In this document: positions 1 through 64,000 of the stretch, one piece after another | Numbering within the stretch: the stretch's first letter is position 1 | Layout of the letters: every line of letters starts with the position of its first letter | From: an uncultured Flavobacteriales bacterium | GTDB lineage: Bacteria; Bacteroidota; Bacteroidia; Flavobacteriales_G; Salibacteraceae | NCBI GenBank assembly: GCA_937121175.1 | Contig: CAKZKD010000028.1 | Location: forward strand, 1 to 64,000 | Reading direction: 5' to 3' | Length of the DNA stretch: 64,000 bases | Notes under the pieces: generated by a model | The model's database searches: none | What the model saw: only the letters and a program-made list of their open reading frames with translations | Told to the model about the DNA's origin: nothing | Program-made: the position numbers and the translations under genes

Positions 1-970
<970 letters not shown>

Positions 971-1227
971 ATAAAAGTGTTTAATACTGACTCTATCTCA
1001 AAAGAATTTCATAACAAAATAATATCTCTACTACCTTATCCTTTCTTATTTACTTCCAATCTTTTCAAAGAACTTATTTCTCAAACTTTGTTTGAGGTTT
1101 GAGTTTCTAGTAACTAGCTTTTAGTGACTAAAAACTCTTCCTATATATTCTGGCGATAACCGAACTTCCCAGTTAAATTATGACCTCTTTGAATATCTTT
1201 TAGAACTATTCCCGTAAAACGGGGCGG
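971..1227 (-). other. rRNA operon leader
   Basis: A stretch of about 260 bases between the rRNA promoter and the mature 16S 5' end, AT-rich and without a credible gene. It contains the boxA-like element at 1065-1073 and short inverted segments around 1100-1135 (TTTAGT / ACTAAA type) that could pair in the precursor. It should be transcribed and removed during 16S maturation. Confidence 0.7.
1065..1073 (-). promoter_or_regulatory. boxA-like antitermination site in the rRNA leader
   Basis: On the minus strand this reads GTTCTTTGA, followed by AAAGATTGGAAG. It matches the boxA-type element seen in rRNA leaders of Bacteroidota, recognised by the NusB/NusE antitermination complex in well-studied bacteria. 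It lies about 95 nt upstream of mature 16S. The identification rests on motif and position only. Confidence 0.6.
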
Positions 1228-1257
1228 CAAAAGTAAATAACTTTTTTACCCTCGCAA
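1228..1257 (-). promoter_or_regulatory. rRNA operon promoter (Bacteroidota type)
   Basis: On the minus strand, a -33 TTG (1255-1257) is followed by a 19-nt gap and a perfect -7 TACTTTTG (1228-1235, consensus TAnnTTTG). The expected start site is near 1221, which gives a leader of about 250 nt. It is the best two-part promoter match in the window, as expected for an rRNA operon. Confidence 0.65.
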
Positions 1258-1329
1258 TGTTTTTAAAAAAAATATTTTAAAATAATTGAAATTATTTTTG
1301 AGTTTGTAGTGATAGCGTACCTTTGGGAG

Positions 1330-1953
1330 GTGAAAAAAAAATTAAATTATTTTATTATCAGCGCATTATTAGTCGGGTTGTCATTACCGATCAAACAAGG
1401 TTTTGGTCAACAATTTGATTTATCGGATACAAACAGTACTGAACAACAAACGAAACCACCTAAAAAGCGCTTCTTTAAAACTGAGAATATTTTTGTTGGC
1501 GGAAGTCTAGGTGGAGGGTTTGCATCGGGAGCAGGCATGTTTCAAGTTTCACCAATCGTTGGGTATTCTTTTACCGAAAGGTTTCAATCTGCAATGAAGG
1601 TATCGTACACCTATTTGTACGGGAAAGACCCTTTTACCTTACAGCGATACGCTGATCACGTAATTGCCACAAGTCTGATAAATAGATATGTAGTGTATAA
1701 TGGTGTGTTCTTACAGGTGGAACCAGAAGTCATGAACCGAAATGCTTATTCTTATGAACGCAATTCACTGGGAGTTGAAGAATTGGTTTCCAAACGAATT
1801 AACGTTTTCAACTTATATGTTGGTGGTGGCGCTTACCTAAACTTCTCTGGAAACACAGGTGGGTTTATATTATTGCTATACAATCTAAACCAAACTGAAA
1901 ACTCATTTTATAGTAATCCTCATATTCAAGCTGGGTTTACGGTTGGTTTTTAG
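1330..1953 (+). CDS. small predicted outer-membrane beta-barrel protein
   Basis: A protein of 207 residues that I do not recognise as a named family. The start is set at GTG 1330 (V-KKKLNYF), because this gives a clean signal peptide with a basic start, a hydrophobic core and a cut near GFGQ-QF. An in-frame GTG at 1309 only adds seven polar residues. After a basic linker (KPPKKRFF) the chain alternates polar and hydrophobic residues, is rich in Gly and aromatics, and ends on phenylalanine, as outer-membrane barrels do. It is about the size of an 8-10 strand barrel. It is divergent from the rRNA operon and convergent with the lipoprotein operon. Function unknown. Confidence 0.7.
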   Translation: MKKKLNYFIISALLVGLSLPIKQGFGQQFDLSDTNSTEQQTKPPKKRFFKTENIFVGGSLGGGFASGAGMFQVSPIVGYSFTERFQSAMKVSYTYLYGKDPFTLQRYADHVIATSLINRYVVYNGVFLQVEPEVMNRNAYSYERNSLGVEELVSKRINVFNLYVGGGAYLNFSGNTGGFILLLYNLNQTENSFYSNPHIQAGFTVGF

Positions 1954-2006
1954 AGAACCATTAATTCTTAATATTCAAACGTTTCTTACAAAGTTCGATA
2001 AAGACT

Positions 2007-2447
2007 TTACAAACGAAAACTGCTACCCGGTTTAGAAAATAATGTATGGAGTTTTTCAGCAGTTTCATGCCCATTACCTGGTATTATTCGAATGGGTTTA
2101 AACGAGCCATCTAATGATATAACCATAGACATAAAATGCTTCGGAATGTATCCAAGTATTTTCTCTCGTTCTGCCATTATGATATTATCAGAGTCATATT
2201 GACTAGCAAGTTCTGCAGTAGTAATTATAACGCTCTCTTCATAGAAAGCCTGTCCAAGCTGAAAACCTAATCCATAACACCCGGGACAACGTGTATCAGG
2301 ACTTAATACAATAACAAATTTCCTATTTTCAAAACCAGACTCGTTAATGAACTCTGTTAAATGGATTTTAGATTCACAGCAGAGGAGTAACAAAATTGAC
2401 AGGGAACTTACGATCAGTTTGAGATGCACTCTATTCAATAATTTCAA
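2007..2447 (-). CDS. lipoprotein with CPGC motif, thioredoxin-like candidate
   Basis: 146 residues. The N-terminus is a type II signal peptide ending LLLLCC, so Cys23 or Cys24 would be lipidated. A CxxC motif (Cys54-Pro-Gly-Cys57) follows a short beta-type stretch (KFVIVLSPD), the position expected in a thioredoxin-fold redox protein. Later segments (MVISLDGSFKPIRI) fit the strand after the cis-Pro region, though I cannot point to a clear cis-Pro. It is the last gene of a three-gene operon and overlaps the propeller-like gene by 17 bp, which suggests translational coupling. A thiol-handling role for the cysteine-rich first protein of the operon is inference. Short for a full TlpA-like protein. 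Confidence 0.65.
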   Translation of the reverse strand: MKLLNRVHLKLIVSSLSILLLLCCESKIHLTEFINESGFENRKFVIVLSPDTRCPGCYGLGFQLGQAFYEESVIITTAELASQYDSDNIIMAEREKILGYIPKHFMSMVISLDGSFKPIRIIPGNGHETAEKLHTLFSKPGSSFRL

Positions 2448-3588
2448 TTCTTATTTTTTTACCGGGTATATCTTTGTAAACCAAAAATGAAACACCCCCT
2501 AGTTCAACTATTCTAGAATAATTTTTTGACACTTTCAGTTCAGAAATTACTTCAAAGTTTTGATTAAGCGTCTCCAATAGCTTATATTCTGGTTCTTTTA
2601 ATTCGAAGTCATTATTCCTTGGCCGAATAAATCTGTAATATTGGTTGGAACCGTTAGATTTTATAAAATCATTTAATGTTACGTTGTCGTACACTTTTTC
2701 CCAAAGTATTTCGTAGGATAAGTTTTTTTTATAAACTATTGGTTCCACAGGGTAATTTGTTCCCGAAACCTTAACATTTGCTACTTTTTCAAATCCGCCT
2801 TTTGAATTTCTATTAAAAACCAAAACGGAATCACAGGTAGTTTGATATAACAATAATTGGTTTTTATTCAGTGTTACTGCTGTAGGAGTCATATCATAAA
2901 TGTACTCATCTTTCTTATGTTTTCTGGAGGTTACGGTTTTCATTTCCGTGGAAGACACTGATATTGTATCATTTGTCAATAAAGGGATTTTATAGAAGGA
3001 AGGTATAAATTCAAATACACTATCCGTATTTACGCTATCAATTCCATAGGGAACATCTAATGCAAAGAGCAGTTCATCATTAAAAACCAAAAATCCATTA
3101 GCAGAAGATTTCACTTTCATGAACTTTTCTACCTCATGACTTAAAGACGGGTTGAATGACTTTATAATTTCTTTATCGGAGCAAAGAACAATCTCATTAT
3201 TATGCTTATCTGAATATACAAACCTGTCTTTACTCAAAACAAAAAGATTACTGGCACCTTTGCATCCTTCGCGTCTTGGAATAATAAATTGTTTAAGGAC
3301 GTTTTTAGATTTCGAGTTAACGTACAATATTTGTGAAGACAAATAGTCCTGGAAAATGACAACATCTGTATCATCCAACCTAAACTTACCTTTAAAAAAC
3401 ATTTTAGAGAAATTTACTTTCCCATCTGTTTTTATTTCGTTGAAATCAAATTCAATATACTTTTCAAATACATACTCAGTTGGCTGATTCTCACATGAAC
3501 ATAAAATGAAGTGTAAAATTAAGAATGGAAGAAGATATCTTCCATTCTTAGACAAACTCGAAGAGTTGTTATTCCTTTTCAATAACAT
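2431..3588 (-). CDS. lipoprotein, DUF4221 / beta-propeller-like
   Basis: About 385 residues from the ATG at 3588 (an ATG at 3600 is also possible; longer readings have no secretion signal). The signal peptide ends FILCSC, giving a lipid-anchored Cys. The body consists of many short beta segments with recurrent patterns such as DVVIFQDY, RFVYSDKHNNEIVL and LLLYQTTCDSVLVFN, consistent with a six-bladed propeller or the DUF4221 family common in Bacteroidota lipoproteins. That family call is from memory of its style and was not searched. Its start overlaps the end of the upstream cysteine-rich gene by about 20 bp and its end overlaps the CPGC gene, so the three are probably translated as a unit. 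The ligand is unknown. Confidence 0.65.
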   Translation of the reverse strand: MLLKRNNNSSSLSKNGRYLLPFLILHFILCSCENQPTEYVFEKYIEFDFNEIKTDGKVNFSKMFFKGKFRLDDTDVVIFQDYLSSQILYVNSKSKNVLKQFIIPRREGCKGASNLFVLSKDRFVYSDKHNNEIVLCSDKEIIKSFNPSLSHEVEKFMKVKSSANGFLVFNDELLFALDVPYGIDSVNTDSVFEFIPSFYKIPLLTNDTISVSSTEMKTVTSRKHKKDEYIYDMTPTAVTLNKNQLLLYQTTCDSVLVFNRNSKGGFEKVANVKVSGTNYPVEPIVYKKNLSYEILWEKVYDNVTLNDFIKSNGSNQYYRFIRPRNNDFELKEPEYKLLETLNQNFEVISELKVSKNYSRIVELGGVSFLVYKDIPGKKIRIEIIE

Positions 3589-4039
3589 GTGCAACTTCAT
3601 AATCGGCAGGTGTCGGATTATCAGAACCGTAAAAGTAAAAAACTTTGTTCGACATGCTAACATAACTAACCTCCATTGAACCGCTCGCAACAGCATCCAT
3701 CGCTTCCCTCACGAAATTATCGTCATCGGATAAATAATCGATGACCGAAGGTGTTAAAAATGTATTTGCTGTACCGTTGTCAATAGCGGTGTTGTAGCCT
3801 TGAATGATTGAAGGTGTAACGCAACAAAAAGGAACACATATTGCCGGTCCTGCCGAACATCCAGATTCCCCATTATTAAAATCAACCATCTGACCATTAA
3901 CCATTTTTTTCTCTTTTGACATAAAGGTTTCTGTACCTTCTTCTTTTGTCTTAGTGGGGTTTTGCAACTCTTCTTTTTGACATGCGTAAAACCCAATAGA
4001 TAAGGATAACAATCCTATACCAATAACTTTGTTTTTCAT
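3569..4039 (-). CDS. cysteine-rich surface lipoprotein, unknown family
   Basis: 156 residues, first gene of the operon. The lipobox is GFYAC (Cys20), immediately followed by Q-K-E-E-L. This resembles the lipoprotein export signal (Cys-Gln-Lys-Asp/Glu-Asp/Glu) that sends lipoproteins to the cell surface in Flavobacteriia, so surface display is plausible. A lysine/glutamate-rich linker leads to a compact cysteine cluster (Cys61, Cys68, Cys72, Cys73) and a C-terminal domain with an acidic helix region (YLSDDDNFVREAMDAV). I recognise no family. Four clustered cysteines beside a CxxC protein in the same operon suggest disulphide bonds or metal binding. Phased TGTC repeats lie about 100-135 bp upstream. 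Confidence 0.65.
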   Translation of the reverse strand: MKNKVIGIGLLSLSIGFYACQKEELQNPTKTKEEGTETFMSKEKKMVNGQMVDFNNGESGCSAGPAICVPFCCVTPSIIQGYNTAIDNGTANTFLTPSVIDYLSDDDNFVREAMDAVASGSMEVSYVSMSNKVFYFYGSDNPTPADYEVAHVIEKE

Positions 4040-4140
4040 AATAACTGATTTAATTCTGCCTACTCTGAATTGGTTTTCGGCTGCCCCATTTTCTCTGGAA
4101 CTAAAGTGAGGTATGAAAATCAGAAATACCGAACAGAATG

Positions 4141-4178
4141 TGTCTGATAATTGTCGGATTATGTCCTTTGTTTGTCGG
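4141..4178. repeat. helically phased TGTC repeats with 21-bp TTGTCGG direct repeat
   Basis: TGTC occurs at 4141, 4152, 4162 and 4173, spaced 11, 10 and 11 bp, so all four face the same side of the helix. Two are exact TTGTCGG copies (4151-4157 and 4172-4178), 21 bp apart. A further inverted CCGACC lies at 4206-4211. The block sits upstream of the lipoprotein operon starting at 4039. Arrays with 21-bp period are typical of response-regulator or LytTR-type binding sites, but the motif is not one I can assign. Confidence 0.5.
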
Positions 4179-4240
4179 TTTGTGGAAAGATTTGCAAATC
4201 ATTTACCGACCAAAAACACAATTAAGAATATATATTTAAG

Positions 4241-4260
4241 ATTCCTGCCTGCGCAGGAAT
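4241..4260. repeat. small dispersed-type palindrome
   Basis: ATTCCTGCCTGCGCAGGAAT has 8-bp arms (ATTCCTGC / GCAGGAAT) around CTGC, followed by GACG. It resembles the REP-like short palindromes ending in GGAATGACG that are scattered between genes in many bacterial genomes. Only one copy is visible here. It lies 21 bp after the stop of the XRE gene at 4282 and could also act as a weak transcript 3' end. Confidence 0.6.
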
Positions 4261-4281
4261 GACGACTCGAAACCCAAATCG

Positions 4282-4641
4282 TTATTCACGTTTTATTAGT
4301 TGGTCTATAAGAAGTTGATTTTGGGTTTCTAAGAATTCGATGCGCTTAGCGGTTTCATATTCAAACTTCTCCCTTAAGTCGTGATTTACTGCAATTAGAT
4401 TTTTTATATACTCATTGGTTATTCCACTCTCTAAATCTGCTTTGTTGTATTCATTGGTTTCAGATAAAAAATAGGACTGACTTACTTCAAAAATACCGGA
4501 CAGTTGTTCAATTCTTTCTAAAGAAAGTTTCGTTTGTCCTTGCTCTAGTCGAGCATAGCTGGCTTGTGTAATGTTCAGCTTATCGGCAATTTCAGATTGA
4601 GAAAAACCTTTGAGTACTCGAATTTGCTTGATTGGATTCAT
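4282..4641 (-). CDS. XRE-family transcriptional regulator with C-terminal coiled coil
   Basis: 119 residues. Residues 5-60 are a Cro/cI-type helix-turn-helix (IRVLKGFSQSEIADKLNITQASYARLEQ in outline: Q-S-E-I-A at helix 2 and Q-A-S-Y-A-R-L-E at the recognition helix). The C-terminal third (about 80-117) is a heptad-like helix with many Leu/Ile/Glu and probably dimerises the protein. It is transcribed divergently from a second XRE gene at 4729, and a perfect palindrome sits over its own predicted start site, so autoregulation is likely. A single housekeeping-type regulator or the antitoxin-like half of a lost module are both possible. No toxin gene is adjacent. Confidence 0.85.
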   Translation of the reverse strand: MNPIKQIRVLKGFSQSEIADKLNITQASYARLEQGQTKLSLERIEQLSGIFEVSQSYFLSETNEYNKADLESGITNEYIKNLIAVNHDLREKFEYETAKRIEFLETQNQLLIDQLIKRE

Positions 4642-4648
4642 ATTAGAT

Positions 4649-4663
4649 TGTATAAATTATACA
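4649..4663. promoter_or_regulatory. palindromic operator candidate between the two XRE genes
   Basis: TGTATAA-A-TTATACA is a perfect inverted repeat with 7-bp arms around a central A. It lies directly downstream of the minus-strand -7 element (4664-4671), over the expected transcription start of the XRE gene, and 8 bp before its ATG. This is the classic place for an autorepressor site. Confidence 0.6.
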
Positions 4664-4671
4664 CAAAAGTA
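4664..4671 (-). promoter_or_regulatory. -7 promoter element for the XRE gene at 4282-4641
   Basis: TACTTTTG on the minus strand, a full match to TAnnTTTG, 22 bp before the ATG. No clear -33 TTTG is seen at the expected distance. It abuts the palindrome at 4649-4663. Confidence 0.5.
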
Positions 4672-4673
4672 TA

Positions 4674-4705
4674 TTGTTTATAGTAAATAAGGAGGAGTAT
4701 ATTTG
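4674..4705 (+). promoter_or_regulatory. promoter for the XRE gene at 4729-4953
   Basis: TTG at 4674-4676, a 21-nt gap, then TATATTTG at 4698-4705 (full TAnnTTTG match). The predicted start site near 4711 gives a leader of about 18 nt before the ATG at 4729. The two divergent promoters face away from each other within 60 bp. Confidence 0.55.
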
Positions 4706-4728
4706 AAGCAACTTATTTAAACAAACTG

Positions 4729-4953
4729 ATGATTGACCTAGACACAAGAATTAACATCCGAAAAATCCGAGAAATTAAAGGGTTCAGCCAAGAATATGTG
4801 GCTACCGAATTGAGTATAAGTACAAAAAGTTATTCTAGAATTGAATGTGGCGAAACGAGCTTGAGTGTTACTAGACTAAAACAAATTGCAGCCGTATTTG
4901 ATGTTTCAGTAGCCCTAATTATTGAGTTTGACGTGAAGAGGTTGTTTGCCTAA
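4729..4953 (+). CDS. small XRE-family helix-turn-helix protein
   Basis: 74 residues, essentially only a Cro/cI-type DNA-binding domain: residues 8-65 hold five helices, with Q-E-Y-V-A-T-E-L at helix 2 and S-Y-S-R-I-E-C-G at the recognition helix. The C-terminal tail (ALIIEFDVKRLFA) is short and hydrophobic and may dimerise. It pairs divergently with the longer XRE protein, and the two share a 87-bp regulatory gap. Its targets beyond this gap are unknown. It ends 57 bp before the convergent purL stop, with a perfect 20-bp palindrome between. Confidence 0.8.
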   Translation: MIDLDTRINIRKIREIKGFSQEYVATELSISTKSYSRIECGETSLSVTRLKQIAAVFDVSVALIIEFDVKRLFA

Positions 4954-4980
4954 AAACGCGTTGTTTTCGAAAGAACAATC

Positions 4981-5000
4981 CCTACCTGTCGACAGGTAGG
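4981..5000. repeat. perfect 20-bp palindrome between convergent genes
   Basis: CCTACCTGTCGACAGGTAGG is its own reverse complement across all 20 bases. It sits in the 57-bp gap between the XRE gene stop and the purL stop. There is no adjacent T-run, so it is not a standard intrinsic terminator. It looks like a dispersed extragenic palindrome or a symmetric protein site. Confidence 0.75.
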
Positions 5001-5010
5001 AAGCTTACGG

Positions 5011-8000
5011 TTATTTTTTCTCCACCCACTCTTTAGCATCCCGAAAAGCTATTATCCAAGGACTTACGTCTTCTTGCTTTTTAGCAGTTGGGTAATACCC
5101 CCAATTCCATGGAAAGATTGAACGCTCAAAATGTGGCATAATGGCTAAGTGTCTTCCGTCTTTTGAGGCGATTCCTGCAACATTGTAATCCGAACCATTT
5201 GGATTTACTGGATATTCACTATTTGGGTATTTTCCGATAACGTGATAATGCTCCTCTTCTTCCGGCAAGTGAAATTTACCTTCTCCGTGCGCAGCCCAAA
5301 TACCCATTTTGGTTCCTGATAAACTACCAAGCATGACTGAATTATTTTGCGGAATTTCGATTGCCAAAAAGCTCGACTCAAATTTACCTGAACTGTTGTG
5401 TTTAAGTTTTGGGTGTTCTTTATGTTCTGGATTTATAAGCCCTAACTCGCCCATTAATTGACAACCGTTGCAAATTCCTAGGGATAAAGTATCTGGTCGT
5501 GCATAGAAATTATCTAATGCCGCTTTAGCTTTTTCGTTGAACATAAATGCGCCTGCCCAGCCTTTTGCAGAACCTAGTACATCCGAATTGGAGAATCCTC
5601 CTACGAATGCAATCATGTTTACATCCGACAAATCTTCTCGACCAGAAATAAGGTCGGTCATGTGCACGTCCTTTACATCAAAACCAGCTAGAAACATGGC
5701 ATAAGCCATTTCACGGTCTCCGTTTACGCCTTTTTCTCGAATGATTGCCGCTTTAACTCCTGAAGGAGTTTTGCGATTAGGGTCTAACCCCAATACTTCG
5801 AACGTCCCTTTGAATCCTTCCGGGAATATGTAATCGATTGGAAATTGGTTGTGGTTTTTGAAACGGGCATTGGCATGTTCATTTCCAGATTGTTGCCTAT
5901 CAAGTAAATGAGAGGTTTTGTACCATGTTTTTCTTAACGAAGGGACGTCTAGCTTGTAGGTTTCATTGTTTGTTTTAATGCTCACCAAATTAGCTTTGGT
6001 GACGCTACCAATTTTATAAAAAGTAGCATTAACGCTTTCTAACGTTCCAGCAATAGAGGAAAGTTCTTCACCTGCAACTTGAATCAATATCCCCGCTTTT
6101 TCTGAGAACAGCAATTGAATATCGTCTTCTGCTCGCAACTGCGTTAAATCGATATTCAAACCCACATTTACCTCAGCAAAACACATTTCTAATAATGCGG
6201 TGACCATTCCACCAGCAGAAATATCGTGACCTGCTAATACTTTGTCCTTCAGTATTAGCTTTTGAATCGTGTTAAAAACCAACCCAAACTTGGTGGCGTC
6301 TTTAATTCGTGGTGCTTTATCTCCCAACTGATTGATGACTTGCGCAAAAGATGAACCTCCCAACTTAAAATCGTCCTCAGAAAAATCTATGTAAATCAAG
6401 TGTGAATCTTCAATTGGATTCAGAACAGGCTCAACTACTTTCTTTAGATTGCTTACCTCACCCACCGCAGAAATAATTACCGTTCCTGGCGCGTAAACTA
6501 CTCCGTCTTTGTATTTCTGAGTCATTGAAAGTGAATCCTTACCTGTAGGAACATTTAATCCTAGCTCACAGGCAAAATCACTAATACCTTTTACAGCTTC
6601 GTACAATCTATAATTCTCACCTTCATTTTTAGCGGGCCACATCCAGTTGGCACTTAGCGAAACTCCTCTAATTCCTTGCTCAATGGGCGCCCAAATTAGA
6701 TTAGTCAAAGCTTCGGCAATAGACGCCTGCGAGCCAGCCACTGGGTCTATTAAAGCACTTACTGGTGAATGGCCAACTGAAGTTGCGATACCTTTTTCTC
6801 CACGATAATCCATGGCCATAACTCCAACGTTATTCAACGGTAATTGCAATGGACCTGCACATTGTTGTTTAGCAACCCGACCAGTGACACAGCGGTCAAC
6901 TTTATTGGTCAACCAATCTTTACAAGCCACAGCTTCTAATTGAAGTACAGCGTTTAGGTAATCTTGGAATTTGTTGGTATCGTAACTTAAGGCTGAATAT
7001 TTGGCCTCTTCAGAGGTATCTTCTAAAATAGTTTTTGGCGACGAACCAAACATGTGGCTCAGATCCCAATCCATTGGATTTTGATTTGATTTATTGTTTT
7101 CAAATACAAAACGATTGTCACTCGTGGTTTCGCCAACTACGTATATTGGTGCGCGTTCACGTTCCGCAATTTTTGAAAGTAACTCGACGTCATGCTCCCG
7201 AATTACCAATCCCATTCGCTCTTGCGATTCGTTACCAATAATTTCTTTATCGGATAAGGTTGGGTCGCCAACGGGCAACTGGTTTACGTCGATTTTTCCT
7301 CCAGTTTCTTCAACCAATTCAGAAAGACAATTTAAATGTCCACCTGCTCCGTGATCGTGAATCGAAACTATAGGGTTTTTATCCAATTCTGCCATTGCTC
7401 GAACTGCATTGTACACCCGTTTTTGCATTTCAGGATTTGAACGTTGAATGGCATTTAGCTCGATACCGCTTGAGAATTCGCCAGTAGCAACCGAAGAAAC
7501 TGCACCGCCACCCATTCCAATGCGGTAATTATCACCTCCCATTACTACGATTTTATCGCCAGCGTCCGGAGTATCTTTTAATGCTTCTTGTTTTTTACCG
7601 TAACCAATTCCGCCAGCTTGCATGATAACCTTATCGAAACCAAAACGCTTATCACCTTCTTGGTGTTCGAAAGTCAAAACAGAACCGTTAATTAATGGCT
7701 GCCCGAATTTGTTTCCGAAGTCAGAAGCTCCGTTAGAAGCTTTTATAAGAATATCCATTGGAGTTTGGTACAACCAAGAACGTTCGTCCATGCCATTCTC
7801 CCATTCACGGTCATCAGTTAATCTAGAATAAGCGGTCATGTAAACAGCTGAACCAGCCAGAGGCATGGAACCTTTTCCGCCGGCCATTCTATCTCTAATT
7901 TCACCACCAGAACCTGTTGCGGCACCGTTGAATGGCTCCACTGTTGTTGGAAAGTTGTGCGTTTCGGCTTTAAGAGAAATGACACTTTCAAATTCTTTGG

Positions 8001-8703
8001 TTTCGAAAAAATCAGATTCGTCTTGACGTTTTGGTGCAAATTGTTCCGCTTTTGGCCCTTCTACAAAAGCTACGTTGTCTTTGTAAGCAGACACTACTCT
8101 GTTCGGATTATCGGCAGTAGTTTTTTTAATCAATTTAAATAACGAAGACGGCATTTCCTTTCCGTCGATAATAAACTGGCCGTTGAAAATCTTGTGTCGG
8201 CAATGTTCGGAGTTCACTTGTGAGAATCCAAAGATTTCACTGTCCGTTAGTTTTCGATTTAACTGAACGGCAACACCATCCAAGTATTCAATTTCTTCTG
8301 AGCTTAATGCAAGGCCTTCTTGCTCATTATAAGAAGCAATATCATCAATATGAATTACTTTTTCGGGTTCATTTTCTACTGTAAAAAGGTCTTGAGTCAG
8401 CTCCCTATATTTCACCTGAAGCATAGGGTCGAAAGTTGGGTTTTCAATTTGAAAAGAAAAGAACTCTTCAATACGTTCAATTCCAGAAATACCCATGTTT
8501 TGTGTAATCTCCACTGCATTGGTACTCCAGGGAGTAATCATTTCTTTTCTAGGTCCGACAAAAACGCCGCTGAGTTTAGTCTTATCAACCAACTTAGCTT
8601 CGCTAAACAGCCACTCCAACTTTGGTAAATCTTTTGGGTTTAATTCAGCAGAACATCCAACTGCAAAAATTTTGTCTTCACCAGACGAAAAGAACTTAAT
8701 CAT
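5011..8703 (-). CDS. purL: phosphoribosylformylglycinamidine synthase, long single-chain form
   Basis: 1230 residues, the length of large proteobacterial-type FGAM synthases (about 1300). It catalyses the fourth step of purine synthesis: FGAR + glutamine + ATP to FGAM. The middle of the chain has the duplicated AIRS-like ATP-binding domains (FSQVNSEHCRHK, KAETHNFPTTVEPFNGAATG-type motif, HDHGAGG, GRVAKQQCAGPLQ). The C-terminus is a class I glutamine amidotransferase with nucleophile Cys1078 in GICNGCQ and His1191/Glu1193 in MPHFERS. No separate purS or purQ is needed with this form. It stands alone, with a -7 element at 8762-8769. The start at 8703 is the first Met and matches the family N-terminus. 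Confidence 0.97.
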   Translation of the reverse strand: MIKFFSSGEDKIFAVGCSAELNPKDLPKLEWLFSEAKLVDKTKLSGVFVGPRKEMITPWSTNAVEITQNMGISGIERIEEFFSFQIENPTFDPMLQVKYRELTQDLFTVENEPEKVIHIDDIASYNEQEGLALSSEEIEYLDGVAVQLNRKLTDSEIFGFSQVNSEHCRHKIFNGQFIIDGKEMPSSLFKLIKKTTADNPNRVVSAYKDNVAFVEGPKAEQFAPKRQDESDFFETKEFESVISLKAETHNFPTTVEPFNGAATGSGGEIRDRMAGGKGSMPLAGSAVYMTAYSRLTDDREWENGMDERSWLYQTPMDILIKASNGASDFGNKFGQPLINGSVLTFEHQEGDKRFGFDKVIMQAGGIGYGKKQEALKDTPDAGDKIVVMGGDNYRIGMGGGAVSSVATGEFSSGIELNAIQRSNPEMQKRVYNAVRAMAELDKNPIVSIHDHGAGGHLNCLSELVEETGGKIDVNQLPVGDPTLSDKEIIGNESQERMGLVIREHDVELLSKIAERERAPIYVVGETTSDNRFVFENNKSNQNPMDWDLSHMFGSSPKTILEDTSEEAKYSALSYDTNKFQDYLNAVLQLEAVACKDWLTNKVDRCVTGRVAKQQCAGPLQLPLNNVGVMAMDYRGEKGIATSVGHSPVSALIDPVAGSQASIAEALTNLIWAPIEQGIRGVSLSANWMWPAKNEGENYRLYEAVKGISDFACELGLNVPTGKDSLSMTQKYKDGVVYAPGTVIISAVGEVSNLKKVVEPVLNPIEDSHLIYIDFSEDDFKLGGSSFAQVINQLGDKAPRIKDATKFGLVFNTIQKLILKDKVLAGHDISAGGMVTALLEMCFAEVNVGLNIDLTQLRAEDDIQLLFSEKAGILIQVAGEELSSIAGTLESVNATFYKIGSVTKANLVSIKTNNETYKLDVPSLRKTWYKTSHLLDRQQSGNEHANARFKNHNQFPIDYIFPEGFKGTFEVLGLDPNRKTPSGVKAAIIREKGVNGDREMAYAMFLAGFDVKDVHMTDLISGREDLSDVNMIAFVGGFSNSDVLGSAKGWAGAFMFNEKAKAALDNFYARPDTLSLGICNGCQLMGELGLINPEHKEHPKLKHNSSGKFESSFLAIEIPQNNSVMLGSLSGTKMGIWAAHGEGKFHLPEEEEHYHVIGKYPNSEYPVNPNGSDYNVAGIASKDGRHLAIMPHFERSIFPWNWGYYPTAKKQEDVSPWIIAFRDAKEWVEKK

Positions 8704-8761
8704 TCGTTTCTTTTTATGAGTTTAAAACAACCAAATAGCAACTGCTTTTTTGGAAAGCTCA

Positions 8762-8769
8762 CAAAGGTA
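8762..8769 (-). promoter_or_regulatory. -7 promoter element for purL
   Basis: TACCTTTG on the minus strand (full TAnnTTTG match), 58 bp upstream of the purL ATG. No clear -33 element. The predicted leader is about 50 nt. I saw no purine riboswitch fold in it. Confidence 0.45.
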
Positions 8770-8884
8770 AAAATGGGTTTCGGAGGGTTGTTTTTTGATA
8801 GGTCTTTATTATTAACAGAAAACGAGTTTTTTAAAACAATTCAACCCACCAGAATTTTACTGTAATTAACTAACATTGCCTCCA

Positions 8885-10177
8885 ATGCTTTTCGACTCCA
8901 TTTACGTATTCATCTGCTGGGCAATATGCACTTGGTATTTGCCTAAAATAAATTTGGTAAAAAGTCTTGGTTTCAAGGAGAATCAAATTAGAGTTCTTTT
9001 TTCTGTCAAAGTATTGGTCGGTATCGGATTCATGCTTTTTTACCAATACTATTACGACGATAGGCAGAATACCGACGCTTTTCGTTTTTACGATGACGGA
9101 AATATTCTGTATAATGTATTCCACTCCGACCCACTCACCTTTTTCAAAATACTTTTCGGAATCGAGATGCAGTCCGCTGAGGTCATTGCATCGGTAGATT
9201 TAATGAACAATTGGTACAAAGAACATTTGCACGGCGTATTTAACGACAACATGACTATAATCCGATTCAACGCCTTGGTGCGATTCCTAAGTTTTGATGT
9301 GTATCACATTCACACGTTAGCGGTTAACTTTTTGGGCTTTCTGGGTCTAGCAGCCATGGTAAATGGGGTTAAAAACCTCGGGGTAAACACCCGGCTCACC
9401 TTTTTAAGTATCTTACTTTTTCCAGGAATATTATTCTGGAGTTCTGGAGTTTTAAAAGAAAGCTTATTACTCTTTGTAATGGGGTATCTAATTTTATTCA
9501 GCTTCCGACTTGCTCAACAATGCAACTTAAAAAACGGATTTGGGTGGCTTATTTTTCTTCTTCTAGGGCTAACCGTAAAAAGTTATGTTGCGGCGAGTAT
9601 TGTAATTGGATTTGGACTTTTGATGGTTGCGCAAAAAGCAAGACTAAAAGCAACTACCTTAATTGTTTCCTACGTTTCAGTAATTAGTGTAATCGGATTT
9701 AGCCTAAATCGACTTCTTGATTTGAGAATACCCTTTCGGATTTTTCAGAAACAACACGATTTTATAAATGAAGTAGTCGCAAATAAACCCGGTTCTGCAT
9801 TTGAAATATTCGTTTTAGAACCCAATTGGTGGAGTTTGATTCAACATGCACCACATGCCTTTTTCAATTCACTTGTTCGACCATTTTTTTGGGAGGTAAA
9901 TTCAATTGTTAGCTTGGTGGCTTCAATGGAAATTTTGTTGTTAATAACACTAATTGGAATTTCTATCTTTTTTCGAAAAAAACGTAATAACCAAGCAGTA
10001 ATATCAATTAGCGGTTTGCTTATTTCAGCAACCGTAATTTTGGTAATTGTTGGTTGGGTTACTCCAGTTTTTGGCGCTTTGGTTCGCTATAAAATTCCAG
10101 CATTGTTGCTCATAATCTTGGCATTGAATCTAATTATTGATTTCAAAAAAAATCCTTTTTTAAATAGATGGCGCTAA
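8885..10177 (+). CDS. polytopic inner-membrane protein, unknown function
   Basis: About 430 residues from ATG 8885 (a TTG three codons earlier is possible). Roughly ten hydrophobic segments of membrane length are visible from residue 5 to the end. Between the second and third lies a polar loop with DDRQNTDAFRFYDDG and the LMNNWYKEHLHG region, a layout like large lumenal/periplasmic loops of O-antigen polymerase or GT-C-type proteins (an acidic Asp-rich first loop). I cannot assign it to a named family. Its stop overlaps the next gene's start by 10 bp, so the two are probably co-expressed, but no shared pathway is evident. Confidence 0.75.
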   Translation: MLFDSIYVFICWAICTWYLPKINLVKSLGFKENQIRVLFSVKVLVGIGFMLFYQYYYDDRQNTDAFRFYDDGNILYNVFHSDPLTFFKILFGIEMQSAEVIASVDLMNNWYKEHLHGVFNDNMTIIRFNALVRFLSFDVYHIHTLAVNFLGFLGLAAMVNGVKNLGVNTRLTFLSILLFPGILFWSSGVLKESLLLFVMGYLILFSFRLAQQCNLKNGFGWLIFLLLGLTVKSYVAASIVIGFGLLMVAQKARLKATTLIVSYVSVISVIGFSLNRLLDLRIPFRIFQKQHDFINEVVANKPGSAFEIFVLEPNWWSLIQHAPHAFFNSLVRPFFWEVNSIVSLVASMEILLLITLIGISIFFRKKRNNQAVISISGLLISATVILVIVGWVTPVFGALVRYKIPALLLIILALNLIIDFKKNPFLNRWR

Positions 10178-11655
10178 AAATTCACATTCCTGTTTTCTTG
10201 ATATTCATTGGATTATTTTGTTCTTGCGTAAAATACAAAAGCGCCGATATCATCGTTCATAATGGCACCATTTACTCCTGCGATTCGGAATTTACGGTGT
10301 ATGAGGCCATGGCCATTAAGGATGGTAAAATCGTTGAACTTGGCCCTGAACATCAGATTAGAAATAAATACACCGCAGATGAAATGCTCGACTTAAAAAA
10401 GCGGACCATCACCCCTACCTTCTTCGATGCGCATAGTTACATATTGGCGAAGTCACTTAAGAAAAACTCGATTGATTATAAAGATTTTGAAGGTGTGAAT
10501 ATTGATAGCTCAAAACTCAATTACGTTTATAATATTCCGGAAAAGCAGCTAAAGACCGTTGCGTTTGAAAACAAAAATTTTGTTTACCGTTCAATCTCTG
10601 GAAATATGGTCATTCCCGGGTCTGTTAATGAAATTGTTTTTAATTCGAATGGGCGATTATTTATTTCATCGAAAGATTCTGTAGGACAGGTGGTGTTATT
10701 TCTTGAACAAGAACAATTGAGCAGATTTAGGTTCGAACAAATGGAGGCCGAATTATTTAAAAATGGATATTCCGGTTGCTCAAGCTTTGGAGTTGAATCA
10801 AATACCGCGGAAAAATTATTGGCCAAAAATCCAACCGGGTACCATCAATTCATACTTGCTGGAAATGACGAAAATTTCAATTGGCTAACCAAAGTTGGCA
10901 GAACAGATTCCGGAAACATTCATATTAAAGGTCTTAGTTATTTTATTGATGGTGGGTTCGGTTCAAAAGATGCGCTGCTAAAAGAAAAATATGCAGATAC
11001 AGACTTAATTGGCACTCAGTTTACCGATAGTTCTCTAATTAATGAAATCAGTGACTTATGTGCTTCGTTACGTTTTCAGTTAACTTTTCATGCCTACGGT
11101 GACTCAGGATTTTCTTTGGCTGCAAGGCAAATGGGAGATGCACTAGAATCGGTGAATGACAATCGGTGGAGAATTGAGCACAATCAATTCATTACTGCTG
11201 CAGATTACAATTTATTGAAGAAGTTTAGCATCTTACCTAGCGTTCAACCTACCCAAGCCCAAACTGATAAAAAACAATTTGCAACCATCTTGGGAACGCA
11301 ACGAAACTGCGAAACCTATAATTTCAAAAAGTTGCTAAATCAAAATCAATTTCTAGCTTCAGGTTCATTGTATCCGATTGGTGAACTCAATCCAATAGAG
11401 CAACTTATCGCGTTATTAAATTCAGAAAACCAGTGTAACCATGGAATAGATAAAAAAGCGGCTTTGAAGGCTATCACGATTTGGCCTGCAATGTTGGCAT
11501 TTTTCGATTCTGAAACGGGTAGCCTGGAAGTAGGTAAAAACGCGGATTTTGTGGTATTAAATTTAGATCCTGTAAAAGCCGAAACTAAAACTCTTGAGCA
11601 GTTAAAAATTGAAACGACCCACATAAAAGGTATTCAAAAGTTTAGCAGAAATTAG
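10168..11655 (+). CDS. amidohydrolase-like lipoprotein lacking metal ligands (YtcJ-type fold)
   Basis: 495 residues with a lipobox LFCSC (about residue 20), so anchored in an envelope membrane. The fold is recognisable: the N-terminal beta sandwich (ADIIVHNGTIYSCD, MAIKDGKIVELG), TITPTFFDAH, then FHAYGDSG (His308), RWRIEHNQ (His338) and the C-terminal GSLEVGKNADFVVL. However, the usual HxH is His89-Ser90-Tyr91, so the second His is gone, and the final metal Asp (GSDxP in active members) is Leu401 in GSLYP. At 495 residues it is also shorter than typical YtcJ proteins (about 550). It may be a binding protein or an enzyme with altered metal use. It overlaps the upstream membrane-protein gene by 10 bp. 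Confidence 0.8.
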   Translation: MALKIHIPVFLIFIGLFCSCVKYKSADIIVHNGTIYSCDSEFTVYEAMAIKDGKIVELGPEHQIRNKYTADEMLDLKKRTITPTFFDAHSYILAKSLKKNSIDYKDFEGVNIDSSKLNYVYNIPEKQLKTVAFENKNFVYRSISGNMVIPGSVNEIVFNSNGRLFISSKDSVGQVVLFLEQEQLSRFRFEQMEAELFKNGYSGCSSFGVESNTAEKLLAKNPTGYHQFILAGNDENFNWLTKVGRTDSGNIHIKGLSYFIDGGFGSKDALLKEKYADTDLIGTQFTDSSLINEISDLCASLRFQLTFHAYGDSGFSLAARQMGDALESVNDNRWRIEHNQFITAADYNLLKKFSILPSVQPTQAQTDKKQFATILGTQRNCETYNFKKLLNQNQFLASGSLYPIGELNPIEQLIALLNSENQCNHGIDKKAALKAITIWPAMLAFFDSETGSLEVGKNADFVVLNLDPVKAETKTLEQLKIETTHIKGIQKFSRN

Positions 11656-11690
11656 AATTTCCTGTAATTAATGCCAGCCAACTCTTTATT

Positions 11691-11698
11691 TATATTTG
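11691..11698 (+). promoter_or_regulatory. -7 promoter element for the acyl-CoA synthetase operon
   Basis: TATATTTG, a full TAnnTTTG match, 16 bp before the ATG at 11715. Predicted leader of about 10 nt. No clear -33 element. Confidence 0.5.
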
Positions 11699-11714
11699 AG
11701 CAAAACAGACGCTT

Positions 11715-13481
11715 ATGTATGATCATGTAAAACGCCTTTTCGATATACCCCGCCACCAACAAAAATCTTATCCTAAAAAAGATGCTTTCACCGCTAAAAT
11801 TAATGGTGAGTGGAAGCCTACTTCTATAGACACCATGCTTTCCGAAGCAATGCAAGTCAGTAAAGCTTTATTGAATTTAGGAATTGGAAAAGGAGACAAA
11901 ATTGGATTAATCTCGAATAATAGACCGGAATGGATTTCAATGGATTGCGGAATTCTGCAAGTAGGAGCTGTTGATGTACCAATTTATCCTACCATTTCAG
12001 CGGAAGATTACAAGTACATCTTCAACGATGCAGAATTGAAATATTGCTTTGTTAGTGATATAGAATTATTCGAAAAAGTAAATTCCATTAAAGACCAAGT
12101 GCCAAGTTTGAAAGGCGTTTATTCGTTCGACCACCTTGACGGTGTGGAACATTGGACCGCATTTCTGAAAGCAGCAGAAGGAAAAGAGGACGCTGAAGTT
12201 GAGGCCATTATGGATTCAATTGATGAAAACGATTTGGCAACTTTGATCTATACAAGTGGTACAACGGGAGTACCTAAAGGTGTTATGCTTTCTCACAAAA
12301 ACTTGGTGAGTAATTCGCTTGCGTGTATTGAAAGGTTACCTGTTGATAGTAATGCAAAATCATTGAGCTTTCTGCCCGTTTGTCATGTTTACGAACGCAT
12401 GCTGATTTATCTATATATGATTACTGGAGTGTCAGTTTATTTCGCAGAATCGATGGAAACCATTGGTGATAATTTACGTGAAGTAAAACCTGAAGTATTT
12501 ACAGCCGTTCCAAGATTATTAGAAAAAGTTTACGATAAAATTGTTGCCAAAGGCGCTGACTTAACAGGTGTCAAAAAAGCACTTTTCTTTTGGGCTTTAT
12601 CACTTGGAGAAAAGTACGAACCTTACGGTGCAAATGGTGCTTGGTACGAATTTCAATTAAAAATAGCTCGAAAAATAATTTTCAGCAAATGGCAAGAAGC
12701 ACTAGGTGGTAATGTTTTGGCTGTGGCTTCTGGTTCTGCCGCACTTTCACCAAGATTGGCTCGTGTGTTTTTGGCGGCTGGCGTTCCTGTAATGGAAGGC
12801 TATGGACTAACAGAAACTTCTCCTGTTGCCTCGGTAAATGCAGAACACAATAAAGGTTTGATGATTGGCACTGTTGGCAGAGTAATAGATGGCGTTGAAG
12901 TGAAAATTGCAAAAGATGGCGAAATTCTGATTAAAGGACCGAACGTAATGCAGGGCTATTATAAGCAACCCGAAAAAACTAAGGAAGTACTTTCTGAAGA
13001 TGGTTGGTTCTCAACCGGTGATATTGGAAAATTTGTTGGTGATGGATTTTTGAAAATTACTGATCGAAAAAAAGAAATTTTCAAGACTTCCGGGGGTAAA
13101 TACATTGCACCTCAAATCATGGAAAACAAATTCAAAGAGTCTAGATTTATTGAGCAGATTATGGTCATTGGTGAAGGACAAAAACATCCGGGTGCATTTG
13201 TTGTACCGAATTACGAATTTGTTGAAGATTGGTGCGAACGAAAAGGTATTCCATTTAAGAGTAAGGCCGAGGCAAGCAAAAACGAAAAATTAATTGTTCG
13301 GATAAAAAAGGAAATCGATGAGCTTAATCAAGGTTTTGGAAATTGGGAGCAGATAAAGAAATTCGAACTAGTTGATTCTACGTGGTCAGTTGAAACTAAA
13401 GAAATGACCCCTACGCTAAAACTAAAACGGAAGTTTATCATGGAGAAGTATAAAGACTTATTCCAGAAGATATACGGTTAG
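11715..13481 (+). CDS. long-chain fatty acid-CoA ligase (AMP-forming)
   Basis: 588 residues. It activates fatty acids to acyl-CoA through an acyl-adenylate, for beta-oxidation or lipid synthesis. The AMP-binding P-loop is LIYTSGTTGVPKGVMLSHKN (about residues 178-197). Downstream are GYGLTETSPV (adenine site), DGWFSTGDIG (ribose-binding Asp) and DRKKEIFKTSGGKYIAP (hinge and C-terminal lysine region). The long insertion and LPVCHVYER motif match the bacterial FadD15-like or eukaryote-like long-chain class. No signal peptide, so cytoplasmic or membrane-associated. It leads a probable operon with an M1 peptidase and an LpxH-like phosphatase. fadD would be the usual symbol, but substrate length is not shown by sequence. 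Confidence 0.92.
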   Translation: MYDHVKRLFDIPRHQQKSYPKKDAFTAKINGEWKPTSIDTMLSEAMQVSKALLNLGIGKGDKIGLISNNRPEWISMDCGILQVGAVDVPIYPTISAEDYKYIFNDAELKYCFVSDIELFEKVNSIKDQVPSLKGVYSFDHLDGVEHWTAFLKAAEGKEDAEVEAIMDSIDENDLATLIYTSGTTGVPKGVMLSHKNLVSNSLACIERLPVDSNAKSLSFLPVCHVYERMLIYLYMITGVSVYFAESMETIGDNLREVKPEVFTAVPRLLEKVYDKIVAKGADLTGVKKALFFWALSLGEKYEPYGANGAWYEFQLKIARKIIFSKWQEALGGNVLAVASGSAALSPRLARVFLAAGVPVMEGYGLTETSPVASVNAEHNKGLMIGTVGRVIDGVEVKIAKDGEILIKGPNVMQGYYKQPEKTKEVLSEDGWFSTGDIGKFVGDGFLKITDRKKEIFKTSGGKYIAPQIMENKFKESRFIEQIMVIGEGQKHPGAFVVPNYEFVEDWCERKGIPFKSKAEASKNEKLIVRIKKEIDELNQGFGNWEQIKKFELVDSTWSVETKEMTPTLKLKRKFIMEKYKDLFQKIYG

Positions 13482-13569
13482 GCGAATGAATTCGAAAAAC
13501 AAAAATGAGATTCGGAACAACTATCTCACAGGTTTTTTAAATAAAAAACAGTTCGAAAACGTTCACGGA

Positions 13570-16557
13570 ATGACGACTAAAACTATAAAAAAAGCCCTTC
13601 TGGGCTTTTTGCTTATGGTACTGGTTGGATCTACAAATGGACAACATACCCGTGCATATTTTCAACAGACCGTCAATTACGACATACAAGTTTCTTTGGA
13701 TGACAAAAACCACATTCTAAATGGTTTTGAAGAAATCGAGTACATAAACAACAGTCACCATGGAATGGATACTATTTGGTTTCACCTGTGGCCTAATGCT
13801 TACAAAAACAACGAAACGGCTTTAGGCAAACAACTTCTTGAAAATGGAAGTACTGAGTTTCAATTTTTGGAAGATGAAGGACGCGGGTTTATCGACTCCT
13901 TGGACTTCAAAATTAATGGCGAAAAAATCAATTGGCTGTACCATCCAGAACATTTAGATATCTGTGCTTTGATACTCAACAAAAAGTTAAACCCCAAAGA
14001 GCGCATAACTATTTCTACTCCATTTAAAGTAAAAATACCTGCCGCGGGAATCAGTAGATTGGGCCACGATGAAAATTCATACCAGTTTACACAATGGTAT
14101 CCAAAACCAGCAGTTTTTGACCGCGATGGCTGGCATCCAATGCCCTACTTGAATCAAGGTGAATTTTACTCGGAATATGGAACTTTTGATGTTCGTATTT
14201 CAGTACCCGAAAATTATATAGTGGCTTCAACAGGAGAACTGAAAACAGAAAGTGAATTTGAATTTATAGATAGTCTTGCCAGTTTAACCTATCCCGATAG
14301 TTTGTTAGTCGAATTTGATTCTGTATCGAGTAATACGTTTAAAACATTGCATTATCGACAGAACAACATCCATGATTTTGCCTGGTTTACGCAGAAAAAC
14401 TTTTTGGTAAGAAAAGATTCTGTGCAATTACCTAATTCTGGCAGAATGGTTACCACATGGGCATTTTTTGCTCCCGAAAGTTATTCTGAATGGAAAGAAG
14501 CGCCACGATATATCAATCAGGCTGTGCATCATTACTCAAAGTACAATGGCGATTACCCATACAAACACTGTACTGCCGTGGAGGCTAGTTTGGAAGCTGG
14601 TGGTGGAATGGAATATCCTATGATTACCATTATTGATTTTGGAATGACTGGTAAAATTTTAGAGACCGTTATTGTTCACGAAGTTGGTCACAATTGGTTT
14701 TATGGAATGTTGGGGTTCAATGAACGCTCCATGCCGAGTTTGGATGAAGGAATTAATTCATTCTATGAATTACGATACTTGGAAGAAACCTATGGCGATT
14801 CTAGCTTATCTCCACAAGTAGATTTTTTACCTTCTTTTTTGAATAAATGGCTAAATCTAGATTTAGTGACCAGTCGGGGTGAAAAATACTTTACGTATTT
14901 ATTTACGGCCAGAAATAATACCGACCAAAAACTTACCGACCATTCGGCACACTACACTGGACTCAATTATGGCGCAATTGTATATGCAAAGATGGCTGTT
15001 AGTTTACAAATGCTTCGAGCAGCTTTAGGTGACGCTATTTTTGATGAGTCGATGCGGTCCTTTTATAAAAAATGGGAATTTAAACATCCGGGTTTAATTG
15101 ATTTGCAAGTAGAATTTGAAACCGTTTCCGGCCAAGATTTGTCCTGGTTTTTTAATCACTATTTAAATACTACTGAAAAGCTTAATGTTAAACTCAAAAG
15201 AGTTAAAACTAAAACGGATAATCACTTTGTGACCGTAAAAAATAAATCATCCGTTTTACTTCCAGTTACCATGAACTCAATTGATAATGACGGACGAATT
15301 GTCAGCACCCACACTATAAAGGCGCTTGCTGGAAAAAGTAAAATAAAACTACCGAACAAAGGAGGACAGCTCGTAAAAGTTGACACCCATTTGGATATGG
15401 TGGAAGCAAATAGAAAAGACAATACATCGAGAACAAATGGGCTTTTCAAAAAAGTTGAACCTATCGAATTTAAATTCCTAAGCGCTGTCGAAGACCCAAA
15501 CAAAACGCAGGTGTTTTATTTACCACTTGCGGGCTGGAACTCTAGCGACCAGGCGATGTTGGGTTTAGCAATTCACAATAAATCTTTGGTGGAGAAACCC
15601 TTTGAATTTATTGCGGCGCCCATGTACACATTTCACCGAAATACGGTGAATGGAATTTATAATGCAGAATATCATTGGTATTTTCAGAAGGGCATTAAAC
15701 GCCTTACGCTTCAAGGAAATTTTCAGCAATTCAGTTACGAAAATCCAATTTTAGGATTAAATAGCACCCAATTTGAGCGTTACGCTCCTGCGCTTAAATT
15801 TGACTTGAAGCCCAAAATTGCCCGTTCTCCTTGGAGGAATACATTTAGAATCAATCCAATATACGTTTCGGAACAAACAAATCGGGATAACCTTCCAATT
15901 GTAAATGATGACAACCTTTACACAGTGGCCGATTGGCGAAGTAGAAGAAACAAAACACTAAACAATTCTTTAATCAATGTAAAATCTACCTTCCACAAAG
16001 ATTTTCAATTGTTTGAAGTTTTGGGCTTACATACGTTCGGTTATAGAAAAGGAGAGAATAATATTGGCCTACGTTTATATGCAGGAGTTTTTGGAAATAA
16101 CCAAACTGTTTCTCCGCGTTACAACCTTAGAATGGATGGGCAAAGAGGTTGGTACGATTACACCTTTGGGGACGTTTTTATGGAACGCGGAACCAGCCAT
16201 GATATGTGGCAACAACAAATGAACGATAATCAGGGGGCTTTCAAAACGCCCACCAATGTTGGGCAATCCAATAATTGGCTGATCGCCTTTAACGTAGATG
16301 CTGAATTGCCTCTTATTTTACCAATAAGTGTTTATTCAGACTTTGGTTCTAGCTCCACAGAATCGTTCATGTACAATGCAGGCGTTAAGTTTAGAGTGTT
16401 GAGTAATATCATTGAGGTATTCTTTCCTGTAATTTGGAGTGAATCTATAGAAAATGCCTATTCAGCTAATAACGTTACCTACAACGAACAGATTAGATTT
16501 ACTTTGCATTTGGATAGAATAAACCCTTATCGTGCGATTGATAGAATAATTCAGTGA
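13570..16557 (+). CDS. M1-family metallopeptidase, secreted, with C-terminal barrel-like region
   Basis: 995 residues from ATG 13570, chosen because it begins a signal peptide (MTTKTIKKALLGFLL...STNGQ); an in-frame ATG 28 codons earlier adds only polar residues. The gluzincin zinc site is HEVGH at about residue 370, with the third ligand Glu in LDEG, giving HExxH-x18-E. GGMEYP upstream is the M1 GxMEN-type substrate motif. The first half is thus an aminopeptidase N-like domain. After about residue 600 the chain changes to repeated aromatic beta-strand segments (YNAEYHWYFQKG, RLTLQGNFQQFSY) that look like an outer-membrane barrel, so the enzyme may be membrane-tethered. It overlaps the next gene by 4 bp. 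Confidence 0.9.
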   Translation: MTTKTIKKALLGFLLMVLVGSTNGQHTRAYFQQTVNYDIQVSLDDKNHILNGFEEIEYINNSHHGMDTIWFHLWPNAYKNNETALGKQLLENGSTEFQFLEDEGRGFIDSLDFKINGEKINWLYHPEHLDICALILNKKLNPKERITISTPFKVKIPAAGISRLGHDENSYQFTQWYPKPAVFDRDGWHPMPYLNQGEFYSEYGTFDVRISVPENYIVASTGELKTESEFEFIDSLASLTYPDSLLVEFDSVSSNTFKTLHYRQNNIHDFAWFTQKNFLVRKDSVQLPNSGRMVTTWAFFAPESYSEWKEAPRYINQAVHHYSKYNGDYPYKHCTAVEASLEAGGGMEYPMITIIDFGMTGKILETVIVHEVGHNWFYGMLGFNERSMPSLDEGINSFYELRYLEETYGDSSLSPQVDFLPSFLNKWLNLDLVTSRGEKYFTYLFTARNNTDQKLTDHSAHYTGLNYGAIVYAKMAVSLQMLRAALGDAIFDESMRSFYKKWEFKHPGLIDLQVEFETVSGQDLSWFFNHYLNTTEKLNVKLKRVKTKTDNHFVTVKNKSSVLLPVTMNSIDNDGRIVSTHTIKALAGKSKIKLPNKGGQLVKVDTHLDMVEANRKDNTSRTNGLFKKVEPIEFKFLSAVEDPNKTQVFYLPLAGWNSSDQAMLGLAIHNKSLVEKPFEFIAAPMYTFHRNTVNGIYNAEYHWYFQKGIKRLTLQGNFQQFSYENPILGLNSTQFERYAPALKFDLKPKIARSPWRNTFRINPIYVSEQTNRDNLPIVNDDNLYTVADWRSRRNKTLNNSLINVKSTFHKDFQLFEVLGLHTFGYRKGENNIGLRLYAGVFGNNQTVSPRYNLRMDGQRGWYDYTFGDVFMERGTSHDMWQQQMNDNQGAFKTPTNVGQSNNWLIAFNVDAELPLILPISVYSDFGSSSTESFMYNAGVKFRVLSNIIEVFFPVIWSESIENAYSANNVTYNEQIRFTLHLDRINPYRAIDRIIQ

Positions 16558-17303
16558 GCGAAAAAAAGAAAATATACTTTGCTTCAGACTTTCATCTAGG
16601 CGCGCCAAATGAAGAACAGAGCAAGGCTCGTGAAAGACGAGTTATCGATTGGCTAGACATGGCCAGTAAAGATGCTTCTGATGTTTTTTTGGTGGGCGAT
16701 GTATTTGATTTCTGGTTTGAATATAAACATTCCATTCCAAAAGGTTTTGCACGATTGCAAGGGAAAATTGCTCAATTGACAGACAATGGGATAAGGGTTC
16801 ATTTTTTTATTGGTAATCATGACATGTGGGCTTTCAATTATTTTGAAGAAGAATTGGGAGTGAAGATGTATCGCGACAATACCGAGTTTGAATTCGACGG
16901 AAAAAAATTCTTGATTGGCCATGGTGACGGTTATGGCCCCGGAGATTATGGTTACAAATTCATTAAAAAAGTTTTTGCCAACCCAATTTGTCAATGGTTA
17001 TTTGGTTGGATTCACCCAAATATTGGCATTGGATTAGCTAATTTCTGGAGCGGCAGGAGCCGTTCGGCAAACTCAGGTTCTGACGAAAAATTCTTGGGCG
17101 AAGAAAACGAATGGTTGGCCATTTATGCAAAGGAAGTCCTGCAAAAGAAACACTTTGACTACTTCATTTTTGGCCACCGGCATTTACCATTAGATTTAAA
17201 AGTCGGTGAACTTAGCAGGTATATTAATCTTGGCGAATGGATTAACTATAACAGTTACGCTATGTTTGATGGGTTAGATTTGAAGTTAGAAGTGTTTAAT
17301 TAG
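16554..17303 (+). CDS. UDP-2,3-diacylglucosamine diphosphatase-like metallophosphoesterase (LpxH type)
   Basis: 249 residues starting at a GTG that overlaps the upstream stop (GTGA). All calcineurin-like metal motifs are present in order: SDFHLG (about 10), GDVFDFW (about 49), GNHDMW (about 87), GHGDGYGPGDYG (about 124) and GHRHLP (about 205). DFHLG and VFDFWFE with the Arg-rich middle match LpxH, which cleaves UDP-diacylglucosamine to lipid X in lipid A synthesis. Membrane-surface enzyme, no signal peptide. Its neighbours (acyl-CoA ligase, peptidase) give no lipid A context, so another pyrophosphatase role remains possible. Its TAG overlaps the gap stop by 3-4 bp. Confidence 0.85.
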   Translation: MSEKKKIYFASDFHLGAPNEEQSKARERRVIDWLDMASKDASDVFLVGDVFDFWFEYKHSIPKGFARLQGKIAQLTDNGIRVHFFIGNHDMWAFNYFEEELGVKMYRDNTEFEFDGKKFLIGHGDGYGPGDYGYKFIKKVFANPICQWLFGWIHPNIGIGLANFWSGRSRSANSGSDEKFLGEENEWLAIYAKEVLQKKHFDYFIFGHRHLPLDLKVGELSRYINLGEWINYNSYAMFDGLDLKLEVFN

Positions 17304-18295
17304 TATTTTAATACTAAATCCAACAATCTATTCGAATAACCAATCTCATTATCGTACCAACCAACTACTTTAACCATATTCCCGATGACCGAGGTAAGTT
17401 GAGCATCGAATAAACAAGAATGTGGATTACCTAATATATCTACCGAAACAATGGGATCTTCTGTGTAGGATAGAATTCCATTTAATTTGCCATCTGAACG
17501 CTCTTTGAACTTCTCGTTAATCTTCTCAACAGATGCAGGTTTTTTCACAACACATGTAATATCCGTCATAGAACCATTTGGTACAGGCACTCGAATGCCA
17601 CAACCACCAATTTTCCCTTCCAAATGTGGAAAGATACGTGTGATTGCTTTTGCCGCTCCAGTTGTTGTAGGCACAATAGAATTCGGGGCAGAACGAGCCC
17701 TTCTCAAATCTTTATGCGGTGCATCGTGCAGTTTTTGGTCAGACGTATAGGAATGAACAGTAGTAATATAAGCTGTTTCAATTTCGCACAATTCATCTAC
17801 AATTTGAATTAGTGGTGCAGCATTATTTGTTGTGCAGGATGCGTTCGAAATAATTACATCCTCCTTTGAAAGGACATCGTCATTCACACCCAACACCACT
17901 GTTCTAATTTCTAAGTCGGCAGCTGGCGCTGAAAGTATTACTCGCTTTGCTCCTGCTTCGATATGTTGCTTTGCCTTTTCTTTAGTTCTAAAATACCCTG
18001 ACGCCTCGACCACAATGTCAATATTCAGACCTTGCCATGGCAATAAGCTCGGATTGCCTTCTGAGTAATAATTAATCTTATGATTGTTGACCAGAATTTG
18101 ATTTTCTTTAGCTTCAACATCTCCAGAAAATACACCATGTACAGAATCATATTTAAACAAATGCGCCATGGTTTGCGCATCAGCCAAATCGTTTATGGCA
18201 ACAATATCATAATTACCGAATTCTGATTTTCGTCGTAAGTATTCTCTTAGAAAATTTCGACCTATACGCCCAAAACCATTAATTGCAATACGCAT
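17300..18295 (-). CDS. gap: glyceraldehyde-3-phosphate dehydrogenase, type I
   Basis: 331 residues when started at MRIAINGFGRIGR (18295), the canonical beginning. An ATG three codons earlier (18304) would sit right at the predicted transcription start, so the inner one is preferred. The NAD-binding Rossmann motif is INGFGRIGR. The catalytic Cys is in SNASCTTN (residue 154), and the base His is in TVHSYTSDQ. GWYDNEIGYSNR near the end is also characteristic. It catalyses the oxidative phosphorylation of glyceraldehyde 3-phosphate in glycolysis. It has its own promoter (18309-18316) and converges on the LpxH-like gene with overlapping stops. Many Bacteroidota carry two gap paralogues; this may be one of them. 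Confidence 0.96.
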   Translation of the reverse strand: MRIAINGFGRIGRNFLREYLRRKSEFGNYDIVAINDLADAQTMAHLFKYDSVHGVFSGDVEAKENQILVNNHKINYYSEGNPSLLPWQGLNIDIVVEASGYFRTKEKAKQHIEAGAKRVILSAPAADLEIRTVVLGVNDDVLSKEDVIISNASCTTNNAAPLIQIVDELCEIETAYITTVHSYTSDQKLHDAPHKDLRRARSAPNSIVPTTTGAAKAITRIFPHLEGKIGGCGIRVPVPNGSMTDITCVVKKPASVEKINEKFKERSDGKLNGILSYTEDPIVSVDILGNPHSCLFDAQLTSVIGNMVKVVGWYDNEIGYSNRLLDLVLKY

Positions 18296-18308
18296 TTTAC
18301 CCATAACT

Positions 18309-18316
18309 CAAATATA
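18309..18316 (-). promoter_or_regulatory. -7 promoter element for gap
   Basis: TATATTTG on the minus strand, a full TAnnTTTG match. A start site 5-7 nt downstream would fall near 18303, so the mRNA would have a leader of about 7 nt or none. Confidence 0.5.
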
Positions 18317-18341
18317 CCTCGAATAAAAAATTGAGCACAAA

Positions 18342-18371
18342 AAAAGCCCTTTGGAAATCCAAAGGGCTTTT
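18342..18371 (-). terminator. intrinsic terminator of the T9SS BNR gene
   Basis: A 13-bp perfect stem (AAAAGCCCTTTGG / CCAAAGGGCTTTT) with a 4-base loop, followed on the minus strand by a T-run. It lies 22 bp after the stop at 18393 and upstream of gap, insulating the two. The A/T-flanked stem could work in both directions. Confidence 0.85.
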
Positions 18372-18392
18372 AATTTTAAAGTTATTTATCGC

Positions 18393-21300
18393 CTACATTT
18401 TAATAAACTTAGCAGACTTCTGGTTATTTCCATCTCTAAGGTTGATGAAATACGCTCCGCTTGGTAAATCATTAACTGGAACATTAATACTGTTTTCACC
18501 TTTGAGAGCAGAAGGTGTTATGGTTTTGACAACATTTCCAGAAAGTGAGTAAATCTGCATTGAAACTTCTGAAGGGTTATTTATGGTGTACTCAATTTGA
18601 AGATTACTTGAAACTGGATTAGGGAACATTTTTATTTGAGGCTCCCAAATAGCTACTTCATTTAATTCCGGACCTACGCTTGTCACGACAGAACCCGACT
18701 TCCAAATACCTCGACCATGCGTTCCCAAATAAATAACTTCTCTGTTCGAAGCCTTACCATGAGGTAAAGTTTGTTGATCAACATCTACAACATGAAAATT
18801 ACCAATTGTTCCGTTTTCTTCAACATACTCAGGATTAGCTGCCCAGATATCGCTACAAGTCCATACTCCTTTATCTGTTCCTAAAATTACTCTCTCAGGG
18901 TTGGTTACATCAAAGATTGCATCATAAACCGGGAAATAAGGTAAGTCACCACCTGCAGGAATAACCGTCGGGTTAGGCCCCAATGCACCTGTTACTAAGT
19001 ACACATGATCTCTTGTTATCCCATAGTTACCAGTAGTCACAATCAATGTTTCCGGATCATTTGGATGCAAGTTCACGTTAGTAATAAAACCTGCGAAACC
19101 ATTAATAAAGGTTTGTTTATTATTTGCATTTGCATCATATTTATCAGCATCTTCTTGCGAATAAACATCACTTATTCCCGATATTCTTGCTATTTGACTT
19201 CCGTTAGTCTTAAACATAACATCTCCATCCGGAGTAAAAATCATTCTATATGCACCTCCAATCGGCATAAAAATCCAATCAATTTCAGCAGAAGTATTAA
19301 TTGCATTTCTAGTTAACACTATACCATTTGCACGACCAGAGCAAGGGTCAGTTGGACTACTAGCAGCCTCACTCTCTAAACATTCAGTAGTAACAGGCAT
19401 AGCCAAAAGACTCTGCACAGGATCCTGAATGAATTCAACATCACCTGGCTCCATGCTTGCGTTTAGTATATGTTGAATAGGAATTTGAGCAGTATTACTT
19501 CCAACGGTAATTACAGAACCTGCTTTATAGCTAGCTGCATAGTAAACATTAACTTTTGCATTTAGCGGTGGAGGAGTATTAAAAGTAACAGAAAACTGCA
19601 TGGTCGCAGTATCGAAGGAACCCGATCCAGCTCCAGTAAATGCGCCATTTCCATTGTACACTAGTCGATCATCAACAGTACCTACTGATACAGAATTCAA
19701 ATCCACAATTGCAGCAGAGTGTTCAGGTACAATAGAACCCGTAAACGTCTTTCTAATACCTGTTCCTAAATCAACGGCATCTGCAACAACCTCAGATTTA
19801 AATTCAATGAATAATTGACTTGATGTATCTTCCGTTGATTCCCAAAGTGCGAGTTTTGTATAAAAATAATTGGGATCATCACAATATGGGGCACAACTTC
19901 CACTTCCCTTTGGAGAAGTAATAAGTCCTCTTCCCACACTGTTATTTTGAGCTGAAGTATATTTTAAATCAACAATATTTGATACAACACAATCAAATCC
20001 ATCACCATTGGTAACGTTTTCATTGAACACTACAGCGCCAAAATCGGAATCTCCAGGTCTTAGTGGAGAAACCATGATACAGCCATTATCTTGAGTTCCG
20101 CCAACTGCATAATCAAAATTGGCAATAGCAATACTGTAGAATTGAGTGGTCATGTACCCCTTGTTTACATCGTAGAACTCATATCCACCATCAATTGATT
20201 TGAAAACACCACCATCGTTTCCAAAATATAGAACGCTTGGATTATCTTTTTGGTAGGTCATAATGTGATGGTCAACATGAACAAAAAATGGATTATGTCT
20301 GCCATTTGCTCGGCCACCAACCGCTGCTTGAGTCCAGTTACCATCAAAACGCCATAAATCTACACCACCTAACCATATATTCTCTTTTGAAGTATCCTTT
20401 GAGTTAGGCACAACCATAAACAACAAATCATACCAAGCTTGTCCATTTCCAGGTCTTGCACCTTCAGCAAACAAATCAAAATCAGGATCTGTCTTAGGCA
20501 CATTTGGATTTACAGGTTGAAAAGTTTCTCCTCCATCAATTGATTCAACTAAATCTAAAAAACCACCTCGAGTAGTTAGTACAACATAAACCTTATCGTT
20601 ATTAAGAACAGAACGACGAATTTTTAGTCTTCGAGCTCCTAATGGAAAACCATCAGTATCAGGCACCTGCACAAAACCACAAGTGTTGGAGGCATTTACG
20701 TCATCCAAATAGTAAAATGCACCATTACTAGTGCCAGCCCACAGTTTGTCACCATCCTTACTAAATTCGACTGTCTGATAGTGAAACGCCGTTGGGTTGC
20801 TATTTACGTCACAAACTAAATCTTTAACCCACGAATCTCCTCCGTCAAAAGACAATAATAGACCGCTCTTTGTTGCAACAGCAATTACCTTGGGGTTTAC
20901 TGGACTAACCTTAATTTCATCAATATTTTCAAAATCTTCCTGAACACCAGAGATAACTTCCGTACTTGGGATTACTTTCCAGGAAACGCCCCTATCCGTT
21001 GACTTCATTATTCCAATTCCTGGCCCATCTGGTGTACCACCTAATCTACTAAACTCCCCTTCGAAAGTTGCAGCACCTGTAGCCAGATACAATACACCAT
21101 CCGAACCCTGTGCCATCCAAGAATTTGTTAAAGTAATAGAGGTATCAAAAGTTGTCGTCCAGGTATTTCCTCCATTTACCGAAAGAAAAACACCGCCAGT
21201 AACTCCAGCTGCATAAAGTCTATTAGGGTCATCGTTATCAACAACCAAACTTCTTGTTCGACCACCAATATTTGTTGGACCCAATGGTTCAAACTCCAAT

Positions 21301-21566
21301 CCTATTCCGTCAGCTCGACTCGACTTTTTAGCGGAAATTTGAGCCATTACGGCGTCATAATCTTCTTTATGAACCTGTCCATCCTCTTGTGAACCCCGAA
21401 CCATGCTCCAATGTTCTGCAGCACCTTTGGCAGAATATTCAGAGATACTTATATCTTCTGTTGGATATTGCGTGTTTGAAACATCCTCCACATTCAACCT
21501 TACTCCATTGTAAATCAACGCACTAAGCCCACCTAAAACTGCAAGAGATAATATTTTTATTTTCAT
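18393..21566 (-). CDS. secreted BNR/sortilin-like repeat protein with T9SS type A sorting domain
   Basis: 1057 residues. It has an N-terminal signal sequence (KIKILSLAVLGGLSALIY). Residues about 100-500 contain several Asp-box repeats of the form S-x-D-x-G-x-x-W: SVNGGNTW, STDRGVSW, SFDGGDSW, SIDGGETF and SIDGGYEF, typical of VPS10/sialidase-type propellers. I see no sialidase catalytic set, so a binding or adhesive role is as likely as hydrolysis. The last 80 residues are a T9SS sorting domain (MFPNPVSSNLQIEY, IYSLSGNVVKT, LPSGAYFINL, then a basic end KSAKFIKM). It should be exported through the Bacteroidota type IX pore and anchored or released. It stands alone, with its own terminator. Confidence 0.9.
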   Translation of the reverse strand: MKIKILSLAVLGGLSALIYNGVRLNVEDVSNTQYPTEDISISEYSAKGAAEHWSMVRGSQEDGQVHKEDYDAVMAQISAKKSSRADGIGLEFEPLGPTNIGGRTRSLVVDNDDPNRLYAAGVTGGVFLSVNGGNTWTTTFDTSITLTNSWMAQGSDGVLYLATGAATFEGEFSRLGGTPDGPGIGIMKSTDRGVSWKVIPSTEVISGVQEDFENIDEIKVSPVNPKVIAVATKSGLLLSFDGGDSWVKDLVCDVNSNPTAFHYQTVEFSKDGDKLWAGTSNGAFYYLDDVNASNTCGFVQVPDTDGFPLGARRLKIRRSVLNNDKVYVVLTTRGGFLDLVESIDGGETFQPVNPNVPKTDPDFDLFAEGARPGNGQAWYDLLFMVVPNSKDTSKENIWLGGVDLWRFDGNWTQAAVGGRANGRHNPFFVHVDHHIMTYQKDNPSVLYFGNDGGVFKSIDGGYEFYDVNKGYMTTQFYSIAIANFDYAVGGTQDNGCIMVSPLRPGDSDFGAVVFNENVTNGDGFDCVVSNIVDLKYTSAQNNSVGRGLITSPKGSGSCAPYCDDPNYFYTKLALWESTEDTSSQLFIEFKSEVVADAVDLGTGIRKTFTGSIVPEHSAAIVDLNSVSVGTVDDRLVYNGNGAFTGAGSGSFDTATMQFSVTFNTPPPLNAKVNVYYAASYKAGSVITVGSNTAQIPIQHILNASMEPGDVEFIQDPVQSLLAMPVTTECLESEAASSPTDPCSGRANGIVLTRNAINTSAEIDWIFMPIGGAYRMIFTPDGDVMFKTNGSQIARISGISDVYSQEDADKYDANANNKQTFINGFAGFITNVNLHPNDPETLIVTTGNYGITRDHVYLVTGALGPNPTVIPAGGDLPYFPVYDAIFDVTNPERVILGTDKGVWTCSDIWAANPEYVEENGTIGNFHVVDVDQQTLPHGKASNREVIYLGTHGRGIWKSGSVVTSVGPELNEVAIWEPQIKMFPNPVSSNLQIEYTINNPSEVSMQIYSLSGNVVKTITPSALKGENSINVPVNDLPSGAYFINLRDGNNQKSAKFIKM

Positions 21567-21690
21567 ATCGTGTGTTTTATTCTAATCTTCAAAATCGAGT
21601 GCAATTTAAGTCATTTTCTTAAACGATTTTACTCGAATATTTTAACGGATTTATTTTCTAATTTATCGGTACTATATTGTAAACAAATGG

Positions 21691-22557
21691 TTAGAATAAA
21701 TGTTTTTCCGCGTGATAGGATGACCTAACCAACGGTCCACTTTCTACAAAACGAAATCCCATTTCCAATCCTAAATCTTTGTACTTTTTGAATAATTCGG
21801 GTTTTACAAATTCATAAACTGGTAAGTGTTTCTTAGTGGGTTGCAGGTATTGTCCTAACGTAAGCACATCTACTTTTACAGAACGTAAGTCCTCCATGGT
21901 TTCAATTATTTCTTGATCAGTTTCACCTAATCCTAACATCACACCACTCTTGGTTCTCATACCACCTTTTTTCAGTCGGTACAGAACTTCAAGGCTTCTA
22001 TCATACTTTGCTTGAATTCGAACTTCTTTTGTAAGTCGTCTTACTGTCTCAAGGTTATGCGATACAATTTCCGGAGCGACATCAATAATTCTTTGCAAGT
22101 TTTCCCAGTTACCTGCAAAATCAGGAATTAAGGTTTCCATAGTTGTAGTCGGACTTAATTCGCGAACCTTATTCACGGTTTGAGCCCAAATAACGGAACC
22201 ACCGTCTTTAATATCATCTCTATCAACGGAAGTAATAACACAATGCTTAACTTTCATAAGCTTCACCGACTTTGCAACTCTCAAAGGCTCGAATGGGTCA
22301 ACATCCAAAGGTTTACCGGTAAGTACGTTGCAAAAACCACATGATCGCGTACAAATATTTCCGAGAATCATAAAGGTTGCCGTTCCTGCACCCCAACACT
22401 CGCCCATATTAGGGCAATTACCACTTTCACAAATTGTGTGAAGCTTATGTTCCGATACAATTTCTCGTACGTTTTTATAATTCTCACCTGTTGGCAGTTT
22501 CACTCTAAGCCACTTTGGCTTTGAGATTTTACTTGTAGATTGTGCTACTTCGCTCAT
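21691..22557 (-). CDS. lipA: lipoyl synthase
   Basis: 288 residues. A radical-SAM enzyme that inserts two sulphurs into octanoyl groups on E2 and H proteins. Both iron-sulphur motifs are visible: the auxiliary cluster [12 protein letters not shown] and the SAM cluster CTRSCGFC. The conserved [10 protein letters not shown] end supplies the Ser ligand in the SS motif. It begins one base after the stop of the barrel gene at 22558, so the two are one transcript from a promoter at 23327-23334. Pairing with an outer-membrane protein has no obvious metabolic reason. Confidence 0.97.
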
Positions 22558-23319
22558 TTACAAATATGATTTTGCTCCGAAATGGAAGCTAACATAAACA
22601 TTAAAAAAGATATTATACTGCCTATTAAAGGCCATGATAGGCATTGGCTGAGTAAACCCGTCAATTTGGGTTCCTATTTCTAGTGCTTTTATTTCATCAT
22701 CCTCTGGCGAGAACTCAAAATTCAAGGCAAATTTAGCGGTGGCTCCTGGGACAAATTTACTTTCTCCAACACCTCTTAACCAAGGTTCTTGGCTTATTAT
22801 TCTTTCGTAAGGATGATCATACGGATTGTAACGTTCAGAACTCCTTGTGGAGTTCTCGTTAATATTTCCACTTAAAACTTCTACATATACAGGCTTTAAC
22901 CAAGCGGCAGCCAGCCCAAATTGGTAAATCGTACTTATTTGAACTCCGCGAATTACTAACTTTTCGAACGCCACTTTCTGTTTCCCTATTCCAGCTCTAA
23001 ATTGATAGAAACTATTCAACTTTCCGTAAACAAGATTATTTTCATCTTGCCCTTGCCCAAAGCTTTTTTGCTCTTTCGGGTGCTTAATGTTTGAAATGTC
23101 AATATTCCAAAAATTCTTGTTTTTAGCTCCAACAAACTTTTCCCGTCTAAATTCTCCTCCGATACCAGAAGTATGCACTTTGAAGCCCATGGTCCAACTT
23201 TGCCGATATACCGAACGACCACCTTCGGTGCCTGAGCTATCTTGTGCAGAAACGCAAGGAACCATCCCAATCAAAGAAAGGGCTATAACTACTATATAAT
23301 TCACAAAGGTTTTCATCAA
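22558..23319 (-). CDS. predicted outer-membrane beta-barrel protein upstream of lipA
   Basis: 253 residues (start 23319; the second Met at 23316 is equally good). The signal peptide (VNYIVVIALSLIGMVPCVSAQ) is followed by strands alternating with charged turns (WTMGFKVHTSGIGGEFRR, YQFRAGIGKQ, STIYQFGLAAAW), as in barrels of about 10-12 strands. I know no named family. It is co-directional with and adjacent to lipA (0-bp gap). The predicted transcription start is only a few bases before the ATG, suggesting a very short leader. Confidence 0.75.
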   Translation of the reverse strand: MMKTFVNYIVVIALSLIGMVPCVSAQDSSGTEGGRSVYRQSWTMGFKVHTSGIGGEFRREKFVGAKNKNFWNIDISNIKHPKEQKSFGQGQDENNLVYGKLNSFYQFRAGIGKQKVAFEKLVIRGVQISTIYQFGLAAAWLKPVYVEVLSGNINENSTRSSERYNPYDHPYERIISQEPWLRGVGESKFVPGATAKFALNFEFSPEDDEIKALEIGTQIDGFTQPMPIMAFNRQYNIFFNVYVSFHFGAKSYL

Positions 23320-23326
23320 TGAAGCA

Positions 23327-23334
23327 CAAATATA
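23327..23334 (-). promoter_or_regulatory. -7 promoter element for the barrel-lipA operon
   Basis: TATATTTG on the minus strand, a full TAnnTTTG match. The expected start near 23320 is one base before the first ATG, so the transcript may be leaderless. No clear -33 element. Confidence 0.45.
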
Positions 23335-23377
23335 CTGATATATGAACCGTAACGTTTTACAGACGTTTGGTCAAAAA

Positions 23378-23401
23378 AAAAGGTTCTCGAAAGAACCTTT
23401 T
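23378..23401 (-). terminator. intrinsic terminator of aconitase
   Basis: A 10-bp perfect stem (AAAAGGTTCT / AGAACCTTTT) with loop CGAA, followed on the minus strand by T's. It lies about 20 bp after the acn stop at 23421 and separates it from the barrel-lipA operon. Confidence 0.85.
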
Positions 23402-23420
23402 CTTAACTATATAATATCAA

Positions 23421-25688
23421 CTAGTTGTTTTCAGCACTAATTAAATTTAGTGCTGAACCTGCTTTGTACCACTCAATTTGCTGCGCATTATATGTGTGAT
23501 TAGCAACTATAGTATCCTTAGAACCATCTGAATGGACCACTTCAATTGTAACTGGTTTTTTAGGTGCAAAATTTTCCAAGTCTATAAAATTGAATGTATC
23601 TGCTTCTTGTATAAGATCATAATCGCTTTCAGTGGCAAATGTTACGCCTAACATTCCCTGTTTTTTCAAATTCGTTTCGTGAATTCTTGCAAACGATTTC
23701 ACTAGTACAACCTTTACTCCTAGGTGTCGAGGCTCCATTGCAGCGTGCTCTCTAGAAGAACCTTCACCATAATTGTGGTCACCAACGACAACAGTAGGAA
23801 TTCCTGCAGCTTTGTAAGCTCTTTGAGTAGCAGGAACTTCGCCATAACTTCCATCAATTTGCGATTTCACGTTATTCGTATCACCTCCAAAGGCATTTAC
23901 TGCTCCGATAAGGCAATTGTTAGAAATATTATCAAGATGACCTCTGTACCTTAACCAAGGTCCAGCCATGGAAATGTGATCCGTCGTACATTTCCCCTGC
24001 GCCTTAATTAACAACTTAGCACCCGTTAAATTACCACCATCCCATGGCGCAAATGGAGTAAGCAACTGAAGTCTTTCAGAATCTTGTTTAACTACTACAT
24101 TGATTGAACTTCCATCAGAAGCAGGTGCCTGATAACCGTTATCTTCAACAGCAAAACCTTTACTTGGCAATTCTGTACCAGTTGGCTCCGACAAGGTAAC
24201 CTCTTCTCCAGACTCATTTATCAGAGCATCTGTAACTGGATTAAAGTCTAATTTTCCTGAAATCGCAATTGCAGCTACCATTTCAGGTGATGTTACAAAA
24301 GCGTGGGTATTTGGATTTCCGTCGGCTCTTTTCGCAAAGTTTCTGTTGAAAGAATGAACAATGGAATTTTTCTCTTCTTTTTCAGCACCTGCTCTAGCCC
24401 ACTGACCAATGCATGGTCCGCAAGCATTTGTAAAAATCTTGGAGTTTTCGAATTTCTTGAATGAATCGATAAATCCATCGCGCTCAGCAGTGAACCGAAC
24501 CTGTTCAGACCCAGGGTTTATTCCTAAAATTGCCTTTGGCTTCACTCCTTTTGCAACGGCATCTTCAACAATAGAAGCAGCTCTTGACAAATCTTCATAA
24601 GATGAGTTTGTACATGAACCAATTAGCGCCCATTCAATTTCTGTAGGCCAGTCGTTTTTAGCTGCCTTTTCTTTCATCTCTGAAACTGGTGTAGCCAAAT
24701 CTGGTGTGAATGGTCCATTTAGGTGCGGAGTCAATTCATCCAAATTAATTTCAATTACTTGGTCAAAGTATTGTTCTGGGTTTGTATAAACCTCATCATC
24801 ACCAGTCAAATGATCAGCAATTTCATCAGCGAGTGCGACTACATCAGCTCGGTCAGTTGATGTTAAATACCTTCTCATTGAATCATCATATCCAAATGTA
24901 GAAGTGGTTGCACCAATTTCTGCTCCCATATTACAGATGGTACCCTTACCTGTAGCAGATAAATTCTTGGCACCCTCTCCAAAGTATTCTACAATGCAGC
25001 CTGTTCCACCTTTTACTGTTAGAATACCAGCCACCTTAAGAATAACATCTTTAGCTGATGTCCATCCGTTGAGTCTGCCTGTAAGCTTTACACCAATTAA
25101 TTTCGGAAATTTTAATTCCCAAGGCATTCCGGCCATTACATCAACGGCATCAGCTCCACCTACACCAACAGCAACCATTCCTAGTCCCCCGGCATTAACT
25201 GTATGCGAATCAGTTCCTATCATCATACCACCGGGAAATGCATAATTCTCTAAAACTACTTGGTGTATAATACCCGCACCCGGCTTCCAAAAACCGATAC
25301 CGTATTTGTTGCATACAGAGCTCAAGAAGTTGAATACTTCGTTGTTTTTGTTCAATCCTTCTTGTAAATCTTTATCAGCGCCAATTCTAGCTTGAATTAA
25401 ATGATCTGCGTGAGCAGTTGAAGGCACTGCCACCTTTTCCTTACCAGCTTGCATGAACTGAAGTAATGCCATTTGTGCTGTTGCATCTTGCATAGCCACT
25501 CTGTCTGGTGCAAAATCTACATAATCGGCTCCTCTTGTAAAGATTTTATCGGCATTACCATCCCATAAGTGGGTGTATAATATTTTCTCTGAAAGAGTCA
25601 ATGGTTTCCCTAACAACTTACGCGCTGCTTCTATCCTTTCTGGGTACCGTTGGTACACCTTTTTTATCATATCCAAGTCGAATGCCAT
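23421..25688 (-). CDS. acn: aconitate hydratase, mitochondrial-like
   Basis: 755 residues. It interconverts citrate and isocitrate in the TCA cycle through a [4Fe-4S] cluster. The cluster cysteines are in [11 protein letters not shown] and [10 protein letters not shown]. Other signature motifs are [11 protein letters not shown] and [15 protein letters not shown] (swivel domain). The N-terminus ([31 protein letters not shown]) resembles mitochondrial aconitase more than the longer bacterial AcnA/B. It is monocistronic with a terminator at 23378-23401, and divergent from an ABC permease. A perfect 14-bp palindrome lies 13 bp before its ATG. The mdh gene at 34885 serves the same cycle. Confidence 0.95.
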
Positions 25689-25700
25689 ACCTTTGATTTT

Positions 25701-25714
25701 ATAGTTTAAACTAT
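25701..25714. repeat. 14-bp perfect palindrome upstream of aconitase
   Basis: ATAGTTTAAACTAT is its own reverse complement. It lies in the 83-bp gap between acn and the divergent ABC permease, 13 bp upstream of the acn start. It could be a regulator site, but AT-rich palindromes of this size also arise by chance. Confidence 0.4.
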
Positions 25715-25771
25715 TGCTGCAATTAAAGCCCGCGAAGTTAAAAAATTTAGCACATCATTAAATCTCGCGAA

Positions 25772-27004
25772 GTGAGAAAACAGGTACTTAAAGAGAATAT
25801 TTCGGTTGCCATTAGCTCTATTAAAAGCCAAACATTGAGAACGGTACTTACGGCAATGATCATTGCTATCGGTATTACAGCTCTTATAGGAATCCTTACC
25901 GCTGTTGATGCCATTAAAGCTTCCATTCAATCTGAATTCACAAACATGGGAGCCAATACGTTTGTAATTCAACAATATCGCTCTAGAGCTAAAACCAAAA
26001 ACGAAGACAACGAAAAAAAACGCATCACGTATTTTGAAGCTAAAAAATTCAAGGAAGAATTTAAAACCGACGGAGTAGTTTCAATATTCCTTAGAGCTTC
26101 GTTTAATTCTACTATAAAACACAAAAGTGAAAAAACAAATCCGAATGTCACGGTAATGGGAGTTGATGAGAATTACACCAAAACTGCTGGTTATTCTATT
26201 GAAAAGGGAAGAGATTTTAGCAATAGTGATTTGTCTGGAAATAGAAGAACGGTTCTTATTGGTAGTGAAATCAATACCACTCTGTTTAAAAATGTGGAGG
26301 CTATTGGCAATTCGATTTCAGTTAATGGAGTGCGCTATAAAGTGGCTGGCGTGCTTAAAGAAAAAGGAAGTAGTTCCGGAATGGGTGGCGACCGACTAAT
26401 AATGGTTCCGCTAGGCGTAGCTAGGCAATACTTTGGCAAGGCGGATGAAACGTACACTCTTAACATAATGACGCCAAAGGCTGAAAATCTAATTCCAACA
26501 ATTGAAGAAGCAACTGGTAAATTTCGGCAAATTCGAAAAATACCACTTTCCAAATCGGATGATTTTGAAATTCGACGTAGCGATAGCTTAGCTTCAAAAC
26601 TCATAGAAAGCACAAGAGATGCTGAAATTGTAGCAGCTGTAATTGGATTAATTACGCTCTTGGGCGCTGCAATAGGATTAATGAATATTATGCTAGTATC
26701 GGTTACCGAACGTACACATGAAATTGGAGTTCGAAAAGCTTTAGGAGCATCTCCACAAACAATTAAAATTCAGTTTTTAACAGAAGCGGTGGTAATTTGC
26801 CAGCTTGGTGGGATTGCTGGAATAGTACTTGGAATATTAGTTGGAAATATTACATCAATCCTAATAGATGGAGCATTTGTAATTCCTTGGCTGTGGATAA
26901 TTGGCGGTTTTTTATTGTGCTTTTTTGTAGGTGTACTTTCTGGTTATTATCCTTCGGTTAAGGCTGCCAAATTAGATCCGATTGAAGCCTTACGGTACGA
27001 GTAA
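25772..27004 (+). CDS. MacB/FtsX-type ABC transporter permease
   Basis: 410 residues, GTG start. The architecture is that of MacB-like permeases: one membrane segment near residues 20-45 (TVLTAMIIAIGITALIGIL), a large extracytoplasmic domain (about 50-280, with the TVMGVDENY and GRDFSNSDL patterns of MacB_PCD), then three C-terminal membrane segments with the FtsX motif (VTERTHEIGVRKALGASP). Such permeases drive mechanotransmission, exporting peptides or lipoproteins or controlling cell-wall enzymes. No ATPase or membrane-fusion partner is adjacent, so the partner is elsewhere. Its stop lies one base from the stop of the convergent DUF4421 gene. Confidence 0.88.
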   Translation: MRKQVLKENISVAISSIKSQTLRTVLTAMIIAIGITALIGILTAVDAIKASIQSEFTNMGANTFVIQQYRSRAKTKNEDNEKKRITYFEAKKFKEEFKTDGVVSIFLRASFNSTIKHKSEKTNPNVTVMGVDENYTKTAGYSIEKGRDFSNSDLSGNRRTVLIGSEINTTLFKNVEAIGNSISVNGVRYKVAGVLKEKGSSSGMGGDRLIMVPLGVARQYFGKADETYTLNIMTPKAENLIPTIEEATGKFRQIRKIPLSKSDDFEIRRSDSLASKLIESTRDAEIVAAVIGLITLLGAAIGLMNIMLVSVTERTHEIGVRKALGASPQTIKIQFLTEAVVICQLGGIAGIVLGILVGNITSILIDGAFVIPWLWIIGGFLLCFFVGVLSGYYPSVKAAKLDPIEALRYE

Positions 27005-27005
27005 A

Positions 27006-28031
27006 TCAACTCCAATCAAAACGGTAACCCACGTACAGGCGAGCCTGTCCTCTTGTAAATCCAAATCTACCTTGACTTTCATTAAATCTGAACTGTTGGT
27101 AATTGTACTCAGCTGAAAATCCCCCGAAGAAAGTTCTACTGTTGTAACCCAAACCAAAGCGCAGGCCTAAACGACCTGTTATATGGTTGTTTCTATAGGC
27201 TACGGCACCTGTAGCATCCAATAAACGGGTATTTGACATTGCAAAACCAGGACTCAATGTGAGATTCGTAAATATATTTTCATTCAACACCAATGTATGA
27301 GAATAACCAAATAACGGAGAAAGGCTTCGAAATCTAGCGTCTTCGAAAAAATTATTTTGATTGGTCGAGTTAGAAAAATTTTCAGGAGAAATTGCCGAAT
27401 CGGCAATAATGGCATATGTGTTTAAGGATCCACCGAGGAAAAATGAACCAGCGCTCTTCTTTTGCCATTCCGATTGAACATAAACCGATTGTAATGAAAA
27501 CTTTTCGTGGTTAAAAACATAGTATCCACTTGCTCCCAGGCTCAAGGTGGTAATATCAGAACGCAACGGATAACCATCGTTCACCTTCCATTCTTTGTTG
27601 AAAGTAGCAGGGTTGGCCAAGTAAAACCCATTGTACAACTGAACACTAACGTCTGCTCCAAACTTTTGGGTAAACACATGCCCTTGCAGGTCTAACCTGC
27701 GTGTTACACCATGGCTAGATTCTGGACCATCTTTACTAATACGGGCAAAGGCCAGGCCTACCTTTAGCCATTTGTAAACTAATCCAACACCTAAATCAGA
27801 GCCCACATTTGGCTCGTAATTCGATTCAAAGTTATTGCCTATATCCGTAATCGTAAAGTTGTTAGTTCGATTGAGGGTAAACAGTTTTATCGATAATTTT
27901 TCTTGTAAGTTATCTATGTAGGCAGTATCTTGTATGAGCGGCCTATTTCCAATACTATCAGCGGCAAGCCCTTTCGAGTATCCGCCTGTAATTTGCCAAA
28001 GGCAACATAAAACCAAGAAAATTCGTACCAT
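27006..28031 (-). CDS. DUF4421-like outer-membrane protein
   Basis: 341 residues from ATG 28031 (MVRIFLVLCCLWQ), which begins a signal peptide. The longer reading would start inside the dnaK terminator, so it is not used. Features typical of DUF4421 Bacteroidota proteins are visible: KLSIKLFTLNRTNNFTI near the start, then YEPNVGSDLGVGLVYKWLKVGLAF, followed by repeated amphipathic beta strands ending RFDWS. Probably an outer-membrane barrel of unknown role. It lies downstream of dnaK but has its own -7 element (28047-28054), so it is a separate unit. Confidence 0.75.
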   Translation of the reverse strand: MVRIFLVLCCLWQITGGYSKGLAADSIGNRPLIQDTAYIDNLQEKLSIKLFTLNRTNNFTITDIGNNFESNYEPNVGSDLGVGLVYKWLKVGLAFARISKDGPESSHGVTRRLDLQGHVFTQKFGADVSVQLYNGFYLANPATFNKEWKVNDGYPLRSDITTLSLGASGYYVFNHEKFSLQSVYVQSEWQKKSAGSFFLGGSLNTYAIIADSAISPENFSNSTNQNNFFEDARFRSLSPLFGYSHTLVLNENIFTNLTLSPGFAMSNTRLLDATGAVAYRNNHITGRLGLRFGLGYNSRTFFGGFSAEYNYQQFRFNESQGRFGFTRGQARLYVGYRFDWS

Positions 28032-28046
28032 AGCAAATTGCAGATG

Positions 28047-28081
28047 CAAAAGTAAAACCAAAAAAAAAAGAGCCGACAAAA
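28047..28081 (-). promoter_or_regulatory. promoter for the DUF4421 gene
   Basis: TACTTTTG (28047-28054 on the minus strand) is a full TAnnTTTG match. TTTG lies 22 nt upstream at about 28077-28080, inside the loop and stem of the dnaK terminator. The spacing is slightly long. Confidence 0.45.
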
Positions 28082-28093
28082 CCGGCTCTTTTT
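28065..28093 (-). terminator. intrinsic terminator of dnaK
   Basis: An 11-bp stem (AAAAAGAGCCG / CGGCTCTTTTT) with a 7-base loop, and a long T-run on the minus strand. It sits 24 bp after the dnaK stop. Its far arm also overlaps the -33 region of the next gene's promoter. Confidence 0.88.
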
Positions 28094-28116
28094 AGTATTA
28101 TTTATTTTGAAAAGGG

Positions 28117-30027
28117 TTATTTCACTTCCTCGAAGTCAACGTCTGTTACCTCATCATCAGCTTTTGAATCAGCACCGCCACTTGGCTGTCCTTCTGCTCC
28201 CGGCTGACCAGCTGCGCCTGCCTCTTGCTGCTGAGCAGCGTACATTTCTTCAGATGCTGCTTGGAATGCAGTGTTCAATTTTTCCATTGCTGCATCTATT
28301 CCATCGATATTCTCAGACTTATGAACTTCTTTCAATTCATTCAATGCATTCTCGATAGGTTCTTTTTTCTCTGCAGGGATTTTCTCTCCGTATTCCTTCA
28401 ACTGTTTTTCAGTTTGGAAAATCAAATTATCAGCTGCATTTAGCTTTTCGATTCTTTCTTTCGCTTTGTTGTCTGCTTCAGCATTTGCTTCAGCTTCTTT
28501 TTTCATTTTCTCAACCTCAGCGTCAGACAAACCAGTTGACGCCTCAATTCGAATTGATTGCTCTTTACCAGTAGCCTTGTCTTTAGCAGATACATTTAGG
28601 ATACCATTAGCGTCAATATCAAAAGTTACTTCAATTTGAGGAGTACCTCTTGGCGCCGGTGGAATATCCGCTAAGTGAAATCTTCCTATAGTTCTGTTAT
28701 CATTAGCCATTGGACGTTCTCCTTGCAAAACGTGAATTTCAACCGACGGCTGATTATCAGAAGCTGTAGAGAAAGTCTCTGACTTTTTGGTAGGGATTGT
28801 CGTGTTCGATTCAATAAGCTTTGTACTTACACCGCCCATTGTTTCGATACCTAATGATAAAGGAGTAACATCAAGAAGTAAAACATCTTTTACTTCTCCT
28901 GTGAGAACTCCACCTTGAATAGCAGCTCCTAAAGCAACAACCTCATCAGGGTTTACTCCTTTACTTGGCTCTTTTCCAAAGAAAGATTTAACTGCATCTT
29001 GCACAGCAGGAATTCTGGTAGAACCTCCAACTAATATTACTTCATCAATATCAGAAGAAGTCATATCGGCATTGTTTAATGCCGATTTACAAGGCTCAAT
29101 AGTTCTTTTAATTAATTCGTCTGCTAATTGCTCAAATTTTGAGCGCGACAAAGAACGAACAAGGTGTTTAGGAACTCCATCAACTGGCATAATGTAAGGT
29201 AAATTGATTTCTGTAGAAGTAGTTGAAGAAAGCTCAATTTTTGCTTTTTCAGCTGCTTCTTTCAATCGTTGAAGCGCCATTGGGTCTTGCGATAAGTCCA
29301 ATCCATTTTCTTGCTTAAACTCATCAACCAACCAATCAATAATTACATGATCAAAGTCGTCCCCTCCAAGGTGCGTATCACCGTCGGTAGATTTCACTTC
29401 AAAAACGCCATCTCCTAATTCAAGGATAGAAACATCATGAGTACCTCCTCCACAGTCAAATACAACGATTTTTACATCTTCACCTTTTTTATCCAATCCA
29501 TACGCTAAGGAGGCTGCTGTAGGTTCATTGATAATTCTTTTCACTTTAAGCCCAGCAATTTCGCCAGCTTCTTTTGTCGCCTGTCTTTGGCTATCGTTAA
29601 AGTACGCAGGTACAGTAATAACAGCTTCAGAGACTTCTTGTCCGATATAATCCTCTGCAGTTTTCTTCATTTTTTGAAGCACCATTGCAGAAATTTCTTG
29701 CGGAGTAAATAGTCTATCGTCGATTTTTACTTTGGGCAATACACCATCTTTTTCAATTTTGTAAGAAACGCGCTTGATTTCACTGGCAATCTCATCGAAC
29801 GTATGTCCCATGAAACGCTTTATAGAATTTACAGTTTTAGTAGGGTTTGTAATCGCCTGACGTTTTGCAGGGTCACCTACTTTTCTTTCACCACCTTCTA
29901 TAAATGCAACAATTGAAGGAGTGGTTCTTTTTCCTTCACTGTTTGGGATTACCACAGGTTCGTTACCTTCCATAACGGCAACGCACGAGTTGGTAGTACC
30001 TAAGTCAATTCCAATAATTTTTCCCAT
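28117..30027 (-). CDS. dnaK: molecular chaperone DnaK (Hsp70)
   Basis: 636 residues, normal length. The ATPase domain starts [33 protein letters not shown] and [14 protein letters not shown] are Hsp70 signatures. The linker [15 protein letters not shown] leads to the substrate domain, and the low-complexity end ([10 protein letters not shown]...) finishes [11 protein letters not shown]. It folds nascent and stressed proteins with DnaJ and GrpE, which are not adjacent here. It is monocistronic, with an upstream hairpin (30101-30125) closing the previous gene and its own terminator (28065-28093). I see no CIRCE element upstream. Confidence 0.98.
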
Positions 30028-30100
30028 GATTATATTTTATTTTCTGATTTTAAAATTCTGTTTGAACCCTACAGATCAATGCGTATGCCACCATTAAAAA

Positions 30101-30125
30101 AAGCCTTGTCATGCTGACAAAGCTT
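30101..30125 (-). terminator. intrinsic terminator of the lipoprotein gene
   Basis: A 10-bp stem with one G-U pair (AAGCCTTGTC / GACAAAGCTT) and loop ATGCT, followed on the minus strand by a run of seven T. It lies about 40 bp after the stop at 30165 and separates that gene from dnaK. Confidence 0.8.
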
Positions 30126-30164
30126 CCTTTATATCATTGAAAATAAAAATCTTATGACAGGCTG

Positions 30165-31325
30165 TCAGTTGTCGCATGTTATGTCTCCCAAATTATGAGA
30201 AGCATCTGCGCAAAACCCTTTTCCTCCTGTGTACCCTAGAATAAGTCCAGTTACTAATTCTTTTTCCGTGAATTTACTTAGTATAACTTCGATAGGAGGA
30301 AAACCATGTGCAACCAACTGCTCACTCATTGTCACAACCTGTCTTCCAGCCAAAACACCAAAACCGTTTTCTACGTTGGTATATTCAGGTCTATCTTGAG
30401 CAATGCCAGATGATGTATTTTTTACTTGTCGGTAATAAAACAAATCCTCCGAAACTGCTATCATTTTAAACTCAACTGGGCCTGTTTTGCGGAATAATAA
30501 GTTCTTAACATCTGCAATGTCTTCAATACCTGAACCTATTCTCTCATAAAACCGAGCACCAGAAAATTTAAAACTAACTTGTTTGGGTTCTTGGGCGTTA
30601 TCAATAATTTGTTCTCCTAAGTCAAATTCTATTTGCTTTTCAACAGCTTCTTCTTCCCCAGCGTAAGTTTCGAAATAAGTAAAAACCAATTTTAACCCAG
30701 CAACCTTTGTCCCCACAGGGTAATCCAAATCAAAGGTTAACTCATTAGGCTCATCTCCGTTAACGATAGTAATATCTCCTCTACGCTGAAAACGTGCAAA
30801 ATTGTTTCCATCAGCCATAAAAAACGCTGCTCTACCCTGCTTTTCCTTAACGATTTCAAATTTCCCACCTATCTCTCTTCCGTCAAGGGTTCCTTCCAAT
30901 TCAAACTCTGCCTCAGGGTTTATATAAAATGCGCTACCGGAAGATTTTGTGGTAGTGACCGTATAGATTTTTTGTTCTGGACCAAAAAAATCTCCAGACT
31001 CCTTATTGGTTATTGTTGTTTCTATTAATTGCCAAGAGTTTGTTACTTCTCCGAACTGTAGTTCCTTTAACCGAACGTCAACATCCCTAAAATAACTTGA
31101 ATCTGGCACTTGAGCGTATTCTGATGGATCTCCTTCTCCAGCAAATGATTTTATTATTCTGAAAGACTGGACCGAATCGTATGGATTTAAAACCCCGTAG
31201 ATAATGGGCTGAGCTTCACCATCAGCATAAATGTCCAATTCATTTTTGCAGCTGGCAAAATTGCCAACAACCAAAAGTAGAATTAGGCCTTTGACAAAAT
31301 TCGAAATCTGTTTTCTAGTATTCAT
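30165..31325 (-). CDS. lipoprotein of unknown function (DUF4249-like)
   Basis: About 386 residues from MNTRKQ at 31325 (an ATG four codons earlier is possible). The lipobox VGNFASC leads into KNELDIYADG. The following pattern (QPIIYGVLNPYDSVQSFRIIKSF) and later beta-rich stretches (INPEAEFELEGTLDGREIGGKFEIV) resemble the DUF4249 style of Bacteroidota lipoproteins, which often neighbour TonB-dependent receptors, but here there is no receptor beside it. The C-terminus has two conserved-looking cysteines (GFCADASHNLGDITC). Role unknown; membrane-anchored in periplasm or on the surface. Confidence 0.7.
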   Translation of the reverse strand: MNTRKQISNFVKGLILLLVVGNFASCKNELDIYADGEAQPIIYGVLNPYDSVQSFRIIKSFAGEGDPSEYAQVPDSSYFRDVDVRLKELQFGEVTNSWQLIETTITNKESGDFFGPEQKIYTVTTTKSSGSAFYINPEAEFELEGTLDGREIGGKFEIVKEKQGRAAFFMADGNNFARFQRRGDITIVNGDEPNELTFDLDYPVGTKVAGLKLVFTYFETYAGEEEAVEKQIEFDLGEQIIDNAQEPKQVSFKFSGARFYERIGSGIEDIADVKNLLFRKTGPVEFKMIAVSEDLFYYRQVKNTSSGIAQDRPEYTNVENGFGVLAGRQVVTMSEQLVAHGFPPIEVILSKFTEKELVTGLILGYTGGKGFCADASHNLGDITCDN

Positions 31326-31371
31326 TTGTACTTTCAAGAGTAAATTATATTTGCTCCGTCTCGGAGGGCGT

Positions 31372-31379
31372 CAAAGGTA
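31372..31379 (-). promoter_or_regulatory. -7 promoter element for the lipoprotein gene
   Basis: TACCTTTG on the minus strand, a full TAnnTTTG match. The leader of about 45 nt contains a small hairpin, CTCCG-TCT-CGGAG, at 31354-31366. Confidence 0.4.
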
Positions 31380-31453
31380 ATAATTTGCCTTCTTCATTTT
31401 CCACTGATACACAAATGGATAAAATACACCTTTAAGAGGTTTAAATTATAAAA

Positions 31454-32287
31454 ATGAGTACTCAAATAAATAAGACTGTTAGTTCAAAGGCAAAAAAAGT
31501 AACTACTCATGTTTTGCTTGAAATGAAAGAAAAGGGCGAAAAAATTGCCATGCTCACTGCATACGATTTTTCAATGGCTCGCTTAATTGACCAAGCTGGA
31601 ATCGATGTAATTCTTGTAGGAGATAGCGCATCAAATGTTATGGCCGGTCACGAGACCACACTCCCTATTACGCTAGACCAGATGATTTACCACGCTGCAT
31701 CAGTTATTAGAGGCATAGAGAGTTCTTTGGTGGTCGTAGATTTACCTTTTGGTGCCTACCAAGGTAACAGTAAAGAAGCTCTTAATTCTTCGATTCGAAT
31801 TATGAAGGAGTCTGGCGCTCATGCTGTGAAAATGGAAGGTGGGAGTGAAATTATTGAATCCGTATTAAGAATAGTTTCGGCCGGGATGCCTGTAATGGGA
31901 CATCTAGGATTAATGCCGCAGAGTATTTACAAGTATGGAACTTATGTTGTTCGGGCTAAAGAAACCGAAGAGGCAGATAAACTTATTGCAGATGCATTGG
32001 AACTTGAAAAAGCAGGTTGCTTTGCAATCGTTCTCGAAAAAATCCCTGCAAGTTTGGCTGAACAAGTGGCTAAAAAAGTAAAAATTCCTGTAATTGGAAT
32101 TGGCGCTGGTGGTGGCGTTGATGGCCAGGTACTTGTTTTGCATGATATGCTTGGCATCACTCAAGAATTTTCTCCAAGGTTTTTGCGTCGCTATGCTAAT
32201 CTTGCCGACGAAATAAAGAATGGGGTTTCTGCCTACATTGAAGATGTAAAACGACATGACTTCCCGAACAAGAATGAACAGTATTGA
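31454..32287 (+). CDS. panB: 3-methyl-2-oxobutanoate hydroxymethyltransferase
   Basis: 277 residues. First committed step of pantothenate (CoA) synthesis: ketoisovalerate + methylene-THF to ketopantoate. The fold is a TIM barrel. Family motifs are [59 protein letters not shown] and [22 protein letters not shown], with the catalytic Glu in VLEKIP. It is slightly long at the N-terminus (a poorly conserved 15-residue start). It overlaps the downstream pseudouridine synthase start by 14 bp, so the two are coupled. No panC or panD nearby. Confidence 0.96.
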
Positions 32288-32972
32288 TTCTTCGGATGTA
32301 ATTTTTGAAGACAATCATCTAATTGTTGTCAATAAAAAAGCTACTGAGCTCGTGCAAGGTGACAATACCGGTGATGTTCCGCTTCTCGAAAAAGTGCGTG
32401 ATTATTTAAAAATTAAATACCAAAAACCCGGAAATGTTTTTGTTGGCTTGCCGCATAGGTTAGACAGACCTACAAGTGGCGTGGTTGTTTTTGCAAAAAC
32501 TAGCAAGGCATTGAGCAGAATGAACACCGTTTTCAGAGAACGTGCTGTAAAAAAAACGTACTGGGCGGTGGTAAAAAACAAACCCCAAGAAAACTCTGAC
32601 ACATTAGTCAACTATCTTAAAAAGTCTCAAGAAAAAAACAAGTCCTATATTGAGAAAAATGATAAAAATGGGGCCAAATATGCAGACTTAACTTATGAGG
32701 TATTAGTTTCTTCAGATAAGTATCATTTGTTAGAAGTGAATCCTAATACTGGCAGACATCATCAAATTCGATTACAACTTTCCGGAATAAAATCCCCAAT
32801 TAAAGGCGACCTTAAATATGGCTTTGACCGCAGCAACAAAGATGGTTCAATTCACCTACATGCTAGAAAAATTGAGTTTATTCACCCAGTACAAAAAGAG
32901 CGTGTTTGCTTTACAGCCCCTGTTCCTAATGAGCAATTATGGAACGTGTTTCGTAAGCTTACTGGAGGTTAG
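32274..32972 (+). CDS. RluA-family pseudouridine synthase
   Basis: 232 residues from MNSIDSSDV (32274); a reading from 32256 adds six codons inside panB. The catalytic motif HRLDRPTSG contains the conserved Asp. Other family signatures are IIYEDN-like [15 protein letters not shown] at the N-terminus and [18 protein letters not shown]. There is no S4 domain in front, as in the short RluA/RluC subgroups, so it probably modifies uridines in rRNA or tRNA, but the target cannot be read from sequence. It is translationally coupled to panB. The 3' end overlaps the convergent PKD gene by 14 bp. Confidence 0.93.
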
Positions 32973-34137
32973 AGTTAATTAACAAACTGTTTCCGTATTC
33001 GCTAATTCGCCCATTAACGTCCTCTACTTGGGCTACCCAGTAAAATAAGTCTCCGTTTCCAGCCAAATTCTCATCAACAGTTTTACCATCCCACTCTCGG
33101 TTAGCATCTTTTGAAGTAAATATGGTTTTCCCGTCCTGGTTTACAATTCTCAATTTGAATTTGATTCCTTCTTTTTTAAGTCCCATAGGCATCCACGACT
33201 TATCTTTTTCAGGGTTAAAAATACTTGTTGCCATTAAATTGTATCCCCTAAGAATTCTTACGGATTTCACGGATGAGTCTTTACAGCCTGAGTTGGATTG
33301 TACCACCATTTTTATTCGATAAATACCCTTGCTTGGAAATGTGTGTTCAAACTGTGAAGTACTAGACACAGGCTCATTATCCACATACCAATTGTAGTTT
33401 GCTTTGCTCACTGAATTCATCGCCTTAAAACTTACATAAGGATTGTTTACATCATAGCTTTTGTTGTAGCCGATGCTTGCCATTGGCGCTTCTACGTTCA
33501 ATTTGTATTCACCTATAACCTGTCCTTTTCGAAGAATCTCTACAACATTACTACCTACTGCATTAAAGCGCAGTTTTTTGAACTTATCAATCGACAATTT
33601 CTTCTTATTGAATTTAACTGAAAGCTCTTTTTCTATGGACTTATTATGATCAAAGCTTACTTTTTCACCCAAACAATAGATTTTCTTTTCAAAAACAAAA
33701 TCAGGCATAACAACCACGTTTTCTTTTTGAACGAAAGCAACTGGTGTCGTTTGAATTTCCTTTGCCTCCCTAACAGATTCAGCAACTGTGGCTCTAATTG
33801 GAGCTTCGATACTATTTTCAGTACTTAGAGTTTTCTCTTCTAACAACTCATCATCTGTATTAATTGGAATAACAACTCCTTTCTTTGGCGAATTGTCTTC
33901 TGGGATTACGGTCTGAGTTTCCGTTTCAACTGTTAAATTAATACTCCCGAAATGAACAAAACCTAAAACCAAGCAAGCAGCCGTGCTCAAGGCAATTCCT
34001 AATTTAAAATTAAACTTTTTGGCTCTGTACTTCTTGTTATTCGCCAACACTTGGGACTCAATAGCCCCCCAATCTCCTTTTCCAAATTCGTTTTCGAACC
34101 CTTCAAAAAGATTTTTTATATCATTATTAGCTTGCAT
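32959..34137 (-). CDS. membrane-anchored PKD-domain protein, anti-sigma-like partner of the ECF sigma factor
   Basis: 392 residues. Residues 1-44 are a charged cytoplasmic segment, 45-64 a membrane helix (LGIALSTAACLVLGFVHFG), then a Ser/Thr/Glu-rich linker. A PKD-like domain follows at about 225-290 (SKANYNWYVDNEPV, FEHTFPSKGIYRIKMVV). The end resembles the gliding-motility-associated C-terminal domain (LRIVNQDGKTIFTS, REWDGK, GDLFYWVAQVEDVNG). The gene starts 11 bp inside the end of the sigma factor gene, and the N-in, one-pass layout is that of an anti-sigma factor, though no zinc-type ASD motif is seen. A role as an envelope sensor that holds the sigma factor is inference. Confidence 0.75.
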   Translation of the reverse strand: MQANNDIKNLFEGFENEFGKGDWGAIESQVLANNKKYRAKKFNFKLGIALSTAACLVLGFVHFGSINLTVETETQTVIPEDNSPKKGVVIPINTDDELLEEKTLSTENSIEAPIRATVAESVREAKEIQTTPVAFVQKENVVVMPDFVFEKKIYCLGEKVSFDHNKSIEKELSVKFNKKKLSIDKFKKLRFNAVGSNVVEILRKGQVIGEYKLNVEAPMASIGYNKSYDVNNPYVSFKAMNSVSKANYNWYVDNEPVSSTSQFEHTFPSKGIYRIKMVVQSNSGCKDSSVKSVRILRGYNLMATSIFNPEKDKSWMPMGLKKEGIKFKLRIVNQDGKTIFTSKDANREWDGKTVDENLAGNGDLFYWVAQVEDVNGRISEYGNSLLINSNLQ

Positions 34138-34714
34138 ATTTTGCTTCTAAAATTTCCTGTATATCCTTTCTCAATTTCTTTTTGGCTTTAAATAGATTAG
34201 ATTTTGAAGTCCCTTCTGAAACCTCTAGCATTTCTGCAATCTCGACATGAGTATATCCTTCAACAACGTACAAATTGAACACCGTTCGATACATTGGCGA
34301 AAGATTCTGAATAGCTTTCATCAAGTTATCTCTTCCAATAGAGGTTAACAAAACATTCTCTTCTTTTTCTTCTTGTTCTGTAGAACCCAGCAGATAATCT
34401 TCATTATCTCCTTCGTTGATACTCAAAAACTGCATTTTTCGTCTGCGAATGTTATCCAAACACATATTTACAAATACGCGCTTTAACCAACCTTCAAACG
34501 AACCAGCATTATCGAAACTATCTATCTTTTCAAAGACCTTTACGAACCCTTCTTGAACAATATCTTCTGCATCCTGCTTACAATCACAGTAGCGGAAACA
34601 AACAGCCATCATTAAGCCAAAAAAGCGATTGTACAATTCACGCTGACAATTTTCATCGCGATCCTGACAACCTTTGATAACCTCTGATATTTGCACATTT
34701 ATATATCGCTCCAT
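34127..34714 (-). CDS. ECF-type RNA polymerase sigma factor
   Basis: 195 residues from ATG 34714 (MERYINVQISEVIKGCQ); an in-frame ATG 18 codons upstream gives an atypical extension. Region 2 is DAEDIVQEGFVKVFEKI...FEGWLKRVFVNMCLDNIRRRK, and region 4 is MYRTVFNLYVVEGYTHVEIAEMLEVSEGTSKSNLFKAKKKLR with a clear helix-turn-helix. A cysteine-rich segment (CFRYCDCKQ) lies in region 2. It overlaps the downstream PKD gene, and the two form an operon, as for sigma/anti-sigma pairs. Its regulon is not visible here. Confidence 0.93.
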   Translation of the reverse strand: MERYINVQISEVIKGCQDRDENCQRELYNRFFGLMMAVCFRYCDCKQDAEDIVQEGFVKVFEKIDSFDNAGSFEGWLKRVFVNMCLDNIRRRKMQFLSINEGDNEDYLLGSTEQEEKEENVLLTSIGRDNLMKAIQNLSPMYRTVFNLYVVEGYTHVEIAEMLEVSEGTSKSNLFKAKKKLRKDIQEILEAKYAS

Positions 34715-34848
34715 CTGGAATCCAATGAACAGACGCAACTTTATACTATCAGTTGCCTCCTTTTTCAAATTTACCCAAAAGGCTAGACACTTTGCAATAT
34801 TTTAATAGAATTTGACCAATTGAACACCCTCAAGCAGAAGAGTTTATC

Positions 34849-34856
34849 TACTTTTG
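34849..34856 (+). promoter_or_regulatory. -7 promoter element for mdh
   Basis: TACTTTTG, a full TAnnTTTG match, 28 bp before the ATG at 34885. TTG at 34820-34822 is 26 nt upstream, longer than usual. Confidence 0.45.
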
Positions 34857-34884
34857 CGCGCTCAAAATTCAAATCAAAAATATT

Positions 34885-35805
34885 ATGAAAGTAACAGTAG
34901 TTGGAGCCGGAGCAGTAGGCGCAAGTTGTGCAGAATACATTGCAATCAAAGATTTTGCATCTGAAGTAGTATTAATAGACATCAAGGAAGGTTTTGCTGA
35001 AGGTAAAGCAATGGACTTAATGCAAACTGCTTCATTGAACAGCTTTGACACTAAAATTACTGGAACTACCAACGATTATTCTAAAACGGCGGGTAGTGAT
35101 GTTGCTGTAATCACTTCAGGAATTCCAAGAAAACCAGGAATGACTAGGGAAGAGTTAATTTCCACCAATGCTGGAATCGTAAAATCTGTTGCAGAAAACC
35201 TAATCAAACATTCTCCGAACGTAATTATAATAGTGGTTTCGAACCCAATGGACACTATGACTTACCTAGCTCACCAAGCTACTGGGTTACCAAAAAATAG
35301 AATTATTGGAATGGGCGGAGCGCTTGACTCAGCTAGATTCAAATACAGATTGTCAGAAGCTTTGGGTTGTCCTGCTTCTGATGTTGATGGTATGGTAATC
35401 GGTGGTCACAGTGACACAGGCATGATTCCTCTTACTCGATTGGCAACAAGAAACAGTGTTCCTGTGTCTGAATTTTTGGATAATGACAAAATGGAATATG
35501 TAAAAGCAGAAACTAAAGTTGGTGGTGCTACACTTACCAAGCTTTTAGGAACTTCTGCATGGTACGCCCCGGGCGCTGCAGTATCAGCAATGGTGCAAGC
35601 CATTGGTTGTGATACTCAGAAAATGTTCCCGTGCTCATGTTTGTTAGAAGGAGAATATGGCTTAACTGATATTTGTATTGGAGTACCCGCAATTATTGGT
35701 AAAAATGGTATTGAAAAAATCGTTGAAATTGATTTGAATGATGCTGAAAAAACCAACTTAGAAGAGTCTGCAGCAGCTGTTAGAAAAACTAATGGTTTGA
35801 TATAA
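34885..35805 (+). CDS. mdh: malate dehydrogenase (lactate-dehydrogenase-like type)
   Basis: 306 residues. It oxidises malate to oxaloacetate with NAD in the TCA cycle. The N-terminal Rossmann motif is VVGAGAVGASCAEY, and the NAD-selecting acidic residue is in VLIDIKEG. GIPRKPGMTREELISTNAGIV supplies the mobile loop with the malate-type Arg pair (PRKPGMTRE). The catalytic His is in IGGHSDTGM. The size and motifs match the LDH-like MDH group found in Bacteroidota. It is flanked by a -7 promoter and a strong terminator, so monocistronic. Confidence 0.97.
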   Translation: MKVTVVGAGAVGASCAEYIAIKDFASEVVLIDIKEGFAEGKAMDLMQTASLNSFDTKITGTTNDYSKTAGSDVAVITSGIPRKPGMTREELISTNAGIVKSVAENLIKHSPNVIIIVVSNPMDTMTYLAHQATGLPKNRIIGMGGALDSARFKYRLSEALGCPASDVDGMVIGGHSDTGMIPLTRLATRNSVPVSEFLDNDKMEYVKAETKVGGATLTKLLGTSAWYAPGAAVSAMVQAIGCDTQKMFPCSCLLEGEYGLTDICIGVPAIIGKNGIEKIVEIDLNDAEKTNLEESAAAVRKTNGLI

Positions 35806-35834
35806 ATATGGTGCTTAAAACATAGGTAACTGAG

Positions 35835-35869
35835 AAATCCCTGTCAAAATGATGACGGGGATTTTTTTT
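35835..35869 (+). terminator. intrinsic terminator of mdh
   Basis: A 12-bp stem with one G-U pair (AAATCCCTGTCA / TGACGGGGATTT), loop AAATGA and a run of eight T. It begins 30 bp after the mdh stop. Confidence 0.9.
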
Positions 35870-36024
35870 GATAAAACCTTTGATTTATTTGCCTGTAAAA
35901 ATCCACTCAATCCAAATGGGTGGATTTTAGCGAGTAATTATAAAATTGATTATTAAAGAAAATCTCTATAAACCAATACCTTACACCTACAAAAAACACA
36001 TAGTTCTTATATAAATTGAAGTTC

Positions 36025-36032
36025 TATATTTG
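36025..36032 (+). promoter_or_regulatory. -7 promoter element for secDF
   Basis: TATATTTG, a full TAnnTTTG match, 34 bp before the secDF ATG. No clear -33 element. The rest of the 197-bp gap between the mdh terminator and secDF holds nothing else that I can support. Confidence 0.5.
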
Positions 36033-36066
36033 CACGCTTTAATTTTAACTAAATAGCGGCAAAAAA

Positions 36067-39000
36067 ATGCAAAACAAAACGGCTATATGGCTCTTCACAA
36101 TATTACTGACAGCAGCCTGTATTTATCAGCTTTCGTTTACTTGGGTAACCAATAACGTAGAGAATGAAGCTAAGGCTTACGCTAACGAACAGTTAGACTC
36201 TCTGTTAAGTGAAAATCCAGACATGAACGCATTTGCTCAAGATTCAGCACTTGGTTCTTTAGAAAGCAATTATTTGCTTGACAATGGTTCTGAGGAGGCA
36301 TATCCTGTACTTGGATATACGTATCGCGAATGCAAACAACGTGAGCTTAACAAAGGTCTTGACCTGCAAGGTGGAATGAACGTTACATTGGAAGTTTCAG
36401 TTGTTGACCTCATTAAGGCCATGGCAGGAGACAGTAAAGATGAAGTATTTCAGAAATCCATCAACGATGCGATTGAACTACAAAAAAACAGTCAGGAAGA
36501 TTTCACAACCCTATTCGGAAAAGCGATTGAAGCGAATAATCCTGAATTTAAATTAACTTCAGTTTTTCACAACAGAGAGAATAAAGAATTATTTCCTCGT
36601 GAATCTTCTAATGCAGACGTTCTTGATATTATCAGGAAAGAAGCTGAGGATGCAGTAAAAAGAACGGAGCAGGTCCTGAGAAAAAGGATTGATGGATTAG
36701 GGGTTGTTCAACCTAAAATTCAACGATTAGCAACTTCTGATAGAATTGTAGTAGAGCTTCCAGGTGTTAAAGACAAGAGCAGAGTTCGTAAGATATTACA
36801 AGGAACAGCAAAACTTGAGTTCTGGGAAACTTATGACAACAGAGAAGTATTTACGGGTTTTGAAAAAGCAAACGAGTATTTAAGAGCTATTAATAAGGTT
36901 GACAACGGAGAGGTAGCGGATAGTTCGCTTGCCTCAAGTGACTCAACAATGGCTAATGCTCAAATACTTGAATCAGATTCTACCGATTTAGATTCTACGG
37001 TTACTGAGGATGATTTATTTGCTGGTATCGATGGAAGTGATGATACTACTGCCATTGGCGATGACCAATCGTTTGATGAATTTGCTGAAGAAAATCCATT
37101 ATATGCATTAATTCAACCCATTATTTATCAAGACCCAGAATCGCAACAATACTTCCCTGGAGAAGGCCCTGTTGTTGGCTATGTTAGCTTGAAAAATAAA
37201 GAGAGAGTTGATGAGCTATTCGCCGATAGAAACATTCTAAAAAACTTCCCATCTGACGTTAAGTTTTTATGGGGAGCTAAACCAATCATGGACGACAATA
37301 ATCAACCAACAGACGTGTATGCTGTATACGCTATTCAAGTTCTTCAAAGAGATGGAAATGCACGATTGGAAGGCGACGCAATCACAAACGCAACCGTTAC
37401 TGCTGACCCACTCGGTCAACCAGAAATTTCAATGTCAATGAATTCAACCGGTGCAAAAATTTGGAAACAAATGACTAGAGAAGCATCGCAAGGAAATGTA
37501 AATGGTGCTCCAACTAATAAAAGTGTTGCCGTTGTTTTAGATGACCTAGTGTACTCAGCACCAACGGTTAACGGTGAAATTCCTGGTGGTCAATCAAGTA
37601 TTGCAGGTCGTTTTTCTCCAGAAGAAGCTCAAGATTTAGCAAATGTGCTAAAAGCTGGTAAACTTCCCGCTCCTGCTAACATCATTGAAGAAGCTATTGT
37701 AGGGCCATCTTTAGGCCAAGAAGCTATTGAATCTGGAATGATGTCCTTCTTAGTAGCGTTCTTGTTGGTACTTGCGTACATGGCATTCTTTTACTCGCGA
37801 GCTGGACTTATTGCCGACGTCGCACTTATTGCTAATGTATTCTTTGTGTTTGGTGTACTTACCAGTATTGGAGCAACTCTAACGCTTCCTGGTATAGCAG
37901 GTATTGTACTTACCATTGGTATGTCTGTAGATGCTAACGTTCTACTTTACGAAAGAATTAGAGAAGAATTGCGTTCTGGAAAAGGATTAAAGTTAGCAAT
38001 TAGCGAAGCTTTTAGTATTCGAGGTGCTATTCCTTCAATTATGGATGCAAACATTACAACTGGATTAACAGGTCTTATCCTTTTGGTTTTTGGAACCGGC
38101 CCTATTAAAGGTTTTGCAACTACGCTTATCATTGGTATTGCAACTTCCTTGTTCTCGGCAATTTTTATCACTCGATTAATTTTTGAATGGCAATTGCGTA
38201 AAAAAGAAACGCTTTCTTTCGCAACTCGATGGACAGATAATGCATTCAAAAACTTGAACATTAAGTTCATTATGAGAAGAAAGTCTTACTATGTACTTTC
38301 TAGCATTATTGTAATTGCAGGAATTGCTTCCTTAGCAATTAGAGGTTTGGATTCTGGTGTTGACTTTACAGGTGGTAGAAGTTATTTAGTGCGTTTTGAT
38401 AATCCTGTAAAAGTTGACCAAGTTGGTTCATCGTTAGCAAAAGTATTTGTTACTGAAGATGGCTTAGCCCAAAGACCAGAGGTTAAAACTTACGGAACTT
38501 CAAACCAAGTTAAAATCACAACTAAGTACTTAATTGAAGAAACTGGTAGTGAAATTGAAGACAAGGTTGAAGCGACACTAAAGACAGGATTAAATGAGGT
38601 TGGAGATAACTTCGAAATCATGAGTTCACAGTTGGTTGAACCTACCATTGCAGATGATATTAAACAATCTGCTATTTGGTCGGTGTTGTTCTCTCTTATT
38701 GTAATCTTCTTATACATTCTATTACGTTTCAGAAAATGGCAATACGGGCTTGGGGCTTTATTAGCTATGTTCCATGATGTGATGGTAGTTCTAGGAATAT
38801 TCTCTATTTTTTACGGAATTGCACCTTGGTCTATGGAAATTGACCAAGCATTTATTGCAGCAATTCTTACCGTTGTTGGATATTCAATAAACGATACGGT
38901 GGTAGTGTTTGATAGAATTAGAGAATACCTAGGCTTGCATAAGAAAATGCCATATAAAACAGTGGTGAACAATGCACTGAACAGTACGTTAAGCAGAACC

Positions 39001-39180
39001 ATTAATACTTCCTTAAGTACAATTTTGGTATTGCTTATGATATTCATCTTTGGTGGTGAAGTGATTAGAGGATTTGTCTTTGCGCTTATGGTTGGTGTAA
39101 TTGTCGGAACATATAGCTCACTTTGTATTGCCTCTCCTACTGTAGTTGACTTATCGAATGAAGAAAAAAATAACGATTAA
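36067..39180 (+). CDS. secDF: protein translocase subunit SecDF (fused)
   Basis: 1037 residues. SecD and SecF in one chain, the usual form in Bacteroidota. It uses the proton gradient to complete translocation through SecYEG. The first membrane helix is at residues 7-25. The periplasmic P1 region contains [16 protein letters not shown] and [17 protein letters not shown]. SecD membrane motifs include [27 protein letters not shown], and the SecF half begins near residue 735 with [15 protein letters not shown] and has [18 protein letters not shown]. About 70 acidic residues (approximately 278-350, rich in Asp, Ser, Thr) form a low-complexity insertion in P1 not found in the Escherichia coli proteins. 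It has its own promoter and terminator. Confidence 0.97.
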   Translation: [1037 protein letters not shown]

Positions 39181-39200
39181 TCGTTTGTATGAATAATATA

Positions 39201-39225
39201 AAAAGGGGCTTTTTGCCCCTTTTTT
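39201..39225 (+). terminator. intrinsic terminator of secDF
   Basis: A 9-bp perfect stem (AAAAGGGGC / GCCCCTTTT) with a loop of five T, ending in a T-run. It is 20 bp after the secDF stop and 15 bp before tatA. Confidence 0.88.
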
Positions 39226-39240
39226 GTTGATATTAGTTTT

Positions 39241-39465
39241 ATGGTTTTATTGTTCTTTAGTTTAGGTGGCGGTGAAATTTTCATCATTTTAATGGTTATA
39301 CTATTATTATTCGGATCGAAGAGAATTCCAGAAATTGCGCGAGGTTTAGGAAAAGGGATTCGACAATTTAAAGATGCTACCAACGATATACAACAAGACT
39401 TGAACGATAGCATCAAAGACGTAAAGAAAGACATCGACCAAACAAAAAAAGAATTGGATAAATAA
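39241..39465 (+). CDS. tatA: twin-arginine translocase subunit TatA/TatE family
   Basis: 74 residues. A single N-terminal membrane helix (residues 8-25, IFIILMVILLLFG), the hinge FGSKRIPEIARGLGKGIRQFK and a charged amphipathic tail rich in Asp/Lys, which is the TatA plan. It forms the pore of the Tat system for folded proteins. tatC is not adjacent. The start at 39241 is the only ATG that leaves the membrane helix near the N-terminus. It sits directly behind the secDF terminator, so both secretion routes are encoded side by side. Confidence 0.92.
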   Translation: MVLLFFSLGGGEIFIILMVILLLFGSKRIPEIARGLGKGIRQFKDATNDIQQDLNDSIKDVKKDIDQTKKELDK

Positions 39466-39495
39466 ACCCAGCTTTCAAAGAGTTAAAATTTAAGT

Positions 39496-41505
39496 GTGAA
39501 AAGTACACTTGCCATAAAAGCACAGATTCACTATTCATTAGCCTATTTGGTGGTTGGGTTCATTATTACCTTCATGCTGTGCTTCTGCAACCAAACAGCA
39601 TTTTCTCAAACCATCATTGAAACAGAAAATTCAGATTCGTCTGATACTGAAATTGAAGTGCCTAAAGAGCGTAAATTTTACACGTTTACGTTAGACCATA
39701 TCCATCCGGACACCATTATTGGCAGCCCATTTGACACTTCGCTTTCCAATTTTTTTAATTACAATTTCAACCTCTTTAACTTTCAAAATAACCTTGGAAA
39801 TGCCGGCACACCACAACAATCTTTGCTAGCAAAAGACTCCATTTTCACTGGCCTCAACTTTCGTTTTGACAATTTGTACGGATACCGACTTGGAATCCAT
39901 AAAATGCGATTTAAAGAGTTGACTCAGCCTTATGCTTCTGTGACGTACTTAAATGGAGCTCAACAAGAAGAGGGTATAAACATCGAACTTTCACAAAATA
40001 TTAGAGAAAACTGGAACGTATCTGCATGGTATCGAAAATTGAGCAGTGTAGGATTTTACGTTAAGCAAAAATCCGCGATTAACAACTTCTACTTCAATCA
40101 GCATTTTAAAACTAAAAACAACCGCTATCAACTTATGCTTTACGGAGTTTATAATGAAACTAATAACCAAGAAAATGGAGGAATTAAATACGACTCTTTG
40201 TTAACTGACGCAACTCAACAAATTGCAAGGCAAGGTTTTCAAATGAATTTTACAAATGCGCAAAATCGCAGCAGACAGCAAGAATATTTACTCAAACAAC
40301 GATTCAATTTTGGCCCTAAATCCAAATTTTATTATGTAGATGAAAACGACTCCCTTTACCCAGACTCGATTATATTGGAGCGGGTGCAGCCAAGGGTAAC
40401 ATTAGAACATAGTTTCGTTTTTCAGCATCAAGAATTTGTATTTGAAGATAAAGGTACCGACTCCTCGAACTACATAAATATAAATATTCCAAATGGAGAT
40501 ACCATCTTCGAGAAAACTCTACTTAATAAATTCGACAATGAATTCGCTGTGATTCTTCAACCATGGCTGCGTCAAGACAGTTCATTTTTTGGTAGTCTTC
40601 GGTTAAAAGCTGGAGCTGGGTTTGAATACGGAACCTATTCACAATACAACTATAACATTCCCCGAACCGATGAGTTTCTAAACAACATGTACCTCAAGGC
40701 TAGCCTTTATAACCTGCAACACAATGCACTGAACCTTAATGTAGGTGGAAAACTAATTTTGAGCGGTTACAACGAAGGCGACTTTAGCATTGGAGGTCAT
40801 ATTTCGAATCGTTTTTCTGAAAATATCAGGATTATTTTTATAGCTAACTCGAGTTCTCAGCGCCCGGCTCTAATATTCAACCAATACAATTCGGCTGGAT
40901 GGAGTTGGAAAAACTCGTTTAAGAAAATGGGGATTTTACAATGCGACTTATCATTAAATATGGACAAATCATTTTTCAAGTTAGGTGCATTTTATCAAAC
41001 TATAGCAAACTACACCTACTTTGGCATAAACGGTGCACCACAACAGTTCAAGGGGACAATAACCACGATAAGACCTTATGTTGAGAAACTTTTTAATGTA
41101 AGTGTGTTTCATTTGAGACTTACTGGAGGATACCAGTTCATTGACCAAGTGGGAATCATTAATCTCCCTGAACTATTCACCTACAATTCATTGTACTTCG
41201 AGTCCAAGATTTTTAAATCCGAAATGCTGGTACGTCTAGGAACTGATTTTTTCTATACGAGTGACTATACAGCCGACAATTTCAACCCTATAACACGTCA
41301 ATTTGAAGTTCAAACGAATCAAAAGGTTGGCAGCTACCCTTGGTTAGAGCCTTTTGTAATGGTAAATGTTGAGAATTTTTACTTTTTCGCTCGATTTGCC
41401 AATGCCGCGGAAGGATTTTTTGGATATAACTATTTGGCTAGACCAGGTTACGCAATGCAAGACCGCGCTTTAAAGTTTTCAATTCGGTGGGATTTTATTA
41501 ATTGA
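39496..41505 (+). CDS. putative porin, outer membrane
   Basis: 669 residues, GTG start. An N-terminal signal peptide with a long hydrophobic stretch (LAYLVVGFIITFMLCFC) ends near TAFSQ. The body is a series of beta strands with aromatic girdles (YGYRLGIHKMRFKEL, YASVTYLNGAQQEE, FFARFANAAEGFFGYNY), and the C-terminus FSIRWDFIN is a barrel end. This matches the large 'putative porin' (Porin_10) group of Bacteroidota by style and size; I did not search it. Substrate unknown. It follows tatA by 30 bp. The 3' end overlaps the convergent ThiE-like gene by 8 bp. Confidence 0.8.
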   Translation: MKSTLAIKAQIHYSLAYLVVGFIITFMLCFCNQTAFSQTIIETENSDSSDTEIEVPKERKFYTFTLDHIHPDTIIGSPFDTSLSNFFNYNFNLFNFQNNLGNAGTPQQSLLAKDSIFTGLNFRFDNLYGYRLGIHKMRFKELTQPYASVTYLNGAQQEEGINIELSQNIRENWNVSAWYRKLSSVGFYVKQKSAINNFYFNQHFKTKNNRYQLMLYGVYNETNNQENGGIKYDSLLTDATQQIARQGFQMNFTNAQNRSRQQEYLLKQRFNFGPKSKFYYVDENDSLYPDSIILERVQPRVTLEHSFVFQHQEFVFEDKGTDSSNYININIPNGDTIFEKTLLNKFDNEFAVILQPWLRQDSSFFGSLRLKAGAGFEYGTYSQYNYNIPRTDEFLNNMYLKASLYNLQHNALNLNVGGKLILSGYNEGDFSIGGHISNRFSENIRIIFIANSSSQRPALIFNQYNSAGWSWKNSFKKMGILQCDLSLNMDKSFFKLGAFYQTIANYTYFGINGAPQQFKGTITTIRPYVEKLFNVSVFHLRLTGGYQFIDQVGIINLPELFTYNSLYFESKIFKSEMLVRLGTDFFYTSDYTADNFNPITRQFEVQTNQKVGSYPWLEPFVMVNVENFYFFARFANAAEGFFGYNYLARPGYAMQDRALKFSIRWDFIN

Positions 41506-42133
41506 CTTCTTTTTCAACTCGTTTTGTTTCCTGAAGCAATTCGGCTAGCATTTTAACTCGGTCTTTCTTCTCTTTCCAAAGTGCACTGTGAACAGCCACC
41601 CCAGCAAACCCAGTTCTGCGCGCCAGTTCTATCCTATTCAATACTACACCGCCCAAAGCAATTACATTGTGTTTTGTTTTATACAACACACTACGTAGTT
41701 GTTTTTCAGAATAAGCTGCACTAAAATCTTGCATATCATGACGGTCAAAAACAGGGCTAAGAAAAACGTAATCGTATTTATCCTTATCGTTAATTAAACT
41801 CTGAATGGAATGAAAAGACTTGGATAATGCTAAGTTTCTTCTGAAATACCTTGCAAACCAAAACTTAAAATTACCCAAAACAGTATTATGCTTTTTGTGT
41901 GAGGAAATATGTATTCCCTTCAAACCAAATCTAGAAGCCAGAGAATAATGTGAATGAAGGACAACTCTATCTCTGTATTCAGGAGGAATCATTGTTAAAT
42001 ACTCCTTCATCTGCTTTCTTGTGAAACTCTTTTTCTTAACATGAAAGGCATCAAGCCCAAGATTCATAAATTCAATGATGTAACCAATTTCAGACTTGGT
42101 TTTATTAGGACTTGATACTACAATTAGCTTCAT
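41498..42133 (-). CDS. ThiE/TenI-like TIM-barrel protein with altered active site
   Basis: 211 residues. The order of segments follows thiamine phosphate synthase: a GLDAFHVKKKSF strand, the LHSHYSLASRFGLKGIHISS region, SKSFHSIQS, YVFLSPVF and ALGGVVLNRI. But several residues that bind pyrimidine diphosphate and magnesium in ThiE are changed: the Arg-Glu-Lys of the first strand is Lys-Lys-Lys, the Asp of the 'NDR' site is replaced (HSHYS) and the GQxD site reads SSHKK. It may be a divergent ThiE/TenI or have another role. It overlaps the GGGP synthase gene by 4 bp and is co-transcribed with it. Confidence 0.75.
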   Translation of the reverse strand: MKLIVVSSPNKTKSEIGYIIEFMNLGLDAFHVKKKSFTRKQMKEYLTMIPPEYRDRVVLHSHYSLASRFGLKGIHISSHKKHNTVLGNFKFWFARYFRRNLALSKSFHSIQSLINDKDKYDYVFLSPVFDRHDMQDFSAAYSEKQLRSVLYKTKHNVIALGGVVLNRIELARRTGFAGVAVHSALWKEKKDRVKMLAELLQETKRVEKEVN

Positions 42134-42858
42134 ACTGAATGTTTAATTGATGCAATTTCATTTAAAAAACCTTCTGATTCTTCTATTGCTGTTCCTATTA
42201 CCACAACGTTTGCACCTGAGCTGAAAGCGCTGACGATAGCTTCCTTTGTTCTAATTCCTCCACCTACAATCAGCGGAATATCTATTGTAGATTTCACTTG
42301 CGAAATAATAGCACCAGAAATTGGCATTTTCGCACCACTTCCCCCATCTAAGTACATTATATCGTGCCCCAGCATCTCACCAGCCAACGCAGTCGCTGCT
42401 GCTATTTGCGGTTTATTGTACGGAATTGGTTTAGTGTTACTAATGTATGAAGCTGTGGTTTCAGAACCGCAATCGACTAATATATATCCTGTTGCAATAG
42501 AGGGTAAACCAAGTCTTTTTATGTAAGGTGCTGCAATAACTTGTTGCCCTATCAAATATTCTGGGTTTCTACCCGAAATTAAGGATAGAAATAAAATAGC
42601 ATCTGCACTTTCTGAAATCTGAAAACTTGAGCCAGGGAAAATAACAACAGGTAAACTACTGTGCTTTTTAATTTCAGTGACCACTTCATTAAAAGTAATT
42701 CCATCCACCAAACTTCCGCCAACAAATAAAAAATCAACTCCGGCGGATTCAATTCTTTTCAATTGCTCGGGAAGTAGATGAAGTTCAATTTTATCTGGAT
42801 CAAGCAGCACTGCAATGTTCCTTGAATGGATCGATATATTTTCTAGTAGTGAAAGCAC
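42130..42858 (-). CDS. geranylgeranylglyceryl/heptaprenylglyceryl phosphate synthase family
   Basis: 242 residues. A TIM-barrel prenyltransferase family first known from archaeal lipid synthesis, which joins a polyprenyl diphosphate to glycerol-1-phosphate. The typical order is visible: VLLDPDKIE (magnesium and prenyl site), LFVGGSLVDG, VIFPGSSFQIS, YLDGGSGAKMPIS and VGGGIRTKEA (phosphate loop). Bacteroidota are known to carry such enzymes; which chain length is used cannot be read here. It overlaps the ThiE-like gene and lies 20 bp from the phosphopantetheinyl transferase gene. Confidence 0.9.
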   Translation of the reverse strand: MLSLLENISIHSRNIAVLLDPDKIELHLLPEQLKRIESAGVDFLFVGGSLVDGITFNEVVTEIKKHSSLPVVIFPGSSFQISESADAILFLSLISGRNPEYLIGQQVIAAPYIKRLGLPSIATGYILVDCGSETTASYISNTKPIPYNKPQIAAATALAGEMLGHDIMYLDGGSGAKMPISGAIISQVKSTIDIPLIVGGGIRTKEAIVSAFSSGANVVVIGTAIEESEGFLNEIASIKHSV

Positions 42859-42877
42859 AATGCAATAATAATTTTAT

Positions 42878-43477
42878 CTACAGTGTAAAAACCAAAACGT
42901 AGTCACTTATAATTTCGAATCCCAAATCTTCTTTCCGGTCTTTCTCATTAGTTAATCCAACCATTGCAGTCATTTGACCTTTTCCCATTTTTATTTCATC
43001 AATCCAGATTTGCTCTGAGAAAATTAAATGTTCTTTTTCTGAATACTTTTTAAAAATTGACTCCTTTACAGCCCACAGCAATGTATAGAACAACGATTCT
43101 GAAACTTCTGGTGGACATTTACAATCGTTTGGATTGAGAAATTTCTTTTTAATCCTAGTCGCCTTTTCTGAAATCAACTCAATATCAACTCCTACAGGCT
43201 CGTCATAGACTGCCACTGCTAAGCGTTTTTTCGAATGTGAGATTGAAACTAACTTATCTAATTGATTTGTTATTGGCTTTCCCTGAATATCATATGCTAG
43301 CTGATTAATGCCGAAAAACTCCTTCAAGACATGCTTTGAACAGCTTTTTTCTATTTGCCGATTCATGCTTATTTTTTTATCGAAACCACCGCTTGTAAAA
43401 AAATCAAGTGCCTCATCCATCTGCCAAACCAAAATTGATTTTGACTTGTTTACTGTTAACTTTTTCAATAGTGGCAT
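42878..43477 (-). CDS. 4'-phosphopantetheinyl transferase superfamily protein
   Basis: 199 residues. It moves phosphopantetheine from CoA to a carrier protein serine. Motifs of the Sfp-type group are visible: ISHSKKRLAVAVYDEPVGVDIE (metal Asp/Glu) and LLWAVKESIFKKY (catalytic Glu-Lys). The N-terminal half (residues 1-80) is the pseudo-duplicate typical of the two-domain form. No carrier protein or synthase is adjacent, so the substrate is open. It is first in the minus-strand operon with GGGP synthase and the ThiE-like gene, and is divergent from ahcY. The divergent promoters share a gap of about 70 bp. Confidence 0.88.
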   Translation of the reverse strand: MPLLKKLTVNKSKSILVWQMDEALDFFTSGGFDKKISMNRQIEKSCSKHVLKEFFGINQLAYDIQGKPITNQLDKLVSISHSKKRLAVAVYDEPVGVDIELISEKATRIKKKFLNPNDCKCPPEVSESLFYTLLWAVKESIFKKYSEKEHLIFSEQIWIDEIKMGKGQMTAMVGLTNEKDRKEDLGFEIISDYVLVFTL

Positions 43478-43518
43478 AAAGTAAAAAAATCGTGTTTAGG
43501 TTTAGTACATCTTATTAG

Positions 43519-43526
43519 TACCTTTG
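43519..43526 (+). promoter_or_regulatory. -7 promoter element for ahcY
   Basis: TACCTTTG, a full TAnnTTTG match, 24 bp before the ATG at 43551. It lies across any longer reading from 43524, which supports the 43551 start. Confidence 0.5.
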
Positions 43527-43550
43527 CAAAAATTTTCGAAACAAATTTAT

Positions 43551-44870
43551 ATGAGTAATACAGAAACACAATCCCGTCCAAAGTATAAGGTTAAGGATAT
43601 TTCCCTTGCAGATTGGGGTAGAAAAGAAATCAGATTAGCGGAAGCTGAAATGCCAGGGCTAATGTCATTAAGAAAAGAATATGGAGCTTCTAAGCCACTT
43701 CAAGGTTCTAGAATTGCAGGTTGTTTACACATGACTATTCAAACTGCAGTTCTTATTGAAACTCTCGTTGAACTTGGCGCAGACGTTACATGGTCTTCAT
43801 GTAATATTTTCTCAACACAAGATCACGCAGCAGCAGCAATAGCCGCAGCGGGCGTTCCTGTTTATGCTTGGAAAGGCATGACTGACGAAGAATTCGATTG
43901 GTGCATTGAACAAACTTTATTCGCTTTCGAAGGTGGTGAGCCTTTGAATATGATTTTGGACGATGGCGGAGATTTAACGAACATGGTGTTCGATAGATTC
44001 CCTGAACTAACCAATGACATTAAAGGGTTGAGTGAAGAAACTACTACTGGCGTTCACAGACTATACGAACGAATGAAGAATGGCACCCTAGTAATGCCTG
44101 CAATCAACGTTAACGATTCCGTAACCAAGTCAAAATTTGACAATAAATACGGTTGTAAAGAATCATTAGTGGATTCAATTAGAAGAGCCACCGACACAAT
44201 GATGGCTGGAAAAGTCGCTGTTGTTTGTGGATACGGTGATGTAGGTAAAGGTTCTGCTGCTTCTTTAAGAGGTGCAGGTGCAAGAGTTATTGTTACTGAA
44301 GTTGATCCAATTTGTGCACTTCAAGCTGCAATGGACGGATTTGCAGTAAGAACTTTAGAAAACGCACTTAACGAAGTTGATATTGTTGTTACTACTACCG
44401 GAAATAAGGACATAGTTCAAGGTCATCACTTCGAAGCGATGAAAGACAAAACCATTGTTTGCAACATTGGACATTTCGACAATGAAATTGATATGGCTTG
44501 GTTGATTGAAAACCATGGTTCAACTAAAACTGAAATTAAGCCTCAGGTGGATCTTTACAACGTAAATGGAAATGATATTATCGTTCTTGCAGAGGGTCGT
44601 TTGGTAAACTTAGGATGTGCTACTGGTCACCCTTCGTTTGTAATGAGTAATTCATTTACAAACCAAACTTTAGCTCAAATTGAACTTTGGACAAATAGCG
44701 ATGCGTATGAGAACAATGTTTATATGTTGCCTAAGCATCTAGATGAAAAAGTTGCTAAACTCCATCTTGCAAAAATTGGAGTTGAATTAACTGAACTTAG
44801 AAAAGATCAAGCAGATTATATTGGAGTTGATGTTAATGGCCCGTACAAACCGGAGCATTACAGATACTAA
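43551..44870 (+). CDS. ahcY: adenosylhomocysteinase
   Basis: 439 residues from [17 protein letters not shown]. It hydrolyses S-adenosylhomocysteine to adenosine and homocysteine, closing the SAM methylation cycle. Signatures include [36 protein letters not shown], the NAD loop [21 protein letters not shown] and the C-terminal [23 protein letters not shown]...KPEHYRY. The length fits the bacterial form with the insert. It has its own -7 element and terminator, so monocistronic. Confidence 0.97.
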
Positions 44871-44892
44871 ATATTGCTACATACTAGATTTT

Positions 44893-44920
44893 AAAGCCAC
44901 TCGGAAACGGGTGGCTTTTT
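44893..44920 (+). terminator. intrinsic terminator of ahcY
   Basis: An 11-bp stem with one G-U pair (AAAGCCACTCG / CGGGTGGCTTT), loop GAAA and a short T-run. Its right end touches the stop of the convergent Rieske-like gene. The minus-strand T-run is weak, so it mostly serves ahcY. Confidence 0.85.
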
Positions 44921-45347
44921 AGTTATATATATGAAGTATTCCTTGTGTTTCTCTTGTTTGATATTGCAATAGTGGAATTGCTGAATTTCCAGAAGCCACA
45001 GTTCCGTCAGACAAGTAGTACTGAATACCATCGCATTCTTCAACTCCAAAAATATTACTGGAATCTGCCGTTACCACAGCACATTGTTCAGTGCTTTTGT
45101 GCGGAGAATGCCTTTCAAAAGCACGGTATGCATTAACATCTCGATAAATAAGAATCCCTCTAGATCCTCCTTCCACATTTATTGATCCACCAATTGCAGT
45201 TAAATTGAAGTTAGATGGTTGGTCAAGGTTTAAATAAATATTCACCGGTACTTGCGGAATATTCTCATATTGATTCGTATTATTATCGTCCTTCTTACAG
45301 GATAAAAACAAAACAAATACTGTGATTAAGAAAAAACCTTTTCTCAT
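44919..45347 (-). CDS. Rieske-fold lipoprotein lacking 2Fe-2S ligands
   Basis: 142 residues from the ATG at 45347 (an ATG three codons earlier is possible). The lipobox VLFLSC is followed by KKDDN, which fits the surface export signal (Lys-Asp-Asp). The C-terminal 80 residues follow the Rieske outline: GILIYRDVNAYRAFERHSPH, then QCAVV, then EECDGIQYYLSDGTVASGNSAIPLLQY. In a true Rieske site the first motif is CxH and the second CxxH. Here the first Cys is Ser and the second motif is shortened (CDG), so no cluster is expected. Such degenerate forms are frequent in Bacteroidota lipoproteins. Its 5' end overlaps the gene at 45322 head-to-head. Confidence 0.75.
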   Translation of the reverse strand: MRKGFFLITVFVLFLSCKKDDNNTNQYENIPQVPVNIYLNLDQPSNFNLTAIGGSINVEGGSRGILIYRDVNAYRAFERHSPHKSTEQCAVVTADSSNIFGVEECDGIQYYLSDGTVASGNSAIPLLQYQTRETQGILHIYN

Positions 45348-45678
45348 AGCCCGCAAAGCTACACTTGTTTCTCTGATTTTTACAGCACTTTTAATTTCAC
45401 CCTTTCAAGAATCCCATGCTCAAAGTAAGTTTGACTCAAAACGCAAGGTAAAAAAGAGAGGCAAAGCCGCAGAAAAACAGAAAAAAGAAGATTTAGAAGC
45501 TGAACTTAATATTTCAGCGGATTTACGTCAACAACACATATCCAATCAGAATAAGGATGTTCGAAAACGAATGAAAAAAAATAAAAAAAGAGCAAAACGA
45601 TATAATGACCATAAAAAAAGCTTTTTTCTGAAACGATGGTTCTCCTCTCTAAAAATTAAAATCAAGAACATTTTTTAA
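45322..45678 (+). CDS. small basic secreted protein, unknown
   Basis: 118 residues, GTG start (no inner start preserves the signal). A signal peptide (ATLVSLIFTALLISPFQESHAQ) is followed by a very basic chain: KFDSKRKVKKRGKAAEKQKKE, then a helix-prone centre, then KKNKKRAKRYNDHKKS and a tail KIKIKNIF. With so many Lys/Arg it may bind anionic lipids, LPS, or nucleic acids; that is inference. Its first 26 bases lie inside the 5' end of the opposite-strand Rieske-like gene, an unusual divergent overlap. No known family. Confidence 0.55.
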   Translation: MIKKKPFLIARKATLVSLIFTALLISPFQESHAQSKFDSKRKVKKRGKAAEKQKKEDLEAELNISADLRQQHISNQNKDVRKRMKKNKKRAKRYNDHKKSFFLKRWFSSLKIKIKNIF

Positions 45679-45798
45679 CCCGTAAAACCCTGCTTTAAAA
45701 TAAGTTAACAGAATACTAAATTTAAAGCTGAATTACTAAAAAATGAAATAGCAAAACCGTTAAATAACAAGGTCTAGCGAACGAATCAATACCTCGTC

Positions 45799-45830
45799 GG
45801 CGGTAAGCAAATATTTATATCTTTACCGCC
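45799..45830. promoter_or_regulatory. inverted repeat around the receptor promoter
   Basis: GGCGGTAA (45799-45806) and TTACCGCC (45823-45830) are perfect 8-bp arms with a 16-bp AT-rich spacer. Between and into the right arm lies TATCTTTA (45818-45825), seven of eight bases of TAnnTTTG. An operator over the -7 element of the TonB-dependent receptor operon is the simplest reading. The remainder of the 197-bp gap (45679-45875) holds nothing else I can support. Confidence 0.5.
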
Positions 45831-45875
45831 TTAATTTCGCTTCATTTTTGATTTAATAACATTAATCAAGTATAT

Positions 45876-48800
45876 ATGCTTAAAAAATACTTTGCCCTTT
45901 TCATTTTAACTCTCGGGTTTTTAAATTACGGGTATTCACAAACAGGAACCGGAGGAATTAAAGGAAAGGTACTTGACTCAGAGACGGGCGAACCCTTGCC
46001 ATTTGTTAACGTTGTTGTTGAGCAATCTGGGAGAATTGTTACTGGTGGTTCAACTGACTTTGATGGTAAATTCTTTATAAAACCTTTACCAGCAGGAACG
46101 TTTGACTTAAAAGTCAAATTTCTTGGGTATGCACCCCTTCTTAAAAAAGGCGTTATTGTTAACGCTGATAAAATTACGTTCGCTGACATGAACATGAAAT
46201 CCAGTGCGATTGAAATGGAAACGTATGAAGTGGTAAGTTATAAAGTACCGTTAATTTCAAAAGACAACACTAGTAGTGGTAGCACGATTGGCGGTGAAGA
46301 CATGGATAAAATGGCAACAAGATCCGTTGCAGGTATCGCCCAGCAAGTGGGTGGTGTTGTTTCTTCCGATGATGGTAATGGAAGCCTGAATTTTAGAGGA
46401 GCAAGAAGTGATGCTAACTACTATTTTATTGACGGTATTAAAGTGAGGGCTGCTGCGAACAGCTTACCTCAATCTGCAATTGAACAAGTATCTGTGACTA
46501 CAGGTGGTATTCCTGCTCAATATGGTGATGTTACTGGTGGTGTTGTTAGTATTACTACCAAAGGAGCGGCTAGTACTTATGGTGGGTCAATGGAATACGT
46601 TACATCTGGTTACCGAATCAACGATAAAATTTATGGTTTAGACCCTTATGCATATAACCTTTTAGAATTTAGTACTTATGGTCCCATACTTTGGAAAAAA
46701 GATAGTGCAAACAAAAAAACAAGTCCAATTCTTGGATTCTTCTTATCGGGTAACTTTAACTATGTTGCAGACCCAAGGCCAAGTCATTTGGGATATTGGA
46801 AACTCAAGGACGATGTCCGAGATAACCTTATTGCTGACCCGCTCAGGTACAATCCAAGTGGTGACGGCACCGCGCCAAATGGTGAGTTTGTTAGGTTGAA
46901 TGATATTGAAAACGTTCGGACAAAACCAAATGCACAACAATATGGGTCAAGTATCCAAGGTAAAATTGACGTTAACACAAGTAAGAATACAAACCTTACG
47001 ATTGGCGGTAACTTCACATACGGAAACAGAAAGGGGTCAAGTAATAATGACCTATACAGAGATGGTCTAACTGACCAGGCCCTATACCCTTCAGCGTTAA
47101 TGAACTGGGCTAATAATCCCAGAAGAATCGATTACAACTCTAGGGGATTTGTTCGTTTTACCCAACGTTTTAATGATGCACAGAGTGAGGAAAGTTCCTC
47201 CCTTATTAAAAATGCTTTTTACACTGTTCAATTTGATTACTCCAATAGGTTAACTCGAATATTCAACGATGACCATAAAGATGATTTATGGAAATATGGA
47301 TATGTAGGAAAATTTGAACGTTTTGAATCAAAGACTTATAATCTTGAACAAGATTCAGTTTTCTTTCGTCAAGCTTGGATTCACCAAAACTGGGAAGATA
47401 CCCTGATTGGGTTTACCCCTAGCGGCGACAATGAGGCATTGGCCAATTATACTAGCCAGTACTACGAACTTTATGGATGGGAAGGTTATGACGCTGAAGG
47501 AAATCCTGTATTTGATCCAGAACAAGCGAGAGACCCTAATGACCCAACTAGAACCAACAAATTTTTATCGGATGTCACAACAATGAGAACAAACGGTGCA
47601 TTGTTCAATGGAGACCAGCCGCGTTCTGTAATTGGAATGTGGGATGGTCCTGCTACACAATACAACAGGAATCAAAGAACCATCGAAAATCAATATAGAC
47701 TTTCTGCAAGCGGTTCGGCTGATATTGGCGACCACAACATTCTTATTGGATTTGAATATGAACAAAGAGTTGATAGAGAATATGTTGTACGACCAATGGC
47801 AACTCCTGGAGGTACGAATGGACTTTGGGCCCTTGGAAGACTTTACACCAACTCTCACCTGGAACAAAGAGATTTATTTAATCCTGTTATAGAATATGTG
47901 GATGGGCTTCCTGGTGATGTAGCTTTTACATATCCAAGACTTAACTCCGCTCCGGGTGAATACACTTCTGAGGACGCACAATCATTTTTTGATTACAACT
48001 TAAGAAAAGAAAATTCCGATTTAGCTCCAGGCGGTGCAGACGGTATAGATCGAATTGATTTTGACAATATTGACCCTGACAAATTGAGTATCACTTATTT
48101 TAGTGCAGATGAATTACTGAACAATGGAAACAGTATCGTGTCAAACTATTACGGTTTCGATGTTTACGGAAATAAAATAAATAACAACCCAACAATTGAT
48201 GACTTTTTTCAAGCTGAAGACGAATTTGGAAATAAGACTAGACCGATTGGTGCTTTTAGACCTATCTATATTGCAGGGTACATTCAAGATAAGTTTGCAT
48301 TTGATGACCTTGTGTTTAATATCGGTCTCAGAGTTGACAGGTACGATGCAAATCAAAGCGTACTTTCTGACCCTTACGTGTTTTTCCCTACAATTAAAGC
48401 AGGTGAAGACGCAGCACTTGAATTAGCTGATGGGGCTCACCCAGAAAACATAGGAGAAGATTTCGTAGTTTATGTTGATGATTTGAATCAACCAACTACC
48501 ATCACTGGGTATCGAGATGGCAACAATTGGTATAATAAAGAGGGTGTGGAAATAGCTAATCCAGATGCATTGGCTACATCATCAGGAATTGCACCACTAC
48601 TTGTTGACAAGGAGCGTACACGGGCAGAACAAATTAGCTCTGATGGTTTTGAGGATTATAAACCACAGACGAATTTCATGCCTCGAATTGCCTTTTCTTT
48701 TCCAATATCAGACGAAGCACTATTCTTCGCCCACTATGACATCCTTACGAAAAGACCTACTACAGGAGAACGATTAGATCCAACAGATTATTTATTTGTT

Positions 48801-49733
48801 GAAACCACCAATAGATTCAATGTAAGAAACAACCCTAATTTGCAAGCTGAAAAAACAATTGACTACGAGGCTGGATTTCAACAAAAACTCACCAACACTA
48901 GTTCCATTAAAATTTCTACTTTCTATCGTGAATTTAGAGACCAAGTACAAGTTGTTAGGGTTAAACAAGCTTTTCCAGCGGAGTATTCAACTTTTGGTAA
49001 CGTTGATTTTGGAACTGTTAAGGGTTTAACATTTGCTTATGATATGAGAAGGACCGGAAATGTATCACTTCGTGGATCTTATACCATTCAATTTGCTGAA
49101 GGTACTGGATCAGATGCGACAACTGCCAATGCTTTAATTAATGCAGGATTCGACAACTTAAAAGTAACTTCACCTCTAAATTATGACCAACGACATACAA
49201 TTCAAGCGGTATTAGATTATAGATATTCTTCAGGAAAAGATTATAATGGCCCTATCATTGCGGGCAAGCAAGTACTTGCTAATACAGGTGCCAACTTGAC
49301 AATGTTAACCAACTCCGGACGCCCATTTAACGGTCAATCTGAATCTACAGGTCGAGCATTTATCACAGATGTAGGTAACGCTTTCTTGGACGGTTCTATC
49401 AACGGGAACAATTTACCGTGGAGTTTTAAAATTGACGCACGTGTAGATAAGGACTTCCAAATTAAAGTTGGTAAAGACAAAGAAAAAGCTTTAGACATGA
49501 CTGTTTATTTGCAAATTTTAAACGTACTAAACAATCAAAATATTTTGAGTGTTAATCGCTACACAGCTGACCCATTGGATGACGGTTACCTAGCAGATGC
49601 AAGATGGACTGGTGATATCGAATCACAAAATGACACTCAATCTTTTGAAGAATTATATAGAATTAAAAATGCCGTCGGATCAAATTTCAATCTTCCCCGA
49701 AGATTTAGATTAGGTGTAAGATTGGCATTTTAA
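45876..49733 (+). CDS. TonB-dependent receptor with carboxypeptidase-regulatory-like domain
   Basis: 1285 residues. Signal peptide (FALFILTLGFLNYGYSQ), then a carboxypeptidase-regulatory-like domain at about residues 25-105 (GGIKGKVLDSETGEPLPFVNVVV). The plug follows at about 115-230 (STIGGEDMDKMATRSVAGIAQQ, LNFRGARSDANYYFIDGI, PAQYGDVTGGVVSI). The large barrel takes up the rest and ends LPRRFRLGVRLAF, with the aromatic terminus of outer-membrane proteins. No SusD partner lies next to it; instead it is followed by a giant secreted protein and a PorV-like barrel, with gaps of 28 and 29 bp. The substrate is unknown. Promoter and inverted repeat lie at 45799-45830. Confidence 0.92.
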   Translation: MLKKYFALFILTLGFLNYGYSQTGTGGIKGKVLDSETGEPLPFVNVVVEQSGRIVTGGSTDFDGKFFIKPLPAGTFDLKVKFLGYAPLLKKGVIVNADKITFADMNMKSSAIEMETYEVVSYKVPLISKDNTSSGSTIGGEDMDKMATRSVAGIAQQVGGVVSSDDGNGSLNFRGARSDANYYFIDGIKVRAAANSLPQSAIEQVSVTTGGIPAQYGDVTGGVVSITTKGAASTYGGSMEYVTSGYRINDKIYGLDPYAYNLLEFSTYGPILWKKDSANKKTSPILGFFLSGNFNYVADPRPSHLGYWKLKDDVRDNLIADPLRYNPSGDGTAPNGEFVRLNDIENVRTKPNAQQYGSSIQGKIDVNTSKNTNLTIGGNFTYGNRKGSSNNDLYRDGLTDQALYPSALMNWANNPRRIDYNSRGFVRFTQRFNDAQSEESSSLIKNAFYTVQFDYSNRLTRIFNDDHKDDLWKYGYVGKFERFESKTYNLEQDSVFFRQAWIHQNWEDTLIGFTPSGDNEALANYTSQYYELYGWEGYDAEGNPVFDPEQARDPNDPTRTNKFLSDVTTMRTNGALFNGDQPRSVIGMWDGPATQYNRNQRTIENQYRLSASGSADIGDHNILIGFEYEQRVDREYVVRPMATPGGTNGLWALGRLYTNSHLEQRDLFNPVIEYVDGLPGDVAFTYPRLNSAPGEYTSEDAQSFFDYNLRKENSDLAPGGADGIDRIDFDNIDPDKLSITYFSADELLNNGNSIVSNYYGFDVYGNKINNNPTIDDFFQAEDEFGNKTRPIGAFRPIYIAGYIQDKFAFDDLVFNIGLRVDRYDANQSVLSDPYVFFPTIKAGEDAALELADGAHPENIGEDFVVYVDDLNQPTTITGYRDGNNWYNKEGVEIANPDALATSSGIAPLLVDKERTRAEQISSDGFEDYKPQTNFMPRIAFSFPISDEALFFAHYDILTKRPTTGERLDPTDYLFVETTNRFNVRNNPNLQAEKTIDYEAGFQQKLTNTSSIKISTFYREFRDQVQVVRVKQAFPAEYSTFGNVDFGTVKGLTFAYDMRRTGNVSLRGSYTIQFAEGTGSDATTANALINAGFDNLKVTSPLNYDQRHTIQAVLDYRYSSGKDYNGPIIAGKQVLANTGANLTMLTNSGRPFNGQSESTGRAFITDVGNAFLDGSINGNNLPWSFKIDARVDKDFQIKVGKDKEKALDMTVYLQILNVLNNQNILSVNRYTADPLDDGYLADARWTGDIESQNDTQSFEELYRIKNAVGSNFNLPRRFRLGVRLAF

Positions 49734-49761
49734 TAACAGCAAACAGTTTCATTAAGTAGAT

Positions 49762-52700
49762 ATGAAAAAAATAAACATACTAGTTGCGATACTTCTTTCA
49801 AGTTTCATATTGTCTGCACATAACGGCAATGAAGGCGGAAGTAGAGGTGGAAAAAAACCGAATGGAAGTTTGGCCGCAGGATGTTCTCCTGCTACTAATA
49901 GCGATGAGTTAAACATCAACAACACAAGAGCCTTAATACAAACCGGTGGTGATATGTGGTGGGATTTTTCTAACTCTCAATACGAAATTCCAAAAAACAG
50001 TGGACACACTGCTTTGTTTGCAGGTTCTTTATGGTTGGGCGGTAGAGATATTTCTGGTCAACTTAAAGTTGCAGCTCAGCGTTTTAGAGCGAGTGGTCAG
50101 GATTTTTGGACAGGTCCATTGAGTCTGGTAGATGCAGAAATAACACCAGCTACATGTGTTGCATACGACAAGCATTTTGTTACCACTCGTGCCGAAGTTA
50201 GTGAGTTTGTTGGTTGGTTTGAAGCTGGTATCGATGATGCTGCCAATGGAACTTCTAAACAAGCTGATCAATATCCTGGGTATTCTGTTCCAAAAAGCAT
50301 ATTAGAATATCCTGCTAAGGGTAGAGCATTTGCACCCTATAATGAAGCCGATGATTTAGCGCCTTATGTTGACAGAGATGGAGACGGGGATTACGATCCC
50401 TCTCAAGGAGATTACCCGGCTTATGACCTGAATAATTCAAGTGATTGTAAAGAACGTATTGTAAACCTTTTTGGAGATCAAAATCTTTGGTGGGTATTCA
50501 ATGATAAAGGAAATGTGCATACTGAAACAGGTGCTGCCTCCATTGGTATGGAAATAAGGGCTCAGGCTTTTGCATTTGCAACCAATGATGAAATTAATAA
50601 CATGACATTTTATAATTATGAATTAGTTAACAGAAGTACATTCACATTAACAGACACTTACTTTGGTCAATGGGTTGATGCTGACTTAGGTTGTAGTGAC
50701 GACGATTTTGTAGGTTGTGATGTTCAAAGAGGACTAGGGTACTGCTATAATGGAGATAATACGGATGAAGATTGCCGTGGTGTGACTGGGTACGGGAATC
50801 TTCCACCTGCAATTGGGGTTGATTTTTTCCAAGGACCTTTCCAGGATAATGATGGTGTTGACAATCCTTTAACTGCTAAAATCGAAGAAGCTAAGAAAAA
50901 TAACGGAATCCCTTACAAAGGAATTGGTATCGGGTATAGCGATGGTGTAATTGACAATGAGCGTTTTGGAATGCGTAAATTTTTATATCACAATAGAAGC
51001 TCTGGACCAACTGCTACCCAAGATCCACAAACAGGTGTTGAATACTACAACTATCTTCGAAGTGTTTGGAGAGATGGAAGTAGAATGTTTTACGGTGGTA
51101 TTGGTCACCAAGGAGACACAAAAGCTGATCAAACTGTAGAGGCTGATTATATGTTCCCAAATGATACGGACCCATTTGGATGGGGAACTGATGGAAATCC
51201 TCAAGACCCTTGGACCGAAGTTACAGCAGGTAACGCACCTGGTGATCGTAGATTTATGCAATCTGCAGGACCATTTACCTTAGAACCTGGAGCAGTAAAT
51301 AATATTACTGTTGGAGTTGTGTGGGCTAGGGCCACAAACGGAAACAACTTGAGTTCAATCAACACATTGAAAAAAGCAGATGATAAAACCCAAGCTCTAT
51401 TTGACAACTGTTTCCGTATTTTAAGTGGGCCTGATGCTCCAACACTAACCATTCGTGAGTTAGAAAATGAATTAATTATTTATTTGGATAACCCTCTTTT
51501 ATCTAACAACTTCAATCAAGCTTACAAGGAATCTGACCCCACAATTACTGGCTTTCCAGATACTATTAACGGCAGACCAATTACAGATGGTGAAATTGAA
51601 GATTTTAAAACCTATACTTTTCAAGGTTATATGATTTATCAATTGAAGAACAACGCAGTTTCTACAGGTGATTTAGAGGATCCTTCAAAGGCAAGACTAA
51701 TTGCTCAAGTTGACGTAAGGGATACTGTTTCTACAATTATTAATAATCCATTTGATAATGATATTGAAGCTTATGTTCCTACTATTAAAGTTGAAGGCTC
51801 GAATCAAGGCATTGAAACATCTTTCCAAATAAAACAGGATGCTTTTGCTGACGGTGTTACGGAATTGGTAAACAATCGAGCATATTACTACTTGGCAATT
51901 GCTTATGGGTTCAACCCAAATTCTCAAAACCGAAAATTTATTGGTAGTAGAAAGTCACCTACCGGCGCAATTTTAGCTGTAAAAGGAATTCCACACAAAG
52001 TTGATAACCAAAATGGTGGAACCGTTTTAAATTCCAAATATGGTGATGGAGTTGAAATTACGCGCGTGGAAGGTGTTGGAAATGGCGGTAACGATGTTCG
52101 AATCAAGCAAGAGAGTATTGATTCTATCTTAAAACCTAATGTTGGGTATGTCAAAAATTTAAAATATGAAAAAGGCGCAGGCCCTATTACAGTTAAAGTT
52201 GTTGATCCTTTAGCCATTAAAGGTGATGATTACCGCGTATGGTTACAGGATACCAATTCTAAAACCAGAGGCGACTTAACAGATGCTTACTGGATGATTA
52301 CTAGTTCGAGTTTAGATGACACAATTTTTTCTTCCACAGATATTGAAATAGGATCAGAGAAAGTTGTTTCTGAACTTGGAATTTCGATTACTATTGGGCA
52401 AGTCGGAAATTCCGGAACGGCTGAAGAACGTGAGTTAAACAATGGTTTCGTTTCTTCTTCAATTACTTTCGCTGACAATAGTAATCAGTGGCTCACAGGT
52501 GTATCGGATATTGATGGTCTAACGGAAACGAATTGGATTTTGAGTGGAACTAATGCACAAGAAGATGTTGCTTTTTCTCCTTTAAAAGAAGATGCCTTTA
52601 ATGATTGGAACTATTACATGGCTGATAATGGTGGTGGTGGTGTAGCCAAAGAAGGAGAGGGTCTGGATGACTTGCAAAAATTCGAGCAAATTGAAGCTGG

Positions 52701-54261
52701 AATTATTGCTCCTTTTCGATTGACCGCTTGGAAATCACCTTCGGGTCCTGTTCCAGGGTACTTAAAGGCTGGAGTAACCCAATCTATTTCTCCTCTTATC
52801 CAATTTAACCATTTATGGTTATATGATGAAGATGCTATTGATAGTGCAGACGTTATGCATATTCCATTAGATTCCGTTAATCAATTAAATTATTTACACG
52901 GTGTTAATATTGTTATCACTGATAATAAAGAACTTTGGAGTCGCTGTCCAGTGCTGGAGATGCGTGATAGTCTTGAAGAAACGGAAGGAAATGCTATTAG
53001 AGGTCAACTAAGAGATGCGCCTTCGGTTGATAAAGCTGGACTGCCAGCTGATACAAATGCAGCACCTTCCGAGGACCCAAATTCGCCTAATTACATAGCT
53101 TCGAAAGGTATGGGATGGTTCCCTGGATATGCCATTGACGTTGAAACGGGTGAGCGCTTAAATATGGCCTTTGGTGAAGATTCATACTTAATTGAAGAGA
53201 ATGGAAGAAATATGCTTTGGGATCCTACAAGTACAGAAAGTGAAGGTCCATTAAGACAGTTTAGAGGCGGTGGAAAGCATTTAATCTATGTGTTCAGAAA
53301 CAATGCTGTTGAAGATGAAGTAATCACTCCTGATGATTTCACTACTCAAAATCCTTTGAACGTATTGAATAATTTAGATTACAATGATCCTGAAAACAGA
53401 ATGCCAAGATATGATGCAGGAAAATGGATGGAAGAAAAATTACGAGATGTTCGTGGCTATCTTTCAAACAGAGACCCAATCCAAGTTGAATTGCATAATG
53501 ATGCTGCTAATGTTTTCAGAGCAGGAATGTGGGTAATGAATCCTCTTGTAGCCGAAGACAAAGAATATACTTTAGAGAATACTGTTACAATACGTTTAAG
53601 AGTGAATCAGCAGTATGAAGCTTTTGGTATTGGTACGCCCGTAGCAGGTAACAAAGTTGAGATAGGAAAAGACTATTATGTTAACGCCGGTCCCATTAGA
53701 GTTATCTATGAGCCAACAGCAAACGACACAGTACCAGATACAACTATGTACTACCGAGGTATGACTTTTAGCCCAAGAACTCAAGAAGATTTAGATTTCA
53801 CTCTTGAGTACAAGACTGGCGACCTTGGAACTGACGTAGTTGGTTTGTTTACCGAACAAAGTAATGGTGGTATGCCACTCTATGAATTCTCGACCAAAGG
53901 GATGGAGCCTACATTTAATAATGCTGATGTGGCAAAAGATGCTCTTGAGAACATTAAAGCGGTGCCGAATCCTTATTACGCCTACAGTAAGTATGAAACA
54001 GGTAAATTGGACAACAGAATGATAATAACCAATTTGCCTAAAACTGTTACTGTTAGAATATACACAATCAACGGTACGTTGGTAAGAACACTTGAAAAAG
54101 ATGATGATACCATTACATTCTTAGAATGGGATTTAAAGAATCAATCCAGAGTGCCAATTGCTTCTGGTATGTACATTATCCACGTAGATGCTCCAGATAT
54201 TGGAGAAACTATCCTAAAATGGATGGCGGTCATGAGACCTATCGATTTGGATAACTTTTAA
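49762..54261 (+). CDS. very large secreted protein with FlgD-/T9SS-type C-terminal domain
   Basis: 1499 residues, no recognised catalytic domain. Signal peptide (INILVAILLSSFILSA), then a Gly-rich stretch. Near residue 204 a calcium-site-like DRDGDGDYDP motif appears, followed by aromatic, Asp-rich beta segments and cysteines (about 300-340). The C-terminal 90 residues (VPNPYYAYSKY, VTVRIYTINGTLVRTL, WDLKNQSRVPIASGMYIIHV) match a FlgD-like/T9SS type A-like domain, so export by the type IX system is likely, though the usual final basic residues are absent (ends IDLDNF). It is co-transcribed with the receptor and the PorV-like gene. Such a set suggests a surface complex. Confidence 0.75.
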   Translation: MKKINILVAILLSSFILSAHNGNEGGSRGGKKPNGSLAAGCSPATNSDELNINNTRALIQTGGDMWWDFSNSQYEIPKNSGHTALFAGSLWLGGRDISGQLKVAAQRFRASGQDFWTGPLSLVDAEITPATCVAYDKHFVTTRAEVSEFVGWFEAGIDDAANGTSKQADQYPGYSVPKSILEYPAKGRAFAPYNEADDLAPYVDRDGDGDYDPSQGDYPAYDLNNSSDCKERIVNLFGDQNLWWVFNDKGNVHTETGAASIGMEIRAQAFAFATNDEINNMTFYNYELVNRSTFTLTDTYFGQWVDADLGCSDDDFVGCDVQRGLGYCYNGDNTDEDCRGVTGYGNLPPAIGVDFFQGPFQDNDGVDNPLTAKIEEAKKNNGIPYKGIGIGYSDGVIDNERFGMRKFLYHNRSSGPTATQDPQTGVEYYNYLRSVWRDGSRMFYGGIGHQGDTKADQTVEADYMFPNDTDPFGWGTDGNPQDPWTEVTAGNAPGDRRFMQSAGPFTLEPGAVNNITVGVVWARATNGNNLSSINTLKKADDKTQALFDNCFRILSGPDAPTLTIRELENELIIYLDNPLLSNNFNQAYKESDPTITGFPDTINGRPITDGEIEDFKTYTFQGYMIYQLKNNAVSTGDLEDPSKARLIAQVDVRDTVSTIINNPFDNDIEAYVPTIKVEGSNQGIETSFQIKQDAFADGVTELVNNRAYYYLAIAYGFNPNSQNRKFIGSRKSPTGAILAVKGIPHKVDNQNGGTVLNSKYGDGVEITRVEGVGNGGNDVRIKQESIDSILKPNVGYVKNLKYEKGAGPITVKVVDPLAIKGDDYRVWLQDTNSKTRGDLTDAYWMITSSSLDDTIFSSTDIEIGSEKVVSELGISITIGQVGNSGTAEERELNNGFVSSSITFADNSNQWLTGVSDIDGLTETNWILSGTNAQEDVAFSPLKEDAFNDWNYYMADNGGGGVAKEGEGLDDLQKFEQIEAGIIAPFRLTAWKSPSGPVPGYLKAGVTQSISPLIQFNHLWLYDEDAIDSADVMHIPLDSVNQLNYLHGVNIVITDNKELWSRCPVLEMRDSLEETEGNAIRGQLRDAPSVDKAGLPADTNAAPSEDPNSPNYIASKGMGWFPGYAIDVETGERLNMAFGEDSYLIEENGRNMLWDPTSTESEGPLRQFRGGGKHLIYVFRNNAVEDEVITPDDFTTQNPLNVLNNLDYNDPENRMPRYDAGKWMEEKLRDVRGYLSNRDPIQVELHNDAANVFRAGMWVMNPLVAEDKEYTLENTVTIRLRVNQQYEAFGIGTPVAGNKVEIGKDYYVNAGPIRVIYEPTANDTVPDTTMYYRGMTFSPRTQEDLDFTLEYKTGDLGTDVVGLFTEQSNGGMPLYEFSTKGMEPTFNNADVAKDALENIKAVPNPYYAYSKYETGKLDNRMIITNLPKTVTVRIYTINGTLVRTLEKDDDTITFLEWDLKNQSRVPIASGMYIIHVDAPDIGETILKWMAVMRPIDLDNF

Positions 54262-54290
54262 AATTATTGTTTAGGGAGATTAATCACGAT

Positions 54291-55370
54291 ATGATGAGAT
54301 ATAGACATAATAAAACATTTTTCTTGCTTTCGATTTTTGGACTGTTGATTACCAGTTCCATATACGCAGGTAATAAAGACCGAATTGGTCAGAATGGTGC
54401 CAATGAACTTTCTTTAAATCCTTGGACTAGAAGTGCTGGCTTTGCAGGTGCAAATTCGACCTCAGTTATTGGTTTGGAATCATTAGCTTCCAATATTTCT
54501 GGGTTGGCATTTACACCAAAAACTGAAATTCAATATGCTTTTACTCGTTTTATGGGCGGTGCATCTAATATCAACTCATTTGGTTTGGCTCAAAGAGTTG
54601 GCGAAGGAAATGTTATAGGCTTCTCCATTATGAATATGGCTTTCGGAGAAATAGATGTAACGACAGAGGATAACCCAGAAGGTGGTATTGGTGTTTTTTC
54701 ACCTCAATTTCTAAATCTAAATTTGGCTTATGCTAAAGCATTCTCCAATAGTATTTATGCTGGTATTGCTGTTAAGGTAATTTCTGAAGCTATTACGGAT
54801 GTTAAAACTCAAGGTGTTGCATTTGATATTGGTATTAGATATGTTACTGGAAAAGATGACAATTTAAAATTTGGAATTGCATTAAGAAACATTGGTCCTA
54901 AACTAAAATTTGAAGGAAATGGTCTTTCTGTAAAAACTGAATTCGAGGACAAAGAATTTACCTTTAACCAAAGAAGTGAAGCATTTGAAATGCCTGCAGA
55001 ATTGAACTTAGGTGCTTCGTATGATGTATATGTTGGTACACAAAATGATACTACTGGAAAAAGTGGTAAAACTGATCATAGAATAACTCCCGCTGGAACA
55101 TTTGTATCAAAATCTTTTGGAAAAGACGAATTGAGGGTTGGTGCAGAATATGCCTGGAGAGAAATGGTAATGGCCAGAGTTGGTTTGTTATACGAACAAG
55201 GCATTTTCTCAACAGATGAAAGAACAACAATTTATACTGGACCTTCGGCCGGGTTAACGTTTGCTTTGCCAATCAATGAAAACGGCTCAAGTATTTCAAT
55301 TGATTATTCATACGTTTTCACGAACCCTTATGGTGGCAACCACCTATTTGGTTTCCGATTGAATTTATAA
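54291..55370 (+). CDS. PorV/PorQ-family outer-membrane protein
   Basis: 359 residues from ATG 54291; a TTG at 54267 is in frame but would spoil the signal peptide (MMRYRHNKTFFLLSIFGLLITSSIYA). The barrel motif LNPWTRSAGFAGANSTSVIGLESLASNISGL (Gly-rich start) and the C-terminal FTNPYGGNHLFGFRLNL are typical of PorV/PorQ/UPF0164 proteins. PorV shuttles T9SS substrates to the attachment complex. This copy directly follows a T9SS-type substrate and may be dedicated to it. Terminator at 55396-55427. Confidence 0.85.
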   Translation: MMRYRHNKTFFLLSIFGLLITSSIYAGNKDRIGQNGANELSLNPWTRSAGFAGANSTSVIGLESLASNISGLAFTPKTEIQYAFTRFMGGASNINSFGLAQRVGEGNVIGFSIMNMAFGEIDVTTEDNPEGGIGVFSPQFLNLNLAYAKAFSNSIYAGIAVKVISEAITDVKTQGVAFDIGIRYVTGKDDNLKFGIALRNIGPKLKFEGNGLSVKTEFEDKEFTFNQRSEAFEMPAELNLGASYDVYVGTQNDTTGKSGKTDHRITPAGTFVSKSFGKDELRVGAEYAWREMVMARVGLLYEQGIFSTDERTTIYTGPSAGLTFALPINENGSSISIDYSYVFTNPYGGNHLFGFRLNL

Positions 55371-55395
55371 GACTCTTCAAAATATCGTAAAATGT

Positions 55396-55427
55396 AATGG
55401 AATCCCTTAACCGGGATTCCATTTTTT
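55396..55427 (+). terminator. intrinsic terminator of the receptor/PorV operon
   Basis: An 11-bp perfect stem (AATGGAATCCC / GGGATTCCATT) with loop TTAACC and a run of six T. It lies 26 bp after the PorV-like stop and closes the 9.5-kb operon. Confidence 0.9.
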
Positions 55428-55460
55428 AGTTTTATCCCAATACCTAAACAAGAATAAATT

Positions 55461-55934
55461 ATGTCTAAAACAGCATACTATACTGAAGAAGGACTTCAAA
55501 AGTTAAGAGACGAGGTACATCAGCTAAAAACGGTTGAACGACCTGCTATTTCACAACAAATAGGCGAGGCTAGAGATAAAGGTGACTTATCTGAAAATGC
55601 AGAATATGATGCTGCAAAGGAGGCACAAGGCTTATTAGAACTGAAAATTAGTCAACTTGAAGAATTGATAAGTAATGCCAGAGTTATTGACGAAAGTGTA
55701 ATGGACAATTCTAAAGTTCGCATTCTTTCTAAAGTCAGTATTGAGAATCAAGCAAACAAAATGAAAATGACCTATACCTTGGTTGCTGAAAATGAACAAG
55801 ATTTAAAGGCAAACAAAATTAGTGTGGACTCCCCTATCGGAAAAGGACTACTTGGAAAAGAAAAAGGAGATCTAGCTGAAGTGTCCATTCCTGCAGGTAC
55901 ACTAACATTCAAAATATTAGACATTACGCGCTAG
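55461..55934 (+). CDS. greA: transcription elongation factor GreA
   Basis: 157 residues, normal size. It enters the RNA polymerase secondary channel and triggers cleavage of backtracked RNA. The N-terminal coiled coil contains the tip acidic residues in ARDKGDLSENAEYDAAKE (Asp and Glu at the tip), and the C-terminal FKBP-like globular domain has ISVDSPIGKGLLGKEKGDLAEV. The start at 55461 lies after the PorV terminator. The stop overlaps the HIT gene by one base. Confidence 0.97.
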   Translation: MSKTAYYTEEGLQKLRDEVHQLKTVERPAISQQIGEARDKGDLSENAEYDAAKEAQGLLELKISQLEELISNARVIDESVMDNSKVRILSKVSIENQANKMKMTYTLVAENEQDLKANKISVDSPIGKGLLGKEKGDLAEVSIPAGTLTFKILDITR

Positions 55935-56326
55935 TGAGCAGCATATTCACCAAAATTATTAACGGGGACATTCCTTGTTACAAAATCAAAGAAACAGAAC
56001 ACTGTTTTGCCTTTTTAGACATTAACCCGTTACAGAAAGGACATACCCTTGTCATACCTAAACAAGAAGTTGACGAACTTTTCTATTTGGATGAAGAGGC
56101 ATATTCCATCCTTTTTCTTGAAGCTAAACTCATTGCCTCTGCTATAAAAAAAGCATTTCCATGTAATAGAATTGGACTATCGGTTATTGGCCTTGAAGTA
56201 CCCCATGCTCACATTCATCTTATTCCAATTAATGAAGAAGGCGATATGAACTTTGCCAATACAAAACTTAATCTTAGAGAAACTGAGTTTTTAGAAATTC
56301 AAGAGAAAATATCTAATTTCCTTTAA
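55934..56326 (+). CDS. HIT-family nucleotide hydrolase
   Basis: 130 residues, GTG start overlapping the greA stop by one base. The active site is the histidine triad HAHIHL (about residue 95). N-terminal [14 protein letters not shown] and [16 protein letters not shown] are Hint-branch signatures. It hydrolyses nucleoside phosphoramidates or dinucleotides. Co-transcribed with greA. Its TAA overlaps the stop of the convergent ruvC gene. Confidence 0.95.
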
Positions 56327-56871
56327 CGGACTTTCTTCGGGTTGTTTTTCACAAAAGAACCCCACCCCGAATATTTCTTGTCAGAAGTACTATTTCCGCC
56401 CTGAAAATAATGACAAACTGCAGCAGCCAAGCCATCTGTTGCATCTAAATGTTTTGGCATTTCATCAATCTTCATTAAGCTTTGTAGCATAGCTGCAACT
56501 TGTTCTTTACTTGCATTTCCATTGCCAGTAATCGATTGCTTAATTTTTCGTGGAGCGTATTCCATTATTGGCACATTGCGGTACAAAGCCGCTGCCATTG
56601 AAACACCTTGCGCACGACCCAATTTCAACATTGACTGAACATTTTTACCGTAAAAGGGAGCTTCCACGGCAAATTCATCTGGGTGATAAGTATCAATTAA
56701 TTGCAACGTACGCTCGAAAATTCTTTTCAACTTATCAGAATGTTCTGGAAGTTTGTTCAAGTGAATAACCCCCATGGTCACTAGTTCAAGTTTTTTATTC
56801 TTTACATGAACAATTCCATACCCCATAAGGGTAGTTCCAGGGTCCATTCCAAGAATAATTTTATCCTCCAT
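56323..56871 (-). CDS. ruvC: crossover junction endodeoxyribonuclease RuvC
   Basis: 182 residues. It resolves Holliday junctions in homologous recombination. The RNase H-like fold and acidic active site are visible: Asp in [12 protein letters not shown], Glu in VEAPFYGKN and the Asp pair in [14 protein letters not shown]. The C-terminal tail (residues 160-182) is basic. ruvA and ruvB are not adjacent. It converges on the HIT gene with a shared TTAA, and is divergent from the flippase-like membrane protein. Confidence 0.96.
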
Positions 56872-56887
56872 AAACTAATTCAAGCTA

Positions 56888-56895
56888 TACTTTTG
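56888..56895 (+). promoter_or_regulatory. -7 promoter element for the membrane protein/glycosyltransferase operon
   Basis: TACTTTTG, a full TAnnTTTG match, 32 bp before the TTG start at 56928. No clear -33 element. Confidence 0.45.
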
Positions 56896-56927
56896 AAGCG
56901 GTCAAGATAGTACTTAAAAACAAAAAC

Positions 56928-57908
56928 TTGAAACTCACACCAAATAGCTATTCAATATTTTTCCTTAAAATTATTGCCGTTCTATTCGTACTCTACTGGA
57001 TTAGCTCCAGAACATTTGACCAATATTCGCATCAAGACCTGCTAATCTATCAACAAGAATACTTCGAACTCTCTCCAAAGCTTATCTGGTTAGTCCTTAT
57101 TCTTTTAATAATGCCACTAAACTGGCTGTGTGAGAGTAAAAAGTGGAAGTTGTCCTTAAGCCATTTATTTACCCTATCAAATGTACATGCGTTAAAATCT
57201 GTATTCGCAGGAGTAGCTTTGGGCATTTTCACTCCAAACAGAATAGGTGAATTTGCTGGCAGATTACTAACCATTCCGGAACAATTTAGAGCTGAAGGCC
57301 TTTTTTCGAATGCTCTGTGTAGCCTAGCACAATTCATTACGACCTTATCTTTTGGAATTTTAGCTCTCCTCATTGTTCTACCAGAATATATCCCTACCGA
57401 ATATCATATTTACAGCCAATTAATGCGAGGCTTATGCCTTATTCTAATTCTAGTTTTATTGCTTTTCTACTATCGATCAACACTAATTTTAAATAGAGTT
57501 TCCCGAATAAAATGGTTAAGAAAACTGATTAATAAACCCGAATTTCAAATCAACCTTCCAGTGTCTATTCTAAACAGAGTTTTACTAATTAGTATAATTA
57601 GGTACGTCATTTTTGGGCTGCAGTATATTATTGTTTTGGATTATTTTGACTTACCCGTTTTCACCTTTACCTTCATTGTCCATATTGCGATTGTCTATCT
57701 AACGGTAACCATTGTTCCATCTTTGGCATTATCGAAATTAGGTGTACGAGAAGGAGTTGCAATTTTAATTTTGGGAAACCTTGCCAATAACGATTTAGGA
57801 TTGATTTCAGCAACTTTCATTCTTTGGATAATCAACATTGCCATTCCGGGGATAATAGGGAGCATTGTACTGTTATTTGAATCGAAATGGAATTCGTTGA
57901 AATGGTAG
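56928..57908 (+). CDS. lysylphosphatidylglycerol synthase-type/UPF0104 membrane protein
   Basis: 326 residues, TTG start. About eight membrane segments are seen. The motif GIFTPNRIGEFAGRLL near residue 100 is typical of the LPG-synthase transmembrane/AglD-like family, whose members act as flippases or lipid-modifying proteins. There is no C-terminal catalytic lysyl-transferase domain, so it is the membrane-only type. It overlaps the next glycosyltransferase gene by 7-22 bp, which points to envelope lipid or glycan work. Substrate not known. Confidence 0.85.
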   Translation: MKLTPNSYSIFFLKIIAVLFVLYWISSRTFDQYSHQDLLIYQQEYFELSPKLIWLVLILLIMPLNWLCESKKWKLSLSHLFTLSNVHALKSVFAGVALGIFTPNRIGEFAGRLLTIPEQFRAEGLFSNALCSLAQFITTLSFGILALLIVLPEYIPTEYHIYSQLMRGLCLILILVLLLFYYRSTLILNRVSRIKWLRKLINKPEFQINLPVSILNRVLLISIIRYVIFGLQYIIVLDYFDLPVFTFTFIVHIAIVYLTVTIVPSLALSKLGVREGVAILILGNLANNDLGLISATFILWIINIAIPGIIGSIVLLFESKWNSLKW

Positions 57909-58993
57909 TATTAGTCTTAATCACTTTATTACTAGTCCATCTTTGGGTATTCCAAAAACTAAGAAACGGTGTTAAGCGTGTTATTGCTGATACTAAAAGC
58001 GAACATTTATCGCAGCTAAAGATTTCAGTTGTAGTCCCCTTCAGAAACGAGGAGAACCACTTGAGCGAATTGGTTCATTTGTTAAACACCCAAACTATTG
58101 CTTCTCAATATGTAGAATTCGTTTTCGTAAATGACAACTCCACTGATGATTCCCTTCAAACTTTGAGCGAATCAATTAGAATTCAACGGTTTAAATATAC
58201 TCATCGTATTATTTCGTTAACTGGGCAAAAAGGTAAAAAAAGAGCCTTGTTTGAAGGAGTGAAAAATGCACAAAACGAAACCATTGTGCAATTGGATGCG
58301 GATTGCAAACCGAACAGTTTCTGGCTTGAAGAAATTCAGTCGCACTTCAAAGAAGAAACTGATTTATTAATTCTTCCCGTTTCCGTGGAAGGTAATAACC
58401 ACCATTGGTTTCAACAATTAGAGTTTAGTGCGCTACAGTTTATTACCTTCGGTATGGGCGGAATATCCACTCCAGTTTTATCAAATGGCGCCAACCTTGC
58501 CTACAAAAAAAACACTTGGATGGAATCGTTTAAAGATTTAAAAAATGGTGATTCCGGAGATGATGTTTTTCTACTTCAAAGTTTTATTGAGAAAAAAAGA
58601 ACTATTCAATTTCGATTGAATAAACAATTAGTTGTTTCAACTAGCCCAGAGAGGAACTTTCATGAATTCATTTCCCAAAGATTGCGTTGGGCCGGAAAAA
58701 ACAGGAATGTAAATATTCCAAAATACAAATTGGCCATGTTATACTTCGGTTTTAGCCATGCCATTTCTTTTGTTCTTCTTATGCAAAACGTAACATTTGC
58801 TACTATTTATTTTATCATAAAAATTATCATTGAATTTACTCAACTTAGATGGTTTAGAAGTCGATACGAGACGAAAACCGGTTTTATAGAGTTTCTCTTT
58901 GCGGCCTTAATAATGCCATTTTACTTAATTTTCATATCACTGATTAGTCTATTTTATAAACCTAAATGGAAGGGCAGAAAAGTCGTTGTGTGA
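57887..58993 (+). CDS. family 2 glycosyltransferase, membrane-attached
   Basis: 368 residues (start 57887; an ATG at 57902 overlapping the previous stop is possible). A hydrophobic N-terminal helix is followed by the GT-A domain: ISVVVPFRNEENHL, VFVNDNSTDD, the metal motif LDADCKP, GDSGDDVFL and RLRWAGKN. Three to four C-terminal membrane helices follow. It looks like a processive or lipid-linked sugar transferase (of the ceramide-glucosyltransferase or cellulose-synthase-like layout). It is co-transcribed with the flippase-like gene; the sugar and acceptor are unknown. Confidence 0.93.
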   Translation: MEFVEMVVLVLITLLLVHLWVFQKLRNGVKRVIADTKSEHLSQLKISVVVPFRNEENHLSELVHLLNTQTIASQYVEFVFVNDNSTDDSLQTLSESIRIQRFKYTHRIISLTGQKGKKRALFEGVKNAQNETIVQLDADCKPNSFWLEEIQSHFKEETDLLILPVSVEGNNHHWFQQLEFSALQFITFGMGGISTPVLSNGANLAYKKNTWMESFKDLKNGDSGDDVFLLQSFIEKKRTIQFRLNKQLVVSTSPERNFHEFISQRLRWAGKNRNVNIPKYKLAMLYFGFSHAISFVLLMQNVTFATIYFIIKIIIEFTQLRWFRSRYETKTGFIEFLFAALIMPFYLIFISLISLFYKPKWKGRKVVV

Positions 58994-59048
58994 ACTTTGT
59001 TAAGTTGTAGAATTAGCATAATTTGCAATCGATAAAATCACTTTGATT

Positions 59049-59987
59049 ATGGTATCAGGAAGAGATAGAGACCCCGCATTTAGAAAAAAAACTACAGGAA
59101 CTAAAAAACCTGCAAGCACTGCACCAAAACCAGTGGCAAAACCGGCTCCTACTCCTTCCCCAAAAACGGAACCAACAGTGCAAAACACGATGGATGATAG
59201 TTCTAAATCAGCTGCTGGAGTTGCTGGAACATCCGCAACTATGGCAAGCAAACCTTCGACAGTAGAAAAACCTATACCAAAAAATGAGCCTGTAATTCCT
59301 TCAAACCAGAACCCTCATGATGGGCGAACCAGTACTAGAAGTAAAATTATGGGTGTAATCGTAGCACTATTATTTCTTATTGGTCTTATTGCATTAGGCT
59401 ATATGGTTATTCAATCGATTATGGAAAAAGAAGCCATTGAAAAACTAGATAATTCTTTTTCGAATGATGGCGTGAAAGCACTCGGGCCAAATAGTACTGA
59501 CGCAATCACAGGAGACGAAAATGATAACTCTACTAGCAGTGAAGGAACTCCGCATGATGGGGCAATTGGCGAAGAGTTACAATCTGAAGAAAGTAGCATA
59601 AGCGAAACAGAATTATCCACGGATAACAACATGGAGTCTGAAATGAATGAGGCAAAAGCTACACATTCTGAAAAATCTGAAACAGCCCAAGAAAAAGAAG
59701 CCATTAAAACCAAAATCATTCGTAAAAAAGGAGAATTTGAGTTGCCAAGTTGGATTATTGCCTTTAGTGCAAATTCGAAAAAACCGCTGGCTAATACAAA
59801 TTACAGTACTCTGGAGGCTCTAGGTTATGATGCTGGAATTTATTGGATTCCAAAATATTTTCCTGGGGGAAGTGAAATGTACAAGGTTTATGTAGGACCC
59901 TACAAAACTGCAGAAGAAGCGCAACGAATGTTACCTGCTATTCGCAATTTACAACCCGATGCTTACGTACTAAAAATTGAAGAGTAA
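59049..59987 (+). CDS. SPOR-like domain membrane protein
   Basis: 312 residues from ATG 59049. Residues 1-100 are a low-complexity, Lys/Pro/Ala-rich cytoplasmic segment. One membrane helix lies at about 102-124 (IMGVIVALLFLIGLIALGYMVI). An acidic Ser/Glu-rich linker follows, then a C-terminal domain of about 80 residues (FELPSWIIAFSANSKK, MYKVYVGPYKTAEEAQRMLPAIRN), which has the SPOR outline. SPOR domains bind denuded peptidoglycan at division sites, so a cell-wall or division role is plausible. N-in/C-out layout like FtsN. Confidence 0.8.
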   Translation: MVSGRDRDPAFRKKTTGTKKPASTAPKPVAKPAPTPSPKTEPTVQNTMDDSSKSAAGVAGTSATMASKPSTVEKPIPKNEPVIPSNQNPHDGRTSTRSKIMGVIVALLFLIGLIALGYMVIQSIMEKEAIEKLDNSFSNDGVKALGPNSTDAITGDENDNSTSSEGTPHDGAIGEELQSEESSISETELSTDNNMESEMNEAKATHSEKSETAQEKEAIKTKIIRKKGEFELPSWIIAFSANSKKPLANTNYSTLEALGYDAGIYWIPKYFPGGSEMYKVYVGPYKTAEEAQRMLPAIRNLQPDAYVLKIEE

Positions 59988-60076
59988 ATCAAGCCTTTTA
60001 TTTCACCGACCATCAATTTTCGAGATTCCATACAAGGTTTGCGACTTATTCTTACACAGAATTTAAAAACAACATA

Positions 60077-63000
60077 ATGAAAAATATATTCTTTTTCTTG
60101 ATCTCTTTATCCATAGCCTTTAACTCCTTTTCGGCCAAGGACAAAGAAAACTCAACCACCGAAACTAAAGACGATTCAAAATTAAATAGTGGTGCACTAT
60201 CTGCTTTTAAATTTAGGGCTGTAGGGCCTGCACTTACGTCTGGAAGAGTTGCAGATATTGCAATCAATGAAAAAATACCAGGTACTTACTTCGTTGCCAC
60301 GGCTTCGGGTGGGGTTTGGAAAACAGAAAATTGGGGGACTTCATATCAGTCCATTTTTGACAAGCAAGGCTCCTACTCTATTGGGTGCATAACTATCGAC
60401 CCAAATAACCCGCATACCATTTGGGTAGGTTCTGGAGAAAACAACAACCAACGTTCTGTTGCCTATGGCGATGGCTTATACAAATCGAACGATGGTGGAA
60501 AATCATGGAAAAACGTAGGCCTCAAAAATTCAGAGCACATTGGAATGATTAAAGTTGACCCAAGAAACTCAAATCGAGTGTTTGTAGCTGCCTATGGCGC
60601 ACTTTGGAGTGCAGGTGGAGATAGAGGCCTATACCTTACGGAAGATGGTGGAGAAACATGGGAAAATATTCTTAAAGTCAGCGAGCATACTGGGTTCAAC
60701 GAAATTCATTTTGACCCAAGAGACCCAAATGTGATTTATGCCACATCTCACCAACGCAGAAGACATGTTTTTACCTACATAAGCGGAGGTCCTGAATCGG
60801 CTATTTACAAATCTACCGACGGCGGAAAAACATTCAATAAGCTGTCCAATGGATTGCCAAAAGGTGACGTAGGCAGAATTGCATTGGCTATTGAACCCCA
60901 AAACCCCGATGTGTTATATGCAATGGTTGAAGCTACTGAAAAAACTCAAGGTTTATACCGCTCGAACGACCGAGGTGCAAGCTGGAAAAAGGAGAACAAG
61001 TACGCTTCAAGTGGGAATTATTACGTCGAACTGGTTTGTGACCCACATGTTGAAGGTAGAATTTATAGCATGGATACTTGGGCTCAGGTTTCTAATGACG
61101 GAGGAACAACATGGAAACCGTTAGGCGAGAAGAACAAGCATGTTGACAATCATTGCATGTGGATTGACCCAACCAACAAAAACCATTATTTAATGGGCTG
61201 TGATGGTGGAATATACGAATCCTATGATGCAGCTACTACTTGGCAGTTTAAACCAAATTTACCTATCACGCAGTTTTATAAAGTAGCCACAGATAATGCC
61301 GAACCATTCTATAACATTGCTGGTGGTACACAAGACAATTTCTCGTTGATGGGACCTTCAAGAACTAACGACAAAAGAGGAATTGTAAATTCAGATTGGT
61401 TTGTCACTAAAGGCGGCGACGGTTTTGAGTCTGCCATTGACCCTAAAAACCCAAACATTGTTTACGCTCAAAGTCAGTATGGCTATTTGGTACGTTACGA
61501 TAAAGCTTCTGGCGAAACCGTAGATATTAAACCTCAACCTAAAAAAGACGAAGCTGCATTTCGTTGGAACTGGGATGCTCCCCTAATTATTTCACCACAC
61601 AATAATGAGCGACTGTATTTTGCTGCAAACAAACTGTTTCGCTCCGATGACAGAGGGAATACTTGGAAAGCGATTAGCGGTGATTTATCGCGCCAAATAG
61701 ACAGAAATACACTTCCTGTTATGGGCAAAGTTTGGAGCGTTGATGCCGTAGCGAAAAACAAATCGACAACTATCTACGGAAATATTGTAGCGCTATCCGA
61801 ATCTCCAAAAATGGAGAATTTACTGTACGTAGGAACAGATGATGGCTTGATTCATATTTCGCCTGATGCCGGTGCAACTTGGAAAAAAATTGAATCGGTA
61901 TCTGGCGTACCTTCCAAAACCTACGTGAATATGCTTTTGGCTTCACAACACAGTGAAAACACAGCGTATGCAGTTTTTAATAATCACAAAAACGGTGACT
62001 TCAAGCCTTATGTTTATCGCTCAAGAGATAAAGGAGCCAGCTGGACCTCTATTACTGGTAATCTGCCAGAAAGAGGTTCTGTGTATTGCATTGCAGAAGA
62101 TCATGTAAATCCAAATTTACTGTTTGTCGGAACTGAATTTGGTGTTTTTGTAACCATAGATGGTGGTGCTAAATGGGTTCAATTGAAAGCTGGAATTCCT
62201 ACTGTTGCCGTGCGTGATATGGATATCCAAAAACGTGAAAACGACTTAGTGCTTGCCACTTTTGGTCGTGGGTTTTATGTTTTAGATAATTATGCCCCAC
62301 TCAGAGAAATTACAGAAGATGTATTAGCAAACGAAAAAGCAAAAATTTTCCCTATTAAAGATGCCGAAATGTATCTTGAAGGTTCAAAATTGGGCAGACG
62401 TGGAAAAACATTCCAAGGAGAGTCGTACTTCAACACGCCGAACCCAAAAATTGGCGCAGTAATTCGATATTATGTGCAAGAATCTCCTAAAACCTTAAAG
62501 GCGCAACGCAAGGAAAAAGAAAAAGAATTGGCTAAGAACAATGCTGACATCCCCTACCCTTCTTTTGAAGAATTGAGAGCCGAAGACAACGAAAAAAAAC
62601 CTTATTATCTGTTTGAGATTAGTGACAATTCTGGAACTGTAATTCGAAGAATAAAGCAACCAGCAAGTTCAGGAATAAAAACTGTTGTTTGGGATTTACG
62701 CTACGATTCTCAAACTCCGGTTAGTCTAAAAGCTAAAGCACCTAAAAACATTTATCAAGGTTATGATTTTGGCCGAATGGCATTACCCGGTAAATACACG
62801 GTAAAAGCATATCAAGTTGTTGGAGGAGAAGTATCTGAATTGACTGAAGCACAAAACTTTACGCTAAAATTCCTTGAAATCAACAAACAAATGGGTTACG
62901 ACCGCAGTGGAATTGAAGCATTTGCCAAAGAAATTGCTAATGCAAGAAACCAATTGGGAAAATTGAACAAGGTAAATTCAGAATTTCAGAAACGCGTAAA

Positions 63001-63367
63001 GTATTTGCACGAAGCCGTTATTGCTACACCAAAAGCAGACCGGAAGTTGATCGAGAACTTAACCCAAATAGACAATCAGTTGAATAATTTGAGTCTAAGA
63101 CTTTACGGAGATAAAAGCCTATCGAAACGTGAATTCGAAACTTCGCCTTCCATTAATAATCGACTAGGAACGGTAGTTTATTATTTATGGAGAACAACTT
63201 CCAATCCTACATCAACGCAAAGAGAACAAGTATCAATTGCTAAGGATGGACTTTCCTTTGTTCGAGATGAATTGAAAAGTGTAAAAACTCAAATCACTGA
63301 TATTCAAAATCAATTAAAATCTGCCGGGGTAAGCTACACGCCTGGTTGGATGCCGGATATTGAGTAG
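60077..63367 (+). CDS. secreted BNR/VPS10-type repeat protein
   Basis: 1096 residues with a signal peptide (KNIFFFLISLSIAFNSFS). Asp-box repeats are clear: SNDGGKSW, TEDGGETW, STDGGKTF, SNDRGASW, SNDGGTTW, SDDRGNTW, SPDAGATW, SRDKGASW and TIDGGAKW. This is more regular than in the T9SS protein at 18393, giving a sortilin-like 10-bladed propeller or two 7-bladed ones. After about residue 760 comes an FlgD-like Ig segment (KTVVWDLRYDSQTPV) and a helical end. No T9SS terminal domain and no sialidase catalytic set are seen. It lies alone, 2 bp from the convergent SDR stop. Probably periplasmic or surface associated; ligand unknown. Confidence 0.88.
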   Translation: MKNIFFFLISLSIAFNSFSAKDKENSTTETKDDSKLNSGALSAFKFRAVGPALTSGRVADIAINEKIPGTYFVATASGGVWKTENWGTSYQSIFDKQGSYSIGCITIDPNNPHTIWVGSGENNNQRSVAYGDGLYKSNDGGKSWKNVGLKNSEHIGMIKVDPRNSNRVFVAAYGALWSAGGDRGLYLTEDGGETWENILKVSEHTGFNEIHFDPRDPNVIYATSHQRRRHVFTYISGGPESAIYKSTDGGKTFNKLSNGLPKGDVGRIALAIEPQNPDVLYAMVEATEKTQGLYRSNDRGASWKKENKYASSGNYYVELVCDPHVEGRIYSMDTWAQVSNDGGTTWKPLGEKNKHVDNHCMWIDPTNKNHYLMGCDGGIYESYDAATTWQFKPNLPITQFYKVATDNAEPFYNIAGGTQDNFSLMGPSRTNDKRGIVNSDWFVTKGGDGFESAIDPKNPNIVYAQSQYGYLVRYDKASGETVDIKPQPKKDEAAFRWNWDAPLIISPHNNERLYFAANKLFRSDDRGNTWKAISGDLSRQIDRNTLPVMGKVWSVDAVAKNKSTTIYGNIVALSESPKMENLLYVGTDDGLIHISPDAGATWKKIESVSGVPSKTYVNMLLASQHSENTAYAVFNNHKNGDFKPYVYRSRDKGASWTSITGNLPERGSVYCIAEDHVNPNLLFVGTEFGVFVTIDGGAKWVQLKAGIPTVAVRDMDIQKRENDLVLATFGRGFYVLDNYAPLREITEDVLANEKAKIFPIKDAEMYLEGSKLGRRGKTFQGESYFNTPNPKIGAVIRYYVQESPKTLKAQRKEKEKELAKNNADIPYPSFEELRAEDNEKKPYYLFEISDNSGTVIRRIKQPASSGIKTVVWDLRYDSQTPVSLKAKAPKNIYQGYDFGRMALPGKYTVKAYQVVGGEVSELTEAQNFTLKFLEINKQMGYDRSGIEAFAKEIANARNQLGKLNKVNSEFQKRVKYLHEAVIATPKADRKLIENLTQIDNQLNNLSLRLYGDKSLSKREFETSPSINNRLGTVVYYLWRTTSNPTSTQREQVSIAKDGLSFVRDELKSVKTQITDIQNQLKSAGVSYTPGWMPDIE

Positions 63368-63369
63368 AG

Positions 63370-64000
63370 TTAAAGAAAAAAATCAGGTAGCAATTCATTA
63401 CCCTCCACTTCATTGTAGCGGGAAAAATCTTGAATGCCGGATTCACGCAGTACTTCCTCATCAATAAAGTAATTTCCTGACGTTTTTTTACTCTGTCTTG
63501 AAAGAATATCAAAAGCTGCGTCTGCTACTATTTGTGGCGTTCTTGAACGTTTTACTACTTCCTCTCCTCCCAATAAATTCCGCACAGCTGCCGTTGCAAT
63601 TACCGTTTTTGGCCAAAGGGCGTTAACCCCTATTCCAAGAGGCTTTAGTTCTTCTGCTAGACCCAAAACACATAAACTCATTCCATATTTCGCAATTGAA
63701 TATCCGAGGTGTGGGCCAAACCATTTGGGTTCAAAATTAAGCGGCGGACTGAGGTTTAAAATATGAGGATTCTCAGCTTCCTTTAAATAAGGAATAGCAA
63801 ATTTGCTAGTCATGTATGTTCCTCGAACGTTTACTTGATGCATCAAATCAAAACGCTTCATTTCTAAATGTGGAGTGTCGCTCAAATTGATAGCACTGGC
63901 ATTATTTATTAAAATATCAATACCTCCAAAATGATTCGCAGCTTGCTCTAAAGCAGATTTCACCTGCCCTTCTTCCCGGACATCCATTCCAATGGCTAAT
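63370..64000 (-). CDS. short-chain dehydrogenase/reductase, 5' part outside window
   Basis: The reading frame runs off the right edge (codons LAIG precede the first Met at 63987). 210 residues are visible. NAD-fold landmarks are LINNASAI, the catalytic Ser in LNLSPPL and YSIAKYG (Tyr-x3-Lys). The end (FIDEEVLRESGIQDFSRYN) and PKTVIATAAV resemble the HSDL2-like SDR subgroup, often with a role in lipid metabolism. The cofactor loop (TGxxxGIG) is missing here because it lies beyond the edge. Substrate unknown. Confidence 0.9.
   Translation of the reverse strand, partial: LAIGMDVREEGQVKSALEQAANHFGGIDILINNASAINLSDTPHLEMKRFDLMHQVNVRGTYMTSKFAIPYLKEAENPHILNLSPPLNFEPKWFGPHLGYSIAKYGMSLCVLGLAEELKPLGIGVNALWPKTVIATAAVRNLLGGEEVVKRSRTPQIVADAAFDILSRQSKKTSGNYFIDEEVLRESGIQDFSRYNEVEGNELLPDFFL

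Follow-up and report, generated by a model that had tools for sequence, protein, structure and literature searches.

In Porphyromonas gingivalis, the secreted proteins PorU and PorZ are anchored at the cell surface by the barrels PorV and PorQ, respectively (PMC5562754). The Ig-like C-terminal domains (CTDs) of these two proteins are not cleaved and measure 96 residues in PorZ and 108 in PorU, against 67-88 in cleaved CTDs (PMC11285876), and PorZ, with its non-cleaved CTD held by PorQ, binds a surface glycan through a carbohydrate-binding part (PMC8545088). In Flavobacterium johnsoniae, the gene of a substrate with a type B CTD is followed by that of its own PorP/SprF shuttle, and orphan substrates share one shuttle (PMC12618676). 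The importers SusCD and RagAB join a TonB-dependent receptor to a surface lipoprotein, and the FadL-family BamG and the surface lipoprotein BamH form a pair that is conserved throughout the phylum Bacteroidota (PMC12611786).

Here I describe three adjoining genes in a window (the whole stretch of DNA analysed, 64,000 nucleotides) from a Flavobacteriales assembly whose nearest named relatives are 'UBA6770' and metagenome bins of Crocinitomicaceae. They encode a TonB-dependent receptor (TBDR), a large protein with the features of a type IX secretion system (T9SS) substrate (GIANT) and a barrel (PORV). Like the two pairs of P. gingivalis, the trio combines a predicted secreted protein that carries an Ig-like CTD with a barrel of the PorV/PorQ family, but GIANT has neither a propeller nor a sortase domain, PORV belongs to a clade of its own, and the operon includes a receptor gene. 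The type B systems likewise have a substrate gene followed by its own barrel gene and a barrel shared by orphans, whereas in the trio the CTD is PorZ/PorU/type A-like, the barrel is of the PorV/PorQ family and the unit extends to a receptor gene. With SusCD and RagAB the trio shares a TonB-dependent receptor and a surface partner that presumably binds the ligand, but there is no SusD, the receptor does not match the SusC model, and the partner is of the T9SS type where those importers use a lipoprotein. Neither the kinds of parts nor the principle of pairing a secreted protein with its own barrel is new; the three-part unit is unreported in the literature searched, in which subscription journals are thinly covered and no paper was found to describe a conserved unit that joins a T9SS-type giant and a TonB-dependent receptor to an anchor of the PorV family. 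I consider it an evenly balanced proposition that the trio is a conserved, SusD-free surface capture-and-import module, in which the T9SS would export GIANT, the CTD would keep it docked on PORV, and GIANT would feed TBDR.

A three-gene order kept across the phylum

A first-pass annotation had described three open reading frames separated by 28-29 bp, closed by a single terminator and lacking a SusD, and on each of these points it was right (Table 1). The gaps measure 28 nt between TBDR and GIANT (49734-49761) and 29 nt between GIANT and the ATG of PORV (54262-54290), for which an alternative TTG start at 54267 would give 367 residues; a perfect 11-bp stem followed by Ts closes the trio; and none of the ten neighbouring genes examined (41.5-60.0 kb of the window) is SusD-like. 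Both flanks are of a housekeeping kind (thiamine-phosphate synthase-like, PcrB, phosphopantetheinyl transferase, SAH hydrolase, greA, HIT, ruvC and glycosyltransferase), with greA next after the terminator, and, in contrast to typical nutrient loci, no CAZymes, permeases or sensors lie alongside the module. Two small genes without known family are found 5' of it, one lipoprotein-like (44919-45356, minus strand) and one basic and secreted-looking (45322-45678, plus strand), and both keep this place in the related genomes L156 and L174.

Table 1. Features of the locus, with positions in the window
Feature	Position	Strand	Basis
Imperfect inverted repeat, 15-nt arms, 80%	45799..45830	.	left arm not conserved
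TATCTTTA, promoter-like element ~50 nt 5' of the TBDR start, within the right arm of the repeat	45818..45825	+	kept in eight related upstream regions
TBDR gene, TonB-dependent receptor, 1285 aa	45876..49733	+	ORF and Pfam
TBDR layout: CarboxypepD_reg domain (residues 28-116), plug (129-223), C-terminal Phe, signal peptide			signal peptide by eye
GIANT gene, 1499-aa secreted protein	49762..54261	+	ORF; no Pfam family above cut-off
Predicted super-beta-sandwich domain, GH15/65/94/116 type, GIANT residues ~41-552	49882..51417	+	AlphaFold model, structural alignment
DRDGDGDYDPSQGD loop, candidate Ca2+ site, GIANT residues 204-217	50371..50412	+	motif D.DGDG.Y.P..GD.P conserved across the family
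FnIII-like domain, GIANT residues approx. 557-718 (boundaries approximate)	51430..51915	+	Foldseek matches of the N-half model include fn3 structures
GIANT CTD, Ig-like T9SS C-terminal domain, residues 1395-1499 (105 aa)	53944..54258	+	nearest to non-cleaved PorZ/PorU CTDs
PORV gene, PorV/PorQ-family outer-membrane barrel, 359 aa, ATG at 54291	54291..55370	+	NF033709, 124 bits
Intrinsic terminator, perfect 11-bp stem then T-rich tail	55396..55423	+	similar stem-T structures 3' of PORV in related loci

The shared upstream inverted repeat that had also been proposed did not stand up to comparison. In eight related loci its right arm persists and its left arm does not, so that it is probably a promoter element instead of a paired structure, and I reject it as a shared regulatory structure; a functional pairing of its arms seems unlikely from the alignment. 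The element TATCTTTA resembles the -7 box of Bacteroidota promoters, TAnnTTTG.

In a sample of 395 genomes drawn across the phylum (171 genera), relatives of GIANT occur in 208 genomes and 122 genera, and many of the weaker matches among these span single domains only. Of 158 stretches that contain GIANT, 100 have TBDR upstream and PORV downstream of it, at median distances of 25 and 31 nt; this count is a lower bound, as several misses are due to contig ends or to crude calling of open reading frames in GC-rich genomes (e.g. L099 and L108). By genome, the complete order is found in 56/71 from the phylum sample, and it extends to 23 families beyond the window's own and to more than one class. 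Conservation of the order, on which the first-pass annotation had let its proposal depend, is therefore observed phylum-wide, and excludes chance adjacency. While greA usually lies 3' of the module in the window's class, other classes have SerA-like and GTPase genes upstream and GWxTD or cytochrome/TPR genes downstream, with the triplet unchanged; as the surroundings vary by class and the triplet stays, it is the triplet that is conserved, not its neighbourhood. The module is mostly single copy and stably placed. In several distant families of other classes (e.g. L073 11773-13134, L088, L089), genes for GWxTD-domain proteins, lipid A acyltransferase and heptosyltransferase are located 3' of it.

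The distribution of GIANT follows that of the T9SS: sprA is present in 208/208 GIANT-positive genomes, while 95 of the 303 sprA-positive genomes are without GIANT (Fisher p 2e-37, uncorrected for relatedness). The window's genome itself carries sprA, PorU adjoining PorV, PorQ and PorV2. With a Sec-type signal peptide (by eye), an Ig-like CTD and sprA in its own genome, GIANT is predicted to be secreted by this route.

Fold and C-terminal domain of GIANT

By eye, GIANT lacks a lipobox. No Pfam family reaches the cut-off in the window protein or in any of 52 N-terminal halves of its relatives, which rules out a known Pfam domain protein, and a sequence search of solved structures gave nothing convincing (best E 0.54). 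The AlphaFold model of residues 28-775 (mean pLDDT 87.6), on the other hand, contains a recognisable fold. Its best VIA-align match is dextran dextrinase (9ju0; Z 19.5, 255 residues, 3.1 Å), and many phosphorylases match at Z 15-18, although identity over the super-beta-sandwich is only about 10%. The alignments cover the sandwich and nearby helices only, and the mainly beta models of GIANT show no (alpha/alpha)6 barrel. The initial statement that GIANT has no known catalytic domain can be made more specific: a catalytic barrel is not seen, which makes binding more likely than hydrolysis, but the predicted fold of the N-half can be recognised as the super-beta-sandwich of GH65/GH94/GH116-type enzymes. 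Its presence does not prove sugar binding; a ligand of GIANT would probably be carbohydrate-like.

The DRDGDGDYDP motif, noticed at first as a calcium-like site, is real and family-wide (D204 86%, G209 86%, Y211 87%, D217 87%). Five further Asp residues (D306, D314, D315, D320 and D335, numbered in the full protein) are invariant or near-invariant, and this set leaves a metal site or another activity possible. The window's genome also encodes an 834-aa protein (L046, G000:C2, 7438-9942) in which a propeller-like N-terminal part and a type A CTD are combined with a domain of the GIANT type, 42% identical to residues 172-354, so that this domain occurs in further T9SS cargo as well.

The C-terminal half of GIANT is modelled fairly (pLDDT 77.9), and the top T9SS structures matching the CTD are PorZ (5m11, Z 11.3) and PorU (6za2, Z 9.2). 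Among 36 members of the family, the end of the PorZ model is matched by all 36, the PorU model by 20 and the type A model TIGR04183 by 30 (E <= 0.01); the window protein scores 19.0-19.9 bits with TIGR04183, below the cut-off of 23 bits, and does not match the type B model TIGR04131. The CTD is also within the published length range of non-cleaved CTDs and above that of cleaved ones. Similarity and length agree that it is likely to be of the non-cleaved, resident PorZ/PorU type. GIANT is not PorZ itself, as the CTD alone matches (34-36 bits versus 260) and the N-half is predicted to form a super-beta-sandwich, not two beta-propellers.

Barrel, receptor and orphan copies

PORV belongs to the PorV/PorQ family (NF033709, 124 bits against a cut-off of 90) and stays below the equivalog cut-offs of PorV (52/250 bits), PorQ (64/220) and PorV2 (45/325). 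Five members of this family exceed the cut-off in the window's genome, and up to 16 in another genome searched. In a quick tree, with several long branches, of 29 module PORVs and 33 paralogues from eight genomes of several families, the module PORVs group together with an SH-aLRT of 100, and none of the 33 paralogues, among them the PorV of each genome, falls inside this clade. The best match to a profile of the module PORVs scores 405-451 bits in every one of six GIANT genomes and does not exceed 103 bits in 32 that lack GIANT; where only weak GIANT matches occur, the values are mostly intermediate (155-220 bits). PORV is not the general PorV, which the window's genome encodes separately, adjoining PorU. 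The separate clade, together with the presence of a module PORV in every GIANT-bearing genome checked, makes export through the general PorV less likely. These results support the dedicated three-part module with its own PorV-type barrel as it was first suggested. Its barrel had then been called a shuttle, and the family assignment stands; the PorZ/PorU-like CTD, however, points to a resident anchor rather than to a shuttle that releases its substrate.

Two other identities for the GIANT/PORV pair were discarded. It is not a type B CTD/SprF pair, as TIGR04131 has no match and PORV scores 18 bits with the PorP family (cut-off 90.55). Neither does it correspond, compared by description, to the BAM accessory pair BamG/BamH, as GIANT is absent from many genomes and shows no lipobox.

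TBDR matches CarbopepD_reg_2 (1.5e-16) and the plug domain PF07715 (8.2e-11); its classification as a TonB-dependent receptor is based on the matched plug and on a barrel predicted from its length, partial matches to NCBIfam receptors and the C-terminal Phe. The SusC model TIGR04056 gives no match, and with no SusD in the flanking genes the trio cannot be classed as a SusCD importer. Elsewhere in the genome (L045, G000:C5, 7474-18391), a second receptor of 954 aa, a weak match to the SusC type, has before it several genes whose products carry T9SS CTDs, one of them with a weak ExeM/NucH nuclease match, and directly after it another gene of the PorV/PorQ family, which groups in the tree with genes of two distant genomes; pairs of a receptor and a PorV-type barrel may be more general than the trio.

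A second GIANT in the window's genome (L044, G000:C39:12278-16774), 87% identical to the first, has no adjoining TBDR or PORV, and such orphans occur in many Flavobacteriales. Culturable species are among the carriers of GIANT, for example Salibacter halophilus (L173) and Crocinitomix catalasitica (L198), which has an orphan in addition to a module. They do not make GIANT an independent, portable gene: all 13 orphan-bearing genomes checked also encode a module PORV (41-57% identity) and a TBDR (46-54%), and in 11 of these both lie on one contig, 4.2-4.7 kb apart, a spacing that would fit a GIANT. In these 13 genomes one full-length relative of TBDR stands out, at the identity just given, and the remaining receptors align mostly over the N-terminal ~250 residues only. 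In one orphan-bearing metagenome bin (G463:C178:2975-6819), the match to the module TBDR is split, with three stop codons inside its second part, which is either a decayed gene or an assembly error. As the orphans show, a copy of GIANT can do without strict linkage to the other two genes, and in this they are similar to the orphan type B substrates of F. johnsoniae that share one shuttle (PMC12618676). A gene of ~250 aa is often located directly 5' of them (L044, L158, L168, L077); in the window's genome it looks response regulator-like and adjoins a 722-aa sensor-like protein, which suggests that the alternative copy is separately regulated.

Possible role of the trio

As a capture-and-import module, the trio could function as follows. 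Sec would carry GIANT across the inner membrane and the T9SS translocon would carry it across the outer one, after which its PorZ/PorU-like CTD would stay uncut and dock on the adjoining PORV, as PorZ does on PorQ and PorU on PorV. Placed beside TBDR, the super-beta-sandwich and FnIII domains would then act like a SusD lid, binding a ligand, probably carbohydrate-like, and passing it to the TonB-driven receptor for import, and orphan GIANTs would serve as alternative lids on the same PORV and TBDR. The capture by GIANT is a step that I infer. Tree-distance correlations are highest between the GIANT N-half and TBDR (0.93), with TBDR and PORV about equally high (0.91), and that between CTD and PORV is still positive (0.33) after removing the other two, values that are inflated by common descent and cannot separate interaction from it.

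Alternatively, the module could belong to the upkeep of the envelope, with GIANT, in the manner of PorZ, binding glycans or LPS of the cell itself at the surface to attach or order material there, PORV as its anchor and the receptor importing or recycling material. PorZ, with its carbohydrate-binding part and a CTD held by PorQ (PMC8545088, PMC5562754), is a precedent, and the mostly single, stably placed module without degradative genes, near lipid A acyltransferase and heptosyltransferase genes in some distant families, would agree with such a role. However, a TonB-dependent receptor speaks for import, the LPS-gene neighbourhood is limited to those families, and many T9SS-positive lineages (95/303) do without the module; I regard this explanation as unlikely, although it deserves serious attention.

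It is rather improbable that GIANT is ordinary T9SS cargo, an adhesin or enzyme shuttled by the general PorV and cleaved by PorU, with PORV and TBDR co-transcribed and acting elsewhere. The recognisably type A fold of the CTD, with TIGR04183 matched by 30/36 members, and the near-invariant Asp residues as a possible catalytic or metal site could be read that way, but not the deep conservation of the order, the exclusive co-occurrence with a separate PORV clade, or the length and similarity of the CTD. An importing function of the receptor could also be questioned altogether, as Bacteroidota do build machines from unexpected parts, such as the FadL-family BamG and surface proteins in the BAM complex (PMC12611786), and TBDR might assist GIANT, or a different client, in crossing the outer membrane or inserting into it, as part of an export or assembly complex. 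As the T9SS already has SprA for export, the plug and CarboxypepD_reg domains of TBDR are ordinary, and orphan GIANTs exist without a receptor of their own, I consider this very improbable.

If the capture-and-import reading is extended to the phylum, the trio could represent a third architecture for TonB-driven surface uptake, in which the SusD lipoprotein is replaced as the lid by a giant that the T9SS exports and whose own export signal fixes it permanently to a dedicated barrel of the PorV family, and in which orphan lids are interchangeable on one anchor and one receptor. I offer this tentatively, as a possibility that lies somewhat on the doubtful side. In any case, GIANT and its relatives make up a large, uncharacterised family for which Pfam has no entry, and the trio provides a testable case of a secretion signal that may serve as a permanent dock. 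If the proposal is true, one conserved unit would connect type IX secretion with TonB-dependent uptake, both hallmarks of the Bacteroidota, and the PorV/PorQ family would gain a general role as dedicated surface anchors.
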